Shown here piece by piece: positions 1 to 64,000 of a DNA stretch of 64,000 nt (positions are counted from its first letter, which is position 1; each line of letters begins with the position of its first letter). The position numbers and the translations under genes are program-made. Under the pieces are notes generated by a model. The model saw only the letters and a list, made by a program, of their open reading frames with translations, was not told the DNA's origin and searched no databases. The stretch comes from Nitrososphaeraceae archaeon (GTDB taxonomy: Archaea > Thermoproteota > Nitrososphaeria > Nitrososphaerales > Nitrososphaeraceae): assembly GCA_009377575.1 (NCBI GenBank), contig WHTU01000004.1:27029-91028 (forward strand), read 5' to 3'.

Positions 1-128
1 GTTGCTGTTCTGTTAGGCTATTATTAGACTGCCCTGGTGCTGGCGCTGCTGTCTGATTTTGCTGCAGCTGCTGTTGCTGTTCTGTTAGGCTATTATTAGA
101 CTGCCCTGGTGCTGGCGCTGCTGTCTGA
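1..128 (-). repeat. 72-bp in-frame tandem repeat in the surface-protein gene
   Basis: A 72-bp unit starting at position 1 recurs at 73 and stays identical for 56 bp, to 128. It encodes a 24-residue unit rich in Gln, Ala, Pro, Ser and Asn (QTAAPAPGQSNNSLTEQQQ and a short Gln linker). More copies may lie left of the window. The near identity suggests recent slippage or unequal exchange. Confidence 0.85.
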
Positions 129-1690
129 GTTGTTGGCCCCGAGACGACTACAGTCCCCCTGGCTATACCGTTCCTAGTACGATCGATAGGAGGAGGAGTT
201 TCTGTTTTCTCATCAGCCGGAGTCTGAAGACCTGTAATGGTTAGAACCAATTGATACGTTCCCGCAGCTGGGAACTTGATTGTCTGGGTATCTTGAGAAT
301 TCTTTGCGGTCAATTCCTTCTTTTCAAACACTTGTGTACCATTACTATCAAGCACGGAGAGATCGTACAATACGTCTGCATTAAGAGCTCCTCCGGAGAA
401 TGCGTCAGTAAAGTTGAATTTGGCAGTTGATTCAGCGCCCATTCGTATAGGTGCTGGTGACCACATAACATTGGCGTGGATTCCACCAGTGTCTGTGAGT
501 AGATCGGTAGAAGTTGCATTCGCGGAAGGCGTGGAAGGTACTTCAGCCTGGCCCTGGGTGGTGCCATTGGTCGGTCCGTCCCCAGCGGCAGTCGGTGCTC
601 CTGGTTGCCTGGTTGCAAGTGTAAATTCCATTACACCACTTACGTTCTGATTGTTCGTAGCACCGCCTCCTTCAAGTGACACCGGCTGCATACTTTCGGC
701 AGTGGTAGAATTACTCGGGTCAATTGCAGTCGTATTCAAGCCTTGCTCCTTCTGCCATTCATTGGCTATTTTGATGACATCATTCTTATTGATTAGATAA
801 TGCAAAATTACCGCATTTGGAGAGGTAAATGGATCAATTGCAAGAGTTCTACCAGATATTGGTTGTCCGTTAACAGTTGCGTTAAATATGCTACTTCCGA
901 AGAGAGCCTTTGGCAGCTTAATCTCCTCGTGGACGAATATCGGATTCTTCTCTAGTCTCTGAACATCATAATAGAATGGCATAGACCAAGAGAACTGGCC
1001 AGTCGTCGAATTAAAGTTGAAATCATCTATCTTGTCGTAGTAAGATACGAGGGTTGTATTAAATGGCTTTCCTTCATATTTCAAATTCTCGAAATTGAAG
1101 ACATCGCCTACGCTTAGAAATGTTTCAAATTTAGGAGCTTTATCCGGGACAAAGATGTTTCTATCATTGTCAACCCCAAATATTTGTATATCAAACCTAT
1201 ACAAACCTCCTTCTTGCAAAACAGGTCCTCTTATGTTTATGGTCCCGCCTGGATCTGCTACGTATGCTGCTTGAAATGGGTCCCTATCTCCGAAGATCGT
1301 TAACGAACCTTTCGCTGGCTCTACTTTTAGAGTTAGCAATCCATTATGTGCATGGAAAAAGTCACGTACTAGTGGTTTCTCGCCCTCAACTGGGTTTGCG
1401 CCTTTGCTAACACTAATGTCATATGTTACATGTTGAACTGTTTCATTTGTTTTGGCATCAAATAACCTAAATTGCATGTATGCATCTCCCCCTGTAGTAG
1501 TTGTATAAATTGGGGGGCTTATCTTTACGAACAGGCTTCCTTCTCTATTTCCAAGGCTGGCTGGAGGTAGATTTTCTTGCGTCAAGCCATCACCATGGGC
1601 TTGTTGCATAAGTGCATTATCAAAGGCGAAAAAGAAAAGAACAAATGTTAAGATATAGACTATTCCAAATTGCAAATTGGAAACATGCAT
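1..1690 (-). CDS. Secreted Ig/beta-sandwich-like repeat protein, C-terminus outside window
   Basis: The frame is open from an ATG at 1690 to the left edge, so at least 563 residues are visible and the C-terminus is missing. Residues 1-35 are a signal peptide (hydrophobic core rich in Phe and Leu, cleavage probably near QAHGDG). The rest looks like exported beta-sandwich modules (phrases such as GGLYRFDIQIFG and AGTYQLVLTITG) with many N-X-S/T sequons, then a Gln/Ala/Pro-rich repeat tail. The function is not recognised. By analogy it is a thaumarchaeal cell-surface protein, which is inference. No partner gene is visible in the window. Confidence 0.8.
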   Translation of the reverse strand, partial: MHVSNLQFGIVYILTFVLFFFAFDNALMQQAHGDGLTQENLPPASLGNREGSLFVKISPPIYTTTTGGDAYMQFRLFDAKTNETVQHVTYDISVSKGANPVEGEKPLVRDFFHAHNGLLTLKVEPAKGSLTIFGDRDPFQAAYVADPGGTINIRGPVLQEGGLYRFDIQIFGVDNDRNIFVPDKAPKFETFLSVGDVFNFENLKYEGKPFNTTLVSYYDKIDDFNFNSTTGQFSWSMPFYYDVQRLEKNPIFVHEEIKLPKALFGSSIFNATVNGQPISGRTLAIDPFTSPNAVILHYLINKNDVIKIANEWQKEQGLNTTAIDPSNSTTAESMQPVSLEGGGATNNQNVSGVMEFTLATRQPGAPTAAGDGPTNGTTQGQAEVPSTPSANATSTDLLTDTGGIHANVMWSPAPIRMGAESTAKFNFTDAFSGGALNADVLYDLSVLDSNGTQVFEKKELTAKNSQDTQTIKFPAAGTYQLVLTITGLQTPADEKTETPPPIDRTRNGIARGTVVVSGPTTQTAAPAPGQSNNSLTEQQQQLQQNQTAAPAPGQSNNSLTEQQ

Positions 1691-2092
1691 TCTGAGCAAT
1701 CTCAATTCTGCTGCATAAATCTTTCCAAATTCCCTATTTAACTATTGCATTATGAAGATTTGATCAGCAGCATCCATCCAATAAATGCCAAGAATAAAGA
1801 AGTATTTTATTGCTATTTTCCCCAAACTATTTTTCCAATAATTTCTGATCATTGCGATGTTATTTACGATATGCATTATTACATAGCCTTCAAAAATTCA
1901 TGTACGTTACTTTACATAGTAAGCTATCTGCTTTCAAAAGCTAATCTTGGGCAGAAAAGAATATTTTGCGTTATATGATCACGCAAGAAATAGTACAGGC
2001 CTATCACCTCGTTCAATTACTAAAGCCAATCATTGATTATACAACAAAGTATCAGATTTCCTACATTATAATTCAATAGCAATAGCAGTTGC
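1691..2092. other. Intergenic, no supported gene
   Basis: AT-rich spacer carrying the upstream region of the secreted protein and the 3' side of the HTH gene. A 77-codon plus-strand frame at 1745-1978 has no family resemblance or ribosome-binding site and is not called. Confidence 0.5.
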
Positions 2093-2605
2093 TCATTTTT
2101 TGACATAACTATGTAGAAGTATGTTCTTGATCTCAACGCGATCTCCGAGTAAGGCATTGACATATTTGTTTCTGTCTTCGAAAGGCATTCCTTCTTCGGT
2201 AAAAGCGGATTCAAGAGAATCAAGCGTTACGAGTTTCCATCGATTCTGTATTGCAATATCTATTGTATTCTGGGTTTCATAAAGTATTCTTCCCAGTGAA
2301 GAAAGACTATATCTAGCCTTCCTCCTATTGATGAGGCCCATCGAACGAAGACGATTGATACGGCTGTAATATTGGTTGGGTGTTAGATTGATATATGACA
2401 TCGAAATCCGACTTTCATCAATGGGTTGGTGTCCAACAGAGGTAGAATCTGAAGAATTCGCAATGGATCTAAAAAGAGATAGGGACTTGTCGTCCGAAAT
2501 AGCACAAAGAACCATCGCTACTGAGAGACCTTCCGACTCCGTTGTTCGAGAGACATCCAGGTTTATGCCTATATGAACAATACGACATAAATAACTATAA
2601 CACAT
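2093..2605 (-). CDS. Winged-helix DNA-binding protein, ArsR-like fold
   Basis: 170 codons. Residues from about 72 to 115 read as a winged helix: a recognition-helix region LTPNQYYSRINRLRSMGLI followed by a wing (RRKARYSLSSLGRILYET). The ending, with alternating charged and hydrophobic residues (DRVEIKNILLHSYVKK), resembles thaumarchaeal predicted transcriptional regulators. The N-terminal 20 residues may not be translated: the start is uncertain and a later start is possible. No operon partner; the target is unknown. Confidence 0.7.
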   Translation of the reverse strand: MCYSYLCRIVHIGINLDVSRTTESEGLSVAMVLCAISDDKSLSLFRSIANSSDSTSVGHQPIDESRISMSYINLTPNQYYSRINRLRSMGLINRRKARYSLSSLGRILYETQNTIDIAIQNRWKLVTLDSLESAFTEEGMPFEDRNKYVNALLGDRVEIKNILLHSYVKK

Positions 2606-2884
2606 ATATACACCATAAGATGGTTATAGAAATTCATTTTACCAGCCCACCGTTAACGACTAATATTTTCATCCTTCAAGCTTAACAGCAGAATTATTTG
2701 TTAAACCTAAAGATCCGTTTGAGATCGTGCCTTGCTTCGTAATAGGGTTAGGCGCAAGTGGTCTAAGACACGTTCAAAATTGTCGATGCGTCTTCTAATA
2801 AAATACTGTGTGTAGTTTTATACTTCGATCATAGAATCCCCCCAGCCCCGTCAGCGTACTTCAGTTCTTAAATCACTCCATTAC

Positions 2885-3862
2885 GTGACTATTGGCATGG
2901 ATGCTTGGCACTCTAATATAGCTCCAAAGCTTGAAACTAAGAGTTCAAAGTTATTAATTCATTCATTTGTAGTGAAACAGCATAAGGGTCTGACAATAAA
3001 TCCATATCAAGGATGCCAACATCGATGCGGATATTGTTATGCAACTTATGAATGGTCACCTGATTTTTATGACAAGATATACGCCAAAAGTAATGCTCCT
3101 GAGATTCTGGAAAGTCAGCTAAAATCATCTAAATTTAAGAGAATAGAACCTGTCATGATATCGTCTGCAACGGATCCGTATCAGCCGGCAGAAGTAAGGT
3201 ACGGACTTACGCGTAGATGTATTCAAGTACTGCAGAAATACAAAGCGCCGTACTATGTATTCACAAAATCAATTAATATACTGAGGGATTTGGATCTTCA
3301 CAGGGGATACCGAGACAATTGTTTTTTGGTATGGTCAATTACTACTTGCGACGAAAATATAAGACGCCTCATAGAGCCTGGAACCCCTCCAGCAGATGTC
3401 ATTTTCGGTGTAATAAGAAAATTTGTTGACGCTGGGGTCTGCTGTGCAGTGAATATTGATCCAATACTTCCTCTAATCACTGACTCTGAAGCTCATCTTG
3501 ATAAGATAATAACCGCATGCAGTAATAATGGCGTAAGGCACGTTTTTGGGGCTTTATTAAGACTAAGAGCAGATATTTGGGAAAGGATGAAGACAATACT
3601 CGATGCACTGGATATCCATGAAGGGTCTTACAAATATCAGAAAACCATTTTTCAATTTTCAGAGCCTATACGACCAGGAGTCAATATCGGGCCATCTAAA
3701 TCATACGAAAACAGAATGCTTGATATTTTGACATACAGAGTACGCTGCAAAGGCATGATACCAAAATTTCCGGCCTTTCTCTGGAATAGGCCTACTATGT
3801 CAGATCAATATACTGATACGATCAATCATGGGAGCCAACATACATTAATGAAATATGTATAA
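2885..3862 (+). CDS. Radical SAM protein, SPL/Rv2578c-like family
   Basis: The radical SAM signature C-x3-C-x2-C is present as GCQHRCGYCYA (about residues 43-53), binding a 4Fe-4S cluster and S-adenosylmethionine. The following SSATDPYQPAE and ALLRLR motifs match the spore-photoproduct-lyase-like subgroup. Length (325 aa) is usual for that subgroup. The first start is GTG at 2885; an ATG at 2897 four codons later is an equally good choice. The substrate is unknown; true photoproduct lyase activity should not be assumed. It is monocistronic, with about 280 bp free on each side. Confidence 0.85.
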   Translation: MTIGMDAWHSNIAPKLETKSSKLLIHSFVVKQHKGLTINPYQGCQHRCGYCYATYEWSPDFYDKIYAKSNAPEILESQLKSSKFKRIEPVMISSATDPYQPAEVRYGLTRRCIQVLQKYKAPYYVFTKSINILRDLDLHRGYRDNCFLVWSITTCDENIRRLIEPGTPPADVIFGVIRKFVDAGVCCAVNIDPILPLITDSEAHLDKIITACSNNGVRHVFGALLRLRADIWERMKTILDALDIHEGSYKYQKTIFQFSEPIRPGVNIGPSKSYENRMLDILTYRVRCKGMIPKFPAFLWNRPTMSDQYTDTINHGSQHTLMKYV

Positions 3863-4169
3863 TGCTAAGCCAGAAGTGTTGGAGTTATTACACATTACAT
3901 ATTCAAAAAATCTTTAGTAAAAACTATCCAATGTAACAACAATGACTAGTGAGGTTCGATCAAGCTCATTCCGGTTTAGCGTAATGTCTTATTCTCTTGC
4001 GCTAGGAAAAGGGAATCGTATGTAGCTAAATACTAAGCGTAGTAATAGAATGGACCTGTCATTTAAATTTCCTTACACAATTATATCATAATTATGTGAA
4101 TTTCTTTATGACTTTACATCTCTGATATATATACAATCATTATATAATATATTGTTCCATTCTGCTGTG

Positions 4170-4502
4170 ATGAAGAGTGAATACTTTGCAACGGTAACTG
4201 TGGGAGTAATTGCGACGATTTTGACCATCGGATTTGCGTCAACAATCTATGGCCAGACAAACATGACAGCAGGCAACATGACAGCAGGCAACATGACAGC
4301 AGGCAACATGACAGCAGGCAACATGACAGCAGGCAACATGACAGCAGGCAACATGACAGCAGGCAACATGACAGCAGGCAACATGACAGCCGGCAACATG
4401 ACAGCCGGTGGTACAACATCTTCGGGTGGGGGAGACGACGGAGATGATGATAACGGAGGCGACGGCGGAGAAGATGATGGTGAAGACGGAGGGTCCAACT
4501 AG
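4170..4502 (+). CDS. Exported sequon-array protein (NMTAG repeats, acidic Gly/Asp tail)
   Basis: 110 residues from the ATG at 4170 (a TTG 18 bp upstream is in frame but less likely). Residues 1-28 form a signal peptide ending near IYGQ. Then come ten consecutive NMTAG pentapeptides, each containing the N-glycosylation sequon N-M-T, and a tail of Gly, Asp and Glu ending GGSN. Nothing suggests an enzyme. If glycosylated, it would be a heavily decorated, strongly acidic surface mucin-like peptide; that is inference. The upstream region is AT-rich, with a TATA-like stretch near 4126-4150. Confidence 0.75.
   Translation: MKSEYFATVTVGVIATILTIGFASTIYGQTNMTAGNMTAGNMTAGNMTAGNMTAGNMTAGNMTAGNMTAGNMTAGNMTAGGTTSSGGGDDGDDDNGGDGGEDDGEDGGSN
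4260..4409 (+). repeat. 15-bp tandem repeat, 10 copies
   Basis: Ten head-to-tail copies of aacatgacagcaggc. Copies 1-8 are identical; copies 9 and 10 differ only by gcc for gca (and by ggt in the last). The repeat is in frame and encodes NMTAG. Such uniform DNA indicates recent expansion by slippage and likely copy-number variation between strains. Confidence 0.95.
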
Positions 4503-5160
4503 CTTATTCCGTCAAGGCTCTGTCCTCAAGGTTGGATGTAAGTTATATCAGGCTCATGAAGACTTATTATTTTTTTATTTCCCCACTCTTAATTTCCATC
4601 TATTAGATAAAAATAACTGAGGTTACATTGAATCCTTAATGACATTAAATACAAAATAGATATTCAAATCATATTTCTTATTAGGTTCTCCCTTGAAACC
4701 GAATGAAGACAGGAGTGTTGATGAATTGACACGAACAATAACTACTAACTAGTGTGAAGATAATGCAGATCTTGAAGATACTACCTATAGTGTCATCATC
4801 CATCCTTGGAAATCCTTCGAGCAGCTTTCTGCCTGGAATTTTCCATTTCCCTAACCGAACCGGGTACGTCATCAGATTTTGGTTCTTCCCCCATCTGACC
4901 ACTAGACGCATCGTTTAATGCTTGATCTCGTTTGAATGGGTTTCTTTTTTTCAGTACTCATTTCTCTAGAAACAATATAGAAAACATGACTAATAGATAT
5001 TTGCAAGATACCTCCGGAATGGAATCATACCATAATAATATTGATACAAGGTAACAGATGCCCTTCACGGGCATATTTCAAAACGAATAGCTGGAATTAG
5101 ACATTTGTTTAGAAGCACACTCGCCTCACAATTTTCTATCTTTCTGTGGCCTATTGTTCA
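4503..5160. other. Intergenic, no supported gene
   Basis: 658 bp of AT-rich sequence. A 76-codon minus frame at 4681-4911 has no recognisable motif and poor composition for this genome. No RNA gene or clear hairpin was seen. Confidence 0.5.
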
Positions 5161-5280
5161 ATGACGTATATAATCAAGGCTATGAAAGTTAAGGTGGAAT
5201 TACCAACTACACAATCGGACCAAATAGCAATTCAAATGAGGAAGCGTGCACCTAATGTACCCATGGACGATGGTGTGTGA
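5161..5280 (+). CDS. Possible 39-aa basic peptide
   Basis: ATG at 5161, stop TGA at 5278. The peptide is basic and hydrophilic (MKVKVELPTTQSDQIAIQMR in its first half). It sits 8 bp before the start of a small membrane protein, so the two could be co-transcribed. No family is recognised and coding status is uncertain. Confidence 0.3.
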   Translation: MTYIIKAMKVKVELPTTQSDQIAIQMRKRAPNVPMDDGV

Positions 5281-5288
5281 GGTGGTGA

Positions 5289-5465
5289 TTGGCTACAGAT
5301 AGACTGGAAAAATCTTACGAGGCTACGACTATCCTATTGCTGTTACTCGTTACCTGTACCGCAGGTTGTATGTTAGAATATTTCAGATATCTACCTTTTC
5401 CTATATACTTAGCTCTGTTTGCGCTTGCCAGTTTTACTCTCGTAAGCTGGCACTATAAATGGTAA
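5289..5465 (+). CDS. Possible 58-aa protein with two membrane segments
   Basis: TTG start at 5289 directly after a GGTGGTGA ribosome-binding-like stretch; an in-frame TGA just upstream (5286) rules out a longer form. Two hydrophobic helices (TILLLLLVTCTAGC and LPFPIYLALFALASFTLV) are separated by a short EYFRY loop. Two-helix micro-proteins are common in thaumarchaea. Function unknown. Confidence 0.4.
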   Translation: MATDRLEKSYEATTILLLLLVTCTAGCMLEYFRYLPFPIYLALFALASFTLVSWHYKW

Positions 5466-5699
5466 AGACAAAATGCATAGTAAGTAAAAGTTGATAGCAA
5501 TCACTATCGTGATGCGATACTCTCTTCTCTTACAAGAGTACTAAATTAAGGATGGATACTGATACTATTGTGCATTATGATATGCAAACTGGTCTCCTTC
5601 ATTATCAGATCCTTACTGCTATGCATGGTAAGTATAATTATGGCATCTTGAATGAGAATATAAGAAAGTCTTTTAAGAGTGAGTTACTTATTCTCAACT

Positions 5700-6059
5700 A
5701 TGATAACCGATTATGGACACATTCACAGTCAAATAATGAAACTTGATCCCAGTATCCGATTAGTTACTATATGCACCAACGATGGACAGATAATGTACTC
5801 TGATCATCGTGAGGGTGTCAAGAACTTACTAACGCAAGACGAAAGCAAGAAATCTCTCGAGTTAGCAGTAAATGCTTGGAGGGTACGTACTGAACTGAGT
5901 CATAAGATCGGGAAAGGAAAGTACGTAGTAGCCGAGTACGAACGAATAAAACGGATTACGATGCCATTGAATGACGACAAACATTTAGTATACATAACAA
6001 CTGAGATACCTTCTGAGCATGAGAGAATTATTGAAGGCGTCAGACAATTAAAATTATAG
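5700..6059 (+). CDS. DUF6659-like small protein (roadblock/profilin-like fold)
   Basis: 119 residues from ATG 5700. A GTG seven codons upstream is possible, but the ATG gives the usual short N-terminal helix. Visible motifs are LDPSIRLVTICTNDGQIMYS, HREGVKNLL, KKSLELAVNAW and AEYERIKRITMPL, the pattern of a family abundant in Nitrososphaera-type genomes. A role in signalling is presumed but not demonstrated. A decayed relative of the C-terminal half occurs near 51.9 kb in this window. No operon partner. Confidence 0.75.
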   Translation: MITDYGHIHSQIMKLDPSIRLVTICTNDGQIMYSDHREGVKNLLTQDESKKSLELAVNAWRVRTELSHKIGKGKYVVAEYERIKRITMPLNDDKHLVYITTEIPSEHERIIEGVRQLKL

Positions 6060-6257
6060 AATCCAAATCCCTATCACAAGTATCGGAAATCTTTGACGTT
6101 TAAGATTTGTGTAATATGGGTCGACTGATGTTATTAGAATAACGTAATGACCAAAAATATACTGTATAGTTAAAATGATGTCTTTTTTAGGACACGATTG
6201 ATTTGTTTTTTTTGCGTTATAATTTTTTACTAGCCAGTGATTTTAGAAATCTATTTT

Positions 6258-6734
6258 TTAAACTACCGATACAAAATTGACCTTCAAACTTTTTATTCCA
6301 CGATTTTCAGAAATATGCTTTGCTAATTCCCTTATTCTCTTGATACTCCCCTTGACCATGATTGTCTCAAGACAGTTATCATTTGCGAGATGGAGGTGAA
6401 TTGATGCGCTTATGATATCAGCATACTTATGTTGTATGTGTACTGATTTCTTATCTTGATTGTATATGTGATTATTGTATAACATTACAATAGCCCCTGC
6501 ACCATCTGTCTTGTCTTCGCTATTCCATGTGTATTCATCCACTAAATAGTGCATGGCTGCTTGTAATGCCTTTGATCTATCGGTGTACCCTGTCTTAACC
6601 ATACTTTCGTCAAATCTTGATAGTAAGTCTGACGGTAACGATATACTAACTCTGCTTAACGATGCATTTTTCCTTCGATAAGGATTAGTGATGGAGCGAC
6701 GTTCCGAGTGGTGACGAGGATTATTAGGTGCCAA
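6258..6734 (-). CDS. nikR: NikR-type nickel-responsive regulator
   Basis: Ribbon-helix-helix DNA-binding region at residues 27-66 (RVSISLPSDLLSRFDESM) and a C-terminal ACT-like metal domain. The nickel ligands of Escherichia coli NikR (H76, H87, H89, C95) correspond to H102, H113, H115 and C121, with identical spacing. It should repress nickel uptake genes when nickel is plentiful; nickel is needed for urease, which many soil ammonia-oxidising archaea carry. No nickel transporter or urease gene is in the window, and I found no NikR-type palindrome next to the gene. The N-terminal 25 residues are basic and may be dispensable. Confidence 0.9.
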   Translation of the reverse strand: MAPNNPRHHSERRSITNPYRRKNASLSRVSISLPSDLLSRFDESMVKTGYTDRSKALQAAMHYLVDEYTWNSEDKTDGAGAIVMLYNNHIYNQDKKSVHIQHKYADIISASIHLHLANDNCLETIMVKGSIKRIRELAKHISENRGIKSLKVNFVSVV

Positions 6735-7480
6735 AGCTTGATGAGTTATCCATTATCTATCTTAATAATATTTCTTCAAGCAACAACCCATGCTATCTTT
6801 GCGGGAGGACTATTTGAGAAAGAATTAACAGAAATCAATCACTATGATCTGCTTTTCTATTCTTTAGATAGTTCTCCTAGAATTCATTGAACTAGCCTTA
6901 TTGTTGAAAATTGCATGAGTTATTTGGTATCGGTTTCCTCCTTAGTCTAGTACAAATATTCATATTACTCTTTTCAAATTTAGATGAGAAGATCTTTTTT
7001 CATTTCCTCCTTAATAGCGAAAATCCATTACATACACTGTCAGTTGGGTAATAGTGTAGTAATCTAGTTTCAGCTTCACTGTTTCAAGGCGGACCTTTGA
7101 ATCTTGACTACTTACTTCGTACTTGTTTTAGATATACGATCCTCAGTTGAAGATTTGCTCATGACAATAAATCAACTAAATTTAAAAGGAGAAATGGTTT
7201 GGCAGTCACTATTTCATAATGAGAGTAACTCACTCATTCTCTGAATTGATTATTTGTGATATTTTTGATTTTGTAACACTCCTATCCCAGAAACACGATT
7301 GGTCTTAGATATTATGCAATTTAGCAATGTTCCATGAATATCAACTCGGGCCGTAGTTTTTCAGACTTTGTCACTCGGGCGATGATACTGCGATGACCAT
7401 GCTAATGATCTTTTAAGATCATGAAGGGAGCTAATTCCCGTGGTCAGGATCAATGAGTTACGTTGCTCTGTTATGTGATC
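6735..7480. other. Intergenic, no supported gene
   Basis: About 750 bp without a convincing reading frame. The 60-codon frame at 6708-6890 overlaps the nikR start in antisense and is not supported. No tRNA or strong hairpin was seen. Confidence 0.5.
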
Positions 7481-7771
7481 TTAACCGTTATTGACTAAGT
7501 TATCTAAATCATAATATGCTGCCAAATACTGAATGCCTTTTTCAGTAACCATGTATTTTTTTGTACCTACATCACGTTCTATCATTCTACCTTTAAGTAA
7601 TTCTATCAAGTAGTGGCGAGCTTGGTCATATGAAAGATAAACTTCGTACATCACATTCAGCGTGGTAGCACCACCTCTTCCACCATTTGTTTGATGTGCT
7701 CGAATTGCATCTAGTATCAATGCCTTGTTTTCGGTGGGTTTTCTCACTATTTTCGTGCTGCGGTTAAGCAA
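7481..7771 (-). CDS. ArnR1-like winged-helix regulator
   Basis: 96 residues with a clear archaeal winged helix: LILDAIRAH, TLNVMYEVYLSYDQARHYLI, ELLKGRMIERD and the wing YMVTEKGIQYLAAY. This pattern matches the ArnR1-like (HTH_45) family, often found as single-domain proteins in thaumarchaea. Ligand and target are unknown. It is transcribed alone. Confidence 0.8.
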   Translation of the reverse strand: MLNRSTKIVRKPTENKALILDAIRAHQTNGGRGGATTLNVMYEVYLSYDQARHYLIELLKGRMIERDVGTKKYMVTEKGIQYLAAYYDLDNLVNNG

Positions 7772-8380
7772 TATCGAACAAGTGAGAAAATGGTATTTAT
7801 GAGGACCTTCAGTTATTGTAGAAACTTAATTGAATCACTATTTGTGATCAGTAAATGACACAAATAAGGATCATAGTATTTAGTTTGAACTTTTGGCAGA
7901 GATTCATTTATGTTAGGTTAAACTAGGAGATTTTGTAAAATTTGATGCTAGTAAAAATACTCATGATATGATCGTAAATTTGTAAAATACTAACTGTTGA
8001 TTCTATGTCTATGGGCCTTATCCCCTCGTCTCTCATGAGACTGGGGCATTCATGTGGTCTATATGAACATGATAAGAATTGCTCGGATGTGGTGTTTCGT
8101 TGATTTCGCGCATTTTGCTTCCATCTTGGAAATTCTTCTCATATCAATCTGCAATATGACTTCAGAAGTGTTCAGAAAGGCTAGTTTTAACCAGGGAATA
8201 GAGACTTCATTGGCAGACTCATATCCTTTCATAAGAATATGACTGAAGAATGAGGAAGAAGGAGAATCAAAGTCCGGCTAACTAAATTAGGTCTAATATT
8301 TTGTTGAATGATCTATTACGTAAGGTAAAAAGTCTTACACTAATTACTTTTAGAGAAATGTTCTATAATTCCAATAGCTT
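7772..8380. other. Intergenic, no supported gene
   Basis: 609 bp, AT-rich. It serves as upstream region for two divergent regulators (7771 minus and 8381 plus). A 62-codon frame at 8054-8242 lacks coding character. Confidence 0.5.
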
Positions 8381-8692
8381 ATGCCTAAAAGTATTCAGAT
8401 CAAGCGATCCCATGCGATCACTGACATAAGTGCATGGCACATACTTACGCTCGATGATTTCACCAGATATAACCAGAGTATAAAAAACACAAACCGAGGG
8501 TCTATCGAATCCGTATATTCAGTCATCGAGAAACAAAGCGGACAAGTTACCACCAGGCATATTGAAAAAGAAGTAGGGTTAGATATAGGAACCGTGCGTT
8601 ATGCTATAAAATACCTCACAAAGGAGGGGAAGATCCAACGAGTTAAAGGATTAGGAACTAATAAGATAGAATTTTATTACAAAGTCTGTTAG
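8381..8692 (+). CDS. Small winged-helix DNA-binding protein
   Basis: 103 residues. Residues 44-95 form a winged helix: VYSVIEKQSGQVTTRHIEKE, GLDIGTVRYAIKYLTKEGKI, then a wing ending EFYYKVC. The N-terminal 35 residues are polar (SAWHILTLDDFTRYNQSIK) and may be a dimer or partner segment. Function otherwise unknown. Confidence 0.75.
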   Translation: MPKSIQIKRSHAITDISAWHILTLDDFTRYNQSIKNTNRGSIESVYSVIEKQSGQVTTRHIEKEVGLDIGTVRYAIKYLTKEGKIQRVKGLGTNKIEFYYKVC

Positions 8693-8725
8693 CCTAGGTA
8701 GGTCAGTAGGGATCCGAAAAGGTGA

Positions 8726-8750
8726 GCTGCGGAATGACTAACTGCGCAGC
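8726..8750 (+). terminator. Hairpin with A-rich 3' flank downstream of the HTH gene
   Basis: GCTGCG (8726-8731) pairs with CGCAGC (8745-8750) around a 13-nt loop and is followed by aaaaa. It lies 34 bp after the stop of the preceding gene. Terminator function is tentative because archaeal termination relies mainly on T-runs. Confidence 0.3.
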
Positions 8751-8977
8751 AAAAACATACCTTGGTGGTTCGTAAGTTCTGCTCTGAGACAATGAATTTC
8801 TTGAAAGTGGAGATTCTCTTCATGGGGGGAAGGTTTCAACAAACGGTTCAACTACCAATCGGTTCTCCACATTTTCCTCACATTAATAATTTAGTAATAT
8901 GCTCGGGGTATTCAATTCTCAATACCACCTCACAAAGTGCATTGCAGTGATATCCTTCGCCTAAATCCTTTAGCTAA

Positions 8978-9160
8978 CTATCCTTGCTTCGCCTCTCGAT
9001 CGACCAATATTAAACCATATTGAACCGATGCACCTCCATCCTTCCATTGGTCAACCAACGGGATTCTAGAATGATCGGTAGAATATGATGCAATCATAAT
9101 GATCAGGCAAAAAAGTATTCCAAGAATTAATACTATCATCGCTTCTTTATCTTGACTCAT
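8978..9160 (-). CDS. 60-aa membrane protein
   Basis: An N-terminal MSQDKEA is followed by a single strongly hydrophobic helix (VLILGILFCLIIMIASY) and a polar C-terminal tail. The ATG is well placed and composition is gene-like. No family is recognised; probably a single-span membrane peptide with the C-terminus outside. Confidence 0.55.
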   Translation of the reverse strand: MSQDKEAMIVLILGILFCLIIMIASYSTDHSRIPLVDQWKDGGASVQYGLILVDREAKQG

Positions 9161-9301
9161 TCAAATCGATTTCTTTGCTTGAAGAGAGTAATACCTTAAG
9201 AGCCAATATAAAACAATCCTTCAATTATCCATGATATTCTTCTCAATCTACCATAAAATATATCATAGAATGCTTTTATTTTAGAAAAGCCATTCTCTTG
9301 C

Positions 9302-9433
9302 ATGGTCGAGGATTCAAAGAGTGGAGAAACTGAAGATAATGAAGCGAGAGAAGAGATAAAGGAGGAAGTTCATGAACTACAAGACTACGAAAGTGAGGAA
9401 AGCGAAGAAGAGGACCCTGATCCAGCGGAATAG
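9302..9433 (+). CDS. 43-aa strongly acidic protein
   Basis: ATG 9302 to TAG 9431-9433. About half of the residues are Asp or Glu (ESEESEEEDPDPAE at the end) and there are no hydrophobic segments, so it is probably disordered. A second protein of the same style is at 54557-54676. Role unknown; a nucleic-acid mimic or histone/chaperone-like acidic peptide is a guess. Confidence 0.5.
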   Translation: MVEDSKSGETEDNEAREEIKEEVHELQDYESEESEEEDPDPAE

Positions 9434-9695
9434 GGTATTAAATTTCTGAATGTGAATATTCAAACTAAACTGCCTGATAGTATGATGAAACGGTCCGCTC
9501 TTTCCCGCCCCTTATTGCTCGATATACCAGAGATGTCCCCTCCTGAACATTATCGATTTTGAAAGACCTCGTTGTTATAGCAGAACCTGTGGATATTCGG
9601 GTCAGTGACAATTACATTGCAAATAGCTGACCCTATCTTTGGATTTTCCTAATGAGAGAAAAAGTAAAAGGTAGCCATTTCATAGTGAACTTCAG

Positions 9696-10307
9696 TTGTC
9701 AAAGACGAAGATTGGGAAGATTATAACCCTTGAAGGAATCGAAAAGTCGGGCAAGACTACCCAAGCACAAATGTTAAGTCATTATTTGAGGAAAGAGAGG
9801 CATCTAAACACGGCTCATTTTGATCTCCCTGACTATCAAACGGATGTAGGCAAGTTGATAGACAAATACCTTAATTATGCCGAGATGCCCGCTAATCCTG
9901 AGGTATTACATCTTCTTTACGCAGCAAACAGGTATGAAATCAGAGATGTGATCAATTTCCATCTCAATGATGGGTATGTAGTGATAATGAATCGTTACTA
10001 TCAAAGTAATTTAGTATACGGATATGTTAATGGATTAGACATTGAATGGCTATCTATATTAGATGAAAATATGCCTCGCTCAGACCTGACAATCATCCTT
10101 GACGTGCCAGTACAACTCACCGAAAAGCGAGGTACTCCCGTGAATGAGAACCGATTCGGCCATGCGAAGGAATTTATTGAAAAGGTAAGAGAAGCCTTTT
10201 TGACCTTAGCAGAAAAAGAGAAATGGAAGGTGATCGATGCAACTCGAAGCAAGGAAGACATCCATAGAGATATCATAAGAATTATTGAGAACCAATTTGG
10301 AAATTGA
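9696..10307 (+). CDS. tmk: Thymidylate kinase (dTMP kinase)
   Basis: 203 residues from a TTG start at 9696. It phosphorylates dTMP to dTDP with ATP in the cytoplasm. The P-loop is GIEKSGKTT (residues 14-22), followed by the dTMP-site region FDLPDY. The family motif DRY is read here as NRYYQSN (about 99-105), a Asp-to-Asn change at a normally conserved position. The lid has a single basic stretch. It stands alone, with about 260 bp of free sequence upstream. Confidence 0.85.
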   Translation: MSKTKIGKIITLEGIEKSGKTTQAQMLSHYLRKERHLNTAHFDLPDYQTDVGKLIDKYLNYAEMPANPEVLHLLYAANRYEIRDVINFHLNDGYVVIMNRYYQSNLVYGYVNGLDIEWLSILDENMPRSDLTIILDVPVQLTEKRGTPVNENRFGHAKEFIEKVREAFLTLAEKEKWKVIDATRSKEDIHRDIIRIIENQFGN

Positions 10308-10627
10308 TTACAGACAAGCCTTGACTTGGGAATCATCTAATCACAAAGCGTTTCACTGTCTCGGATCCGTACTTCAGAGAGGAAATGAGATTGCGATTTT
10401 GCTGATATCACTTGAGCCTGACTCTTGGGAGGTGATAGACAAGGTTTCTGCAAGAGTTCTGGATAATGAGGTGAATCTATTGCTATGTTTGTGGCATATA
10501 CACTTTTCCCACATGCTCGGAACATAGCATTAACTGCGATCATGAGTTTGAATTCAGATTGAGGTCGAAATCCAGGGACTTTCTAGAACGTTCTGTTGAA
10601 AGAAGACCAATTAATTGAATGGCGATC
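10308..10627. other. Intergenic between convergent genes
   Basis: 320 bp between convergent tmk and the coiled-coil gene. Overlapping frames on both strands (10285-10527 plus, 10337-10543 minus) are antisense to each other, and neither shows a family motif. Confidence 0.4.
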
Positions 10628-10924
10628 CTACATCCTTAGATACTTTTCCACTTCGTCACCGATGAGAGTAGGAGCTATGGTATTGTAGTTATTTGTGTTT
10701 GCCACCTCCTCGTGGTTGGACGTGGAACTCGTCTCTTGAGTTATTTCCTCGCTGTATTCAGGATGTTTTCCCTCTTCGTTAATGAGTTCTTTTAGAAGTT
10801 GGACTTGACCTAAAATTTTTCCCTTTCCTAGATCTGAAAACCCATTGTTCTGTAAGAACGATAAGTATCTAACTAGAACATTTAGTTCATTTAACTTTGT
10901 TTTAGCTAATTCTAACGTTATCAT
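10628..10924 (-). CDS. 98-aa helical hypothetical protein
   Basis: An N-terminal amphipathic helical region (LELAKTKLNELNVLVRYLSF, then LGQVQLLKELINEEG) suggests a short coiled coil, followed by a Ser/Thr/Asn/Glu-rich linker and a conserved-looking end (GDEVEKYLRM). Not recognised. It lies convergent with tmk. Confidence 0.55.
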   Translation of the reverse strand: MITLELAKTKLNELNVLVRYLSFLQNNGFSDLGKGKILGQVQLLKELINEEGKHPEYSEEITQETSSTSNHEEVANTNNYNTIAPTLIGDEVEKYLRM

Positions 10925-11250
10925 GAGGGTTCGACGATAGTGATGATAGTGCTCACTTCGCTTTAATTACTTGAAGGTTGAATATGTTAGATAACACTCT
11001 GCAGAATAATTAAGCCCGCATGATCTGTCAACCTAGGTCATGATCCAGTATCCCATTGAGTATTGTCGTGCTAAGGGTAACTTTGAGCTAACCAGTAAAT
11101 TTCAAGACACAGGTACAACAATTCTATCTCTGCGCTTAAGCCCAACCACACCAGTAGTATATCGCCCCAAAATTTTCTGAATTCAGTTGTAAAGAAATTT
11201 GAACTTGCGCAAGTATATACCTTACGTACATACAGATGAAATAATACACT
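10925..11250. other. Intergenic, no supported gene
   Basis: 326 bp between divergent genes. It must hold both promoters. No frame above background. Confidence 0.4.
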
Positions 11251-11910
11251 TTGCAAAGGTCTCTAATTACAAAATCAGTAAGAACTACACCACATACAAT
11301 CAGAACAACAATCGCCTCATCCCCAAGACCCTCAATTGCCGTCGCAGTAACGATCGTCGCTCTAATGATTCTTGGTTTTTCTGCTCTCAGCATGATCCAG
11401 CAGACGGTAGCTGGACAAGTCGATACAATTCAACCAGAACAGGAAGAAGAATACGTGTCATCTTCGGAGCGGGTAGCTGGGCAAGAGGCGCAAAGGGCTG
11501 CCGCTGCACCAGAACCGGACTACAGTAGCAATAGTGTTTCGCAGAGATTAGATTATGCGCACTTTGTTCCACTGACCAACAGTCCAGGAAATCAGGTAAA
11601 GCTACTACTGAATTACTCATCGCTAGATCCGTCTATGACTGATGCTCCTATTAATGCAGTAATGGAAGTATACGCAGCGAATCAAACTCTGCTAAGAACT
11701 ACCTCATTTCCTCAACCTCTCTTACTTAATCAATCAGGAGAAATACAACTTGCTACTACATTCGAGGATGAGTTACTGAACAACATTACAACAAGGACGA
11801 TGTTAACAGATGGGGAGAAGGTGATTCCGATCTCCAACACTTTGGAAACCAGGCTTGCTTTGGGACAAAACATTTCTGACACCGGAGAAAATATTACAGG
11901 CACGAATTAG
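11251..11910 (+). CDS. Membrane-anchored extracellular protein
   Basis: 219 residues from a TTG start at 11251. After a basic N-terminus, a hydrophobic segment (SIAVAVTIVALMILGFSALS, residues 28-47) acts as signal or anchor. Then comes an acidic/Ala linker and a beta-rich domain with several N-X-S/T sequons (NYSS, NQTL, NQSG, NITT, NISD, NITG). The end (GEIQLATTFEDELL to ETRLALGQNIS) is closely similar to a truncated fragment at 55781-55954, so a paralogous family existed here. Function unknown; a surface protein. Confidence 0.7.
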   Translation: MQRSLITKSVRTTPHTIRTTIASSPRPSIAVAVTIVALMILGFSALSMIQQTVAGQVDTIQPEQEEEYVSSSERVAGQEAQRAAAAPEPDYSSNSVSQRLDYAHFVPLTNSPGNQVKLLLNYSSLDPSMTDAPINAVMEVYAANQTLLRTTSFPQPLLLNQSGEIQLATTFEDELLNNITTRTMLTDGEKVIPISNTLETRLALGQNISDTGENITGTN

Positions 11911-12160
11911 CCACTCACCTTTATTTTCTTTTTATTTTATTTTGTCCAATTTCCTATACCGTTCCATACGAGAGATCCATTCGAGATTCATATTTTTTGA
12001 ATATCGATTGTATTGTTTGCATGAGATGCAGTTTCCTGCCGGTAAGTATGAACAAGAATACAGAACGAGTGAACTATGATTTTGTTATGTTGAATATTTC
12101 AATAAGAGAAGTAAGTGAATAAGAATCTTATTCATTATATCCATAATTAACACAAAACTT

Positions 12161-12376
12161 GTGTTGAGTGTCGATTATACCAAGAAAAAAATAAAGATAA
12201 ATCCTCAAAATAAGAAATTCTTAGGGTGCCCATTATGCCACTCATCAAAATACGTGGTCTTTACATCTAACATAAAAAATACCAAATACCATGTTCACGA
12301 ATTATACTGTCATGGCTGTAACGTCATTTTTTCGCCTTCCAATGCAACTCTACCAATAGAGCTTATAGATACTTAA
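12161..12376 (+). CDS. 71-aa zinc-ribbon protein
   Basis: Two CxxC pairs (GCPLCHSS and YCHGCNVIF, residues 22-55) form a likely zinc ribbon. GTG start at 12161. The N-terminus is Lys-rich (DYTKKKIKINPQNKK). It could bind nucleic acid or a protein partner; no specific family is recognised. Confidence 0.65.
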   Translation: MLSVDYTKKKIKINPQNKKFLGCPLCHSSKYVVFTSNIKNTKYHVHELYCHGCNVIFSPSNATLPIELIDT

Positions 12377-12554
12377 TCGATTTTCAACTCCCGCGGGACA
12401 TAATTTAGATCTTTCTGTTGAGACGTCTACAGAAGATGGTTGACAAAATAAGAGGAATGCAGGCACGAGCCAATTACATTGGATCTTGACAAGTCAGATG
12501 TGGATAAAAATAATAGCCTGAAGATCTTTTAAGGAACCCGATTATCTACCTATT

Positions 12555-13103
12555 CTATTGAAGCATCCCGATTAAATTATTCCGTTGATCCCTTATTTCG
12601 CCCCCTAGGTCTGTGAGTCCGCTGCCGACGGCCGCGAGTATTTGTCGTGTGCCATTGTCAAGGGCCAATGAGTTGTTCTGCGATATCATGGTAACCTCCT
12701 CTCCTGTACGGAATACAGATGCGATTGTTTTCTCTAAAGCTTCATCTGCACTCTCGACATGAGAAATTGCTCCTGAGGTGTTTCCTGCAAATGCGAATTG
12801 ATACCCAAGCGATAGCTGAGATTGTATCTCATTAAAGCCGAACGTACTAACTAATTGATTCTTTAGCTTGTCCCCTTGACTGGTTAACTCATTTTGAATA
12901 TCCTCACTTGCTTGAGTCATCATGGCACTGATTTCCCCAGGATCTTGAATGGTGGAATCTGTTGTTGATGATGTTGATGATGATGCTTCAACTGCATCTC
13001 CCGTCATACCTATTGACGTCAACAATAGTCCTATTGCTCCCAACAACAAAAGCATCATGCTTGTTCCCTCGATGGTTTGTGGAATTTTCGTACTCAAGAT
13101 CAA
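12555..13103 (-). CDS. Secreted helical protein
   Basis: 182 residues. A hydrophobic segment (SMMLLLLGAIGLLLTSIGMT) follows about 14 polar residues, then a Ser/Thr-rich linker and a helical domain (ISAMMTQASEDIQNEL, QSQLSLGYQFAFAGNTSGAI, HVESADEALEKTIASVF). Exported, function unknown. The start may be the second Met (residue 16), giving a standard signal peptide. Confidence 0.65.
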   Translation of the reverse strand: MILSTKIPQTIEGTSMMLLLLGAIGLLLTSIGMTGDAVEASSSTSSTTDSTIQDPGEISAMMTQASEDIQNELTSQGDKLKNQLVSTFGFNEIQSQLSLGYQFAFAGNTSGAISHVESADEALEKTIASVFRTGEEVTMISQNNSLALDNGTRQILAAVGSGLTDLGGEIRDQRNNLIGMLQ

Positions 13104-13242
13104 TTAGTCTAATGAAGTGTGAATTTGAAGTATAAAAACTTGATAGGGTTGTAATAAGAGCCAAAAGAATCCAGAATTTCATACACGAGAATCTGCCAAA
13201 TAACTACGTAAAGTCTGAATATTGGTTTCCAGAAAAGTGTCG

Positions 13243-14676
13243 TTACCCTTGATCCTTGCCTAGGGTGTCTCTTAAAGCCATTTCCAAATAAGGAAAGCGA
13301 AACTGGTAACCAGATTCAATTAGACGCGAAGGCATTACGCGTGTGCTCGAAAGCAACAATGCATCGGTAAGTTCTTGACCTACTACCCCTCTTAGCATAA
13401 ATTTGGGAACAGCGACGACTGTAGCCCTTGATAAGGTCTTTCCTAACGTATCTGTAAAATCGGTGTTTGTAACAGGATTAGGAGAAACAGCGTTTACCGG
13501 TCCGCTAAAAGTCTCGTTTGCAATCATGGATAATATAATCGTGAGCAGATCCTCCAATGCAATCCAACTTACATATTGATTCCCTCTTCCTATCCTTCCT
13601 CCAAAACCCCATTTGAAAACAGGCAGAATCTTTGCGAGTAGGCCTCCAGACGAGGATAACACTATGCCAAGCCTCAGATTGACCACGCGAATCCCAGCCT
13701 CTTTTGCTATATGAGTTGCATGTTCCCATTGTCTACACAAATCTGATAAATAATCAACAGATGGAACCTTACTCGGAACAGAGGATGCTCTGGTACCTGC
13801 TTGACTATCCTCAGATAATACCTCATCACCCCTATTCCCATAGTACGCAATAGCAGATACAGATACCAATACCGACGGAGGCTCATCGAGTGAGGCCAAT
13901 CGCTCACACAAAGTAGTAGTAGTATTCATTCTACTTTCAGATAACTTTTTTTTCTTTTCCTTCGTCCATTTTCCAAATATGTTTTCTCCTGCAAGGTTAA
14001 TTACTGCATCGACATGATGGCTGTTTAATGCATCTAGATTGAAGTAACTCCTAGTTTGGTCTTGACCTTTTTGCCAAGAGGGAAGAACGTATGGACTATT
14101 GGAAAGCGGAACTACTTTATGCCCACCTGTTGTGAGGAATGGCATCAGCGCGCTTCCAACAAAACCACTTGAGCCGGTAATGGCTATAGTCAATGGGCTT
14201 CCGCTTTTTCTTATACTATTTATGAAAGAATGAGTACGAAGATCTTGACTAATAGTCCGATGACGGTAGTCAAAAATCTTCCGTAGATTTCTATCAACAA
14301 ATCGATGTGCTGCCAATCTGCCTATTCGACCAGCAGGAAGTGAATATTCAATACGATCCTCTAGCATACAAGATGTGCCAAACCGTTCAAACAAATGTGA
14401 ATGTACAAATGAAGAGAATACACCTTTTATCTGGATATCTTTGAATTGCTTGTCCGGGATATATTCTGCATGCTTAACTACCCATTTCATGGAGAGGGGC
14501 CCAAGTTTTGTTCGAAGCTTTACAATCCCATTATTTTGAATGCTACCGCTGCGTCCAATTACCTTGAATTGTTCCCATGGTGGTTTTAGACGTTCGAAAG
14601 CGCCTTCCCTTATATGCCAGGCAAATACTCTCTCTAAAGGTTGATCAATTCTGCTTGAATGTACGAAGGATTCCAC
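13243..14676 (-). CDS. SRPBCC domain fused to NAD-dependent epimerase (TIGR01777 type)
   Basis: 477 residues in two parts. Residues 1-150 are an SRPBCC/START-like ligand-binding domain (HSSRIDQPLERVFAWHIREG, LGPLSMKWVVKH, FSSFVHSHLFE). Residues 160-477 are an extended short-chain dehydrogenase with TGSSGFVGSAL as the dinucleotide motif, NLAGENIFGKWT, the SAIAYYG active-site Tyr and the C-terminal PVNAVSPNPVTN typical of TIGR01777 proteins. The fusion of a lipophilic-ligand pocket with a dehydrogenase is known in this family. The substrate is unknown. Monocistronic. Confidence 0.9.
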   Translation of the reverse strand: MESFVHSSRIDQPLERVFAWHIREGAFERLKPPWEQFKVIGRSGSIQNNGIVKLRTKLGPLSMKWVVKHAEYIPDKQFKDIQIKGVFSSFVHSHLFERFGTSCMLEDRIEYSLPAGRIGRLAAHRFVDRNLRKIFDYRHRTISQDLRTHSFINSIRKSGSPLTIAITGSSGFVGSALMPFLTTGGHKVVPLSNSPYVLPSWQKGQDQTRSYFNLDALNSHHVDAVINLAGENIFGKWTKEKKKKLSESRMNTTTTLCERLASLDEPPSVLVSVSAIAYYGNRGDEVLSEDSQAGTRASSVPSKVPSVDYLSDLCRQWEHATHIAKEAGIRVVNLRLGIVLSSSGGLLAKILPVFKWGFGGRIGRGNQYVSWIALEDLLTIILSMIANETFSGPVNAVSPNPVTNTDFTDTLGKTLSRATVVAVPKFMLRGVVGQELTDALLLSSTRVMPSRLIESGYQFRFPYLEMALRDTLGKDQG

Positions 14677-14942
14677 TCGATAGCTATATTCTTATTCCTA
14701 CATAAATTGATAGGATTAGCAACTTCTTGACTACGTGATGGGAACGTTAAGTGAGATTCGACGATCCCATAAAAATGGCAGATAAAACGAGGTACGATGA
14801 TATGTGTGTACGACTATCATAGATTTCTAGAGGATTCACCGGATAGGATTTTTCGTTTTGATGAGAATGATCAAATCCAACTCCTTATTCTATTGCGAGA
14901 ACTGTTAATTGAGATCTCCCGTACGATGAATCGATCTACCTA

Positions 14943-15113
14943 TCAGGCGTATCTGTTCATTCTTTTGCGATTTATATACCATCTGTAAACAAAATAAGCA
15001 ATGGCTATTATTACCACGGCGATTATCAGAGGACTGAGAAGGTATATGACAATAGCTGCGACTATGATGAGGATTGCTATTATTGCTATATCCGACAGCT
15101 TTAGGCTGGTCAT
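14943..15113 (-). CDS. 56-aa protein with two membrane helices
   Basis: ATG at 15113, TGA at 14943-14945. The sequence is almost entirely two helices (DIAIIAILIIVAAIVIYLL and LIIAVVIIAIAYFVYRW) ending in a basic tail (NRKRMNRYA), giving a clear inside-positive orientation. A 63-codon plus-strand frame and a 72-codon minus frame in the same place are shadows. Function unknown. Confidence 0.6.
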   Translation of the reverse strand: MTSLKLSDIAIIAILIIVAAIVIYLLSPLIIAVVIIAIAYFVYRWYINRKRMNRYA

Positions 15114-15657
15114 TAAGATCCATTTCGCATTACGATCACTTAAGATGGACGTGTACTATGTATGGCACCGAAGTTAATTAATTGCAAAAGATTCTATTTA
15201 AAGGCAAAGAATGTAAAATTCAGAACAGATTTGTGGATAGGTGTGGATATGATAAGAGCAATTTTGATATTGCTGAAAGAATGTTCCGAATTTCAACAAC
15301 CAAATGACATAATAGATATGAACTTGACCATCTGACTTTCTTTAATTCCTAATTAAGGCAGTTTAGTTTTGTCAAACGGCTGAATCGTATTATCAATAAG
15401 ATGGGTTAGTAGCATAGGAACTAGTGAAATTAACAAAAAGTGGGAACTATCGCATATGTGGAATGAACTTGGAGAGCGTCCATACGTAATTTTCTTCTTT
15501 TGTTAGAACACAGCCAATCAAGGCGATCTCCAGTGGGCGTGGTTTGATATAAGATAACTCTGTCAAACCAATAAATTGTTAACTGTATATTAAAGCCCAT
15601 AAATCTTTACTGATGAATATAACGGTCAGCATTGAAAGCTACAAAAGAAAGAATTTT
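15114..15657. other. Intergenic, no supported gene
   Basis: 544 bp of AT-rich DNA with no open frame of note. It precedes a decayed secreted-protein gene. Confidence 0.5.
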
Positions 15658-16169
15658 ATGAATATTACATCTCGTTGCAGTATAGTGTACGCCGATTACG
15701 CTATTTCATGTCGGATGGCTCTAATCATGTCATTAATAGTCGTTATAATAGTAATGGGCCCAATGCAGCTTTCAAGTGTCAATTAGATCATCAACGCTCA
15801 GACAGTGGATTTGGATCGGGCCATGACAAATACTACAGATGGACAGGATGTTAACATAGACCCTACAGTGACTCTTCCTGCAAATGACACTGTTATCGTT
15901 AATGCCTGGGAGCAAATGACACTGACGTAAGTCGATCGGTTCAGAAGGGGTAATAATGTTGATCACTGACAATATAATAACGGTGACCAATAGTCAAGTT
16001 GAGTACGACAACGGGGGCATCTATTACTGATGTACAAGATAATGATTCTGCAGATAATACTCAACTAGGTTGAGGCCCAAATGACAATAACGATGATAGC
16101 AATGGAGAAAATTACAATAGTGATTCTACTAATTATGACGGGTACTCAGATGTTGATGAAAGCGAATAA
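15658..16169 (+). pseudogene. Decayed secreted Asn/Asp-rich protein gene
   Basis: From ATG 15658 one frame encodes a signal peptide (RMALIMSLIVVIIVMGPMQL), is interrupted by TAG at 15784, and continues in the same frame with a mature-protein-like part (INAQTVDLDRAMTNTTDG, DVNIDPTVTLPANDTVIVNA) to TAA at 15928. After a frameshift, an Asn/Asp/Ser-rich tail with a further in-frame TGA runs to TAA 16167. The pattern is a once intact exported protein with at least two nonsense codons and one frameshift. Confidence 0.6.
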
Positions 16170-16479
16170 TGTCCTCTTAAGAAGAACGAGTATAGAATAA
16201 TTGGAACAAGGGAGAAAACCAATGGTATAGCCAGAATCGAACACAAATCATCAATGGAAGGAACAGTAAGTAATTCCTGACTATAAGGTCAAATTTACAT
16301 AATTCTTTTTCTAGTAGTAGAAGAAAATGCCAAATTATTATCAACTAAAACTAGATACTTAGGAATTCTGCGGCTGCATCACCCGAATTTTCACTTACTC
16401 GGGAATTTCTGTAATATATTATAAGCATGTTCTGCGTATTAATAGGAGGTAAGGAAAATAGAGGTGAATTGGATAACCA
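16170..16479. other. Intergenic, upstream region of zinc-ribbon gene
   Basis: 310 bp. The overlapping 79-codon frame starting at 16427 is a shadow of the zinc-ribbon gene. Nothing else seen. Confidence 0.4.
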
Positions 16480-16737
16480 ATGGCATGCAAAGGTATCTGT
16501 ATTAGACATAAAGCCCAGAAACCAGTGGGCTCAGGACGATATGCTGCTGGTCAAAAGCGTTGTCAAGTATGTGAAATTTTTCTCAATTGGATTGGTCTCT
16601 GGTGCCCATGCTGCGGATACAGGCTCAGAGGAACACCAAGAAATTTCAAATACAAGAATAGGCTAAGGGAGCAAAAAATGATGAAAGACGAGAAGAAAGC
16701 TACTCATCCAGTACTAGTGCGTATCAACAATTCCTAG
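16480..16737 (+). CDS. Thaumarchaeal zinc-ribbon protein (C4)
   Basis: 85 residues. N-terminal MACKGICIRHKAQKPVGSGR, then RCQVCEIF and LWCPCCGYRLR provide four or more metal-binding Cys, followed by a basic tail (PRNFKYKNRLREQK). A diverged relative is at 32395-32592. The family is repeated in Nitrososphaera-like genomes. Binding to nucleic acid is likely from composition but not shown. Confidence 0.8.
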   Translation: MACKGICIRHKAQKPVGSGRYAAGQKRCQVCEIFLNWIGLWCPCCGYRLRGTPRNFKYKNRLREQKMMKDEKKATHPVLVRINNS

Positions 16738-16815
16738 TATGCATCAAGTGCCGGCAATAGTTACGGCAGGCCGATAGCTCCGCGGTGAGAAACTATCACT
16801 TCTTCCTAACGGAAG

Positions 16816-17685
16816 TTGAGAACATCACATCTTAGCTCTCTTAAACCACAGATAGCTTCATCCGGAAATAATGTATACGTAGTATGGGAAGACGATGCTC
16901 CTTTTCCAGGGCCAAAGGAGGTATTCTTCAGAGCTAGTGCTGATCGTGGAGCTAATTTTGCTGCTACAGAGAACCTGAGTAGTAATCCTGCAGACTCATT
17001 CGAACCAAAGATTTCAGTATCCGAAAATAGTATTTATGTAATATGGACTGAGGATCAAGACATATTCTTTAGAGGAAGTGCAGATAATAGAGTTAGTTTT
17101 GACTCTGTTATTAACCTTAGTAATAATAGTGGTGACTCATCAGTTCCAGAGATATCCGCTTCTGGAATCGATGTCTATTTAGTATGGCAAGATACTGATC
17201 CAGGAAATAATGACATACTTTTTAGAAGAAATACTGACAATGGAGCTAACTTTGATGCTACGCAGAACATAAGTAATAATTTTGGAACATCGCATTCTCC
17301 ACAGCTAGCTGCCTCCGGGAAGAGTGTATATGTCGTATGGAATGACAATACGGCAGTTCCAAACAATGAGATATTCTTTAGAGCAAGTCTTCCCTCTCTT
17401 ACTCCACCAGAAGCTATTCAGAACCTAATTCAAACGGTAATAAATCTTGATAATGTAAACTTTCGTATAGAGACCGCCCTCACAAGTCAGCTAAGAGTAG
17501 CATTGATATTTGTTAGTGATAGTAACCCATCAAATGACTTTATTTCGTGTGCAATAATGGATAGATTTAGTGCCTCTGTTAATATTCTTGCAACCAGAGG
17601 AATGTTAACAGATGCACAAGCAACAGATCTATTACAACAAACACTAGAAGTCAAGAATGTCATAGGATGCGCTAGTGCCACTTAA
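16816..17685 (+). CDS. Sialidase-like beta-propeller repeat protein, leader apparently missing
   Basis: 289 residues from a TTG start. Four repeats of about 46 residues share the pattern PQIASSGNNVYVVWED, then IFFRxSxDxGxxF and a NLSxN turn: the BNR/Asp-box-like propeller pattern often found in secreted thaumarchaeal proteins. The C-terminal 85 residues are a separate helical segment (AIMDRFSASVNILA). No signal peptide is present, although relatives are secreted, so the 5' end is probably truncated. No catalytic sialidase residues are evident. Confidence 0.65.
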   Translation: MRTSHLSSLKPQIASSGNNVYVVWEDDAPFPGPKEVFFRASADRGANFAATENLSSNPADSFEPKISVSENSIYVIWTEDQDIFFRGSADNRVSFDSVINLSNNSGDSSVPEISASGIDVYLVWQDTDPGNNDILFRRNTDNGANFDATQNISNNFGTSHSPQLAASGKSVYVVWNDNTAVPNNEIFFRASLPSLTPPEAIQNLIQTVINLDNVNFRIETALTSQLRVALIFVSDSNPSNDFISCAIMDRFSASVNILATRGMLTDAQATDLLQQTLEVKNVIGCASAT

Positions 17686-17801
17686 GATAGACTGAGCTCA
17701 TTTCGATACCAAACTGATGCAGATAATCACAAGAAATAGCATGTCAATATCACACCATAATAGAAGATAGCAAAAGCTAAATCATTCAAGATACAAATAA
17801 G

Positions 17802-18551
17802 ATGACAGTAATGGATAAAAAGCAAAAGGAAGCTCTTGTTCTAGCATTAGCTGAAAAAGGGAAAACCTACAGAGAGATTACAAAGGAGGCTGGAGTGTCT
17901 CCAAATACGATTAAGGCAGTTCTGAATAAAGCTGGATTAGACCAGACTGCTTCGATATCGTCTAGAACCTTCGAACTTTACGTGCAGCAAAAGACCCCTT
18001 TGGAAGTAGCTATCGCATTAAACCTTAAAGCTAAAGAAGCAATAGACTACTATCACGAATACTTTATGCTTTTAAATATTACTGAATTTACTAAGGTTTA
18101 CCTCCAGATCAAGGATAATCCTTGGCCATTTGTGAATCTTGTCAAACTAGCTCAGAATTCGGGAATGAGGGATGGTGAAGTAATGGAACTACTTAAGATC
18201 GCAAACGGATATCTTCCCCGGGTTAGATTAGAATATGATGGACTCAGAGCTGAATTAAATTCACTGAAAGCCGAATTAAGCAACACAGTTCGAATTTATC
18301 AACAATTCTGCGACCGAAATATAGAACTAAAAAAGAGAGAAGATGAGCTCCGACAGATTATCAATGAATGGGAGGCCAAAAAGGTTGAATTACAGAACAC
18401 TATTGCTGGACTCAAACAGCAACTATCAGAACTTCAGGAAAATAATACAGATAGCATCGATCCGAACCCAGAAGCTGAAGCGCTTTACAATCCTCCTCAA
18501 GTTGAGCCATCATCTCGGACTTTAATTTTTGATACTAAAGACTTGTTTTAG
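17802..18551 (+). CDS. HTH protein with long coiled coil
   Basis: 249 residues; ATG 17811 is an equally good start. Residues 10-45 are a homeodomain-like HTH (ALAEKGKTYREITKEAGVSP, then NTIKAVLNKAGL). Residues 140-225 form a continuous coiled coil (LRAELNSLKAELS, KKREDELRQIINEW, LQNTIAGLKQQLSEL). The acidic/Pro tail ends TKDLF. Similar multi-copy proteins occur in Nitrososphaera genomes. Role unknown; it may be a DNA-binding protein of mobile origin. Confidence 0.75.
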   Translation: MTVMDKKQKEALVLALAEKGKTYREITKEAGVSPNTIKAVLNKAGLDQTASISSRTFELYVQQKTPLEVAIALNLKAKEAIDYYHEYFMLLNITEFTKVYLQIKDNPWPFVNLVKLAQNSGMRDGEVMELLKIANGYLPRVRLEYDGLRAELNSLKAELSNTVRIYQQFCDRNIELKKREDELRQIINEWEAKKVELQNTIAGLKQQLSELQENNTDSIDPNPEAEALYNPPQVEPSSRTLIFDTKDLF

Positions 18552-18664
18552 GTGTCCGGTTTTCTTCAAGATCAACAAGAGTAAATACTTGCATATTATC
18601 AAACATACTTCTAGAATGAAAATGATATAACTCTTATAGCTAACTCTGCTATATACATAACAAG

Positions 18665-18859
18665 ATGGGGATATTTGGTTTTATCTTATTGATAGTAGTC
18701 ATCTTAGCTATAATAGGTATGGGATGGAAGACATTCTCATCAGGGGTTATTACTGGTTTCGATAAGGCTATAAACGTCGGTACTCCTATCGTCAAGGACT
18801 TGACACAAGAAGCTAGAGATTATGTGAATAGTCCAGAGCAGCTAAGCATTAGCCAATAG
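18665..18859 (+). CDS. 64-aa single-span membrane protein
   Basis: One N-terminal membrane helix (FGFILLIVVILAIIGMGWK) followed by an amphipathic polar part (TPIVKDLTQEARDYVNSPEQ). ATG start. Short proteins of this shape recur in thaumarchaea. Function unknown. Confidence 0.65.
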   Translation: MGIFGFILLIVVILAIIGMGWKTFSSGVITGFDKAINVGTPIVKDLTQEARDYVNSPEQLSISQ

Positions 18860-19360
18860 AACAATCTAAAATTCCCTTAGAGACTTTTCTCACTAATTTG
18901 CCATGCTTCATGAGTCATGACATTTACTTTAAAAATCTCGGCCCAACTCAAAACGTTAGCAATGATCCGATATTCTACAGATCCAGCAGTAGCTGCTTCA
19001 GACCCATAGAAACCAATAAAGGAATACGTTTGCAATAGTGTAATATCTCTTGATAAAGGTAATATCTCTTGAGAAAGACTTTAGATAAGAAAGACTACCT
19101 ATAGCGGTGTTAGTGATAGTAAGTTCTGAATAAGTTTAAAGAAAAGAGTATTTCTGTTACCGTTCTCAGTATAAATGTGATTTGGTATTTTGAACTAAAC
19201 TGTCTAACATAATTTGATCCAATTGTTTAATTCAGACAAGTTATAGCCAACTACTGCAGAACAAGAGATGTGATCCATTGAAGTTCTGAAATAATTGGTA
19301 TGTATTGCTGGTAACGCGTAAACAGAATTATGGTCTCTTACTCATACTCTCTACTGGGGA
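18860..19360. other. Intergenic, no supported gene
   Basis: 501 bp, AT-rich, with stops in all frames. It lies between a plus-strand membrane gene and the minus-strand Rieske gene. Confidence 0.45.
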
Positions 19361-19681
19361 TTATTCTAACAATACATAAACTCCATCTGCTTCTTCCTTT
19401 GCTTGGTAAGTCTTCAAGGGTATCTCAGCAGGTGCATTCTTAGGAACTCCACTTTGTAGATCAAAAGCTGACAAATGAAGTGGACATGTAACGGTTTTTT
19501 CTTCTTCGTTCAAAAAGCCGTTAGACAATTCTGCATAAGCATGAGTGCAAATTCCGTCTGTAGCATATACCTTCCCATTTATTCTAGCTATTAGCAACTT
19601 TCTATTGGTATCACCATAGTTAAAACTAACAAGATCACCATCATTTAGTGAATTAGCATCACACATCTTAGTCCATGTCAT
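19361..19681 (-). CDS. Rieske-type [2Fe-2S] ferredoxin
   Basis: 106 residues, the length of soluble Rieske ferredoxins. Cluster ligands are C45 and H47 in ICTHAYAEL and C66 and H69 in TCPLHLSAF. It is an electron carrier for an oxygenase or nitrite-reductase-like partner; no such enzyme lies nearby. A 5'-truncated relative occurs at 21236-21451, on the far side of a recombinase gene. Confidence 0.9.
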   Translation of the reverse strand: MTWTKMCDANSLNDGDLVSFNYGDTNRKLLIARINGKVYATDGICTHAYAELSNGFLNEEEKTVTCPLHLSAFDLQSGVPKNAPAEIPLKTYQAKEEADGVYVLLE

Positions 19682-20020
19682 ATAGTAGTCCTAACTGAGA
19701 TTAGGCCTGTATATTGCTTTTTGTTTATTTAGTAGCATTCGGTAGCTAATATGAGAACCTGTGAAAAATCGTCAGTTCAAGTTACCTATAACATCTATAA
19801 CGGATTTTTCAATTGGTTTGGACGGATATAGCCGGGTATGCGACCAATTAAATCAGATAGTATATCACAATCCGAAGTGCACTAAGAAATGAGGGAGCGA
19901 CTAACATTGGTATAAAAGCAATTAGAGCTTCCAATAGCCTAACATGCTTTTTCTGCAATCATATTCCTTTACTATGTCACCCAATCTCATGAACAAGCTG
20001 TCGCTAAAACCCGTATGATC
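19682..20020. other. Intergenic between Rieske and recombinase genes
   Basis: 339 bp with no reading frame of note. It was checked for tRNA-like ends because of the adjacent recombinase; none found. Confidence 0.4.
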
Positions 20021-21067
20021 TTAAACCTGTTGTTTCCTTTCTATCTCCTGCAATCTAACAGTCAACGTCATAAGCTGATCTGATAATTGTGCAATTGCAT
20101 CGTCCTTAGTCCTGTCCCGTTCTAGTAACGAGTGATTTAATTCTTCTAATTCATCTACTTTGCTTTGTATATCTGCACCTTTTCTTTCCAGTTGGTGCAG
20201 GTTTAGAAAAGTCAAATAAGGTTCGATCTTTCGAAATATCTCTGCTTTTTCTGATTCTTTCTTTGTCCAATATGTAGAACCTGAATGTCCAATGAAATAT
20301 TCGGAGAAGTCCTGGTACCCAAGATCGGAAATTGTAGTCTTTACAAAGCGTCTAAAAGAATGAAAAGTAATCTCCCTTCGTTTTTCATTACCTTCTTCTC
20401 TCGTTCCTCTACCCATTCGATCAAGAGTCTTTGCGAAAGAACTACACAAGTCAGTATATAGATTATCTGGATTAGGGTTTTTAGTTGATTGATAAACTGA
20501 GAAGATTAGGTCAGTATCGTTCTTTTCAGGTGTTCTGTATTCGGTAATAACCTTACCAATATCGTCAGAGTAACAAACGCGCCTTGATCTATATTTATAG
20601 TCGATCCAGGAAGATAGCTGATGTCTTCCTTCTATTGTCAGAAATATTGTCCTGTCAGATCTCGTCTTCGTGAACTCTCCTCTTACGTATAGTCTTGGAG
20701 GATATGATTGTAAGTCCAAGTCTTTGATACGTATTGATAAAGCTTCAACAGCCCTCATTCCTGTTGTTGAAAGAAGCATAACATATGTTTTCAGTCTAAT
20801 ATCTGAACAGGTATTCAGTATGTTTACAATATCTTCTTTCGATAGAGCCTCTTTGTTCCTCCTGACGACCTTAGGTAGCTTTACCTTCAGCTTGAATTTT
20901 CGTGGGCTTATATCGACATCATAATATTCAAGAAAATTCTTAACTGTTACCACGCGTTGTTTTAGGGTTAAATTCGAGATGTTGTTAGTTGACTTGAGAT
21001 ACACTCCATACTGACCTAGAATATCATATGCATCTATCGAACCTTCCTTAATTTGCTCAATAAGCAT
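20021..21067 (-). CDS. Tyrosine recombinase/integrase
   Basis: 348 residues. The SAM-like N-terminal domain has LKQRVVTVKNFLEYYDVDIS. The catalytic domain shows R105 (TGMRAVEAL), K134 (GEFTKTRSDR), H236 and R239 (HSFRR), H261 (IGHSGSTYW) and a candidate nucleophile Y266. The last 60 residues are a coiled coil (KVDELEELNHSLLERD). Coding-like sequence continues 28 codons upstream of the ATG (to 21151) without a start codon and ends at TGA 21152-21154, so the N-terminus may be damaged. It resembles full-length thaumarchaeal chromosomal integrases. Confidence 0.85.
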   Translation of the reverse strand: MLIEQIKEGSIDAYDILGQYGVYLKSTNNISNLTLKQRVVTVKNFLEYYDVDISPRKFKLKVKLPKVVRRNKEALSKEDIVNILNTCSDIRLKTYVMLLSTTGMRAVEALSIRIKDLDLQSYPPRLYVRGEFTKTRSDRTIFLTIEGRHQLSSWIDYKYRSRRVCYSDDIGKVITEYRTPEKNDTDLIFSVYQSTKNPNPDNLYTDLCSSFAKTLDRMGRGTREEGNEKRREITFHSFRRFVKTTISDLGYQDFSEYFIGHSGSTYWTKKESEKAEIFRKIEPYLTFLNLHQLERKGADIQSKVDELEELNHSLLERDRTKDDAIAQLSDQLMTLTVRLQEIERKQQV

Positions 21068-21235
21068 GTCGACAGATATCTTGTACGCATTTTCAACAAA
21101 GATTTTCCAGGAAACTAATCTGTGTTGATATTCCTGTGCGGTAGAACTTGCTCATCATAGTCACATTGGAAATATAGGCTGAAATTCTGTTGGAACTCAA
21201 TTATGTTGGTTAACCCCCCATGACTTTTAAACATA

Positions 21236-21451
21236 TTGTATTGGTTTATTTTAATGCATAGCCAATATGCAGATTTATCCATGGGAATCTTGAATGAAGA
21301 TGAAAGAACAGTTACATGCCCACTTCATTTATCCGCTTTTAGTCTAGAAAAGGGAATACCGCTGAATCCTCCTGCTGAAGAGCAGTTAAAAACTTATGAG
21401 GTCTTTATCAAACCAGAAGACGGTGGGATTTATGTATCATTACCTGATTAG
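21236..21451 (+). pseudogene. 5'-truncated Rieske ferredoxin copy
   Basis: Encodes QYADLSMGILNEDERTVTC and PLHLSAFSLEKGIPLN, i.e. the second half of a Rieske ferredoxin with the second C-x2-H pair. The first pair, which should be CTH just before QYADLS, reads as MHS here, and the first 40 residues are absent. It cannot hold a cluster. The truncation point faces the recombinase gene, suggesting a rearrangement there. Confidence 0.75.
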
Positions 21452-21579
21452 AGATCGAATGTTTAATAAAGGAGTTTAACAACCCAAAAGTGCTTCCTGT
21501 TGCCCATGGAAATGTCGGTTAAACCTTTGATGCCTGATTATTGAATATATTCAGAAAGGTTTTAGAACATCAGAAATGA

Positions 21580-21957
21580 AGCATAACTACGAAGAAATCA
21601 AAGAGAAAACATGGGATTAGAGCTGGACAGAGACCAGCGAATGAAATCAGCGATGATGATATTAATTTTTTTGTTCACAAATTAGGAGAAAGATTAGAAT
21701 CTGGTGAATATCCTAAACTAAGGGAATTGGAGAAAATGCTTAAGCCACGTCTTTCATCCCCAAAAATAATTGCGACATTGGGGTACCTTCAAAGATCTAG
21801 GTTGTTAGAGGTTGATCTTGATGGAAATATAATATGGATAAGGTGTGATACTACTAGAAGTATTGATAGTGGCACTTTGTATGATTCTGCTGTTATGAGT
21901 GAGGACTTTCGGAAGCTTATACAGAAATACAACCACACACAACAACGTACTGACTAG
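21580..21957 (+). CDS. Winged-helix-like protein with unresolved start
   Basis: The certain part starts at ATG 21727 (76 codons: LSSPKIIATLGYLQRSRLLE, VDLDGNIIWIRCD). The same frame is gene-like further upstream to about 21580 (GQRPANEISDDDINFFVHKL) but has no ATG, GTG or TTG before 21724, and a TGA at 21577. Either a non-canonical start is used or the 5' end is frameshifted. The fold looks like a small helical DNA-binding protein; no family named. Confidence 0.45.
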   Translation, partial: SITTKKSKRKHGIRAGQRPANEISDDDINFFVHKLGERLESGEYPKLRELEKMLKPRLSSPKIIATLGYLQRSRLLEVDLDGNIIWIRCDTTRSIDSGTLYDSAVMSEDFRKLIQKYNHTQQRTD

Positions 21958-22158
21958 TATATGCTACAATGATCCGTCAGCCCAGACTCAAGAATTATCA
22001 GATAGAGTGTTCCTAAACCATATTCTATAGGAGTCAGAGAGTAATAAATTCAGAAGATAGGAATTAGGAAAGACAATGATATCACTCTGAAGTATTTTAC
22101 CATGGCCTCTAAAACCCTTTTTTTTTATCCAGCAAAGAAGATAATAGTGCTATGAATT

Positions 22159-22770
22159 CTACATCAATGAATTGATCCATTTCGTGACGATTTCAAACGC
22201 AGCTGTTTCTAGTTGGCTGATAGTAAGCCTATTGTTGGCGATAACTTCATCAGCTAGCGCAATAGCCTCGCTTATACCCACGTCTAATTCTCGTCTCTCC
22301 CTCTCCATAAAATCACTCTGAGCCAATGGAGCGTCCGTTCTTCTCCTCTCCTTTAAATGAACAAACCGAATATCTGTTGATGCATGGATTGCAAGAAGTC
22401 GTACATGCCCAACACGTTTAAGAACACCTACCTCAGCGATGCTTCTAATGCCGTCAACAATAAAAACAGCAGTATGTCCATTACGTGTCGATACTAGTAC
22501 TGGATCAATTTTCCTAATAACTAATTCAGCCACAGCGCCGGGACCAAACTCTTCGCGCAGCTTGACCATCAATTTCCCTAAATTTGTATCATTGAGGGCG
22601 AGTTTAAGCCGCAAGGCCTCTTCTCTAATTACGTCACCCATTGTTATTACAAGGAACCCCTTGTCCTTCAACGAGTTCGCAACTGTGGACTTTCCTGCAC
22701 CTGGCATTCCGGTCAGACAGAGCACGATTAGCTTCTTTGTAGTTGAATCACCAGTTGTCTTTTCTACCAA
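22159..22770 (-). CDS. UPF0200-family P-loop kinase (adenylate/dephospho-CoA kinase-like)
   Basis: 203 residues. Walker A is GMPGAGKST (residues 20-28), followed by the conserved VITMGDVIREEA. FIVDGIRSIAEV and the RRRTDAPL basic segment are typical of the archaeal UPF0200 family, annotated as a dephospho-CoA-kinase-like or nucleotide kinase. The physiological substrate is unproven. It is divergent from the downstream endonuclease III gene. Confidence 0.85.
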   Translation of the reverse strand: MVEKTTGDSTTKKLIVLCLTGMPGAGKSTVANSLKDKGFLVITMGDVIREEALRLKLALNDTNLGKLMVKLREEFGPGAVAELVIRKIDPVLVSTRNGHTAVFIVDGIRSIAEVGVLKRVGHVRLLAIHASTDIRFVHLKERRRTDAPLAQSDFMERERRELDVGISEAIALADEVIANNRLTISQLETAAFEIVTKWINSLM

Positions 22771-22974
22771 ATACTCTTTTCCCTCTATTGAACTAGCTTA
22801 CAAATCACTCGGTGATAATAAGATACTTCTTGATCAGATATTGGAGCAATTTACTTTCGTCCCAAGAAGATGCACTTTCCTGCAGCTAACATTAAAACAA
22901 ATAGAATATCTCAAGATATGATACCAATTTGATATACCTGACTATTTATTAAATTTATAACCCTGGAAGGGAAA

Positions 22975-23676
22975 ATGATCATTGTGGTCTCGATCATGAG
23001 GGTTCTTAGGAAGATGGAAGCGGCATTGTGCACTTCAAGATCACCCAGAATTACTGCTCTCGAATCCCTACGATGTGAAGAAGGAAGCGACCCATTCAAA
23101 ATATTAATTGGAACCATACTGTCGGCTCGTACGAGAGATGAAAGCACAACCAAAATAGTACATAATCTGTTTCTGCGATTTAAGAGTAGCAAGGAATTAG
23201 CGGGTGCAAGCTTGGAAGAAATAAAGAAGATCATCAGAAGCATAGGGTTCTACAATGTCAAGGCGGAACGAATAAAGGGTGTTTCGAGAATTATAACTGA
23301 AGAATATGAGGGAAAAGTTCCAGAATCCGTAGAAAAACTTTTGCAGTTACCTGGAGTAGGGCGTAAAACTGCTAACTGTGTGTTGGTCTATGGTTTTAAC
23401 AAACCTGCGATACCTGTCGATGTACATGTTCATAGAATATCAAACAGACTTGGTATTGTTAATACCAAAACTCCGGAAATGACAGAGATTGAACTAGCTA
23501 AGACTGCAAGGAGGAAAAGTTGGACGAGGATCAACAATACCTTTGTAATGTACGGACAAAACATTTGTCTACCAAGACGCCCTAGGTGCGATATATGTCA
23601 GCTCAAGAACGATTGTAGTTACTATCGGGAGAAGATGCCGAAGTCAAAAATAGGTTACACTAATGTTTCGGATTAG
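22975..23676 (+). CDS. nth: Endonuclease III-type DNA glycosylase/AP lyase
   Basis: It removes oxidised pyrimidines and nicks the abasic site. The helix-hairpin-helix LPGVGRKTANCVL carries the catalytic Lys (K131), and VDVHVHRISNRLG carries the catalytic Asp (D149). The C-terminal 4Fe-4S loop is C198-x6-C205-x2-C208-x5-C214, exactly the Nth spacing. The start may be ATG 22996 (MRVLRKMEAAL), giving the usual length of about 226. Single gene. Confidence 0.92.
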   Translation: MIIVVSIMRVLRKMEAALCTSRSPRITALESLRCEEGSDPFKILIGTILSARTRDESTTKIVHNLFLRFKSSKELAGASLEEIKKIIRSIGFYNVKAERIKGVSRIITEEYEGKVPESVEKLLQLPGVGRKTANCVLVYGFNKPAIPVDVHVHRISNRLGIVNTKTPEMTEIELAKTARRKSWTRINNTFVMYGQNICLPRRPRCDICQLKNDCSYYREKMPKSKIGYTNVSD

Positions 23677-23947
23677 GTCAGCGTGGATCAAGGAACAGGA
23701 GAATTGAGATTTATGATGACGAACTTTGAATTGAGCAGCCGACGCTTATACTTGAGAATAAGCAAGAATTAGTGATTATTGAAAATCATATCTACCACAG
23801 TTGAAGTAACTAACAACATAACCACAGCAATTAGGTATAGCACCACGAATCATTAATCTCCTGACTCAATTCATTTTCTGTTTGTATTGCTGTTGTTTTC
23901 TACCTCATGGTTGAGACCATTTCGCTCATTCAAGGACTAGTTGAATA

Positions 23948-24691
23948 TTAAGGCGGATTAGTTCTCTTCTTAAATACTACTATGGCCACAACCAAACCTC
24001 CAACGCCTACCAGCATAGCAAATGGAAGGTAAAATACTGGAGACTCTGAAGGGTCGCCAAAAATTAAGTCAAATGAAATGGTACCCGCATAGGTATTCAA
24101 TGGGGAATTTGAGCTATCCTTCCCATAGATTGTTATGTAACTTGGATTGAAGCCATCGAGGGATAGCCTATCTGTTACTATCCTTTGCCCATTATTCACT
24201 GATAATCCTTGGTTATTTCCATGTCCAACAACTATTGAGTAATCTTTACTCCAACCTCCAGTGTCTCGCTCATACACTTCAATATATCCCGATTCTTCAG
24301 TGTTTACTGCGGTCCAAAATTTGTCAGATGTGCCGCCAAACATGGCTATCTCAACAAACTTCTCACTTGGACTTTTTTCATGCAATCTAACGATTGTCTT
24401 TGCATCGTCCCTTTGTGCATAAGACATGTTGTTCTGGATTGTCAAGATCCAATTTTCTCCGATAGAAGAGTGAAGAGTATAATTAACCGGGTTTCGCCGA
24501 TCAGCGTTGGACACGTCATACGCAAAAGTAACTTGATCACTACTTTTTGTCTCGGTAGTTTTAATTGGTTGAAAATTTTGCAAGCGTTCCTGATTCTGTC
24601 CCATCACGGAACCAAATTGTATAAGAAAACTAAACAACGACAAGAGAAGAAATACTCGTAAGGCCATCTTATTCCTCATCCATTCATTCAT
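23948..24691 (-). CDS. Exported membrane-anchored beta-rich protein
   Basis: 247 residues with an N-terminal signal peptide (MALRVFLLLSLFSFLIQFGS) and a C-terminal membrane helix (VFYLPFAMLVGVGGLVVAIV) ending in KKRTNPP, so the bulk is outside the cell. The extracellular part is beta-rich with sequons (NYTL, NMSY). No enzyme motif was found. Such stalked surface proteins are frequent in ammonia-oxidising archaea. Confidence 0.7.
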   Translation of the reverse strand: MNEWMRNKMALRVFLLLSLFSFLIQFGSVMGQNQERLQNFQPIKTTETKSSDQVTFAYDVSNADRRNPVNYTLHSSIGENWILTIQNNMSYAQRDDAKTIVRLHEKSPSEKFVEIAMFGGTSDKFWTAVNTEESGYIEVYERDTGGWSKDYSIVVGHGNNQGLSVNNGQRIVTDRLSLDGFNPSYITIYGKDSSNSPLNTYAGTISFDLIFGDPSESPVFYLPFAMLVGVGGLVVAIVVFKKRTNPP

Positions 24692-25003
24692 AGCGATATT
24701 AACCGTTATGGAATATTTGCCTTTATCTTAGGAATGTATTACTGAAGCGATGGTCCGATATTGAAGCTAAGGAAACAGACAAGAATGCATTTGATGTACA
24801 GAATTTGATTGTCTAACTCATACCTAGGCAGCTTTAGATTGGAACATTAGCAATGCTTAAGACAGATAGGGTAAAAATGTACCATCCTCCAAAATCGTTT
24901 TTACCGCTGCCATGATAATCTAGAACTCAAATCTTCAGAACAACATTGTGGATTCTATCTGAAAGTCAAACTAGTAATATATGGCTGGGCCTCGAAGATG
25001 TAG
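24692..25003. other. Intergenic, divergent promoters
   Basis: 312 bp between a minus-strand membrane protein and the plus-strand HNH-like gene. Nothing recognisable apart from AT-rich promoter-like sequence. Confidence 0.4.
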
Positions 25004-25750
25004 ATGGTTGTCCCCCAACCGATACAAAACCAGCTTAAAAAGGAGGCATTTTATGGATGCGTCATTTGCGGATGCCCGGTTCTTGAATTCATAGACTTCA
25101 CCTTGACTGGGATTCAAGTAGACAAGCCTCCACCTCGACAAGAAGTTTTCCTTCCAGAAAATATGGTTGCAATCTGTCCATCGCACAATCAAAAACTTCA
25201 AGCTGGTAAGATAGATACCACATTTTTGAGACTTAGCAAGAATAACCCTTTTAGCAAGATCCATGACGATCTTGCATTCAAGACAACATCCTCGAAGGAA
25301 CTCACTGTATCATTGGGAGGATGTACTTTCATTAATACTTCAAGGCTATTGGTTGTAGATGATTTTGATCTCATCAATGTTAGAAGATTGGACCAAAGGT
25401 TCCTCATATTGGATGTTAATTTCTTTGATAGAAGCAACAAATTAGCCGCGATATTATTCGAAAATGGTTGGAGTTCGGAACGGAGTAGAATTGGAGACTG
25501 GACCATAGAATATCTTCGACCCAAGAGACTACTTTTACAGAATAGCAGAGAAAATATGAACCTTGAGGCTAGAATCGAAAATGATACTGAGCTCCGGATT
25601 GTCGGTGATGGTCTATATTATAATAATCAAAAGATAAAAATTACTCCGCATGAGGTTTTTTTGGGCGATAGAGAAATCGGTATTGATACCAAAGGATCCG
25701 TCCTAACTAATTATGACGTCGGAATTAGAGCTGAGAGCCTTATTTTTTAA
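25004..25750 (+). CDS. HNH-like treble-clef protein with beta-strand C-terminal part
   Basis: 248 residues. Residues 13-70 have the treble-clef arrangement of HNH nucleases: CVICGCPVLEF, then LPENMVAICPSHNQKLQAG. The usual His pair after the first Cys knuckle (EYHHI-like) is replaced by EFIDF, so the catalytic His looks lost, while the zinc Cys and the SHN segment remain. The remaining 170 residues are a repetitive beta structure (FLILDVNFFDRSNKLAA, RIVGDGLYYNNQKIKI). Probably a DNA-binding or inactive nuclease-like protein. Convergent with sat. Confidence 0.6.
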   Translation: MVVPQPIQNQLKKEAFYGCVICGCPVLEFIDFTLTGIQVDKPPPRQEVFLPENMVAICPSHNQKLQAGKIDTTFLRLSKNNPFSKIHDDLAFKTTSSKELTVSLGGCTFINTSRLLVVDDFDLINVRRLDQRFLILDVNFFDRSNKLAAILFENGWSSERSRIGDWTIEYLRPKRLLLQNSRENMNLEARIENDTELRIVGDGLYYNNQKIKITPHEVFLGDREIGIDTKGSVLTNYDVGIRAESLIF

Positions 25751-25782
25751 TCTTGTTACCTATCAACCCAGCTACTTCTTCA

Positions 25783-26928
25783 TTATTTGACGAACGGCTC
25801 TGTGTAGGAAAGTATGACTCTGGCAACCTCTGGTCGCATTAAATGATCAGCTGGCATTGTTCCGGAGCTTACAAGTTTTCTCATCTTTGTACCACTAAGT
25901 TCTTCTCTTTCTTCGGAATTGTGGGGACATATTTTTGTGCTAGAATACCCTCGACATTTCTTACAATAATAAAAGGCTGGAAAGAATACTGGTTCAATAT
26001 CTAGGTCTGGATATTCGTTGAAAATCTTCTGCGCGGCCAGCGGTTGATAATAGTCACCTACACCAGCGTGATCCCTTCCAATAATGAGATGCGTGCATCC
26101 AAAATTCTTGCGCATTATTGCATGGTGAATTGCTTCCTTCGGACCGGCATACCTCATCTCTGTATGAAGGGTTGCAAGCATTGCACTACCACTCGTATAG
26201 TAACTATTAAGAAGAGTTTCATAAGTCTGGAGTATTACCTCGTCCTTAAAGTCTCCCGTTTTTTTCTTACCAATCAATGGATTGATAAATAGACCATCAA
26301 ATAGACTAAGTGCAGTCTTCTGCAATGTTTCGTGGGCTACGTGTGGTACGTTTCTGGTTTGAAAACCTACTATACTTTTCCAGCCTCGAGTTAGAATTTC
26401 ATTCCTAGTTTCAGACGGAGTTTTCCTAAGCTTTCTTGATTGCGAAAAAGGTATTCGGGAAAAAACATGTATCTTTCCACCTACCAACACGTCATTCATA
26501 TTCATAGTTTTCATCACTCCTGGGTGCTGCAAATCAACGGTTTGGTATATCTCTTTTGCAGCTTTTAGCTTATCGAATTGATACGTATCATCGACGGACA
26601 TAACCCCAAAGGCTTCACTATTATTTACAAGCGAAACCTCGCCTGCATCTTTCATCTTTATTGCAGTTTCGTTATCAACATCGAGTACAATGGGAATAGT
26701 CCATGGCAGCCCGTTTGACAATCTTCCTTGATTAACAATACTCTCAAAATCAGTTTGACAGACAAATCCCTCTAAGGGGCTAAATATGCCATCAGCAATG
26801 TTCTCAATGTCATTCCTTATATCGGTATCAATAGCTATAGAGAACATTTCATCAAGATTTTTTTGGCGAGGATCAAATCTATTTATCAATTTACCTCCAT
26901 GAGGTAGAAGCATTCCACTTTTTGCCAA
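25783..26928 (-). CDS. sat: Sulfate adenylyltransferase (ATP sulfurylase)
   Basis: 381 residues. It makes adenosine-5'-phosphosulfate from ATP and sulfate. GFQTRNVPHVAHE is the nucleotide-binding QTRNxxHxxHE motif, LIIGRDHAGVGDYY the second active-site motif, and YYCKKC with ICPH a zinc site seen in archaeal enzymes. Downstream of cysH with an 8-nt gap, so they form an assimilatory sulfate operon. No APS kinase gene is present, consistent with direct APS reduction. Confidence 0.95.
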   Translation of the reverse strand: MAKSGMLLPHGGKLINRFDPRQKNLDEMFSIAIDTDIRNDIENIADGIFSPLEGFVCQTDFESIVNQGRLSNGLPWTIPIVLDVDNETAIKMKDAGEVSLVNNSEAFGVMSVDDTYQFDKLKAAKEIYQTVDLQHPGVMKTMNMNDVLVGGKIHVFSRIPFSQSRKLRKTPSETRNEILTRGWKSIVGFQTRNVPHVAHETLQKTALSLFDGLFINPLIGKKKTGDFKDEVILQTYETLLNSYYTSGSAMLATLHTEMRYAGPKEAIHHAIMRKNFGCTHLIIGRDHAGVGDYYQPLAAQKIFNEYPDLDIEPVFFPAFYYCKKCRGYSSTKICPHNSEEREELSGTKMRKLVSSGTMPADHLMRPEVARVILSYTEPFVK

Positions 26929-26936
26929 TTACTCAT

Positions 26937-27698
26937 TCACTTATTCCTGGTAGGATCCCAGTGCAAACCACATTCTTTATGCGCAGAACTTTCCCACCAC
27001 CATCTCCCTGATCGTGGATCCCCGTTTGGTTCTACTGCTCTAGTGCATGGCTCGCATCCTATACTTGGATACCCTTTGTCATGAAGTTTATTATAGGGTA
27101 CATCATTGCGCTTGATATATCTCCAAACCATTTCGTTATCCCAGTCTGCTAAGGGATTAACCTTGATTATATCGTTATGAATAGAATCAATTTCTATCTT
27201 GTTGATGGCAGATCTGGTTAACGTCTGTTCTCTTCGTAAGCCGGTTATCCAACCCGACAAATTTCTTAGGGCTCTGTTAAGAGGATGAACTTTTCTAATT
27301 TCACAGCAGAGTTTTCGATTTTCAACAGACTCATACATCAAATTCATTCTACGAGTTCTGAGCATACTCTCTAGCTCGTGATGATCAGGACAATAAACGC
27401 GCACCAAGATTCCATATTTCTTCCTAATCTCATCCATTATATCATATGTTTCTTGGTTAAGTCTACCCGTGTCCAATGTAAAGACCCTTGTCTTCTCCCT
27501 ATCAATTTTAGACATCATATCAATTATGGCCACGTCTTCGGCTCCAAAACTTGAAGCTAGAGCTATTCCCTCACCATATGTTTCAATGGCCCACCTCAAT
27601 ATCTCTTCTGCAGATTTGTCTCTAATACTCTTCTCCAAATCTTGTATCTCTATCCGAGTAGATCGATTAGGTACGGATAGACCTGCTTTTTTTACCAC
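26937..27698 (-). CDS. cysH: APS/PAPS reductase, Fe-S type
   Basis: 253 residues. It reduces activated sulfate to sulfite. The ATP-pyrophosphatase-like fold shows LASSFGAEDVAIIDM and TLDTGRLNQETYD. The 4Fe-4S ligands typical of APS reductases are present: C131-C132 (KLCCEIRK) and C215-x2-C218 (GCEPCTR). The catalytic Cys is C243 in KECGLHW. This pattern favours APS over PAPS as substrate. First gene of the cysH-sat operon. Confidence 0.93.
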   Translation of the reverse strand: MVKKAGLSVPNRSTRIEIQDLEKSIRDKSAEEILRWAIETYGEGIALASSFGAEDVAIIDMMSKIDREKTRVFTLDTGRLNQETYDIMDEIRKKYGILVRVYCPDHHELESMLRTRRMNLMYESVENRKLCCEIRKVHPLNRALRNLSGWITGLRREQTLTRSAINKIEIDSIHNDIIKVNPLADWDNEMVWRYIKRNDVPYNKLHDKGYPSIGCEPCTRAVEPNGDPRSGRWWWESSAHKECGLHWDPTRNK

Positions 27699-27801
27699 AA
27701 TGGTTCGTACCTTCCTACACTTATAATTTTTCGTTCTTAAACAGGTCGCTATGAAATCAACCAGAATTCATAAATTTAATGTGGCCTAACATCAGACAGT
27801 A

Positions 27802-27984
27802 ATGAAGAGACTGGTATGCAGAGACGTGGGTCTAGACTGTGACTATGTAATTCTTGGAGATTCGGACGAGGAGGTGACTTCCAAGGCTATAAAACATGCG
27901 TGGGAAGCTCATGCGATAAGCGTTGAGGAAATGACCTCAGATATGAAGACGCGGATAAAGGAAAACATAGAAGGTACTGAATAA
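27802..27984 (+). CDS. DUF1059 family protein
   Basis: 60 residues. KRLVCRDVGLDCDYVILGDS and KAIKHAWEAHAI match the short DUF1059 family, with Cys and His positions that could bind metal. ATG start 104 bp from the divergent cysH start, so the two promoters share this gap. Function unknown. Confidence 0.85.
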   Translation: MKRLVCRDVGLDCDYVILGDSDEEVTSKAIKHAWEAHAISVEEMTSDMKTRIKENIEGTE

Positions 27985-28444
27985 AGGATAACATTTACTA
28001 AAGTAAAAATGGTGACATGCATGACGACGAAATTTAATTTAAAAGCTGGATATCTTCTAAATTTCTCACTATTACATTATCTCAAGAGATATATGACGAG
28101 AAACTACACGTACTAAAAATCTCTATACACAGATTGGAATTTGTTTAACACATGACGAGTTGCGATGACCCTCTAGGTATCTTCTCCAAGAATGAAGATA
28201 ACGTTTTTGATATATAGCTTTCATGTTCATTTGAATGATTGTAGTTGTATTTACGTCAAATTAGAACCTACTTTGACACCAAAAATAAAGATACATCAAT
28301 TCTGATTTTGTTCTGCCTGGTGAGGATAGAATGGAGCTGTTGTACATATTTTTTTGAACCAAAGTTAGATAAAGGATCATCTTCGCCTCAAATTTGAGGC
28401 CGGGTCCGATCAAGCTTCCCTGCGCCCGTATTAGTATTTCCGTA
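27985..28444. other. Intergenic between convergent genes
   Basis: 460 bp with no reading frame. It contains the 16-bp palindrome described separately and several T-runs (aatttttt-like and atttttttgaa near 28350) that could end transcription. Confidence 0.45.
28385..28400. promoter_or_regulatory. Perfect 16-bp palindrome
   Basis: gcctcaaatttgaggc is a perfect inverted repeat. It lies 45 bp after the stop of the minus-strand secreted-protein gene and in a convergent gap. It could be a terminator stem without loop or a dimeric protein site. Confidence 0.4.
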
Positions 28445-28927
28445 TTAATCTAAGACGTTAAGAGTAAAGTTAGCAATTTCTGGTCGGATTGGATTAAATA
28501 AAATCCCATAAATGGGAATTTCGATCCTGTACTGGCCTGATTGATTGAATTTGTAATTTAGCATAGGCACCGTCATTTCTCCTTCGGTCACGTGTAGAGG
28601 AACCTCTGGTTGACCTGTTGAATTAGTTGCTTGGAATACTCGACTATTGTTGTCATATATTCTTAGATTAAAATCGACATGCTCTTGCAATGTACTAGTC
28701 CCCGGCTTTAGAAACGATACTTTGAATTTGGCAGAACTATCATTTGCCTTGACGGAAAATGGGATTGGCTCCAAAAGAACATCTAAACTTAATACACTAG
28801 TTGCATTTTGTAGTGGCGATTTGTTGGCAACAGATTTCTGTGCATATAGCCAGTAAGGCGTACAAAAAGAATACCCGACTAGTATTGATAAAACTGTTAA
28901 AATTAAAGCGTACCTGCTCCACATCAT
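28445..28927 (-). CDS. Small secreted beta-sandwich protein
   Basis: 160 residues with a signal peptide (ALILTVLSILVGYSFC, cleaved near LYAQ). The mature part has repeated hydrophobic/polar alternation (FSVKANDSSAKFKVSFLKPG, GQYRIEIPIYGILF) and several sequons, resembling other surface proteins in this window such as the one at 32855-33421. Function unknown. Confidence 0.7.
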   Translation of the reverse strand: MMWSRYALILTVLSILVGYSFCTPYWLYAQKSVANKSPLQNATSVLSLDVLLEPIPFSVKANDSSAKFKVSFLKPGTSTLQEHVDFNLRIYDNNSRVFQATNSTGQPEVPLHVTEGEMTVPMLNYKFNQSGQYRIEIPIYGILFNPIRPEIANFTLNVLD

Positions 28928-29283
28928 CTCAGTGGGACTATTATTTGTGAGAATATTTATGATTTACCATTCTTCATAGCACGACATTTGTAAACAGTTT
29001 GCAACAAGACAGTATAGCATTGATGCTCTTCTTCTTTCCTAATATATTGATTATGAGTGGAGGTCGCAATTGTATTGATGAAGTTTATCGCTTTTTTTTG
29101 ATACTTTCTTCAATCCAACTGAAAAACCATACGAGATTCATTATCTTGAAATTCTGTAACATCTATTACAGAATTGGCTTGAGAGCTGTTATTTGCGTTA
29201 CCGTTGGCACACTTCAACTGTTATCACTTAAAACTCGAAGTGATATTTTAGACGCTTCGCTATAACTTTTTAAATTCTTTTAA
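28928..29283. other. Intergenic, no supported gene
   Basis: 356 bp. An 88-codon plus frame at 28999-29265 is AT-driven and Phe/Leu/Ile-rich without a ribosome-binding site; not called. Confidence 0.4.
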
Positions 29284-30531
29284 TTAGTCAGATGTTGCTG
29301 TAGACGACAGTTTCAAGTCTTTCGCGAATCTCATGACATAAGGTGTTATGAATGTAGTTATTATGGTTACTATGCCTATTATAGGAAATATGCTAGTTGA
29401 GATAGCTCCGCTTTGCTGACCAGCTTTAGCAACAACCAAGGACATTTCAGCTCGTGCAGAAGATAAACCTAGACCAGTCCTTAATGCGGTATTCTTATCA
29501 TATCCAGCCTTAAGTAACACCACGCTTATTATCAGCAATTTTGAAGCAAACGTTGTTACAATTAGAATTAAGGCGGGGAGAATCAAGAATGGAATCTGTG
29601 ATATGTCCATAAGTGCCCCTATCGAAATAAAGAACAGTGCCGCAAATACATCCCTTAATGGAACTGTTACTACTCTAGCTATTGCTGCACTCTTGGATTC
29701 GGCAACCAATACCCCTGCAAGAAATGCTCCGGTTGCTACTGACAATTCAAGAGATGATGCTAAGAAAGAGAGTCCGAAAGCTAAGCCTAGTATGGAGATG
29801 AGAAGTAAAGCATAATCGTTTGTCTTTCCTACTTTGTCAATTATGTTTGGAATGAATCTTGAACCTACGGTAAGAGTAATTCCGATAAACGCAGTTACAA
29901 TTGCAACGGAGATTCCTATCTGAATTATAGATGCAGTTTGATTGCTATCATTTATTCCCTCAATGGCTATGGACTGAAATATCCCAAGGGCTGTAATGGC
30001 TATAATATCTTCAACAATCAGAACTCCTAGCATGAGCGTGGCTGACTTATCCCTAATCATATTTAGCTCTTCTAGGATTCTTACTATGACTATAGTACTT
30101 GAGATAGACATGCCTAACGCAAGGAATAACGAATCTCTAAAAGAGAACTGTAAGGCCTGAGCCACATAATACGAAATTATCATAGTCCCAATTGTTTCAC
30201 TTAACGCTATTACGATAGATATTCTACCCACTGACCTTAGCTTAGCAATGGGAAAGTCAGTACCAATAACGAAAAGGAACATAATAATTCCTAACTCAGA
30301 AAAAGCGTTTAGCGTATCAATGCTTTGAATTAGGCTAAATGGTGGTGTATGTGGACCTATTATCATACCGGCTATTATATATCCTATAATCATAGGCTGC
30401 TTTAGTTTATGAGTAACTGCGAGTATGACGGCGGCGACAATCATGACTACGGCAAAATCCTGAACCAGAAATACGGAAGACAACGAATCACCAGGAACGT
30501 TTGATTGCATCATGATGTCCTGGAAAATCAA
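29284..30531 (-). CDS. CPA2-type cation:proton antiporter
   Basis: 415 residues, about 12 membrane helices. Typical features are QPMIIGYIIAGMIIGP near the N-terminus, ELGIIMFLFVIGTDF, the SSTIVIVRILEEL unwound helix, LIVEDIIAITALG carrying the ion-binding Asp, and GLSSARAEMSLVV. It exchanges Na+ or K+ for protons in the cytoplasmic membrane. No C-terminal nucleotide-binding (TrkA-N) domain is present, unlike KefB/C. The ion is unknown. The ATG at 30531 (or 30513) is suitable. Confidence 0.9.
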   Translation of the reverse strand: MIFQDIMMQSNVPGDSLSSVFLVQDFAVVMIVAAVILAVTHKLKQPMIIGYIIAGMIIGPHTPPFSLIQSIDTLNAFSELGIIMFLFVIGTDFPIAKLRSVGRISIVIALSETIGTMIISYYVAQALQFSFRDSLFLALGMSISSTIVIVRILEELNMIRDKSATLMLGVLIVEDIIAITALGIFQSIAIEGINDSNQTASIIQIGISVAIVTAFIGITLTVGSRFIPNIIDKVGKTNDYALLLISILGLAFGLSFLASSLELSVATGAFLAGVLVAESKSAAIARVVTVPLRDVFAALFFISIGALMDISQIPFLILPALILIVTTFASKLLIISVVLLKAGYDKNTALRTGLGLSSARAEMSLVVAKAGQQSGAISTSIFPIIGIVTIITTFITPYVMRFAKDLKLSSTATSD

Positions 30532-30890
30532 TTCGATAACTACTTTTGTAGGCGGTACATTATTAATAATTTGGTGTCCGACTTATCTGTAGTATTTTAA
30601 TAATTCTATCCGATTTCATGTTAGTATTAGTTTAGATTTCGAACTCGGTAAAGCTACCTCAACTACGAGAATTTAAAGTAAATTTGTAAATTAGCATTGT
30701 ATTAGTGGAGAGAGATAGCTATCATGCGTCACTTGCCCCCTTGATACCTATTGATTGACCCGTTCCTATTGTCCCACATATGCATTTTTTACGCCTGGAT
30801 ACAAGCGGATTGGGGAAATGTCGATGAGCCCCTCTTGAAATATCATATCTTACCACTGCTAACAAGAGGTACCATCAAAAAGTAGGTCAC
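30532..30890. other. Intergenic, divergent promoters
   Basis: 359 bp between the antiporter and the cupin gene. No frame, no repeat seen. Confidence 0.4.
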
Positions 30891-31487
30891 TTGTTGCAAT
30901 TTACAAATACGCAAACAAAATGCAAGAGTTTATTTTCGTCACCAACTATATCGGTATTAACGGTTACCGAATCAGAATTCATAAAAAAGAAGTTGAACCT
31001 TGTAGAATTGCCTGGTGAAGGCGGATTTTATAGGGAAACTTATAGATCTAACTTTTCCACCACTCACACATCTAGTCGTAAAAACAAAAGTAAAGTATCA
31101 CAAGAAAATAGGCGTCCTACGGTAACTTTGATTTACTATTTGCTAGATGGAAGAGGTCACTTTTCTGCCTTCCATAGGCTTAAATCGGACGAAATTTGGC
31201 ACTTTTATAGGGGAAGCCCTGTAACGATATATATCATTGACAACGAAGGTCATTTAACACAAATTAGGCTTGGAAATAATATCGATCATGGAGAGCAATG
31301 CCACGTGATTATCAAGGCCGGTTTGTGGTTCGGAGCAAGGGTTGATGATGGAGCATCATTCGCACTTATTGGTTGTACGGTTACGCCAGGGTTTGACTAC
31401 AAAGATTACGAATTAGGAACAAAAAGCAAGTTGATTGGGATGTTTCCGAAGCATAAGACAACAATAATGAGTTTGACTAACGAATAA
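30891..31487 (+). CDS. DUF985 cupin
   Basis: 198 residues; the first 24 or so may not be translated. The core has PGEGGFYRETYRS, TLIYYLLDGRGHFSAFHRLK, SDEIWHFYRGSPV and ALIGCTVTPGFDYKDYE, the defining motifs of the DUF985 cupin family (RmlC-like fold). A metal site is formed by the His/Glu of HRLKSDEIWH. A sugar or sulfur-compound ligand has been proposed for relatives; unproven here. Confidence 0.88.
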   Translation: MLQFTNTQTKCKSLFSSPTISVLTVTESEFIKKKLNLVELPGEGGFYRETYRSNFSTTHTSSRKNKSKVSQENRRPTVTLIYYLLDGRGHFSAFHRLKSDEIWHFYRGSPVTIYIIDNEGHLTQIRLGNNIDHGEQCHVIIKAGLWFGARVDDGASFALIGCTVTPGFDYKDYELGTKSKLIGMFPKHKTTIMSLTNE

Positions 31488-31618
31488 TTCTTCGAAAACT
31501 AAGGGAGTAGTGGTTAATCCCTCTAAAGCGCAAAGCAGCCTACGTTCGTCCGTATATGCGTAGCCACAACAATTTAAGATCGATTTTGCAATTACAATGA
31601 TGATGATGAGAATAAAAT

Positions 31619-31837
31619 ATGGTTAGGTTGATCCAAACCGATAGGACAAAAGAACTTCTGATACTAGAAGTACGCAAGAGCGAAATGGAGGACATTCTGA
31701 ATTCTATTGATGCGATGACTGAACGACAGCAAAGATTCCTCCTAGAGAATCTCCCTGCGACTGAGGAGGATAGAAGAAGGGTTGATAGATTTAAGCACCT
31801 AGGAGAAGATTTTCGGAGATTGTTGTTAAGATCATAG
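31619..31837 (+). CDS. 72-aa helical protein
   Basis: Helical and charged: KELLILEVRKSEMEDILNSI, MTERQQRFLLENLPATEEDRR, then FKHLGEDFRRLLLRS. ATG start with an A/G-rich upstream stretch (gatgatgagaata). Not recognised. Confidence 0.5.
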   Translation: MVRLIQTDRTKELLILEVRKSEMEDILNSIDAMTERQQRFLLENLPATEEDRRRVDRFKHLGEDFRRLLLRS

Positions 31838-32394
31838 CTTGGTACGACGTCCTACTTCTTACAGTGGCAATTCACTTGGTAAAAAATATCTTTAAGATGC
31901 AAAAAGGGATAAATGGATCACAAAAAAAGGCTAATGCCTAGAGTATTTAGACTTGTGGAACCTAGCACCCTTAATGTAATACTGATGTGAAGCAAATACC
32001 AAAGTAATCCGAACCTGGAAGTTATTTAAATGCCAAAGTGCTAGCGAGTATCATTTTCATCTTTCCCGTACTTTTTATTGGCCTGGATAATACGCCATGA
32101 CGCTAACATCAATTATTTCACTTGTATCTTGTCATAAATAGTATAATATACTCCAAATTCATGTTTATCAGGCCGATTATTGTTCTCGGAGAGTCAACTG
32201 TAATACTTCCGCAAATTATGAGAAGGGGATCAGGCAAACCTAGATGCTTATTATTGATAGCTTTTAAGCACATCACTCCCATTGAGCTTGATTTACCTGA
32301 TTATCTTCAGTGCCTACGACTTGTTTTTAACACGTTAGAGTGCTATCAATGCAATCTACTTCCAGTGATTAATGGTTACACTGGCGACTAGTTA
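31838..32394. other. Intergenic, no strongly supported gene
   Basis: 557 bp. A 25-codon frame at 31913-31990 (MDHKKRLMPRVFRLVEP) and an 89-codon frame at 32122-32391 are possible but carry no recognisable domain. Neither is called. Confidence 0.35.
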
Positions 32395-32592
32395 TTATTG
32401 TATCGTACGTTTCATACGTAATTTTTCCTTGCCCTTTCTATTGTTTGGTGACGTTCTTAGAGGGCACTTACAGCATGGACAGATATATCCGTCATGAAAT
32501 AAATATACTTCGCATCTACGACAATATTTTATCCCAAGACTATAACTTCCAATACTTGAACCCATTCTTGTACATATATTGCGACAAGGCAA
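32395..32592 (-). CDS. Zinc-ribbon protein, paralogue of the 16.5-kb gene
   Basis: 65 residues. MPCRNICTRMGSS, KYCRRCEVYLF and YICPCCKCPLRTSP align with the protein at 16480-16737 (CKGIC, RCQVCEIF, WCPCCGYRLR), so the Cys pattern is preserved while the rest has diverged. Basic tail. Probable zinc-binding, perhaps nucleic-acid-binding. Confidence 0.75.
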   Translation of the reverse strand: MPCRNICTRMGSSIGSYSLGIKYCRRCEVYLFHDGYICPCCKCPLRTSPNNRKGKEKLRMKRTIQ

Positions 32593-32854
32593 AATGAAAC
32601 ATAATAAAGAACAATTTGAATATCCTAAAAGTATTGTAATACCTCGCTGTGAGGGGGAGTATCTCCTATTACCGTTGATTATCCATTAAGATTACGCATG
32701 AACAGACGTCTGAATTAGATGCTGTTCGTTTAAAGGATAAGATCGAAAATCTGCGCGCATACCATTATTTTATTTGAGGTAAAATTAACTGCAAAATAAC
32801 ATCTCAAATTAACCTGGAATTGACGAAAACAAGATCCTTTTCTGGTTGTAAGCC

Positions 32855-33421
32855 TCATTTCTTATCGTCGTGAAGAATGCTTCTCAACCTTGTCTTGTGC
32901 TTTTGCCAGATAATGATGGCAGAGATAGTTGAGACAATAATTACAATTAAGGATACTAGAATATAACCCATCATATCAGAAACACCCCAAAAGCCAAACA
33001 AGGTGGACTTCACTTCAACTGGGAAAGTAAAAGAGACTTGACGACCGGTAAAATAAATATCATAGATATCCACAACCAGACTATAAACCCCAGGTTTTTC
33101 GAATTTGTACTGATATGTATAATGCCCATATGGGATAGCTATTGGTCGAGCCAAACTCGACAGTATACTTCCGTCACCTGCGATTGTTATATCCACCGGG
33201 ATTCCACTTACGTCATCGCCGTTGATAGCGGTTATGGCCATAAGAATCTTAACAGTTGTATCTGTTCGTGGCTGTAGGGGATCAGTTTTCACACTAATGT
33301 CGTAATTCCCTATTCTTTGTTGTAAACCTCCCACCGGCATGTCTGCATTAGAATGAGAAGGCGAGAACAATAGAATCAATAATCCAAATACGATTCCTAT
33401 CGTACAACTCTTCCCAAGCAT
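32855..33421 (-). CDS. Membrane-anchored surface protein
   Basis: 188 residues from Met at 33421; the 38 codons upstream in frame are polar and would hide the signal peptide. Signal peptide SCTIGIVFGLLILLFSPSHS, beta-rich exterior (GNYDISVKTDPLQPRTDTTV, GHYTYQYKFEKPGVYSLVVD), C-terminal helix (GYILVSLIVIIVSTISAIII) and a basic tail. Similar in plan to the protein at 23948-24691. Function unknown. Confidence 0.7.
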   Translation of the reverse strand: MLGKSCTIGIVFGLLILLFSPSHSNADMPVGGLQQRIGNYDISVKTDPLQPRTDTTVKILMAITAINGDDVSGIPVDITIAGDGSILSSLARPIAIPYGHYTYQYKFEKPGVYSLVVDIYDIYFTGRQVSFTFPVEVKSTLFGFWGVSDMMGYILVSLIVIIVSTISAIIIWQKHKTRLRSILHDDKK

Positions 33422-34019
33422 CTCATGGTTGGGATGAATATGGTAATTATAATGCAGAGAATTGAGCCTTATCCAGGTACGTAAATGCAGGCGCGTGGTC
33501 AAAAAATCCTCAATAACGACTCCACAATTCCACATAGCCCTTCAATAATTCTGCCTTCAACCGTATATTTTTCTTGTCATTAACCTAGTATCTCTAAATA
33601 AAAATACATCTCGATAGATAGATTACGTCTACAGATAATTTATCTCCGCGACTACATTTAGTATATTAGATCCTAGTACGAGACGTCGCTGATCGCCATT
33701 GTAGCGTCGTTCTCTATTATACTACTAGATCTAGCATGGATTATTCTCTAATCGTTGCCGAAAATGTGATAAATTGATAGGCGTGCGAATTCATGCTCGC
33801 ATCTGAACGAAACTCAATTAGAGAATTTAGCTAACGGATATGAAGTTGTGACTGGATATACCTCAGATCTAGAATTTGTTTCAGATCGAAGTTTCATATA
33901 TTCATCGGATTCGAGCAAAAAAATATTCGTGTAATAAGGGATTATGAAAATGACACTTCCTAACCTCTAGAACTAGTTAAACTAACCCAATTATACTAAA
34001 TCATTGCTCCATAGGCATC
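33422..34019. other. Intergenic, divergent promoters
   Basis: About 600 bp, mostly AT-rich, between divergent exported-protein genes. No RNA gene or repeat seen. Confidence 0.45.
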
Positions 34020-34361
34020 ATGGTCACGATATTTTCTGGCAATCTGATAGCAAGCATCTTCGCTAGTGTCTTGACAGTCCAAATTGGAATTATGATGATG
34101 CCTTTGACAAATCCGAATGCAGTCTACGCCGAAGACAAGAGTACCAGTATCTCATGCGACGGTGTAGGAATGTGTGAGAAAACTGAATGTGTGGATGGCT
34201 CCTGTAATACTAGTCCGACAAATTCTTCAAGTATCGTAGATAGCCCATCACCGTTGTCAAGAACAAACGACGAGGATTCTCAAAGTGCAGGCAACGCAAC
34301 TAGTACATCATTGACACCTCTTGATCAAAGAATGGGTCTACGCGAAAATCTGAAGAGATAG
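34020..34361 (+). CDS. Secreted Cys-containing Ser/Asn-rich peptide
   Basis: 113 residues with a signal peptide (ASIFASVLTVQIGIMMMPL) cleaved near VYAED. The mature part has four Cys in CDGVGMCEKTECVDGSC, which could form two disulfides, then a Ser/Thr/Asn-rich tail. Unknown function. Confidence 0.65.
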   Translation: MVTIFSGNLIASIFASVLTVQIGIMMMPLTNPNAVYAEDKSTSISCDGVGMCEKTECVDGSCNTSPTNSSSIVDSPSPLSRTNDEDSQSAGNATSTSLTPLDQRMGLRENLKR

Positions 34362-34621
34362 AAAAGTTTCTTCCTTATTTTTTATTCTGGGTTACGAGGT
34401 CACAAGGTAAATGGAAAGGAATAATTAGCATGAATTGAGAGAATTCAATAACTCTTATTCATTTTATACCTGATTATGGGACTAGTCTCTGATCATTATT
34501 GTCACGTGAAGGTTCTGATGGAATAATGCCACGTATTTCTTTCTACACGAACAAGGGATTGTAATAGCTTAACCAGTGAACAATAGCTAGCTGGTTAGTT
34601 CCATTCGGTAGCCCCTTGCAA

Positions 34622-35611
34622 TTAATTCCTCTCTAAAACATACTTGACAAGAGAATCAAGATTAGCCGTGGCAAGGCAACAAACCTTGTCAGCTGCTCCA
34701 TAGTAGAGGAATAGCTTACCGCCTATCACACAAGCGCCAGATGGAAATACTACGTTATTAACATCGCCTCTTGTCTCGTACTCTCTCTCCGGTTCTAGAA
34801 TGGGACTTGTACATCTGCCTAGTACTATATTAGGCTCATTTAAGTCGAGGACGGCTGCTCCTGCTCTATAGACCTTAGAGTTGCTTACGCCGTGGTATAT
34901 TACTAACCAACCTCGCTTAGTCTTAATGGGGGGAGGGCCAGCTCCGACCTTTGCGGCTTCCCAATCCTGTTCCGGTTTCAAAAGTACGGAATACTTCTGG
35001 AAATTTGTTAGGTTAGTGCTCTCCGCGAGCCATATACTTGGTCTCTCTACACCATATGACGTACCGATCCAAGAACTAGGTCTATGCAAGGAAAAATAAC
35101 ATTTTCCGTCATGTTCGTTTAATGATTTTAGATCACCAGATGCCGGGGACATCTTTGTCGAAAAATAAACGACATCCTTATCATCATGCAACATTGGGGT
35201 TACTATTCCTAGTCGTTTAAATTCACGGTAGTCTTCAGTTGTTGCCAGCGCTGAAGAAACAGTTGGCAATTCTCTAACATAATTTGAAGGTACTACGTAA
35301 GTAAAATAAGTTCTAGATTCCAGTTGGAACAAACGAGGATCTTCTATGCCATATCTTTCATATTCCTCAACCGGTTCGGTGGCCGTATCATTATTTCTAG
35401 TGAATATATAGCCATCGTTGCTGGATGCGTATCCAATCCTTGAAATGTAATCTTTGTATTCTCCGACTGCACGGTAAAGTAAATGTACCCTTTTACCGTC
35501 GTATATGGAGGCACAGTTAAACACAGATTTTGATTCCCACCAATTCTCCGCATTGGGAGTTAGTATGGGATTTTCATCATATCGTTCAATGATTGCGTTT
35601 GCTGAGCTCAC
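34622..35611 (-). CDS. GH130-family glycosidase or glycoside phosphorylase
   Basis: 329 residues, five-bladed propeller. RYDENPILTPNAENWWE, HLLYRAVGEY, YGIEDPRLFQLE (conserved Asp), GAGPPPIKTKRGWLVIYHGV and YYGAADKVCCLAT are characteristic of GH130/DUF377. Members phosphorolyse beta-mannosides (for example beta-1,4-mannooligosaccharides); specificity cannot be read here. Divergent from the Nudix/IPP-isomerase gene. Confidence 0.9.
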   Translation of the reverse strand: MSSANAIIERYDENPILTPNAENWWESKSVFNCASIYDGKRVHLLYRAVGEYKDYISRIGYASSNDGYIFTRNNDTATEPVEEYERYGIEDPRLFQLESRTYFTYVVPSNYVRELPTVSSALATTEDYREFKRLGIVTPMLHDDKDVVYFSTKMSPASGDLKSLNEHDGKCYFSLHRPSSWIGTSYGVERPSIWLAESTNLTNFQKYSVLLKPEQDWEAAKVGAGPPPIKTKRGWLVIYHGVSNSKVYRAGAAVLDLNEPNIVLGRCTSPILEPEREYETRGDVNNVVFPSGACVIGGKLFLYYGAADKVCCLATANLDSLVKYVLERN

Positions 35612-35868
35612 AGTCGTTCATAAGGTCTACGTCAGTAATTTATAGTGTTGTACCACCAAAGATTGGGTAGTTTAATTTAATATTTGTCATAGTTAGATGT
35701 GACTTGTGTAAATATTTCGTAATCTTTCTCAAAGTGTCGAAGTCAACCTTTGTACTAGGGTCAATCTAATCTATAGGAAGATTGTATAATGTTTTTTATC
35801 TATACAACAGATCACAAACACGTAATAGCAGAATAGAAATACGTCACCTTGTTGCAACAGAAAAAAAT

Positions 35869-36510
35869 ATGAATCCCCCATATCCGTTTACTAATCAGGA
35901 ATTGGCGGTTGTCAGTGAACAAGATAATATCATAGGATCTGCCTTGCCTGACGTCGTCTATTCTCGGGGTTTAATCCACAGATTCGCTTCAGTCTTCATA
36001 CTTGATGGTCAGAACCGACTTCTACTCCAAAAACGAGCATCTCACAAGAGAAGGCATGGCGGTCTTTTTTCCGAATCAGTCAGCGCCCAAGTAGAGTATA
36101 ACGAGAGCTATCTTCAGGCGGCGTCTCGAAGAATTCAAGAAGAGCTGGGACTTATGACCCACTCCGATCCCCTCATAGAAATATGTAAGATGTACATGGA
36201 TGTAGAAGAGGAGTACGACGACAATTACGACAGCTACACATACCTAAACAACGACGGCTATGGTCGAAGTAGTGTTAGCAATCGCTGGAAAAAGACTGCT
36301 TTTGTTACAATTTACAAGCTATACTTGCATGATGATGAAACAATAAAGCATATCTCAATAAATCCTTCTGAGATATCTAACATCTATCTATTAGATTTGG
36401 ACCGAGTAATAGAATTTTTTAATGCTAGCCCTGGTCTCTTCGTACCCGGCTTCGGATTCACATTAAAGGCATTTGTTGATATCAAGACATCCACGGATCA
36501 AATTCACTGA
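35869..36510 (+). CDS. idi: Type 1 isopentenyl-diphosphate isomerase-like Nudix protein
   Basis: 213 residues from ATG 35869; a longer frame from 35782 has a non-conserved N-terminus. RGLIHRFASVFILDGQNRLLL, QKRASHKRRHGGLFSESVSA and AASRRIQEELGLM follow the IPP-isomerase/Nudix layout, but the Cys of the family motif (TCCSHP) is Ser here (SVSAQ). It either interconverts IPP and DMAPP for archaeal ether lipids or is a related Nudix hydrolase. The missing Cys makes isomerase activity uncertain. Confidence 0.75.
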   Translation: MNPPYPFTNQELAVVSEQDNIIGSALPDVVYSRGLIHRFASVFILDGQNRLLLQKRASHKRRHGGLFSESVSAQVEYNESYLQAASRRIQEELGLMTHSDPLIEICKMYMDVEEEYDDNYDSYTYLNNDGYGRSSVSNRWKKTAFVTIYKLYLHDDETIKHISINPSEISNIYLLDLDRVIEFFNASPGLFVPGFGFTLKAFVDIKTSTDQIH

Positions 36511-36722
36511 TATGTTGGCGGCTAGTTGTTATAGGACACGCCACATTCACTGAGGGCCCATTCGTTTGTCCTAATAATTTTATAACAAGATTGAATGGTT
36601 CATCTGATCCAAAGATTTCGCTTGATGCCGAAGACAACCTGCTGGTATTATGTTTACAGATTGTTGACAAATTGAAGGGATGGTTCACATCGCCTATTGC
36701 ATATGAGCGACATAATTTGTAG
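36480..36722 (+). pseudogene. Coding-like fragment without start
   Basis: An open frame of 81 codons overlaps the idi stop in another frame. It has gene-like composition in its last 60 codons (ATFTEGPFVCPNNFITRLNG, ISLDAEDNLLVLCLQIVDKL, KGWFTSPIAYERHNL) but no ATG, GTG or TTG early on. Best read as the 3' part of a lost gene. The family is not recognised. Confidence 0.3.
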
Positions 36723-37399
36723 AGTATAAGATTCATCACTTAGACACTCTCCCTGAATCTAACCGCCTCTGTACCAGTATTGAACTAAGCGAGGCGAGGG
36801 CAAATCATTGTGGAGTTCATCATAATCAGTAATTTGTGTCTAGCCCCGGATCCAATTCACAAAATCTCGATAGATAGGTCCCATTTTCCTCTGTGATTGA
36901 AAAGAATCTATTTTGTCAATCACCACCATTGAGGGCTTACTATTGACCTTAATTTCCCTAAATCCTTAGTATTACAGTAGTTAATCGCCCAATAATATTA
37001 CTCAAAATCGAAAGTCTATCAGGTAACTGACCTCGCCTACTTAAGGCAAATCCTGCCTTTTGTGATATGTCGTGTTGTTCTCTAAATAGATGTGGACCAG
37101 AGAGAAATGCGTCAAGCTCTCTATCCACCTAATCGTCCAACTTTTTATAAACAGACTTTATCAGATTAACACTCGTAATGAGAATACTACTCTTTGATTA
37201 GTCATGTATAGTAGGCATAAGGATCTTGTTCTATCTTGTAATTGGTGCCGTCGAATATTTTGAGTCTTTGCATGGCGGATTGAAACAATATTGTCCAAAG
37301 CATAATATAGACCGAAATCAGAGGAGATTCCAATGTTGCTTAAATGTATTAAATGCGACAATGAGCAGCTGCGGTGTCGGAATATATAGCCTGATTAAA
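36723..37399. other. Intergenic with possible minus-strand relics
   Basis: 677 bp. On the minus strand, short gene-like stretches occur: ELDAFLSGPHLFREQHDIS near 37.1 kb and PSMVVIDKIDSFQSQRK near 36.9 kb, separated by stops. They are too short to name. The end holds the promoter of the dehydrogenase. Confidence 0.35.
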
Positions 37400-38806
37400 A
37401 TGAAAGTCAGAACCCTAAATCCAGCAACGGAAGAAATTCTTAGAGAATACGATATTCCCTCTGAAGAACAGCTTCTTCGAATGACAAAGCAGGCTGATGA
37501 AGCTTTCAAAACAGAATGGAGACTAGTAGGGAACAATAACGGGAAGAAGAGGGCCGATTACATGTATGGCTTTGCCAGTCAACTTAGGAAGGAAAAGGAA
37601 AAACTCGCTACTATAGCTACCAATGAAATGGGCAAAGCGATTAAGGAGTCAAGGTCAGAGGTAGAAAAGTGTGCTTGGGCGATAGAATATTTCGCAGATC
37701 ATGGGGATATATTTACAACAGATGAAGTTATCAATACCGATGCTAGAAAGAGTTTTGTTACTTTCGAACCCTTAGGCGTTATTGCAAGCATTATGCCATG
37801 GAACTTTCCATACTGGCAGGCCCTGAGATTTGCAGCTCCTTCTCTCATGGCAGGAAACACAATTGTGCTTAAGCCAGCCAGTGCCACAATGCAATGTGGG
37901 ATAGAAATCGAGAGAATTTTTGAAGAAGTCGGATTGCCAAGAGGAGTATTTCAAACGGCAGTAGGCGATTCCAGGGTTGCAGAATTCCTCATAGAGTCTG
38001 AGAATACTAATGCCGTTACCTTCACAGGTAGTGTTCCTGTCGGTTCCAAAGTAGCACAGAGGGCTACTGGCCACCTAAAGAAGACGGTTCTCGAGCTAGG
38101 AGGGAGTGACCCATTCATAGTTTGTGAAGATGCTGACATAGAAAAAGCGTCTACTGGGGCAGTCAAGGGTCGCTTTATCAATTGTGGACAGAGTTGCATT
38201 GCTTCAAAGCGATTCATAGTTGTCGATAAGGTTGCAGATGAGTTCGTTGAGCTATTTGTACAGAAAACGGAAAAACTTAGGGTAGGAGATCCATTATCTG
38301 AGGATACTGATGTAGGACCATTGGTAAATCGTTCAGGTCTAGAAGCCATAGAGGGAATGGTCAAAAGAGCCATTAGTCAAGGAGCAGAGCTACTTGTTGG
38401 TGGAGAGAGATTGAAGAGTAAGGGATACTATTACAGCCCAACTGTGTTAGGGAAAATACATCATGATATGGAAATCGCAAAAGAGGAATCCTTCGGGCCG
38501 GTCGCACCGATACTGGTTGCTGAAGATGAAAAAGCCGCCATTAACATTGCAAATGATTCCAAATTTGGTCTAGGCGCAAGCATATGGACACAAAACTTGG
38601 ACAAGGCCGAAAGACTTTCTAGGATGGTAGAATCAGGCATCGTGACTGTCAACAATGTAGTGCTCTCTGATCCGAGGGTCCCATTTGGTGGTATCAAGAA
38701 TAGTGGATTTGGACGAGAGCTCTCAAAATATGGTATGCTTGAATTCGTAAATATAAAATCTGTGAGGTTTTACGACCAGCTTGCTAAAACCCATCATGTC
38801 GAATAA
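37400..38806 (+). CDS. Succinate-semialdehyde dehydrogenase-type aldehyde dehydrogenase
   Basis: 468 residues from ATG 37400; 58 codons upstream in frame lack ALDH character. N135 (IMPWNFPYWQ), K158 (VLKPAS), E232 (LELGGSDP) and the nucleophile C266 (NCGQSCIASK) are all present, with the Rossmann FTGSVPVGSKVA. In thaumarchaea an enzyme of this group oxidises or reduces succinic semialdehyde in the 3-hydroxypropionate/4-hydroxybutyrate carbon-fixation cycle; that assignment is inference. Followed by an Lrp/AsnC regulator 418 bp away, a possible controller. Confidence 0.88.
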   Translation: MKVRTLNPATEEILREYDIPSEEQLLRMTKQADEAFKTEWRLVGNNNGKKRADYMYGFASQLRKEKEKLATIATNEMGKAIKESRSEVEKCAWAIEYFADHGDIFTTDEVINTDARKSFVTFEPLGVIASIMPWNFPYWQALRFAAPSLMAGNTIVLKPASATMQCGIEIERIFEEVGLPRGVFQTAVGDSRVAEFLIESENTNAVTFTGSVPVGSKVAQRATGHLKKTVLELGGSDPFIVCEDADIEKASTGAVKGRFINCGQSCIASKRFIVVDKVADEFVELFVQKTEKLRVGDPLSEDTDVGPLVNRSGLEAIEGMVKRAISQGAELLVGGERLKSKGYYYSPTVLGKIHHDMEIAKEESFGPVAPILVAEDEKAAINIANDSKFGLGASIWTQNLDKAERLSRMVESGIVTVNNVVLSDPRVPFGGIKNSGFGRELSKYGMLEFVNIKSVRFYDQLAKTHHVE

Positions 38807-39224
38807 GAATTTGAAACATTAAAGTTCTGGACTACGCATAGAATACGCTTAGAGTGTATACCAATATACACTAACCGTAGATATTCTAAGTCATGTACCC
38901 TCTACTGGCGGAACGTCAATAAAAAGTCAGCCACGCACAGTAAGATCGAGTAATTTCACGAGACACCGATAGTCATAGTGAGAAATTTATTATTGGAAGT
39001 AAAAGAAGCCAGAAATAGATCGCAAGCACCGCAGAATTTAGACTTTAAAATACATTATAGTGATAACAATAGGCAAAGCGTTTGAAGAAATGAAACTGCG
39101 TACCTAAAGGGAAGAACCAACAACCTATGGCATTTCCATATCCAGCTAAACTGTATTCCTACTCTGAAAAAATACAACAAGGTTTATCAGACTTATGATT
39201 TAGAAATAGCTTTGGAAATATGCT
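38807..39224. other. Intergenic, no supported gene
   Basis: 418 bp between the dehydrogenase and the Lrp-type regulator. It has a short imperfect inverted repeat (gtgtataccaatatacac near 38854-38871) but no gene. Confidence 0.4.
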
Positions 39225-39668
39225 TTGAGTATCGACGAAATAGACTCCAAGATCTTGAAAAAAGTTCTAGTTGATGCAAGACTTTCGTACAGAAAGATAG
39301 CCTATCAAATAGGAGTTTCAGCTCCGACTGTTCTTTCCAGAATAAACAAACTTCAATATCATCGAATAATAAAATCCTATTCTGCAATTGTAGATCATGA
39401 AAAATTAGGATATGATTTGACAGCGATAATAGAGGTCACTGCTCAGAAGGGAAAGATCGCGGAGGTTGAACGTGCGATGTCTAAATTTCCTAACGTATGT
39501 GCTGTTTATGACATTACAGGGCTAATCGATATGGTAATTATAGCCAAATTCCGAAACCGTAGAGAACTCAGCAATTTTGTCAAAAGAGACCTTGCTCTCC
39601 CTTCGATTGAAAGAACGAATAGTCACATGGTACTTGTTACTGTTAAAGAGAACTTCAGTTTTTTCTAG
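39225..39668 (+). CDS. Lrp/AsnC family transcriptional regulator
   Basis: 147 residues from a TTG start at 39225. The N-terminal winged helix is DEIDSKILKKVLVDARLSYR and KIAYQIGVSAPTVLSRINKL; the C-terminal RAM (ACT-like) domain is AIIEVTAQKGKIAEVERAM to DIVIIAKF-like strands. It binds DNA as a dimer or octamer in response to amino acids or similar ligands. It neighbours the dehydrogenase; the target is not known. Confidence 0.9.
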   Translation: MSIDEIDSKILKKVLVDARLSYRKIAYQIGVSAPTVLSRINKLQYHRIIKSYSAIVDHEKLGYDLTAIIEVTAQKGKIAEVERAMSKFPNVCAVYDITGLIDMVIIAKFRNRRELSNFVKRDLALPSIERTNSHMVLVTVKENFSFF

Positions 39669-40018
39669 AGGAATAGCTGGTATTACCAACAACAACTTGA
39701 AAAAACCTACAGCCAAGATTGGATCACAATTCGAGAATTCTCTCTTATGCCAATTAAATTTGTTTGGCAGAAACAGCTTATGTCTTGCCAAATTAAATGG
39801 TATATCGATATTGAATCTATAGGTTACAGGTATCAAAAAAACTGGCAAATGAAAGTTGGGAAGAATTACTTATACCCTCACATTAGCATTACATTATAGT
39901 CTAAAGCTCTTCACAATTATGTCTGTGAATTCTCCTTCCTCGCTCCTACTATTCTTGTTATCAAAAATAGTAGGAACATCCAAAGAATAAAATTGAAAGG
40001 TGATTGATAAAGATCGGG
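39669..40018. other. Intergenic upstream of tRNA
   Basis: 350 bp, AT-rich, ending in the promoter region of the tRNA gene. Frames overlapping at 39522-39848 are shadows. Confidence 0.4.
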
Positions 40019-40137
40019 GCCGGGGTACCCAAGCTAGGTAAGTCATCGACCCTAAAAGGGGTCAGCCTCGAGATCTTAGGCCTACGTGTAAGCTGATGTC
40101 CGTCAAGGACTCGTGGGTTCGAGTCCCACTCCCGGCG
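40019..40137 (+). tRNA. tRNA-Ser(CGA) with two probable introns
   Basis: Acceptor GCCGGGG (40019-40025) pairs with TCCCGGC (40130-40136) and the discriminator is G, as usual for Ser. The T-arm is GTGGG-TTCGAGT-CCCAC, and the long class II variable arm is GTCC-GTCAA-GGAC. The anticodon stem TCAGC/GCTGA encloses CTCGAG + 18 nt + A, giving anticodon CGA with an 18-nt intron at the canonical 37/38 site. The D-stem CCC/GGG encloses a loop about 14 nt too long, implying a second small intron there. Subtracting 18 and 14 from 119 nt leaves 87, a normal mature length. No CCA is encoded. Confidence 0.88.
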
Positions 40138-40214
40138 CTACAGTCGTGGGTTGATACACCAGAAAACCAAACGATTATAGCTGGGTGTAGTGCCTGGGAG
40201 GTACATAAAGACTG

Positions 40215-41242
40215 GTGAAAGGGAACAATCCCCCTCGCAAAGAGAAAATCCAAAGCTCATACGCACATGGCACAACATCATTAACTATAACTAAACAGAG
40301 CGAGAACGAACTATCTGTCAACCTTGAAAGACTTGTCAACAATCAATCAAACTATATCAAAAAATTATACAGACAAGTTTTAGACGCAAACTCGTGTAAC
40401 GCAATGATCATCCACGATTATATCATCGCTGAAGAGGCAGAGATTAATATTCAGGAATCTACAAAAGGCGATAAAATAAAAAAGCTCTGCTTGCTGTCTA
40501 GGTTTTTCGGTCACATGAAGTCTTTTTCCGAGATGACAAAAACTGACGTGCTAGGCTACCTTAACAGCTTACGGAAGCCGCTCACGGTTGACCCCATACA
40601 TAGGAGTATTGGAACATATAATGGAAGATAAATGGTATTCATGAAATTTTTTCGTTGGTTATACAATTCTGATGAGCCTGATCACAGAAAGAGGATCACG
40701 CCTCCATGTATGATGGGTGTAAAAGGTTTACCACGGAGAGAAAAATCTCCATATAAACCAGAAGACATATGGACATATGATGATCATGTACTATTTCTAA
40801 AATATTGTCATATGGCTAGGGATAGATGCTGGCATTCGATGGTTTGCGACACGTCAGCCAGACCCCATGAGATAATTAATCTGAGAATTGGAGATATTAA
40901 TTTCAAGATCTCCCATGACGGAATTCAATATGCGTAATTCATGTACATGGTAAGACAACTCCTAGAACCCTGCCCCTGATTACCTGTATACCATACGTCA
41001 AAGAGTGGTTAGGCATCCACCCATTTGCCAGTAACCAAAATTCGAAGCTCTTTGTTTCTCTTGGAAGAGCAAACTACGGTCAACCGCTCACACGAGATGG
41101 CATGTTGAAACACTATCAATCGTATTATCAAGATATATATTTCCCCAAACTAATGAAAGACCCGATAGTTCCAACTAAAGATAAAGAGGCTATTAGTAGA
41201 CTTTTGAACAAGCCATGGAATCTGTACATTATAAGTGCATAA
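40215..41242 (+). pseudogene. Inactivated tyrosine integrase
   Basis: One frame runs from GTG 40215 through TAA at 40629 (within YNGR-stop-MVFMKFFRWLYN, where relatives have Gln) to TAA 40935. A frameshift then joins HGKTTPRTLPLITCIPYVKE and FVSLGRANYGQPLTRDG, ending NKPWNLYIISA at TAA 41240. The catalytic Arg (SARPHEIINLRIGD) is visible, but the sequence stops just where the H-x-x-R box and nucleophile Tyr should follow. It cannot catalyse excision. Confidence 0.85.
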
Positions 41243-41308
41243 AGCACTAAGTATGTCATTTAGGGAATTCTGAGAAAATATCATTCAATAGTCTTAGGGT
41301 TTTATCTG

Positions 41309-42445
41309 TTAGCTTCTGGCAGGGAAGAAATCGTACCACTTTTCAAAATGAATTTTTGTCATATTTAACTGTTTAATAAAATTTTCATCTGTTGCAAGTA
41401 CATCCACAGCTGGTGATTTCTCCCAATATATCAATGATAATGAAAAGACAAGTTCCATGATACGTAATTGTAAGAGTAATTTGAAGTGTTCCAAATACAC
41501 TTTGACTAACGGCAACTTCAGATATCCTTTCCATGGTTGTGTCTCAAACTCATCAACATAAACTATCAACATATTTTCTAATCGGTTACCCACATTACGA
41601 TCGCCAGTCATAATTTCATTTACAATAAATTCGTACACTTTCTTACCCCTATAAGTTAAAGTCGCACTATTGTTATCCTGATCAAGTGAAATCAGGATTG
41701 CATTTGATCTGTAAGAAACCGTTATGTTCCCGGTAGATGTTTTGTTAATATCTGCTTTTCTCAACCAATCCCATCTGGATTTGAATTTTCGTATCAAGAA
41801 ATCGCGTAATGCCTCTTTATCATACTCTTCCTTTGGAATATTATTCCATATAAACAGCTGATTCAAAAGGTTTCCGTCCTTTGAATTGTAAGTATTATCA
41901 ATCTGCATTAGTAATTGTTCGATGTTCTTACAACAGTCGTATAGATATGCATATACTGTTGAAAATACAGCTGTATCGTCTACGTTAAGTAGAGTATTGC
42001 GTTGGATATATGGATAGAGAAATAATTTAAACAAAATATGATTATGTTTCTGTAGGATAGGCTTTAAGATATCCTGTGATAGGTCTTTATTATTTGAAAA
42101 CAGGTAGTATAAACCCTTTGAAGATATTTTATGGAATTTCTGTGGAGTACCATTTTTGCTTTTACCAGAAGCTATCTCTACTAGCTCTATGGCATCTAGA
42201 TTACGCAAATATTTTCTAGCATTACTGCGTTCTAATCTGTTGGCTTTTGAAAATCGGAATTTCTCGCATAGTTGAGGAGCAGATACTGAGTGGTTCGATG
42301 CTATGAACTCAAGGATTTTTTTACGAAGGCGCGTTCGTTTTAGTTTTATTTTTCTATCTCTCTTCTCAATTGTTATCTTTTCTGATATTACTCTTAGTCC
42401 GTCAAGATCGTGTTCAGTAATAAAAAAATCAAAGGGGTAAGTCAT
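41309..42445 (-). CDS. Element-borne winged-helix protein
   Basis: 378 residues from Met at 42445 (a longer frame reaches 42484). Residues 35-105 contain a winged helix (LRKKILEFIASNHSVSAPQL, SNARKYLRNLDAIELVEIA, a GTPQKFHKISSKG wing). The remaining 270 residues are a helical domain with a beta patch (ISLDQDNNSATLTYRGKKVY), not recognised. Divergent from the AbrB gene with a repeat-bearing gap, so probably a regulator of the topoisomerase-like operon. Confidence 0.7.
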   Translation of the reverse strand: MTYPFDFFITEHDLDGLRVISEKITIEKRDRKIKLKRTRLRKKILEFIASNHSVSAPQLCEKFRFSKANRLERSNARKYLRNLDAIELVEIASGKSKNGTPQKFHKISSKGLYYLFSNNKDLSQDILKPILQKHNHILFKLFLYPYIQRNTLLNVDDTAVFSTVYAYLYDCCKNIEQLLMQIDNTYNSKDGNLLNQLFIWNNIPKEEYDKEALRDFLIRKFKSRWDWLRKADINKTSTGNITVSYRSNAILISLDQDNNSATLTYRGKKVYEFIVNEIMTGDRNVGNRLENMLIVYVDEFETQPWKGYLKLPLVKVYLEHFKLLLQLRIMELVFSLSLIYWEKSPAVDVLATDENFIKQLNMTKIHFEKWYDFFPARS

Positions 42446-42495
42446 TTTTTTATTTACCCTTCTTATTTTTATACAATTTAACATTTACCCTAATT
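42446..42495. promoter_or_regulatory. Divergent promoter with repeated TTTACCCT sites
   Basis: Only 50 bp separate the two start codons. atttaccct occurs as a direct repeat at 42452-42460 and 42483-42491, and an inverted half-site ggggtaa lies at 42434-42440 inside the minus gene. The middle is ttatttttatac, TATA-like. The plus gene would be nearly leaderless. Likely operator for the AbrB-type or winged-helix protein. Confidence 0.5.
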
Positions 42496-42693
42496 ATGAA
42501 TCTTTCAGAAGAATCGGAGTCTTCTAGTGATATCAGGAATCCTGATATGTATAGGCGCATTCAAGGAATCCTAGGTGAGCAGTCATATAGTTTGGTGTTG
42601 CCAAAAATTTTTGCAACAAATTTAGGCATCAGAAAGGGTGACTACGTCAAGGTTAGACAGTTGGGAGCTAAGATAATCGTGGAGAAAGCTTAG
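42496..42693 (+). CDS. SpoVT/AbrB-type small DNA-binding protein
   Basis: 65 residues; the last 40 (SYSLVLPKIFATNLGIRKGD, YVKVRQLGAKIIVEKA) form the swapped-hairpin AbrB barrel. The acidic N-terminus (SEESESSSDIRNPD) is variable. First gene of the rightward operon, 22 bp before the GHKL gene. Probable autoregulator, or an antitoxin-like regulator of the element. Confidence 0.85.
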   Translation: MNLSEESESSSDIRNPDMYRRIQGILGEQSYSLVLPKIFATNLGIRKGDYVKVRQLGAKIIVEKA

Positions 42694-42715
42694 ACATTTC
42701 AAGACGGAGTTACTT

Positions 42716-43537
42716 ATGAATCCCCTTAATAATATTGCGCATAGAAAAGAGGAAAAGGTACTAATTGACAATAGCACTAAACAGAAAAAGAAAGGACCAA
42801 TATTAACATCAACATCACATTTAATGTCGTATCTCACGGTTAAGAACATACAGGCGGACCTACAAATTCAAGAGACAAAATGGCCCAAATATAGTGAAAA
42901 GGAGTTAACGGATAATAGTTATGACTGGCTCAACGATCATTATCCAGCACCGACTGCGGATGAAAAAGTAAGAAAGATCGCAGTACGCATAAAGATAGAT
43001 TCAATACTAGACAGCATGCAGAATGAGAGAATTATCCTCCGTTTAGTAGTACGAAACTCTAACATCGATAATATTCCGGTGTTTGAAGAACTTGGATACA
43101 TATTCGATTATGCCAAATGGGCTAGTACAAAACGGCATCAATATCGAATGACATGCGGCTCCCAAGGTGATTTCCTAAAAAGAAGTCTGTGTATGGGATA
43201 TGCATCGTGGACTGCCATGGACAACACAGAATATTCCTTCGAAGATAATCAATGGCCAGAACCAGTAATCCTCAGATTTAACGGACAGGAATACAAGGTC
43301 TTCGTAAGAATTGACATGTCTATCCCCAAGATAACTCCTGTCATAAAAGGACCTACTAAATGCGATGCAACAGCATTTACAGAAGTCGAAACAGCACTAC
43401 CAATAGAATCAACTGCGAACCAGAATTGGAAGAATAATGTCAACAGAGTATTAAACGAACTAGAAGACTATTATGAGAACTATATGATAGCCAAAACAGG
43501 AACTGAGTTTAGTTTTATAAGGACTGACTCCTTATAA
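42716..43537 (+). CDS. TopoVI-B-like GHKL ATPase domain protein
   Basis: 273 residues. The GHKL ATP-binding motifs are in order: N box KELTDNSYDWL (61-71, normally ELxDNxxDA), degenerate G1 region LRLVVRNSNIDNIPVFEEL (108-126, normally DNGxGI), ATP-lid WASTKR (135-140), and G2 box TCGSQGDFLKRSLCMGYASW (146-165), matching the RGxQGNALKxxLGxPYAL of type IIB topoisomerase B subunits. It ends after the GHKL domain, about half the length of TopoVI-B, with no transducer. Stop and start of the next gene overlap (TAATG), so the two are translationally coupled. Confidence 0.7.
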   Translation: MNPLNNIAHRKEEKVLIDNSTKQKKKGPILTSTSHLMSYLTVKNIQADLQIQETKWPKYSEKELTDNSYDWLNDHYPAPTADEKVRKIAVRIKIDSILDSMQNERIILRLVVRNSNIDNIPVFEELGYIFDYAKWASTKRHQYRMTCGSQGDFLKRSLCMGYASWTAMDNTEYSFEDNQWPEPVILRFNGQEYKVFVRIDMSIPKITPVIKGPTKCDATAFTEVETALPIESTANQNWKNNVNRVLNELEDYYENYMIAKTGTEFSFIRTDSL

Positions 43538-45528
43538 TGCAAAATAGTATTTACTATTACAAACCGGCTGACTTCAAACAATATGTTAGGACAATTGTTG
43601 ACATGTCAATTACTGTTTCGGGCGCATTAGATACATTTAGAGAAGTCAAATATTTACCTCGCAAGTTTAAAGAAATGACTGTAAAGGAATTATCTAATAG
43701 TCCTAAACTAATGCAGGTGTTGTATGATGCATTAAGACAAGGAATGCAACCTGAATCTAAATTCAAACTACTATATAAAAAGAAAGTCCGTGAGACACAA
43801 CTAATCAGGAGTATTGGAAAGAAATACAATGTTGATACAGATAGGTTGAGGGCTAAAGTGGTAACAGGATGTTACAGTGATGGTTACCAGACAATCCCGT
43901 ATGCGCTTGAAGTTGTAATAGCCCCTAGAACAGACATTGGTGTTGATCATGCTGGCGAAGTGAAATTCATTGGTAATATCAATAATACTCCGTCTATAGA
44001 TGGTGGGGAAGAATATTTTAGTGGTGGTGAGTACGCCTGGCGTGATAGAAAAGGCAATGCACTTACTGCATCAAGTATTATGGGTATATTAAGTGAGTGT
44101 GGATTTAACACTAGTGACTATTATTCGAGGAGAAGGAAGGCGTGTGTAGTTTTTGTAAATTTACTTACACCTGTTCCTGACTGGTTAGGCGGCGCAGGTA
44201 AGACAAAGATCGATTTAAGGCCGTATGCTAAAGTTATTGCAGAAACTGTTTCTAGATTCGCCTATAAAATGCCCTCATATCACGGTGAGGGCATAAAGAC
44301 TACGTGGACTGATGATTGGTCAGAAGATGATGACAACGGCGGAGGTAAAAAAGGCGAATATAAAGAATACCTTAGAGACTTCTTACGAGATAGACGCAGG
44401 GCAATAGAAGCAGACCCTTCTTTAAGGATAAGAGATAGACTTACACAATCGGGTGTATGGTATCGCATGCGTCCCAAAATGATAGAAGGTAGATTCAAAC
44501 CTCGAAACAAATCGACTAACAGCAAAGGTCAGATAATATACGATTGGGGGACAACCAGGGAAGGCCTGACAAATAAGATTAGAAAAACTATCGAAGAATT
44601 ATGGCCTGCAGAAGGTATTACCAGGGAATATCTAGGGATTGTTGCCAAAGCGAGAGCTATGATGTACTTTAATGATCAGGTATATCCTGTCAGTTTTGAT
44701 AGCAAAGAAGAACTTGCAAACACAAAGACAACCGATTTAATCATCGTTGAAAAAGAAGGCATTACAGATGTATTACTCGACGCAGCAAAAAGATATCGTA
44801 TAGCATTAGTTGCTACTGCTGGACAGTTCACAGATTATGTTCAGGATTTAATGCGATTGGCAGTTGAGGCTGGATTGAACGTTTGCATCCTGACAGACTA
44901 CGATATTCATGGAATAAACATATGGAGAAATGCGTATGTCAGAATTAATAGACTGGGCATTGATAGAGATACCATAAAATGGCTAAAAGAAAACGGCTAT
45001 CCTAACCTAAGAGAAAAAGATGTTGAAGAGGAATATTCGCCTAATCCTAAGTTATTTGAAGCTGGTGATGACCCATACCTACTAACAAAACGTATTGAAT
45101 TAGATTCTATAGTCGAAAAGGTTGGAGCAGATGCATTATGGAAATATCTTGTATATCGACTCGGCGTAGAATTTCCTGAAGCGAGGGACTACAGGAATGT
45201 TGTACCGGAACCAGAGCCTGAAGACTACTATACTGATGAGGTAAATGAGTTTCTAGACTATATCAGGAACTATATTAGAGGATCGTATAACGACGAATGG
45301 ACGGAAATAAAAGACCACGAACTTGCTAAGGTTGATGGATTGCTGGAAGTTGAAAAACAGAAACAGAAAGATGATGAAATACTGAAGCCTATAGTACAAA
45401 ATGATGAAGGTGTGAAATTAATCGCTTCAAAGTTAAGAGAATTGATGGAATCTGAGAAATTGCCAGAACCCAACCTTTCGACTGAATTTAAATCAGATCA
45501 AGATCAAAATAATCAAAAGAACGACTAA
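43537..45528 (+). CDS. Spo11/TopoVI-A-like TOPRIM protein with N-terminal transducer-like region
   Basis: 663 residues. The TOPRIM is LIIVEKEGITDVLL (401-414, catalytic Glu) with ILTDYDIHGINIW (451-463, DxDxxG metal site). Upstream, RLTQSGVWYRMRPKM (301-315) matches the winged-helix nucleophile-Tyr segment of TopoVI-A/Spo11, Tyr309 being the candidate. Residues about 115-245 (PYALEVVIAP, VVFVNLLTPVPDWLGGAGKT, KIDLRPYAKVIAETV) look like the transducer of TopoVI-B, including a possible switch Lys in GAGKTK. So the transducer seems fused to the cleavage subunit. The tail is acidic and coiled. Confidence 0.72.
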   Translation: MQNSIYYYKPADFKQYVRTIVDMSITVSGALDTFREVKYLPRKFKEMTVKELSNSPKLMQVLYDALRQGMQPESKFKLLYKKKVRETQLIRSIGKKYNVDTDRLRAKVVTGCYSDGYQTIPYALEVVIAPRTDIGVDHAGEVKFIGNINNTPSIDGGEEYFSGGEYAWRDRKGNALTASSIMGILSECGFNTSDYYSRRRKACVVFVNLLTPVPDWLGGAGKTKIDLRPYAKVIAETVSRFAYKMPSYHGEGIKTTWTDDWSEDDDNGGGKKGEYKEYLRDFLRDRRRAIEADPSLRIRDRLTQSGVWYRMRPKMIEGRFKPRNKSTNSKGQIIYDWGTTREGLTNKIRKTIEELWPAEGITREYLGIVAKARAMMYFNDQVYPVSFDSKEELANTKTTDLIIVEKEGITDVLLDAAKRYRIALVATAGQFTDYVQDLMRLAVEAGLNVCILTDYDIHGINIWRNAYVRINRLGIDRDTIKWLKENGYPNLREKDVEEEYSPNPKLFEAGDDPYLLTKRIELDSIVEKVGADALWKYLVYRLGVEFPEARDYRNVVPEPEPEDYYTDEVNEFLDYIRNYIRGSYNDEWTEIKDHELAKVDGLLEVEKQKQKDDEILKPIVQNDEGVKLIASKLRELMESEKLPEPNLSTEFKSDQDQNNQKND

Positions 45529-45785
45529 AATCAGCATGCTGATCTTGCATAAAAAATTAATTAAAAATGCCTACCCAACCATTGCTTCTCCTAAGGACGG
45601 CACGGTTAAACTTCATAACTAGAAGAGTACAAGAAAAGAGACATCCTTTTGCTCTGGACTTGCAGATGTCAAAGGGAGATCGAAGGGTCAAAATAAAAGA
45701 ATTTTTGAGATTAATTTTGATTTTGACTACTGTTATTACATCTCCGCACTTCCGACGATCTTATTTCGGAAACAATCGATAGGCG

Positions 45786-46712
45786 ATGTTGCAAAAGAAG
45801 GATGCCAATAAGAAGGACATCAGAAGAATAAGGAACGTATTTAACAGTTCTAAATATAGTTTAAGAATACTTTCGAAAATTTATTATGGTTATAGGCCGT
45901 CACAGATCGCTAGACAGTTAGGCATTTCAGTTCAGAATGTTAATTATTATACTAGCAATTTAATTGATCTAAAGCTCATCGAGAAAGTAATTGACAGAAG
46001 TGGGATTGTCTGGAAGGTAACGGAAAGAGGATTGTTTATACTACAACAATTTATCACACGGAGTGTAAATTCCCACAATAATCAAAATAATCCTAGTAGT
46101 CTGTTCTACGATGCTAAAATTCCTGTTAGACTTCATAATGTAAGTTTCGCCTTCAAAATTAATTGTTCTCTTGAACATCTAAAAATTCCATGGAAGGAAA
46201 TGAAGAATGGCGTTTCAAGACATACTGTGGTAAAAAAGAACAGGGAAGATGAAAATACAGTTGATTTGATAAAAACTTCTAACCTTACAAACTCAGTAAT
46301 GCTAGTTCACGTAAAGGAATCATTCACATTCAATAGCTACAAAGAGATAATTAGATTATACGAAGATGCACGGACAACAGCTGTACGAACTGCAGTTCAG
46401 CTGAGAATTGAAATATCAGCAACTGGTGGGCTAGTAAAGAAACCCCATTTTGCTTTTGAAGGTGATTTGATAGCCTTATATCTTGCTACATTTGAAACGG
46501 CAAGCATAAAGACAAAGAATGACAAAGGTAGGGTATGGGTTGATGCAAGTCATGGAGCTGGGGAACTAGAAACCAATGATCCTGATTACGCTTACAAATA
46601 TCTAACAATGCCTGAAAATGTCTTCGATCTTTCTAAAGACATTAGGAAAATAGAAAGTAAAATATCAGGATACAAGAGATGCTACGATCCCCTTGTTACA
46701 GACAACAATTGA
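45786..46712 (+). CDS. Element-borne winged-helix protein (308 aa)
   Basis: Residues 28-90 are a MarR/ArsR-like winged helix (KIYYGYRPSQIARQLGISVQ, NVNYYTSNLIDLKLIEKV, WKVTERGLFILQQF). The C-terminal two thirds are mixed alpha/beta (PHFAFEGDLIALYLATFETA, DASHGAGELETNDPDY), not recognised. It could be a replication initiator or regulator of the element. A 71-codon Arg-rich frame just upstream (45567-45782) is doubtful. Confidence 0.65.
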   Translation: MLQKKDANKKDIRRIRNVFNSSKYSLRILSKIYYGYRPSQIARQLGISVQNVNYYTSNLIDLKLIEKVIDRSGIVWKVTERGLFILQQFITRSVNSHNNQNNPSSLFYDAKIPVRLHNVSFAFKINCSLEHLKIPWKEMKNGVSRHTVVKKNREDENTVDLIKTSNLTNSVMLVHVKESFTFNSYKEIIRLYEDARTTAVRTAVQLRIEISATGGLVKKPHFAFEGDLIALYLATFETASIKTKNDKGRVWVDASHGAGELETNDPDYAYKYLTMPENVFDLSKDIRKIESKISGYKRCYDPLVTDNN

Positions 46713-46868
46713 GAAGTACTTATTGGTTCTTTTATCCCTATATATTAAATGTTTAATATTCCGTATCCTAATTGAAATGAAATCAAATTTTTCTTTTTAG
46801 CAATAAGCTGCCAACATATTCTTATGCTGTCTTTATATAATATCACGCTGGTAATAGTACATTCGTAA

Positions 46869-47960
46869 ATGGCAAAAGAGAAAGCTAAAATCAAATCTGA
46901 TTCTGATGTCGATATGTCTGCCGTCGATAGTGATAATGCTGCGATCTCCGATGACGTTGAATCATTTAGAGATGCTGCCGATCTTGAGATAAAGGACATC
47001 GAAGGAATAGGACCAACGACAGCAAAGAAACTCAAAGAAGCGGGTATAGTTTCGGTATTGGAGTTAGCAGTAACTAGCGCTGACCAATTAGCGCTAGACA
47101 TTGAGTGTTCTAAAGATACCGCTGCAACATATATCATGGAATCTCAGAGGCTGCTAAGAAAATCCCAAGTACTAGAAAAGGAATTTGTGAGCGCTAATTT
47201 ACTTCTTGAAAAAAGGAAAGCTATGCTAAGATGCTCTACGGGTTCTAAGTCTTTGGATGAGTTGTTGCTGGGAGGACTAGAAACTCAAGCTGTTACGGAA
47301 TTTTATGGAGAATTTGGTTCAGGTAAATCACAAGTCTGTTTTACATTATGTGCTATGGCAAAACAACCTATAAGTGAAGGAGGCCTTGATGGAGGTGTAA
47401 TCTATATCGATACAGAAGGTACATTCAGACCTGAGAGATTAAATCAGATCGCTAGGGCAAGAGGTTTTGATCCATTGTTGGTTTTAAAGAATGTTGCAAT
47501 ATGTAAAGTATATAATAGTTCTCATTTGGAATTGATTATCGAAGATCTTGGTAGATACGTTTCTGCATTTAACGCCAAATTAGTAATAATAGACAGTATT
47601 ATTTCTTTACATAGGGCTGAATATCTAGGAAGAGGCACACTAGCGGATAGACAACAGAGGCTTAATGCCATACTGCATAAGCTAATAAGGCTGGCGGAAA
47701 TTTTCAACATAGCTGTTGTAATTACTAACCAAGTGCAATCATCTCCAGACATGTTTTTTGGAGATCCAACGAAAGCAACGGGTGGAAACATCATTGCCCA
47801 CACTTCTACATATAGAATATACCTTAGAAAATCAGGTGAGAATAGAATAGCTAAGATGGTTGACTCTCCCTATCATCCTTATTCTGATATACGTTTTACG
47901 GTTAATGAGAAAGGAATAGATGATACAGAAGAAACGCCCAAAGCCAAAAATAAGAAATAG
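46869..47960 (+). CDS. radA: RadA-family recombinase (possibly a second paralogue)
   Basis: 363 residues. A helix-hairpin-helix domain (IKDIEGIGPTTAKKLKEAG), the FxxA polymerisation motif FVSAN (106-110), Walker A GEFGSGKS (147-154), Walker B LVIIDS and the DNA-binding loop ending NIIAHTSTYRIYL are all present, so it should be an active RecA/Rad51-type strand-exchange ATPase. The N-terminal 36 residues are an Asp/Ser-rich extension. Location inside the element suggests an extra copy, but it could be the host gene captured or flanking. Confidence 0.85.
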   Translation: MAKEKAKIKSDSDVDMSAVDSDNAAISDDVESFRDAADLEIKDIEGIGPTTAKKLKEAGIVSVLELAVTSADQLALDIECSKDTAATYIMESQRLLRKSQVLEKEFVSANLLLEKRKAMLRCSTGSKSLDELLLGGLETQAVTEFYGEFGSGKSQVCFTLCAMAKQPISEGGLDGGVIYIDTEGTFRPERLNQIARARGFDPLLVLKNVAICKVYNSSHLELIIEDLGRYVSAFNAKLVIIDSIISLHRAEYLGRGTLADRQQRLNAILHKLIRLAEIFNIAVVITNQVQSSPDMFFGDPTKATGGNIIAHTSTYRIYLRKSGENRIAKMVDSPYHPYSDIRFTVNEKGIDDTEETPKAKNKK

Positions 47961-48135
47961 AATTATCTAGGTAGATATTATGTTTGTTGGGTTCTATGGA
48001 GGGTTCTTGGCGTATATATGCGACAGGTAACTTTGTTATGCAATCCGTCTACCTCATCATAGCTAACATCTGCTTTTGAACAAAATTTTATGACGGTTGA
48101 AAAAATCATCAGGATATAAGAGCTTTCACATCAGA

Positions 48136-48657
48136 TCAGAACTGACCAAGATTTATACGACCAGCTATTCGTGCTTCCGATAATGAGATAGGCCTACCCA
48201 TCTCTCTTTCAAGCCATTCATCATCAGTCATTGTATCATCTCTTAGAGCTCCATCAATTTCAACATCGTCTTCATCATAGATGTAAGCATTATAGAATTT
48301 TGTTTTATTGATATCAAGTTCGCCCTGCAATTTATGAATGATATTGGCATATTTCTCTAATCCACGCAGGTCGTTATATCTATTCGATAATGCCATTCCC
48401 ATCCAAGCCCTACAGAGTCCTATCCATGTCTGGTTTACACTATAACCACTATCAAGAATTCGACTGTCATATCCAGGATGAGTTGAATAATAATGATCAT
48501 GGCAGAATCTCACTGTTCCCCTCATATGCATTGGCTTTACTTTGTTAGTTTTGTCGTCACGTCTGACGTACTCAGGCACATTCAGCTTGCCGTAATATTT
48601 TGTCCTTTTAACTAAACGACCATTCTTCCACGTTACGTAGGTGTACTTCCCTGGCAT
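48136..48657 (-). CDS. 173-aa hypothetical protein
   Basis: Basic N-terminal part (YTYVTWKNGRLVKRTKYYGK) followed by HMRGTVRFCHDHYYSTHPGY, a helical middle (WIGLCRAWMGMALSNRYNDL) and an acidic C-terminus (DDTMTDDEWLEREMGRPI). Conserved-looking aromatic and His residues, but no family recognised. Convergent with radA; probably the last gene of the element. Confidence 0.55.
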   Translation of the reverse strand: MPGKYTYVTWKNGRLVKRTKYYGKLNVPEYVRRDDKTNKVKPMHMRGTVRFCHDHYYSTHPGYDSRILDSGYSVNQTWIGLCRAWMGMALSNRYNDLRGLEKYANIIHKLQGELDINKTKFYNAYIYDEDDVEIDGALRDDTMTDDEWLEREMGRPISLSEARIAGRINLGQF

Positions 48658-49296
48658 TTTACTTCTTTATAATCATTACACAAAACCGGTATTTCTTTGT
48701 TATCAGTAAAGACTATGCGATGACAACTTTTGCATAATCTATAATCCACTTTTAGATAGGTCTGCCTTGGGTCAGATAGCTATTCATTCAATCTTTTGAA
48801 TGTCAAAATTTGAATCGAATCTGTTCTATATGATAATAAATGAAACATCGTGTTTGCGACTTTACGTTTACCATAAATCTTAATTAATGATCTTAGGGAA
48901 TGATTCGACAACTACCACATTCCCATATCAGCTTAGTACTATCTAAATAAGAAACTTGATATTTTTCTTTAACGAAATAGAAAGAATTCTACTGAAATCT
49001 TAAAAACAGACCGATGAGTAATGCTATATATAATGTATGAAAGTCTATGAACTTATACCCTTTATAGATATGTTGAGAAAGTCTAGACTATACAAGGCAC
49101 ATTTGAATAACCATCTCTAATCGATGGAGCCTACCTCCTTGGACTTATTATCAGCCATTGCTACAAGTGTTATAGCACTTGCAATCACAAGGTCCTCTAT
49201 CTTGGACGAACGAAGAGAATCCAACCATATCTAAATTAATCAATAGATCAAGGTCTACATCTGTTTTATCAATATAGTCTGCGTAATATGTAGCAT
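48658..49296. other. Intergenic, candidate right edge of the element
   Basis: 639 bp. No copy of the tRNA-Ser 3' end is visible. A minus-strand frame near 49.2 kb (GLDATYYADYIDKTDVDLDL, MVGFSSFVQDRG) and an overlapping plus frame are coding-like but cannot be named. Confidence 0.4.
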
Positions 49297-49659
49297 CTAG
49301 TCCTTCGACAATTGCATAGATGGTGGCAATTGTATTAACAGTGCCAATAACTTCTCCTTCAATTCAGACATAGAATCAAAAAAGTGATCCAATTGATCTT
49401 TGTCAAAATTATATAATCTCTTATCGTGAGTTATTACTTTGGGAAATTTTACGGTGAACCGGAAGTTACTTGGGGTTCGTTTATACCGGTTCTTGACCAT
49501 GAATTCATTGGGAATCCCGTAAAATGATAAGTCTATTTCTACGTAATCAAATACACTAGAGTAATATTTCAGCCATCTCGAATTCTCTATAGATTTAGGA
49601 TAAAATGGTCCTTGCCATGATGAGTAGCTCCAACCCGAACATCCAATGTAATATTGCAT
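49297..49659 (-). pseudogene. C-terminally truncated DUF72 protein
   Basis: 120 residues. YYIGCSGWSYSSWQGPFYPK, WLKYYSSVFDYVEIDLSFYG and FTVKFPKVITHDKRL are the first half of a DUF72 (TIM-barrel) protein, which is normally about 240 residues. The sequence stops after LIQLPPSMQLSKD, before the second half, which is not found in any frame downstream. Likely non-functional. Confidence 0.75.
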
Positions 49660-49826
49660 TCGCTGTTGCAGTATGCTTATTTATATATACAACAATACAA
49701 ACAGATAGTCATTCTGTAGTTCGAGGTTGAAACCATGGGCAAAAATTGTTACTATAGCACTTTTGGTAGCATAATGATCATGCATCGCACTTTTAATTAC
49801 GAAATATAATCAATGATAACAAAAAT

Positions 49827-50399
49827 ATGGCATTTAGAAATTTCCCTAAATTAAATGGTGCCTTTATTAACTTAAGAGAACTTTCAGTAAATGACTCAAA
49901 GCTAATAACTCGTTTTATGAATTACAAAATTGCAAAAAATCTGTATGATGTACCTTATCCCTATACGATGAAAAATGCTCTAGACTTTATCAAGTCTTCC
50001 CGTAGCGATTTTAACTCCTTTAATGCCATACATTTTGCAATAGAATACCGGAAGTCATCAACTAATGATTCTCTGCCGTTCGTAGGAGTTATAGGCCTCA
50101 AAGGTATTGATCTAGTCAATAAAAAAGCAGGTCTAGGATACTGGATTGGAGAAGAATACTGGGGTAAAGGGATAGCTACAGCAGGTGTGCAACTCATTAT
50201 TTCCTATGCATTTTCTGAATTAGGATTTGAAGAAATCGATGCTTATGTCTTTCCTGAAAATAAGGCCTCGATTAGGGTTTTAGAAAAAAATGGCATGAAC
50301 CTTATAGGAGAAATAAATGAATATCATCCTGTGTCGGGAATGTATCGAGCTTCACTTAAATATATGATACGAGAAAGCGAGAGAGAAATTATGGCATAG
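49827..50399 (+). CDS. GNAT acetyltransferase, RimJ/RimL type
   Basis: 190 residues. INLRELSVNDSKLITRFMN, GLGYWIGEEYWGKGIATAGV (acetyl-CoA P-loop-like turn) and YVFPENKASIRVLEKNGM are the classical RimJ/RimL motifs for N-terminal or small-molecule acetylation. ATG start. Single gene, convergent with another GNAT. Confidence 0.9.
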   Translation: MAFRNFPKLNGAFINLRELSVNDSKLITRFMNYKIAKNLYDVPYPYTMKNALDFIKSSRSDFNSFNAIHFAIEYRKSSTNDSLPFVGVIGLKGIDLVNKKAGLGYWIGEEYWGKGIATAGVQLIISYAFSELGFEEIDAYVFPENKASIRVLEKNGMNLIGEINEYHPVSGMYRASLKYMIRESEREIMA

Positions 50400-50432
50400 A
50401 ACAGTAGATTTCATAATTACGCATAAACAGTT

Positions 50433-51125
50433 TCATTTGTCTATCCAATGTCCGCAACCTCGCACTTTCAGGTCCTCGATGTCAATGACATCTGGCATGT
50501 TAGCAATGGTTTTGCTAAGCAAATCAGTCTTTCTATAGTCATAGACATCTGTATATACAGAATTAATGAAGTCTGCTATACTCTTTTTTGATATCCAAGT
50601 TATATTCTTTGAAAGTTTAATGATCAGATACATCTCTTCTGCATCTCCATCTACTTGTATTGGAAGTAAATAATTAACGCCTTTCAATACTTTCACTCCT
50701 AGCCTGGAATAAAATTGGATCCTTCTCTTTCTTCTTAGCCATTCATCTGGATCAGGTACATTTTCTTTCGGTACCTCTAACAACATTCCTATGCTATCTG
50801 GAATAAAACGATTAAGCTCATTATTTGTGAATTCAAATAGCTTTCTACCTATACCCCGCCGTTGAAAATTTGGGATAACTGCCATATAGTCAAGTAATGC
50901 CATTTTTAAATATTCAAAAATATATAACAAAGAGATACCTATCATAGAGTTATCTTCTACGGCAGCATATAGATGATACTTGTTATCATTTTTGAGCATA
51001 TCGTAGATATGATTGAGATATATGTCCAGCTGTTTGGCATTTTCCAATGGAAATGTTGAAAGATATATGTTACGAAGTTCTTCAAATTCCGTATCAGTTA
51101 AATTACTAACTTCCTTTATGATCAT
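50433..51125 (-). CDS. GNAT-family N-acetyltransferase
   Basis: 230 residues from Met at 51125 (18 extra codons upstream in frame look non-conserved). DYMAVIPNFQRRGIGRKLFE is motif A with the RRGIG acetyl-CoA turn; FYSRLGVKVLKGVNY is motif B. The C-terminal 70 residues are extra. The substrate is unknown. Convergent with the preceding GNAT gene. Confidence 0.85.
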   Translation of the reverse strand: MIIKEVSNLTDTEFEELRNIYLSTFPLENAKQLDIYLNHIYDMLKNDNKYHLYAAVEDNSMIGISLLYIFEYLKMALLDYMAVIPNFQRRGIGRKLFEFTNNELNRFIPDSIGMLLEVPKENVPDPDEWLRRKRRIQFYSRLGVKVLKGVNYLLPIQVDGDAEEMYLIIKLSKNITWISKKSIADFINSVYTDVYDYRKTDLLSKTIANMPDVIDIEDLKVRGCGHWIDK

Positions 51126-51340
51126 AAAGGAATTAACCCATCTGTAGATGATATTAAGATAATGATACAATATTGGCAATGATCGGAATGTTCTTTCAGG
51201 AAATGTGGGTGGGGGAAATCAGGGGATAAGATTTAGGATAAAAACTATATGATTATAAGATTTAGACCTGATTTCATTGTGCTTTTTGCTTAAGTAGAGA
51301 AGGACAGATTATAAACCATGACATCCTAAGCTAGCTAGCT

Positions 51341-51667
51341 ATGAGTTCCTTAGATCCGACTGCAAGAGGAATGGTGGATAACTTTGTTGATGGCACAATC
51401 GCCGAAATACCACAATGGGTTTCAAGGATAAGACCACAAACTGCTTTGAATAAGCAACATGGTATTTTGAGTGAATACGAAGATGATAATAATGAAACTG
51501 TTCTTATGGTTGGATTTATTCAGGGATTTGTATTTGGCCTTTTTCATGGATGGTATCATGAGCACTACAATAATTTCCCCGATGACCAACAGTTGTTAGA
51601 AGTAGGCAGGATAGTAGGCGGAAGCTTATCGAAGATCAAGGACGCTGTATTGAATAGGGATGATTGA
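51341..51667 (+). CDS. 108-aa hypothetical protein
   Basis: Starts MSSLDPTARGMVDNFVDGT; a Gly/Phe/His-rich centre (GFIQGFVFGLFHGWYHEHYN) and a helical end (LEVGRIVGGSLSKIKDAVL). The start is preceded by a plausible promoter (AT-rich, ggataaaaactatatg). No family recognised. Confidence 0.6.
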   Translation: MSSLDPTARGMVDNFVDGTIAEIPQWVSRIRPQTALNKQHGILSEYEDDNNETVLMVGFIQGFVFGLFHGWYHEHYNNFPDDQQLLEVGRIVGGSLSKIKDAVLNRDD

Positions 51668-51726
51668 TATAATTGGTTCAAGTATTATGCCCCTGATTCC
51701 ATTACGACGTCACATTAGATCAAGAA

Positions 51727-52063
51727 ATGACAATCATAGTTTTAACTGGAAGTCCTGGAATCGGGAAGACCACAGTAGTATTGCGTGTTGCCGGAGAATT
51801 AAAAGAAAGAGGAGTGAATGTAGGCGGTGTAATCTCTAGAGAGCTCAGAACCAATAATGTAAGAACAGTGCCCGCGAAAAGATTTCGATAGCACCTTCGG
51901 TAAAGCGATTTACAGTTTTACCGAAAGAGAGAAGATCAAACTTGCATCATTTCCTTTAGATGACAATCATATACTGAGGGTTTCAATCGAAAAGGAAGAA
52001 AAAGATCATGCTCAAATAATTCACAGTATACTAGACACTATTCGAGCTTCTTCCAAGAATTGA
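51727..52063 (+). pseudogene. Chimeric relic: THEP1-like NTPase start joined to DUF6659-like end
   Basis: ATG 51727 begins a P-loop NTPase of THEP1 type ([29 protein letters not shown]) that hits a stop after 54 codons. In another frame, sequence matching the C-terminal half of the DUF6659-like family follows ([36 protein letters not shown]), compare 5700-6059. Neither part is complete. Confidence 0.6.
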
Positions 52064-52259
52064 TTAGTAATCGATGGAGGATGATCATCTGCTTTGCATA
52101 TTCTCTCTCATCATATTGACTGCTGCCCCCTATGCCTCAAGCCATCTTACGAGAGTAGGACGACAGTGAGGCTTTTTTTGTAGCTGCATAGATTGGATAG
52201 ATGACGCGAATCTGTGGTAAATACTAATTATATCTACGTAGCTTAATGTAAATATATAA

Positions 52260-53207
52260 TTGACTGACCAGTTCGACGGCATCACTCCACCAACTGCCAC
52301 AACTGAGATCCTGTATGGTGTTGAAAATGCAGTAGGAAGGGGAGTAAAATTTATGCAAAATGCAAAAGAGATCATGGATTTGTTTGGTGATAAGTACGGG
52401 CCTTCTATTATCATGACGTTTGATGTTTATAAGGATAACTATATTGCGGCAAGGCAGTGAGGCTGCAAAATAAGGCTTATAACTGAAATCACCTCCGATA
52501 ACATTCACTACTGTAAAGGACTAATGAAGATAGTAAATGAATTAAGACATTTAGAAGGTTTCAAAGGCGGCATGGCGGTGAGTGAATCAGAATACATGAC
52601 CACTACAACTCTGTCTGAAAAACAACTATTGACTCAAATCTTTTATAGCAATGCCTTGGAAGTGGTTGAACAAGCGCAATACATTTTCAATACTTTTTGG
52701 AATAAAGCAATACCTGCCAAACAAAGAATAAAGGAGATCGAAGAAAATCAAAAAAGAGAGTTTATTGAAACTATTCAAGACTCTGAAGAAACTCTCAGCC
52801 TTATTTCAAAGGTACTATCTTCTGCAACCGAAGAGATATTGATAATATTTTCGCACGCAAACATACTCCATCAATACCAAAAACATGGAATATTAGATCT
52901 GCTGAAAAGAAAGGCAGAAGATGAAATCATAATTAGAATCTTGATTGGGATGGATTATTCCATAGCAGAAAAGGCAATAGAATCGTTGAAGGGATATTAG
53001 TATATAGAGTTACGTTATCTTCTTAAATCAATACAAACCAAACTAACAACTATAGTAGCAGACAGACAAGTATCATTAGTAATAGAAGAAAAAGAGAAAG
53101 AAGATTCAATTGGTTTAGCAACATACTCAAATAGTGAATCAACAGTTTTGTCATATGCTTCTATATTTGAGAATCTATGGATTCAATCGGAGTTCACGCA
53201 ACAGTAA
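52260..53207 (+). pseudogene. Histidine-kinase N-terminal sensory region with two in-frame stops
   Basis: A single frame from TTG 52260 to TAA 53205 is broken by TGA 52458-52460 and TAG 52998-53000. Each part is gene-like: EILYGVENAVGRGVKFMQNA, then CKIRLITEITSDNIHYCKGL, LRHLEGFKGGMAVSESEYMT, then IGLATYSNSESTVLSYASIF. The family usually continues to a histidine-kinase domain, which is absent. The TGA sits where relatives have Arg (CGA to TGA). Confidence 0.75.
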
Positions 53208-53248
53208 AGTTTCGAATATGCTAACGACCAACATAACGTATACCGATA

Positions 53249-53422
53249 CTAATTTTCAAGACACGAATGTCGCCTTCCCATCACGCCTCCAGTATAATCT
53301 CCAGTAACCCTCACTATGCATCCTTCAGCATCACATATTTCCCTTAGTAATTCTAAGGTTAATCTAATATTTGCTACATATCGGGTACCATTTTCATGTA
53401 TTGATGGAAGAAATCCTGTTCT
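53249..53422 (-). pseudogene. Short coding-like fragment
   Basis: 57 codons with no start codon between TAA stops. The content is protein-like (IHENGTRYVANIRLTLELLR, EICDAEGCIVRVTGDYTGG). Probably a relic. Not recognised. Confidence 0.25.
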
Positions 53423-53468
53423 TTATGATAGCTTTAATATGTATAACTAGCCATATCCAGTTAGGTAC

Positions 53469-53866
53469 TTACGCATGTTGAACCTGAAGTGCTTGGTTCT
53501 GAAGTACTGTCCTTATAAATTGTTCGAATAGCGTGTTGAGCTCTAAGATATTCTCCATATCCATTGGTGGAGTTCTGAATTCAAATTGACACGAACCACA
53601 CTGCATCTCCATAATGGCTTTGACGTAAAAGAAAAAAGTTGTGAATCGGGTTGTTTCTTGTTATTTATTATCGTCCATGCTGCACGTCTAACCTCTTCTA
53701 CTTCGTCTATGCACCGTTTGTAAAAATACACGAGATCACCCTTTGCAAGATCGAATACAAACCTTTGCGATAATTGCTTTAATACCTTAATATCTCTACT
53801 AATGGTAGAGACATGCACTCCTAATAAATGGGCTATGTCTGTCTCATTATATCCCTGTGCTAGCAT
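53469..53866 (-). pseudogene. Frameshifted HTH protein
   Basis: The N-terminal frame (53543-53866) encodes an HTH (MLAQGYNETDIAHLLGVHVS, TISRDIKVLKQLSQRFVFDL). After an A-rich stretch near 53640, the gene continues in another frame (MEMQCGSCQFEFRTPPMDME, with a CxxC, then ILELNTLFEQFIRTVL) to TAA 53469. Upstream codons without ATG (YYIEERRREVAQ) also belong to it. The family is multi-copy in Nitrososphaera genomes. Confidence 0.65.
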
Positions 53867-54181
53867 TTGTGCAACTTCTCTTCTACGTTCCTCTATGTAG
53901 TATATCCACTTCTTTTACACATGAGGGCGTGTGTTTTGCATCCTGTTTCTTGTAGTTTCTAGTAGGTTCGCATACGCCATAGCTACATGTTCCTGTTCAT
54001 AGTTGTGACTATCTTTTCATAATAGGGCCATAACTCACGCTCATCATGGCACCCTTAGTGCTCTGGTACTGGTGTCTTTCCCTAAATGGCTTATTCCTAT
54101 TTTCAGATATTTGCTACAAGACATTTCATCAAAATATACAAGTGTTCTAGAACACAAACGGCTAGCGCAGAAAAAAGCCAT
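53867..54181. other. Intergenic, HTH relic end plus spacer
   Basis: 315 bp. The first 36 bp extend the HTH relic to a stop; the rest has no gene. Confidence 0.4.
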
Positions 54182-54484
54182 CTAGGCTTCCTTTACATCT
54201 GCTTCGTCCATCTCCGTTTCGAACCGTGCATCTGTTTTTTCCAAAGGCTCAAATCCTTCTTTTACATATCTTATTCTGTTTCCGTATTCCTTTTCCTTCT
54301 CTGACACTCTAATGCTCTTAAGTAGATCAAGCTGACTAGCTGCACTTTTGTAAAACTCTTTTCTCAGCTTGGCATCTCCAGAAATGTATTTGGCAGAAGC
54401 ATAAATTCCAATAGCAAGTAGATAAGTGCAGAACAGTGGAGAGAGATTAAGAGAGTATGTGTTGTTTGAAACGTACCTATCCAT
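54182..54484 (-). CDS. 100-aa single-span membrane protein
   Basis: One hydrophobic stretch (LSPLFCTYLLAIGIYASAKY, residues 14-33) followed by a charged helical domain (KLRKEFYKSAASQLDLLKSI, EKEKEYGNRIRYVKEG) and an acidic tail. Divergent from the small acidic protein. Function unknown. Confidence 0.6.
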   Translation of the reverse strand: MDRYVSNNTYSLNLSPLFCTYLLAIGIYASAKYISGDAKLRKEFYKSAASQLDLLKSIRVSEKEKEYGNRIRYVKEGFEPLEKTDARFETEMDEADVKEA

Positions 54485-54556
54485 TAGAGATCTTTATTTT
54501 TAGTAGGCTTGGCATTAAGCTTTATGTATTTAAATATATATCTTACCTTATAAGAT

Positions 54557-54676
54557 ATGAGCAATAAAGATGCTGAAAAAGAAGAAATGAAAGATGAAAC
54601 TCACGAAGAAGAAGACACGGAACAGGATGAACAGGATGCTGAAAATGAAAATGATACAGATTATCAACAAGAATGA
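54557..54676 (+). CDS. 39-aa strongly acidic protein
   Basis: ATG 54557, TGA 54674-54676. More than half is Glu, Asp, Asn or Gln (DETHEEEDTEQDEQDAENEN). Same style as 9302-9433 but not obviously homologous. It begins just after a TATA-like tatatatc, so it may be leaderless. Confidence 0.5.
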   Translation: MSNKDAEKEEMKDETHEEEDTEQDEQDAENENDTDYQQE

Positions 54677-54741
54677 ACATTACTTAAAGAAACAAATTAT
54701 AACTAACCATCACATATGAGCAAGTGATATGTAATTTGATA

Positions 54742-55071
54742 TCAGGTAATTGAAGTGCCAAATTGGCCAGATAGTATAGATTTCGCTAATTCGTACGGTT
54801 TATTGCCATTTAATATCTCATTCAGGAGCATAATAAGATCATCAATAGTAACCACATTTACTCCTTCAAACTCCGTAGAACCCTTAGATCGAGTAATCTG
54901 ATCTACTTCGACTTGCGTAATTAGAACAGGGTAGATCTTGACTTCGTCTGATTTTATTCTTTGTCTTAATTCAAAAGAAATATCTTGTATATCTGCTACT
55001 TTTTCACTTTTCCAGTCGGTTGTACATTGACAAAGGAATATCTCTTTATCCTCGGCTAGTGATACTTTCCA
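54742..55071 (-). pseudogene. 5'-truncated unknown gene
   Basis: 110 open codons without start, between TAG 55072-55074 and TGA 54742. Strong protein character: KVSLAEDKEIFLCQCTTDWK, YPVLITQVEVDQITRSKGST, EGVNVVTIDDLIMLLNEILN. The alternation of hydrophobic strands and a final helix is reminiscent of the C-terminal part of a restriction-endonuclease-like fold, but no catalytic residues can be assigned. Confidence 0.5.
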
Positions 55072-55454
55072 CTAACTAAAAGCTCTTATTTGCAAAATTT
55101 TAAAATTGATTGTCTTACGTTATGTTGTAATCATACAATGTTATTTGAAATAAGCATGATTGCGAGATGAAATAGATCTATATGTTCCAATCAATACATC
55201 CTGATAGCAATTAATTGGAGTTACTCTCATGATAATCGTACTCTTCCCTTGAGATTGTCGAAGAGTCTACCTGATCGTTTACTTTAGGCCTTATCGATCC
55301 CTTCACGACTTGGAATAAGTCTTCAAGACGAGCAAGCACGACAGCCATACTAGGTAACGAATGGGGATGACTGTTATGTGTTGGTGATACAAATCTGACT
55401 GTCAGTGAGGTTGAATTAGAACCAACTCGGTCTTACGTTGCCATAATTACAGAT
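55072..55454. other. Intergenic, no supported gene
   Basis: 383 bp, no frame of note; the missing 5' part of the truncated gene at 54742-55071 is not found here in any frame. Confidence 0.4.
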
Positions 55455-55637
55455 TTATGCTACACCTACAGGAGGTCTTCTGGACTCGCTATGCTCCAAC
55501 AATCTATGGTAGTTAAATATATACTCACTCTCAAGTATCAAGTTGCATAAACTGCATTTCCATTTGCGAGTTAATCGTCCTTCAATATTGGCCATACGGT
55601 TCTGCTGAAGTTCTTGTTTTGCGGCTGTTTCAGGCAT
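55455..55637 (-). CDS. C2H2 zinc-finger protein
   Basis: 60 residues with one classical finger: C-x2-C-x12-H-x4-H in KCSLCNLILESEYIFNYHRL with LEH. Basic and Gln-rich N-terminus, short Pro tail. Single-finger C2H2 proteins are known from archaea; DNA or protein binding is likely. Confidence 0.8.
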   Translation of the reverse strand: MPETAAKQELQQNRMANIEGRLTRKWKCSLCNLILESEYIFNYHRLLEHSESRRPPVGVA

Positions 55638-55780
55638 ATATAATTACTTAGAGAATACTAGTAGTTAAGGATTTGGCCGAGCTCGAAAAGTCTCTTCAGA
55701 TTCTTACCAACTTCTTACATAATAGCCAATTTGTTCGACACTCTTTCAAATATTGAGATATCAGAACTGATAGCTATCTA

Positions 55781-55954
55781 TTATCTTTCAATTATCTGGC
55801 CCAAAGTCAAGTTCACTGATATAGGATTGGATATTGAAGATATTCCATTTGGGTCGGTAATGGTTGCTTCAGCTCTCACGCCTTCTAGGCTTTCATCAGT
55901 AAATGTAGTTGCAAACTGTATTGAACCACTTTGATTTGCATGAGACGCTTGAGC
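55781..55954 (-). pseudogene. Fragment of an 11.3-kb-type surface protein
   Basis: 57 codons after TGA 55955 with no start. SGSIQFATTFTDESLEGVRA and SNPISVNLTLGQIIER match the C-terminal part of the protein at 11251-11910 (SGEIQLATTFEDELL, SNTLETRLALGQNI). A truncated paralogue. Confidence 0.6.
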
Positions 55955-56195
55955 TCAATTGCATGGGTAAATAGGGCTAAACGAAAGACAAGAGATTTCT
56001 GATCACTAAACAGGAAGCGATTTGATTACATTATGAAAGCTCAACAACATGGCTTCATAGCTGAAAGAAGAATAAACATGCACACAATGTAGTCTAGTTT
56101 AAGCTTCTTTCTGCTAATCTACAGGGAATAAGAACATTGATATTTAGAAGCACTTATGTCAGGGATTAGCCATTAAGAGTTTCGTGTAACCATAA

Positions 56196-57178
56196 TTGGC
56201 AATAAAAGATAGAAGTGTTAGAAGAACCCACAAGCCTAGTGTGATTCCTAATAATGATAATGGCGTGAAATCTGGACAACCTGCACAGAGACAGGAACAA
56301 CAGCAAAATATGATTCGTCGTTCAGATGGTTCAGATAGCACGAAGAAAAAACCTATTGCATATGCTGGTCCTGAACAGATTGTATATGAAGGAGGAAAAG
56401 TACAGTTGGAAGGTTTCTGCAATTTGGATCAGAATGAACTAGAACTAAATAGGGACCTAGTATATGATTGGATTTTTGTAAGTGAAGGTTCTGATGCGAC
56501 AATACCCCAACAGGAATTCAAAAGTATAAAAAATCCTACTTTTACAGCTCCGTATATTGGTTTCAAACCAATATGAGATAATCAATACAGGGAGAATGTA
56601 GGCGATAGATTTATTTCCAATGAGGATTATAAGCCATACTCTAATCTCATTTTCCAACTAGTTGTTACCGATAAGAGCACGAATTTGAAAAGTGATCCTT
56701 CGTTTGTTACTATTATTGTGAAGATGATACAAAGAGCATTAGTCTTGCAAGGCGGTGGAGCTTTAGGAGCTTATGAGATGGGAGCGTACAAGGCTTTATG
56801 TGAAAAACTAATATCAAAGGACAATTCTAATGGAGAGAATCTAAGAAAAAATAGGCCATTATTTGATATAATTGCTGGTACTTCAATAGATAAGATCTCA
56901 GAAAGATACCTTAAAGAAGGCAAAGACGGCGAAGACGATTTTAGAAAGATATGCCGAGAGATATAGAAGATCCTAAGCTCAGTGAAAAGCTAATAACACT
57001 TCAACTTCAGGAAATGATGACGTTCGCGTTCACAAGTCTTCAGATATTCAATGAGTTTATGAAGTATTTTGAGAAGTTCAAGTCCAAAGAAAAGTTGACC
57101 GAGGAAGATAAGGAAATAATTAGATCATTATGGCATACAATGTCCCATTTATCGAGTAAGGTTAAAGGTTTTGGATAG
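56196..57178 (+). pseudogene. PKD-like/patatin chimeric relic
   Basis: The first part (56196-56574) encodes a PKD/Ig-like segment (PIAYAGPEQIVYEGGKVQLE). An in-frame TGA (56575) is followed by more of the same domain (FQLVVTDKSTNLKSDPSFVT). It runs directly into a patatin start (RALVLQGGGALGAYEMGAYK, then IIAGTSI with the catalytic Ser), which breaks off right after GTSI. A helical segment in two frames finishes at 57178 (KLITLQLQEMMTFAFTSLQI). Several families are joined; not functional. Confidence 0.6.
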
Positions 57179-57248
57179 TTGGTTATATACGTATACATAC
57201 TGTCAAATTGAGGTTGAAGACTTTAATACGAGATAGATTATAGGTGCT

Positions 57249-57869
57249 ATGGTCAATACGATGTCATCGAGGAATGAAAGAAGATTCAAACTAATCGAGT
57301 TCATCAAGACGCATGGCATAGTATTCAAACATGTACAACTATTTTCAAAAATTGAAACTGATTATTACTATGACTTGAGACGGGTTTCACTCGATGCTTA
57401 CGGAGCGAACTTAATCGCAGATCTAATGTTAGAAGAAGTTAAGAAGTTTGGTGCAAAATCTGTTGGTGGATTGGCTGCAGGATCTATCCCTATATCAACG
57501 GCACTTATAATGAAAGATTCTAATTTTGGCGAATATAGCAATGGCTTGCGTCAATTTTTTGTAAGAAAAGAACGCAAAGAGCATGGACTGCAAAAGAGAA
57601 TCGAGGGTGAAGTCATTGATCCAGTGGTTATTGTGGACGATGTCTTAACTTCAGGTAGGAGTATTATGGAGGCCATTGAAGCGGTAATGCACGAAGGACA
57701 CGATGTTAGAGGTGTTGTCTGTATAATTGATAGACAAGAAAAGTCGACACCAAACGTCCTTAAAGATAAAGTAAAGTACACTCCATTGTTCACACATTCT
57801 GATTTCAAGCAATTCATAGATGATAGATTGAAAGGAAAGCAACTTACCACAGGAAAGAATACTACCTAG
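57249..57869 (+). CDS. pyrE: Orotate phosphoribosyltransferase
   Basis: 206 residues. It converts orotate and PRPP to OMP in pyrimidine synthesis. The PRPP-binding motif is VVIVDDVLTSGRSIMEAI; GGLAAGSIPISTAL and FFVRKERKEHGL are further conserved segments (the flexible loop Lys). ATG 57249 or 57261. Monocistronic; the only clear housekeeping gene in the decayed region. Confidence 0.92.
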   Translation: MVNTMSSRNERRFKLIEFIKTHGIVFKHVQLFSKIETDYYYDLRRVSLDAYGANLIADLMLEEVKKFGAKSVGGLAAGSIPISTALIMKDSNFGEYSNGLRQFFVRKERKEHGLQKRIEGEVIDPVVIVDDVLTSGRSIMEAIEAVMHEGHDVRGVVCIIDRQEKSTPNVLKDKVKYTPLFTHSDFKQFIDDRLKGKQLTTGKNTT

Positions 57870-57917
57870 AATTCATTAGTTGATATATTTCCAGAGACGA
57901 CTTCTTATTTCTATAGA

Positions 57918-58100
57918 ATGAGACAACGAAGACGCATGTTCGGTATGTCATTTCATGACCGCCAGGCAATAACCGTAAACGTTGAAAGACAAACCTATAA
58001 AGAAATTCAGGATCTTTGTAAACAAGAACGAAGGACATTAAGTGAACTCATTCATAACTTTTTCATATCTAAATTAGAGAGTTCCAAAAATAGTTCCTAA
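57918..58100 (+). CDS. Ribbon-helix-helix (CopG-like) protein
   Basis: 60 residues. AITVNVERQTYKEIQDLCKQ followed by ERRTLSELIHNFFISKLE is a CopG/Arc-type ribbon-helix-helix. It binds DNA as a dimer. 48 bp after pyrE in the same direction, so possibly co-transcribed. Confidence 0.8.
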   Translation: MRQRRRMFGMSFHDRQAITVNVERQTYKEIQDLCKQERRTLSELIHNFFISKLESSKNSS

Positions 58101-58650
58101 TACTTATTCCGGTAATATTATTGGTAGAATAGATTGGGTCACCGTGTAGATCTATTCTAGATTCAGAAATGAAATACAGTATTCGAACAAATAGACAAAA
58201 ATCTCGGCGACCATTCTTCAAAAAAGACTGTAATAACATACTAGAAAATAAAATGCAGAAGGAATTAGAAGAGTAAGAACAATACTAATATCATTATTAC
58301 TGCTAATACACCACTTAACATTAGAAATGTCTTCATGTTTTCATCATAACATATGGTCTAAATCTGCCCCATTTATACCATAAGTCTGGGTCCAGTATTT
58401 TATGAAATGAAATACTCTGAAAAGCAGACAAAAACGCGGCGACCAATAATTAATTCTTTTTAAAGTACGGTGTCCTTATACTAAACCTGGTCCAATGCGG
58501 TAGTTCTGCCGTTTTGGACAAGTGACGCAATAGACATATCGTAAGACAGATCGCTTCGTCATTGTACGACCCGTCGTCTTGAGTCACAGGCGGCGGGTTA
58601 TGTAGTTCCTTTAAATTATAACTTGATTCTATACGGATATGGAGAATCTA
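58101..58650. other. Intergenic with two related motifs and a hairpin
   Basis: 550 bp. The motif gaaatgaaatac with agacaaaaa and cggcgacca occurs twice (near 58170-58214 and 58403-58446). A GC-rich imperfect hairpin (acccgtcgtc with ggcggcgggt, about 58567-58597) follows. No gene except the possible micro-peptide. Confidence 0.4.
58265..58336 (-). CDS. Possible 23-aa membrane micro-peptide
   Basis: ATG 58336 to TAA 58265 encodes MKTFLMLSGVLAVIMILVL plus a short hydrophobic end: a single helix with a Lys near the N-terminus. Too short for confidence. Confidence 0.25.
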   Translation of the reverse strand: MKTFLMLSGVLAVIMILVLFLLF

Positions 58651-59318
58651 ACGTGGTGATTCGGCCAGAAAAGGGGTGGTTATTGATGATAATGTGGATC
58701 CAAATAATTTGTATAATGACGATACTCCAAAGCAGTACGAACCGTTTAACTGTGCAAAGGGTCACAAAATTGAATATGTGGCCATGCAAAATTCTAGCTC
58801 ATACATGAAAACAAAGCAACACAACTGGTTATATGCAATTGACCTAACCTAAGTAGGAAGACCAAACATTTTTTGAATAAACAAGCTCAATGGCTTACTG
58901 TAATTATATATCTTCCAAAACGATCACCAAATCTAAATCTCGTTGAAACAAAGGTGAACTGGAATCCTAGGATGGATATGTGTTCCATCTTATTGCTATA
59001 TCATTTCCCCGGAAGTTAGATCTATAACGTTTTTTACGAGTGCAAGTGTTAAATCATCGCCAGTGACCTATCAACTAAGATAACAAAACTGATAGGTAAA
59101 ACGTTGCATAACTAGTCAGTAGAAAGATCAACCATATACTAGGAAGAGTACATCATTCTCAAACAAATGGTAAGATAGAAAGATTCTACGAGACATTCCA
59201 GTCAAAGATACCATACTTTGAATCTATTGATGAATTCATAACATGGTACAATACCAAGAGACCTCATATGTCATGGAACTGATTAGAAACACCCATCCAA
59301 GCATTCTACACACCTACC
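58651..59318 (+). pseudogene. Transposase graveyard (IS630-like and IS481/IS3-like)
   Basis: Three relics in a row. About 58651-58850: an unassigned fragment (YEPFNCAKGHKIEYVAM). About 58855-58964: an IS630-type DDE end with IIYLPKRSPNLNLVE, the family signature being LPxxSPxLNxIE. 59127-59318: an integrase-core (rve) end with GRVHHSQTNGKIERFYETFQ, DEFITWYNTKRPHMSWN, one TGA, then LETPIQAFY. No terminal repeats could be assigned. Confidence 0.75.
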
Positions 59319-59330
59319 TTGTGCCAGACG

Positions 59331-59786
59331 ATGGTTAATATGCCTCTCATACAGACATCAGCTATGATGATGACGACATTAATAGTGCTAGCAGGCATCA
59401 TATCTATAATAATTATAAACACTGAAGCATTTGCGCAAAATCAAACACCATTGAATCAATCTGGTGCTGGAATGATAGATTTAAATGTACAAGGAGTATC
59501 TGCGTTCGTTCCAGAAGGCAGAGATATCTATACAATAACTGGAGAAGTTTTTAACAATAACACCTTCCCCTTCAACAGTGTTCAAGTATCAACAACATTA
59601 TATGATAACAATAGCCAAGTCGTAGGTGTAGGTTCAGGATATACTTCCCCATCAGGCATTCAACCAGGTCTGAAAGCGCCTTTTAAAATCGACATATTTG
59701 GAGGTGAAATAAGGGGAGGTATTGATGCAATCAATAACTACACATTACAAGTTGCCGGAGACCTTCAAGTACAACTTTTTCAGTGA
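59331..59786 (+). CDS. Exported FxLYD-like domain protein
   Basis: 151 residues from ATG 59331 (TTG 59319 is in frame). Signal peptide (TTLIVLAGIISIIIINTEAF, cleaved near AFAQ). The mature part has ITGEVFNNNTFPFNSVQVST, TLYDNNSQVVGVGSGYTSP and IQPGLKAPFKIDIF, the FxLYD pattern of an Ig-like secreted domain. The transposase relic abuts its start, so its original promoter may be lost or replaced. Confidence 0.75.
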   Translation: MVNMPLIQTSAMMMTTLIVLAGIISIIIINTEAFAQNQTPLNQSGAGMIDLNVQGVSAFVPEGRDIYTITGEVFNNNTFPFNSVQVSTTLYDNNSQVVGVGSGYTSPSGIQPGLKAPFKIDIFGGEIRGGIDAINNYTLQVAGDLQVQLFQ

Positions 59787-59902
59787 TACACATATTTCAA
59801 CTTCCGTATACGAGATCGAGTGGTAGCTTCCTTTAACATTCTTGCCATAACTTTTTTTACCTTTTATTAGGATGCTGTCAGTATTTTTTCTGGAAATAAC
59901 CC

Positions 59903-60196
59903 TTGCAGGGTAATGCACAGTTAATTATTTTCAGAGCCTCAAATGATGGTGGCACCACCTTCGGAGATAAAATCAATGTAAGCAATACTAATGACACTGA
60001 CTCAATAAATGCAGAGATAGTAACACAAGGAGAAAATAATGTAATAGTTACATGGTGGGAGAGAGCAAATGCAACAAGCAACGAACCAGTTCTGAGAGTA
60101 AGCACAGATAACGGTCAAACATTTGGTCCCTTAATGCAACTTGCTAATAACGGAACAATGGGCAGTAGCGGCAACACGACGGATGGAGAAAATTAA
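59903..60196 (+). pseudogene. Fragment of a sialidase-like repeat protein
   Basis: 97 codons from a TTG. IFRASNDGGTTFGDKINVSN, NVIVTWWERANATSNEPVL and RVSTDNGQTFGPLMQL are the same propeller repeat as in 16816-17685 (FFRASADRGANF, NVYVVWED). Only about two repeats remain and there is no signal peptide, so it is probably a piece of a longer gene. Confidence 0.55.
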
Positions 60197-60558
60197 TTAG
60201 GAACCTTAGCTGATAATCAAGAACCGCACATAAAGTAGGACGACCTGTCTCTTTCCTTTCGAGTAGGGTTCGTTAAACTTTGGTCGCACTAAGAAAATAC
60301 ACCGTATTGTATAAAAGGTTTCAAAAGTCTAGAAGTCTAGAAGTAATAGGCCAAGAATGAAAACTACTACGGAAAAGGACTTGACCTACCACTTCTACCA
60401 TATTAGCAGCTCTACAATCAGACTAAAGTTTAAAAACCTACCGTAAAGTTTTTCGGTATTCAATTTGAAGTTATGAGGGAGGTCTATTAAGTATGGTTAA
60501 GATCTTTCAGTAACTCTAAAAAGATTGAATGTATAATATATGGAGTACCTTAACTATG

Positions 60559-60608
60559 GTAGTTCGACCAGATTTTGCTCTCGAAGGCTTCATCTTTGGT
60601 CGAACTAC
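60559..60608. repeat. 12-bp perfect inverted repeat, 26-nt loop
   Basis: GTAGTTCGACCA (60559-60570) and TGGTCGAACTAC (60597-60608) are perfect inverse complements. The outer GTAG/CTAC and the inner CCA/TGG resemble the units of the array that follows, so this may be its first or a diverged member. Confidence 0.8.
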
Positions 60609-60707
60609 TATTTCTAATAGCCAGTAACCATTTTATAGTCTATTGTACACACAAACAATGTTGCAATAGACCCGTATCGCATCAAGTCTGTTGGCAACGG
60701 TAATTCT

Positions 60708-61414
60708 GGTAGGATGGCCAATTCTTTCCTGCACAATTTCATGGTCATCCTACCATTATACCAAAAAAATTAGGTTGATAACAATACCAAATGTCGTCAA
60801 GGTAGCCGGTCATTCGTTTCATCATACGTCATTCATTTATCTGTCGTCTACCTTTTTAATTATATACCAAAAAGGACTTATAGTTTGTATTCTAATAATT
60901 AAATACCAAACTGACGACCTATAAGGTAGACGGCCACCATCTCTTGGCACTGAATAAATAATGGTCGTCATACCTTTTTCCATAATATGTTTCGGCATAA
61001 CAAATATGCCTATTCACTCAACTTTTTTATATTATGTTTGTGAATGAAGCGGCCGCAGTACACAGAAGTACTGTTGATGTAGACAGCAGCGCGTCGTAAC
61101 GTCTAGTATAAGGTAGGCGGCCCGTGTATTCTGCGCTCGGAGCATCCAAACGGGTCGACCTATCTTTTATTTATTCTCATTCGTTAGAAAATACCAAAAA
61201 GACTTTAAACCTGAATAACTAAAATAATAATATCAAATGATCGAAAAGGTAGTGGCCGTAGTCTGCTATCACAACCGATTTATGGTCGTCCTACCTTTTT
61301 CAAATAATACACCAAAAAACTTTTAGTCTGGAATAACCTTATATATGAATACCAGACTGACTGACGATCAGGGTAGTGACGGCCAGTTTCGACAGGTTCT
61401 GGCCATCCTACCTG
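60708..61414. repeat. Array of six related imperfect hairpins
   Basis: Left/right arms: 60708-60720/60742-60754, 60799-60812/60842-60857, 60923-60940/60961-60979, 61110-61125/61150-61168, 61244-61260/61281-61300, 61369-61386/61399-61414. Consensus left AAGGTAG..GGCCA, right TGGTCGTCCTACCTTTTT. Linkers repeat ataccaaaaa, then an act..ag element, then aataccaaactgacga. Spacing is mostly 91-134 bp, with one 187-bp gap holding extra inverted repeats. Arms differ between units but keep pairing. Confidence 0.7.
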
Positions 61415-61471
61415 CATTTGTTACTAATTATAGAATAACAATGTCCTGAGCGTAAAAGTGTTAAAATATCG

Positions 61472-61729
61472 CTAACGACTCCATAACTTAGTCCTAGCGA
61501 AAGAGATAATTGGCGAATATTCGAAGCATTGCAAACAGAAATTAACCCAAGTGAAAATTACACCAAAATAAACAGCAACAGGTGCATCTCCTCCGCCACC
61601 GATCAGTTTATTCTTAACCTCCAGTGCTTTCTCACCATGCCCACTATCGCCTTTTTCTAATAAATAGAGCGTAAAATCTGAGGCATTATGATATATCGTC
61701 AAGTTTAGCTCGCTGATATCCGGTAGCAT
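61472..61729 (-). CDS. 85-aa hypothetical protein
   Basis: ATG at 61729. ISELNLTIYHNASDFTLYLL, EKALEVKNKLIGGGGDAPVA and a hydrophobic VYFGVIFTWVNFCLQCF end. Moderately gene-like. It has no recognised domain and overlaps no other gene; divergent from the next gene by 91 bp. Confidence 0.5.
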   Translation of the reverse strand: MLPDISELNLTIYHNASDFTLYLLEKGDSGHGEKALEVKNKLIGGGGDAPVAVYFGVIFTWVNFCLQCFEYSPIISFARTKLWSR

Positions 61730-61820
61730 CTTTAACTTGATACATACGCAAGCATAGGCATAAGTATACCATTGATAACTACAAAAAACTTTTATAGACT
61801 ATACAAGTGATCGGTGAGAA

Positions 61821-62237
61821 ATGACAGCAGACGATACAGCAGAATTACATAACGCGCCAGCTGTAACAGCACCTAAAAAAGAATGGGAATCATACATACA
61901 TAGCCTTGGTCCTAAGGAAGCAGAAGCACTTTACATCAAACTTAGGAATATCACTTACATGTCAGATGAATTAAGGACAATGATGCAAGATATGGTTGAT
62001 GAAGTAGATATAGCATATCATAAGGCAGCAATTTGCATTAATATATTCCATGATGTGATAAAGAAAGGAGGTTATCCAGAAGATAAAGTATTAGAAATAG
62101 TAAAGAAACATCTGGAAGGAGGACAATATATAGATCATCAGCATATGGATAGAATTTGGAAATATGGCCTAGAACGAAAGAGTAAGAAACGAAACGAGGG
62201 TACTAGAAAACCAAGGAAAAAGCAACGTACTAAATGA
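61821..62237 (+). CDS. 138-aa helical hypothetical protein
   Basis: ATG preceded by ggtgag-like RBS. Helical throughout (LGPKEAEALYIKLRNITYMS, DELRTMMQDMVDEVDIAYHK, FHDVIKKGGYPEDKVLEIVK) with a very basic Lys/Arg tail (RKSKKRNEGTRKPRKKQRTK), suggesting nucleic-acid binding. Not recognised. Confidence 0.7.
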   Translation: MTADDTAELHNAPAVTAPKKEWESYIHSLGPKEAEALYIKLRNITYMSDELRTMMQDMVDEVDIAYHKAAICINIFHDVIKKGGYPEDKVLEIVKKHLEGGQYIDHQHMDRIWKYGLERKSKKRNEGTRKPRKKQRTK

Positions 62238-62544
62238 TACCTTCAACACCAAAGCAGGAATCGGTAAGAGAGCATTACCCATTTTTAACAAGCAAGGCAA
62301 GGCTTAGTTTTACTTAGCCAGAATGAGAACATAACTAACAAGGATGTTCTTCAATTGAGAAGGATATAGAGATTAACATACGCTTACCTAATAGAATATC
62401 ATTGAACATAGTAGTAAAATGAAGTAACAACTAGGACTAGGCGTATATGTCGGACTGTTACAACAAAAAAAGCGCGTGAACCACGTCTTTAAGTATACCC
62501 ACATCAGATAATCTTTAAGTTATACGGCCCATTACCCTATCCGT
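62238..62544. other. Intergenic, no supported gene
   Basis: 307 bp. No frame, no array-type hairpin seen. Confidence 0.4.
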
Positions 62545-63813
62545 TTGTCATTAAAAATAGTAGCAATAGTTCTTTCTGTTTATTCTATATCCTTTTTATT
62601 TTGTGGTGTAGCTCTCACAGTTCATTCTCAGTCAGACTTACATACAACAAAATATAGAAATATGGTTATAGAGTTGGGGAATGGTTTAAAGACTAATGCT
62701 AGGCTAAATCTTCCAGCTAATGGGGACGGTCCCTTCCCAGGTGTTCTTCTTGTACCTGGCACTGGACCTGTTGATATGAATGAAACTCTAGCCTTAGTTC
62801 GTATCGATAACGAAACAGGCTCAGTTGTATACCCTCCTGCTAGACCATTCTTTCAAATCGCTGAATATCTTTCAGAAAGAGGTTTTGCAGTATTACAGTA
62901 TGACAAGAGAGGTGTAGGTGCGAATTTCACAATTTTGGATAACAATGTATGGGGGAATATAACATTTGACGATCTAAAACAAGATGCAGAGAATGCACTA
63001 GATCTACTTATACAGCAACCAGAAGTTGATGCTAACCATGTAACTCTAGTTGGACATAGCGAGGGTACAATGATTGTCCCAAGAGTTGCAATCGACAATC
63101 CAGGAAAAGTAGATAACATTGTTCTGATGGGAGCGGTAGCACAGAACACGCGTGAATTACTTTACTTCCAGGTAGTTACGAACCGAGTACTCTACGCTCA
63201 ACAGGTTCTAGACCATAATCACAATGGATTAGTGTCAGTACAAGAAGCATTGGAGAATCCTGTTTTCAGCGCTTTGACTGGAAATCTCACTCTATATCTT
63301 ACTCAAAACTTTACTACTGCCAATGGAACAACAGTACAACTGCATCCCCAATATAATACAAATAATGATACGTTCATAAGTATTAATGACGAACTCAAAC
63401 CCAGGTTAATAGACGGTCTAAAGTCAATAGCAGTCGTGACCCCAGATGGGAAGTGTGGTTTATCTACTCTATGTCCTATCTGGCTTGCATCACATTACGC
63501 TCTGACACCTACTTTGGATATCATAAGTAAAGTTCCTTCCGATACATCTATTTTAATACAACAAGGAAAGAATGATTCAGAAGTCCCAATACAGCAAGCA
63601 TTTCTTTTACAGCAAGAACTGACACAAGTAAGACATCCTGATCATACTTTGATGACATATCCGGATCTCGGCCATAATTTCTATCCTTCGTCTCAATGGT
63701 TGAATGTTGATGGACCAATGGAACAAACGGTTCTGGAAGATCTTTTTGACTGGCTTTCAGATCCAGTCAGAGACTTTAAGAAATTAACGATTTTATCTTC
63801 ACAAATATCCTAG
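62545..63813 (+). CDS. Exported alpha/beta hydrolase
   Basis: 422 residues from a TTG start. An N-terminal signal peptide (LSVYSISFLFCGVALTVHSQ) implies export. The hydrolase core has VLLVPGTGPVD (oxyanion region), FAVLQYDKRGVG, VTLVGHSEGTMIVPRVA (nucleophile Ser in GHSEG), GKNDSEVPIQQ (Asp) and DLGHNFYP (His). A calcium-binding-like insertion (DHNHNGLVSVQEAL and NTNNDTFISINDEL) looks like EF-hand/dockerin turns. Family: secreted esterase or peptidase of the BAAT/S9 type. Confidence 0.88.
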   Translation: MSLKIVAIVLSVYSISFLFCGVALTVHSQSDLHTTKYRNMVIELGNGLKTNARLNLPANGDGPFPGVLLVPGTGPVDMNETLALVRIDNETGSVVYPPARPFFQIAEYLSERGFAVLQYDKRGVGANFTILDNNVWGNITFDDLKQDAENALDLLIQQPEVDANHVTLVGHSEGTMIVPRVAIDNPGKVDNIVLMGAVAQNTRELLYFQVVTNRVLYAQQVLDHNHNGLVSVQEALENPVFSALTGNLTLYLTQNFTTANGTTVQLHPQYNTNNDTFISINDELKPRLIDGLKSIAVVTPDGKCGLSTLCPIWLASHYALTPTLDIISKVPSDTSILIQQGKNDSEVPIQQAFLLQQELTQVRHPDHTLMTYPDLGHNFYPSSQWLNVDGPMEQTVLEDLFDWLSDPVRDFKKLTILSSQIS

Positions 63814-63966
63814 TTATTAGCAGATTCCTCATCTAAACCTGTAACGCATACTGGCCTAGATTCTACGCAAAATCCATTATAAGCTGCTATCTATAGATTG
63901 TAGTATCTAGTGAAGATTGCGTAAAACTCATGAAGGAATGCCGTCTACAATTAGGCTTCACAACTA

Positions 63967-63983
63967 TATGGTCGTCTACCTTT
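63967..63983. repeat. Outlying copy of the hairpin-array right arm
   Basis: tatggtcgtctaccttt at the window edge matches the right arm of array units 2 and 5 (tatggtcgtc with ctaccttttt). A decayed left arm (aaggaatgccgt, near 63933) may pair with it. The array or its family probably continues to the right. Confidence 0.55.
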
Positions 63984-64000
63984 GATATTAAATTTTACAA

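Follow-up and report, generated by a model that had tools for sequence, protein, structure and literature searches.

The window, a stretch of 64,000 nucleotides from a Nitrososphaeraceae archaeon (genome G000, an assembly of 3.9 Mb in 380 contigs), contains a pair of overlapping genes that we interpret, with a probability of roughly two in three, as a split type IIB topoisomerase of the Topo VIII kind, likely borne by a mobile element, whose GHKL subunit would act in trans and which would pass strands in aid of the element. The sequence-only reading of this region had proposed a separate ATPase and a fusion of the transducer with the cleavage subunit. Profiles and predicted folds concur with this arrangement, and a search for co-occurring homologues with the same split recovered four further loci. 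Both open reading frames and their 1-nt overlap were confirmed in the sequence, and every motif quoted for the two proteins was found in the translations. The features of the gene pair are the following:

42716..43537, + strand: small subunit, a GHKL ATPase-type domain alone, 273 aa (hhalign, predicted fold)
42902..42925, + strand: N box ELTDNSYD (E63, N67, D70), from the alignment of 18 rows
43055..43057, + strand: G1-box position N114, aligned with Asp76 of Sulfolobales Topo VI-B
43157..43180, + strand: G2 box GSQGDFLK (G148, G151, K155), invariant in 18 rows
43535..43539, + strand: gene junction TAATG, in which stop and start share one base
43537..45528, + strand: large subunit, 663 aa, with H2TH-like segment, transducer, winged helix, TOPRIM and helical C-terminus
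43537..43836, + strand: H2TH-like helical segment, residues 1-100
43849..44271, + strand: transducer domain, about residues 105-245 (profile, Foldseek to Topo VI-B)
44200..44202, + strand: K222, predicted switch lysine, equivalent to K427 of Sulfolobales Topo VI-B (profile alignment)
44359..44721, + strand: winged-helix domain, about residues 275-395 (Foldseek to Topo VI-A 1d3y; alignment)
44461..44463, + strand: Y309, predicted catalytic tyrosine, equivalent to Y106 of Sulfolobales Topo VI-A (alignment)
44722..45036, + strand: TOPRIM domain, about residues 396-500 (hhalign to Topo VI-A; Pfam DUF2399 and TOP6A-Spo11_Toprim)
44749..44751, + strand: E405, equivalent to E209 of Sulfolobales Topo VI-A (alignment)
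44896..44904, + strand: D454 and D456, metal-binding DxD, equivalent to D261 and D263 (alignment)

Domain content of the two subunits

Judged by profile and by model, the 273-aa protein is a GHKL domain of the Topo VI-B type and nothing further, in agreement with the earlier suggestion that it has a GHKL layout and ends right after that domain. The small-subunit profile (18 rows) matched the GHKL domain of Topo VI-B with an E value of 1.5e-6 in hhalign, versus 0.47 for an unrelated Topo VI-A control, and when the AlphaFold2 model (pLDDT 80.8) was searched against the PDB the 13 best matches were all Topo VI-B. Pfam gave no match for the window small subunit, and among its relatives HATPase_c was matched in only three. 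Within the N box, N67 and D70 are invariant and E63 is found in 17/18 rows. The G1 box is a different matter. The G1 Asp of GHKL proteins contacts adenine, and none of the 18 rows of this family retains it (17 have Asn and one has Ser), so that ATP binding is not assured. The G1 box had indeed been called degenerate, and this holds; however, the change extends to the single-chain members and, being a trait of the whole family, it is uninformative on the split. Nucleotide binding may thus be altered across the entire family, whether split or single-chain.

For the large subunit we used a profile of 16 rows. Its first 100 residues had been left unnamed and correspond in position to the H2TH region; this is the weakest of our assignments, since the segment is collinear with the H2TH of Topo VI-B (hhalign) and all-helical in the model, and scores 2.2 bits (hmmsearch) when taken alone. 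Residues 115-245 had been likened to a Topo VI-B transducer with the Lys of GAGKTK as possible switch lysine. The profile matches all four distinct Topo VI-B sequences in the PDB through the transducer end (E 6.2e-5 to 2.5e-4; the match to 2zbk_B covers residues 405-474, E 6e-5), hhalign over H2TH plus transducer gave 9.6e-7 and Foldseek agrees, so that the comparison of the N-terminal 1-260 residues with the Topo VI-B transducer did return a match. The candidate lysine, K222, aligns with K427 and is invariant in 16/16 rows; K427 is the switch lysine, and Y106 the catalytic tyrosine, of Sulfolobus shibatae Topo VI. The same profile finds the genuine chromosomal Topo VI-B and VI-A genes of other archaea, each by the section of the profile where a match would be expected. 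With phmmer, neither of the single proteins matched any PDB sequence; only profiles gave matches.

The cleavage module follows, with the winged helix (GVWYRMRP) and the TOPRIM (VEKEG, DYDIHG) where they had been placed. Against Topo VI-A, hhalign gave an E value of 1.6e-11 over the TOPRIM, and the predicted structure of the large subunit (pLDDT 84.1) matched in Foldseek both Topo VI-A 1d3y (E 1.5e-6) and Topo VI-B 1z5a (E 2.8e-6) of the PDB. Y309, E405, D454 and D456, the residues singled out for comparison with the Topo VI-A active site, correspond to it in the sequence alignment and are each invariant in 16/16 rows. The best Pfam match of the TOPRIM segment was, nevertheless, DUF2399 (E 2.7e-5), PADLOC gave weak JetD matches, and two relatives (L061 and L067) have genes for a NACHT-pentapeptide protein and a STAND NTPase in their vicinity, all of which could point to a nuclease with a role in defence, akin to Wadjet JetD or to another DUF2399 protein. 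We consider this highly improbable: the DUF2399/JetD matches span about 70 TOPRIM residues only, no JetABC genes and no recurrent defence partner were seen in the neighborhoods, and GHKL, transducer and switch lysine together indicate the architecture of a topoisomerase.

Relatives and origin of the split

We have surveyed 70 genomes of the archaeal family to which the host belongs and found the large-subunit family in 11 of them, several with many copies, many of these decayed. Four layouts occur among the relatives: a single chain, the split of the window, a split like that of Topo VI, and a stand-alone cleavage subunit. Most relatives in the host's family are single chains of 814-1018 aa with the domain order of the window pair; all domains are present in one chain at L066, L071, L072, L073, L074, L075, L077 and L079 and, outside the family, at L078, while L076 and L027 are incomplete single-chain loci. 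The split of the window is shared by L061 (genome G008), L062 (G035), and L063 and L064 (both G001). These five pairs, which come from four genomes and three genera, are 41-51% identical and form one clade (100/100); L065 and L070 are decayed copies of the same layout. The Topo VI type of division, with the cut between transducer and winged helix, was found in L067 (682+344 aa; L067:2731-5789) and L068 (661+341 aa; L068:7514-10502), which form a clade of their own, separate from the window-type pairs (100/100). Cleavage subunits that apparently stand alone are encoded at L125, which belongs to the window's own genome, at L130, and at L081 from a distant family.

Some of these loci present features of their own. 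The window's own genome has a second topoisomerase-like gene, for a 437-aa stand-alone cleavage subunit (L169:1553-8407, on contig C313 of G000), with a related integrase of intact length 1.7 kb upstream. The distant stand-alone relative (L081:1474-2619, genome G253) has His at the position aligned with the catalytic Tyr and Arg in place of the TOPRIM Glu, and a McrBC-type gene is found a few kb away (L172:12255-13529).

Where it could be measured, dN/dS was between 0.11 and 0.24 in both subunits, with synonymous sites near saturation in several of the comparisons, and by these substitution patterns both genes of the pair are under purifying selection. The sequence of the junction varies among the split loci, which makes a shared frameshift signal unlikely. 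On the strength of the junctions, the 100/100 clade and the dN/dS values we rejected an origin of the split as a pseudogene or a frameshift. Alternatively, the pair could be a relic, a decaying element gene that has lost its function and whose inactivation began with fission. Broken relatives do exist (L065, L070 and others with internal stops), L064 is damaged C-terminally and the integrase of the window is broken too; but neither window ORF is interrupted and no catalytic residue is missing, and the split has been kept in a clade at 41-51% identity with the low dN/dS values just given for both genes. A relic is for these reasons very unlikely. As to its origin, the split topoisomerase is most simply explained as a Topo VIII-like single chain that underwent fission at its GHKL/H2TH linker, and not as a Topo VI that was rebuilt. 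One chain cut at two different linkers would then account for both divided layouts; because the root of the family tree is not fixed, that the fused form came first is the simplest reading only.

Probable mobile-element setting

Around the gene pair we have identified the following features:

40019..40138, + strand: tRNA-like sequence, possible integration site (3' likeness to tRNA-Ser genes)
40215..40937, + strand: tyrosine integrase remnant in two frames (weak Pfam matches; homologues near L068, L070 and L077 and in L169)
42496..42693, + strand: 65-aa AbrB-like gene directly upstream of the small subunit (sequence)
45786..46712, + strand: winged-HTH gene, 308 aa, downstream, context (Pfam HTH_24, GerE)
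46869..47960, + strand: Rad51/RadA-family gene, downstream, context (Pfam Rad51, E 8e-82)

The broken integrase lies 1.8 kb from the topoisomerase pair and begins 77 bases past the tRNA-like sequence, the last 43 bases of which share 88% identity with tRNA-Ser genes at their 3' end. The flank that is conserved in the relative G002 ends at base 40138, precisely the end of the tRNA-like sequence. ARAGORN, run with and without intron, called no tRNA at 40019-40138, and a search for direct repeats marking the element ends found none, nor was the right end of the window's element found. In several genomes of the genus, copies of the tRNA-like 3' end turn up close to the ends of contigs, a pattern that a frequently used integration site would be expected to produce. 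Integrases were found near the relatives L063, L068, L070, L073, L076, L077 and L079, Prim-Pol near L063 and L070, and MCM and PolB near L068, indicating that the topoisomerase genes belong to integrated replicating elements. Most likely, the window pair is carried by an integrated mobile element as well; the host has its own Topo VI-B besides.

Downstream of the topoisomerase genes of L068, a 1441-aa protein with an MCM helicase domain (L068:1917-6239) adjoins a PolB fragment, and ORFs related to it are present in L069, L070 and L130. The small gene preceding the window pair, for which the AbrB label is our own judgement of the sequence, is possibly in the same operon, and small ORFs similar to it were seen near four other topoisomerase loci (L063, L069, L071 and L079).

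The order topoisomerase, winged-HTH gene and Rad51-family gene is common to the window and L073 (L073:5774-7370), where the gene after the topoisomerase is related to the window's winged-HTH gene; in L160 a topoisomerase remnant is located upstream of RadA. Several RadA paralogues are present in G000. We set aside RadA as an obligate partner, and the link between topoisomerase and RadA is only suggestive, since orthologues occur in every relative searched and RadA adjoins few of the topoisomerase loci. These neighbors could, together with the replacement of the G1 Asp by Asn, the stand-alone cleavage subunits in the family and the RecA-type ATPase gene (so annotated) that adjoins Mini-A in phage NP1, fit a DNA breaker similar to Spo11, in which the large subunit cuts under the control of a GHKL-like subunit that does not hydrolyse ATP, and in which the breaks, together with the nearby RadA, serve recombination-dependent replication or integration. 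We regard this as unlikely, because a dead ATPase would not need the invariant G2 box and K222 or the N box that is kept, and RadA adjoins few of the loci. Still less probable, in our estimation, is a combination in which the GHKL protein would be a dissociable on/off subunit with altered nucleotide use, the enzyme being a topoisomerase when it is bound and a Spo11-like breaker when the large subunit is free, with the breaks handed to RadA for recombination-driven replication of the element. Were it true, prokaryotes would offer a parallel to the transition that led from Topo VI to the Spo11 complex of meiosis.

Proposed mechanism and comparison with known systems

For the split Topo VIII-like topoisomerase we infer that the subunits bind each other, use ATP and pass strands, in the following way. 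A single chain, cut at the GHKL/H2TH linker, would have given the 273-aa GHKL subunit and the 663-aa remainder. Two large subunits would form the DNA gate, in which Tyr309 of each works with the TOPRIM metal site of its partner, and two small subunits would dock on the transducers to make the ATP gate. In Topo VI the contact between switch lysine and ATP site is made within one chain; here K222 of the large subunit would complete the ATP site in trans, across the subunit border. ATP binding would then bring about closure, with one duplex cleaved and another passed, and strand passage would serve the replication or the resolution of the element.

In all type II topoisomerases known to us the ATPase and the transducer with its switch lysine are in one chain. 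In the window pair they are separated, with both genes under selection, which means that the ATPase can be omitted or swapped, so that the coupling between ATP binding and DNA cleavage becomes directly testable. Besides, a single archaeal family holds together single-chain forms, two differently split forms and stand-alone cleavage forms, a diversity that bears on the mutual origins of Topo VI, Topo VIII, Mini-A and the meiotic Spo11 complex.

Like Topo VI, the window enzyme has GHKL, H2TH-like segment, transducer with switch Lys, winged helix with Tyr, and TOPRIM with E and DxD. Topo VI, however, is an A2B2 enzyme (PMC7614492, PMC8185306, PMC8084294, PMC11302465) and carries all the Bergerat motifs including the G1 Asp (PMC11302465), for which 17/18 rows of the window family have Asn. 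It is cut between transducer and winged helix, B being GHKL plus transducer, as only L067 and L068 are among the relatives, while the cut in the window falls between GHKL and H2TH. In a tree of the A-domain alone, the family, Topo VIII and Mini-A fall together and apart from Topo VI-A (100/100, to be read with a warning of long branches). Takahashi et al. (2020) are said to have separated Topo VI, Topo VIII and Mini-A by a C-terminal motif.

Mini-A is a truncated cleavage subunit (PMC7614492, PMC8185306, PMC8084294, PMC11302465) that has neither transducer nor ATPase, whereas the window large subunit has a transducer. The family profile matches a 302-aa ORF of Pseudomonas phage NP1 (E 6e-6), and the two share a homologous cleavage module borne by mobile elements. 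We take this ORF to be the Mini-A of NP1; the gene annotated as a RecA-type ATPase directly adjoins it (L195:40435-42062). The stand-alone relatives L125 and L130 share the layout of Mini-A.

More distant parallels also exist. In the core complex of yeast Spo11 (Spo11, Rec102 and Rec104) the transducer protein, Rec102, also lacks a fused GHKL, and a portion of Rec104 is near the GHKL position (PMC11746154), but Rec102 is separate from Spo11, Rec104 is not demonstrated to be a GHKL and the switch loop is dispensable; by analogy, this would be a convergent parallel only. The topoisomerase of phage T4 (gp39, gp60 and gp52) is also a type II enzyme in more subunits than usual, though of type IIA and with its extra cut presumably near the TOPRIM region and not after GHKL. 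JetD and other DUF2399 proteins differ in that only the TOPRIM stretch matches and in the JetABC neighbors absent here.

No relatives were confirmed in viral contigs, where a single-protein query is sensitive to close relatives only; neither phages nor plasmids gave a match to a fused relative in tblastn, a scan of genome contigs with one fused protein recovered only its own record, and Foldseek against viral models gave no clear homologue. Plasmids searched for Topo VIII with Topo VI queries yielded only haloarchaeal Topo VI, the Paenibacillus polymyxa protein requiring profiles. The open-access literature searched contained no type IIB enzyme that combines a free-standing GHKL with a transducer joined to the cleavage module, and the pair appears to be a new split variant in an archaeal Topo VIII-like branch that our search did not find described before.

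The closest known kin of the window pair is, by sequence comparison, the plasmid-borne Topo VIII. Topo VIII, usually a homodimer, is found on plasmids and in integrated elements, and four cases are archaeal (PMC7614492, PMC8185306, PMC8084294, PMC11302465), reported solely from Euryarchaeota (PMC7614492); some of the known enzymes are weak or ATP-independent (PMC7614492). The family profile matches a 765-aa ORF of the P. polymyxa plasmid pPPM1a (E 4.9e-9, profile positions 212-607). This ORF is presumably the Topo VIII of P. polymyxa M1 (WP_014600290.1). The match is collinear from transducer to C-terminus, the domain order is that of the single-chain relatives, the G2 box is similar (RGALGN/DxL) and both enzymes are borne by mobile elements. 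Unlike the window family, with its Asn, the P. polymyxa protein keeps the G1 Asp (DYGIGI), and whereas Topo VIII is usually one chain, the window enzyme is two, cut after the GHKL domain.
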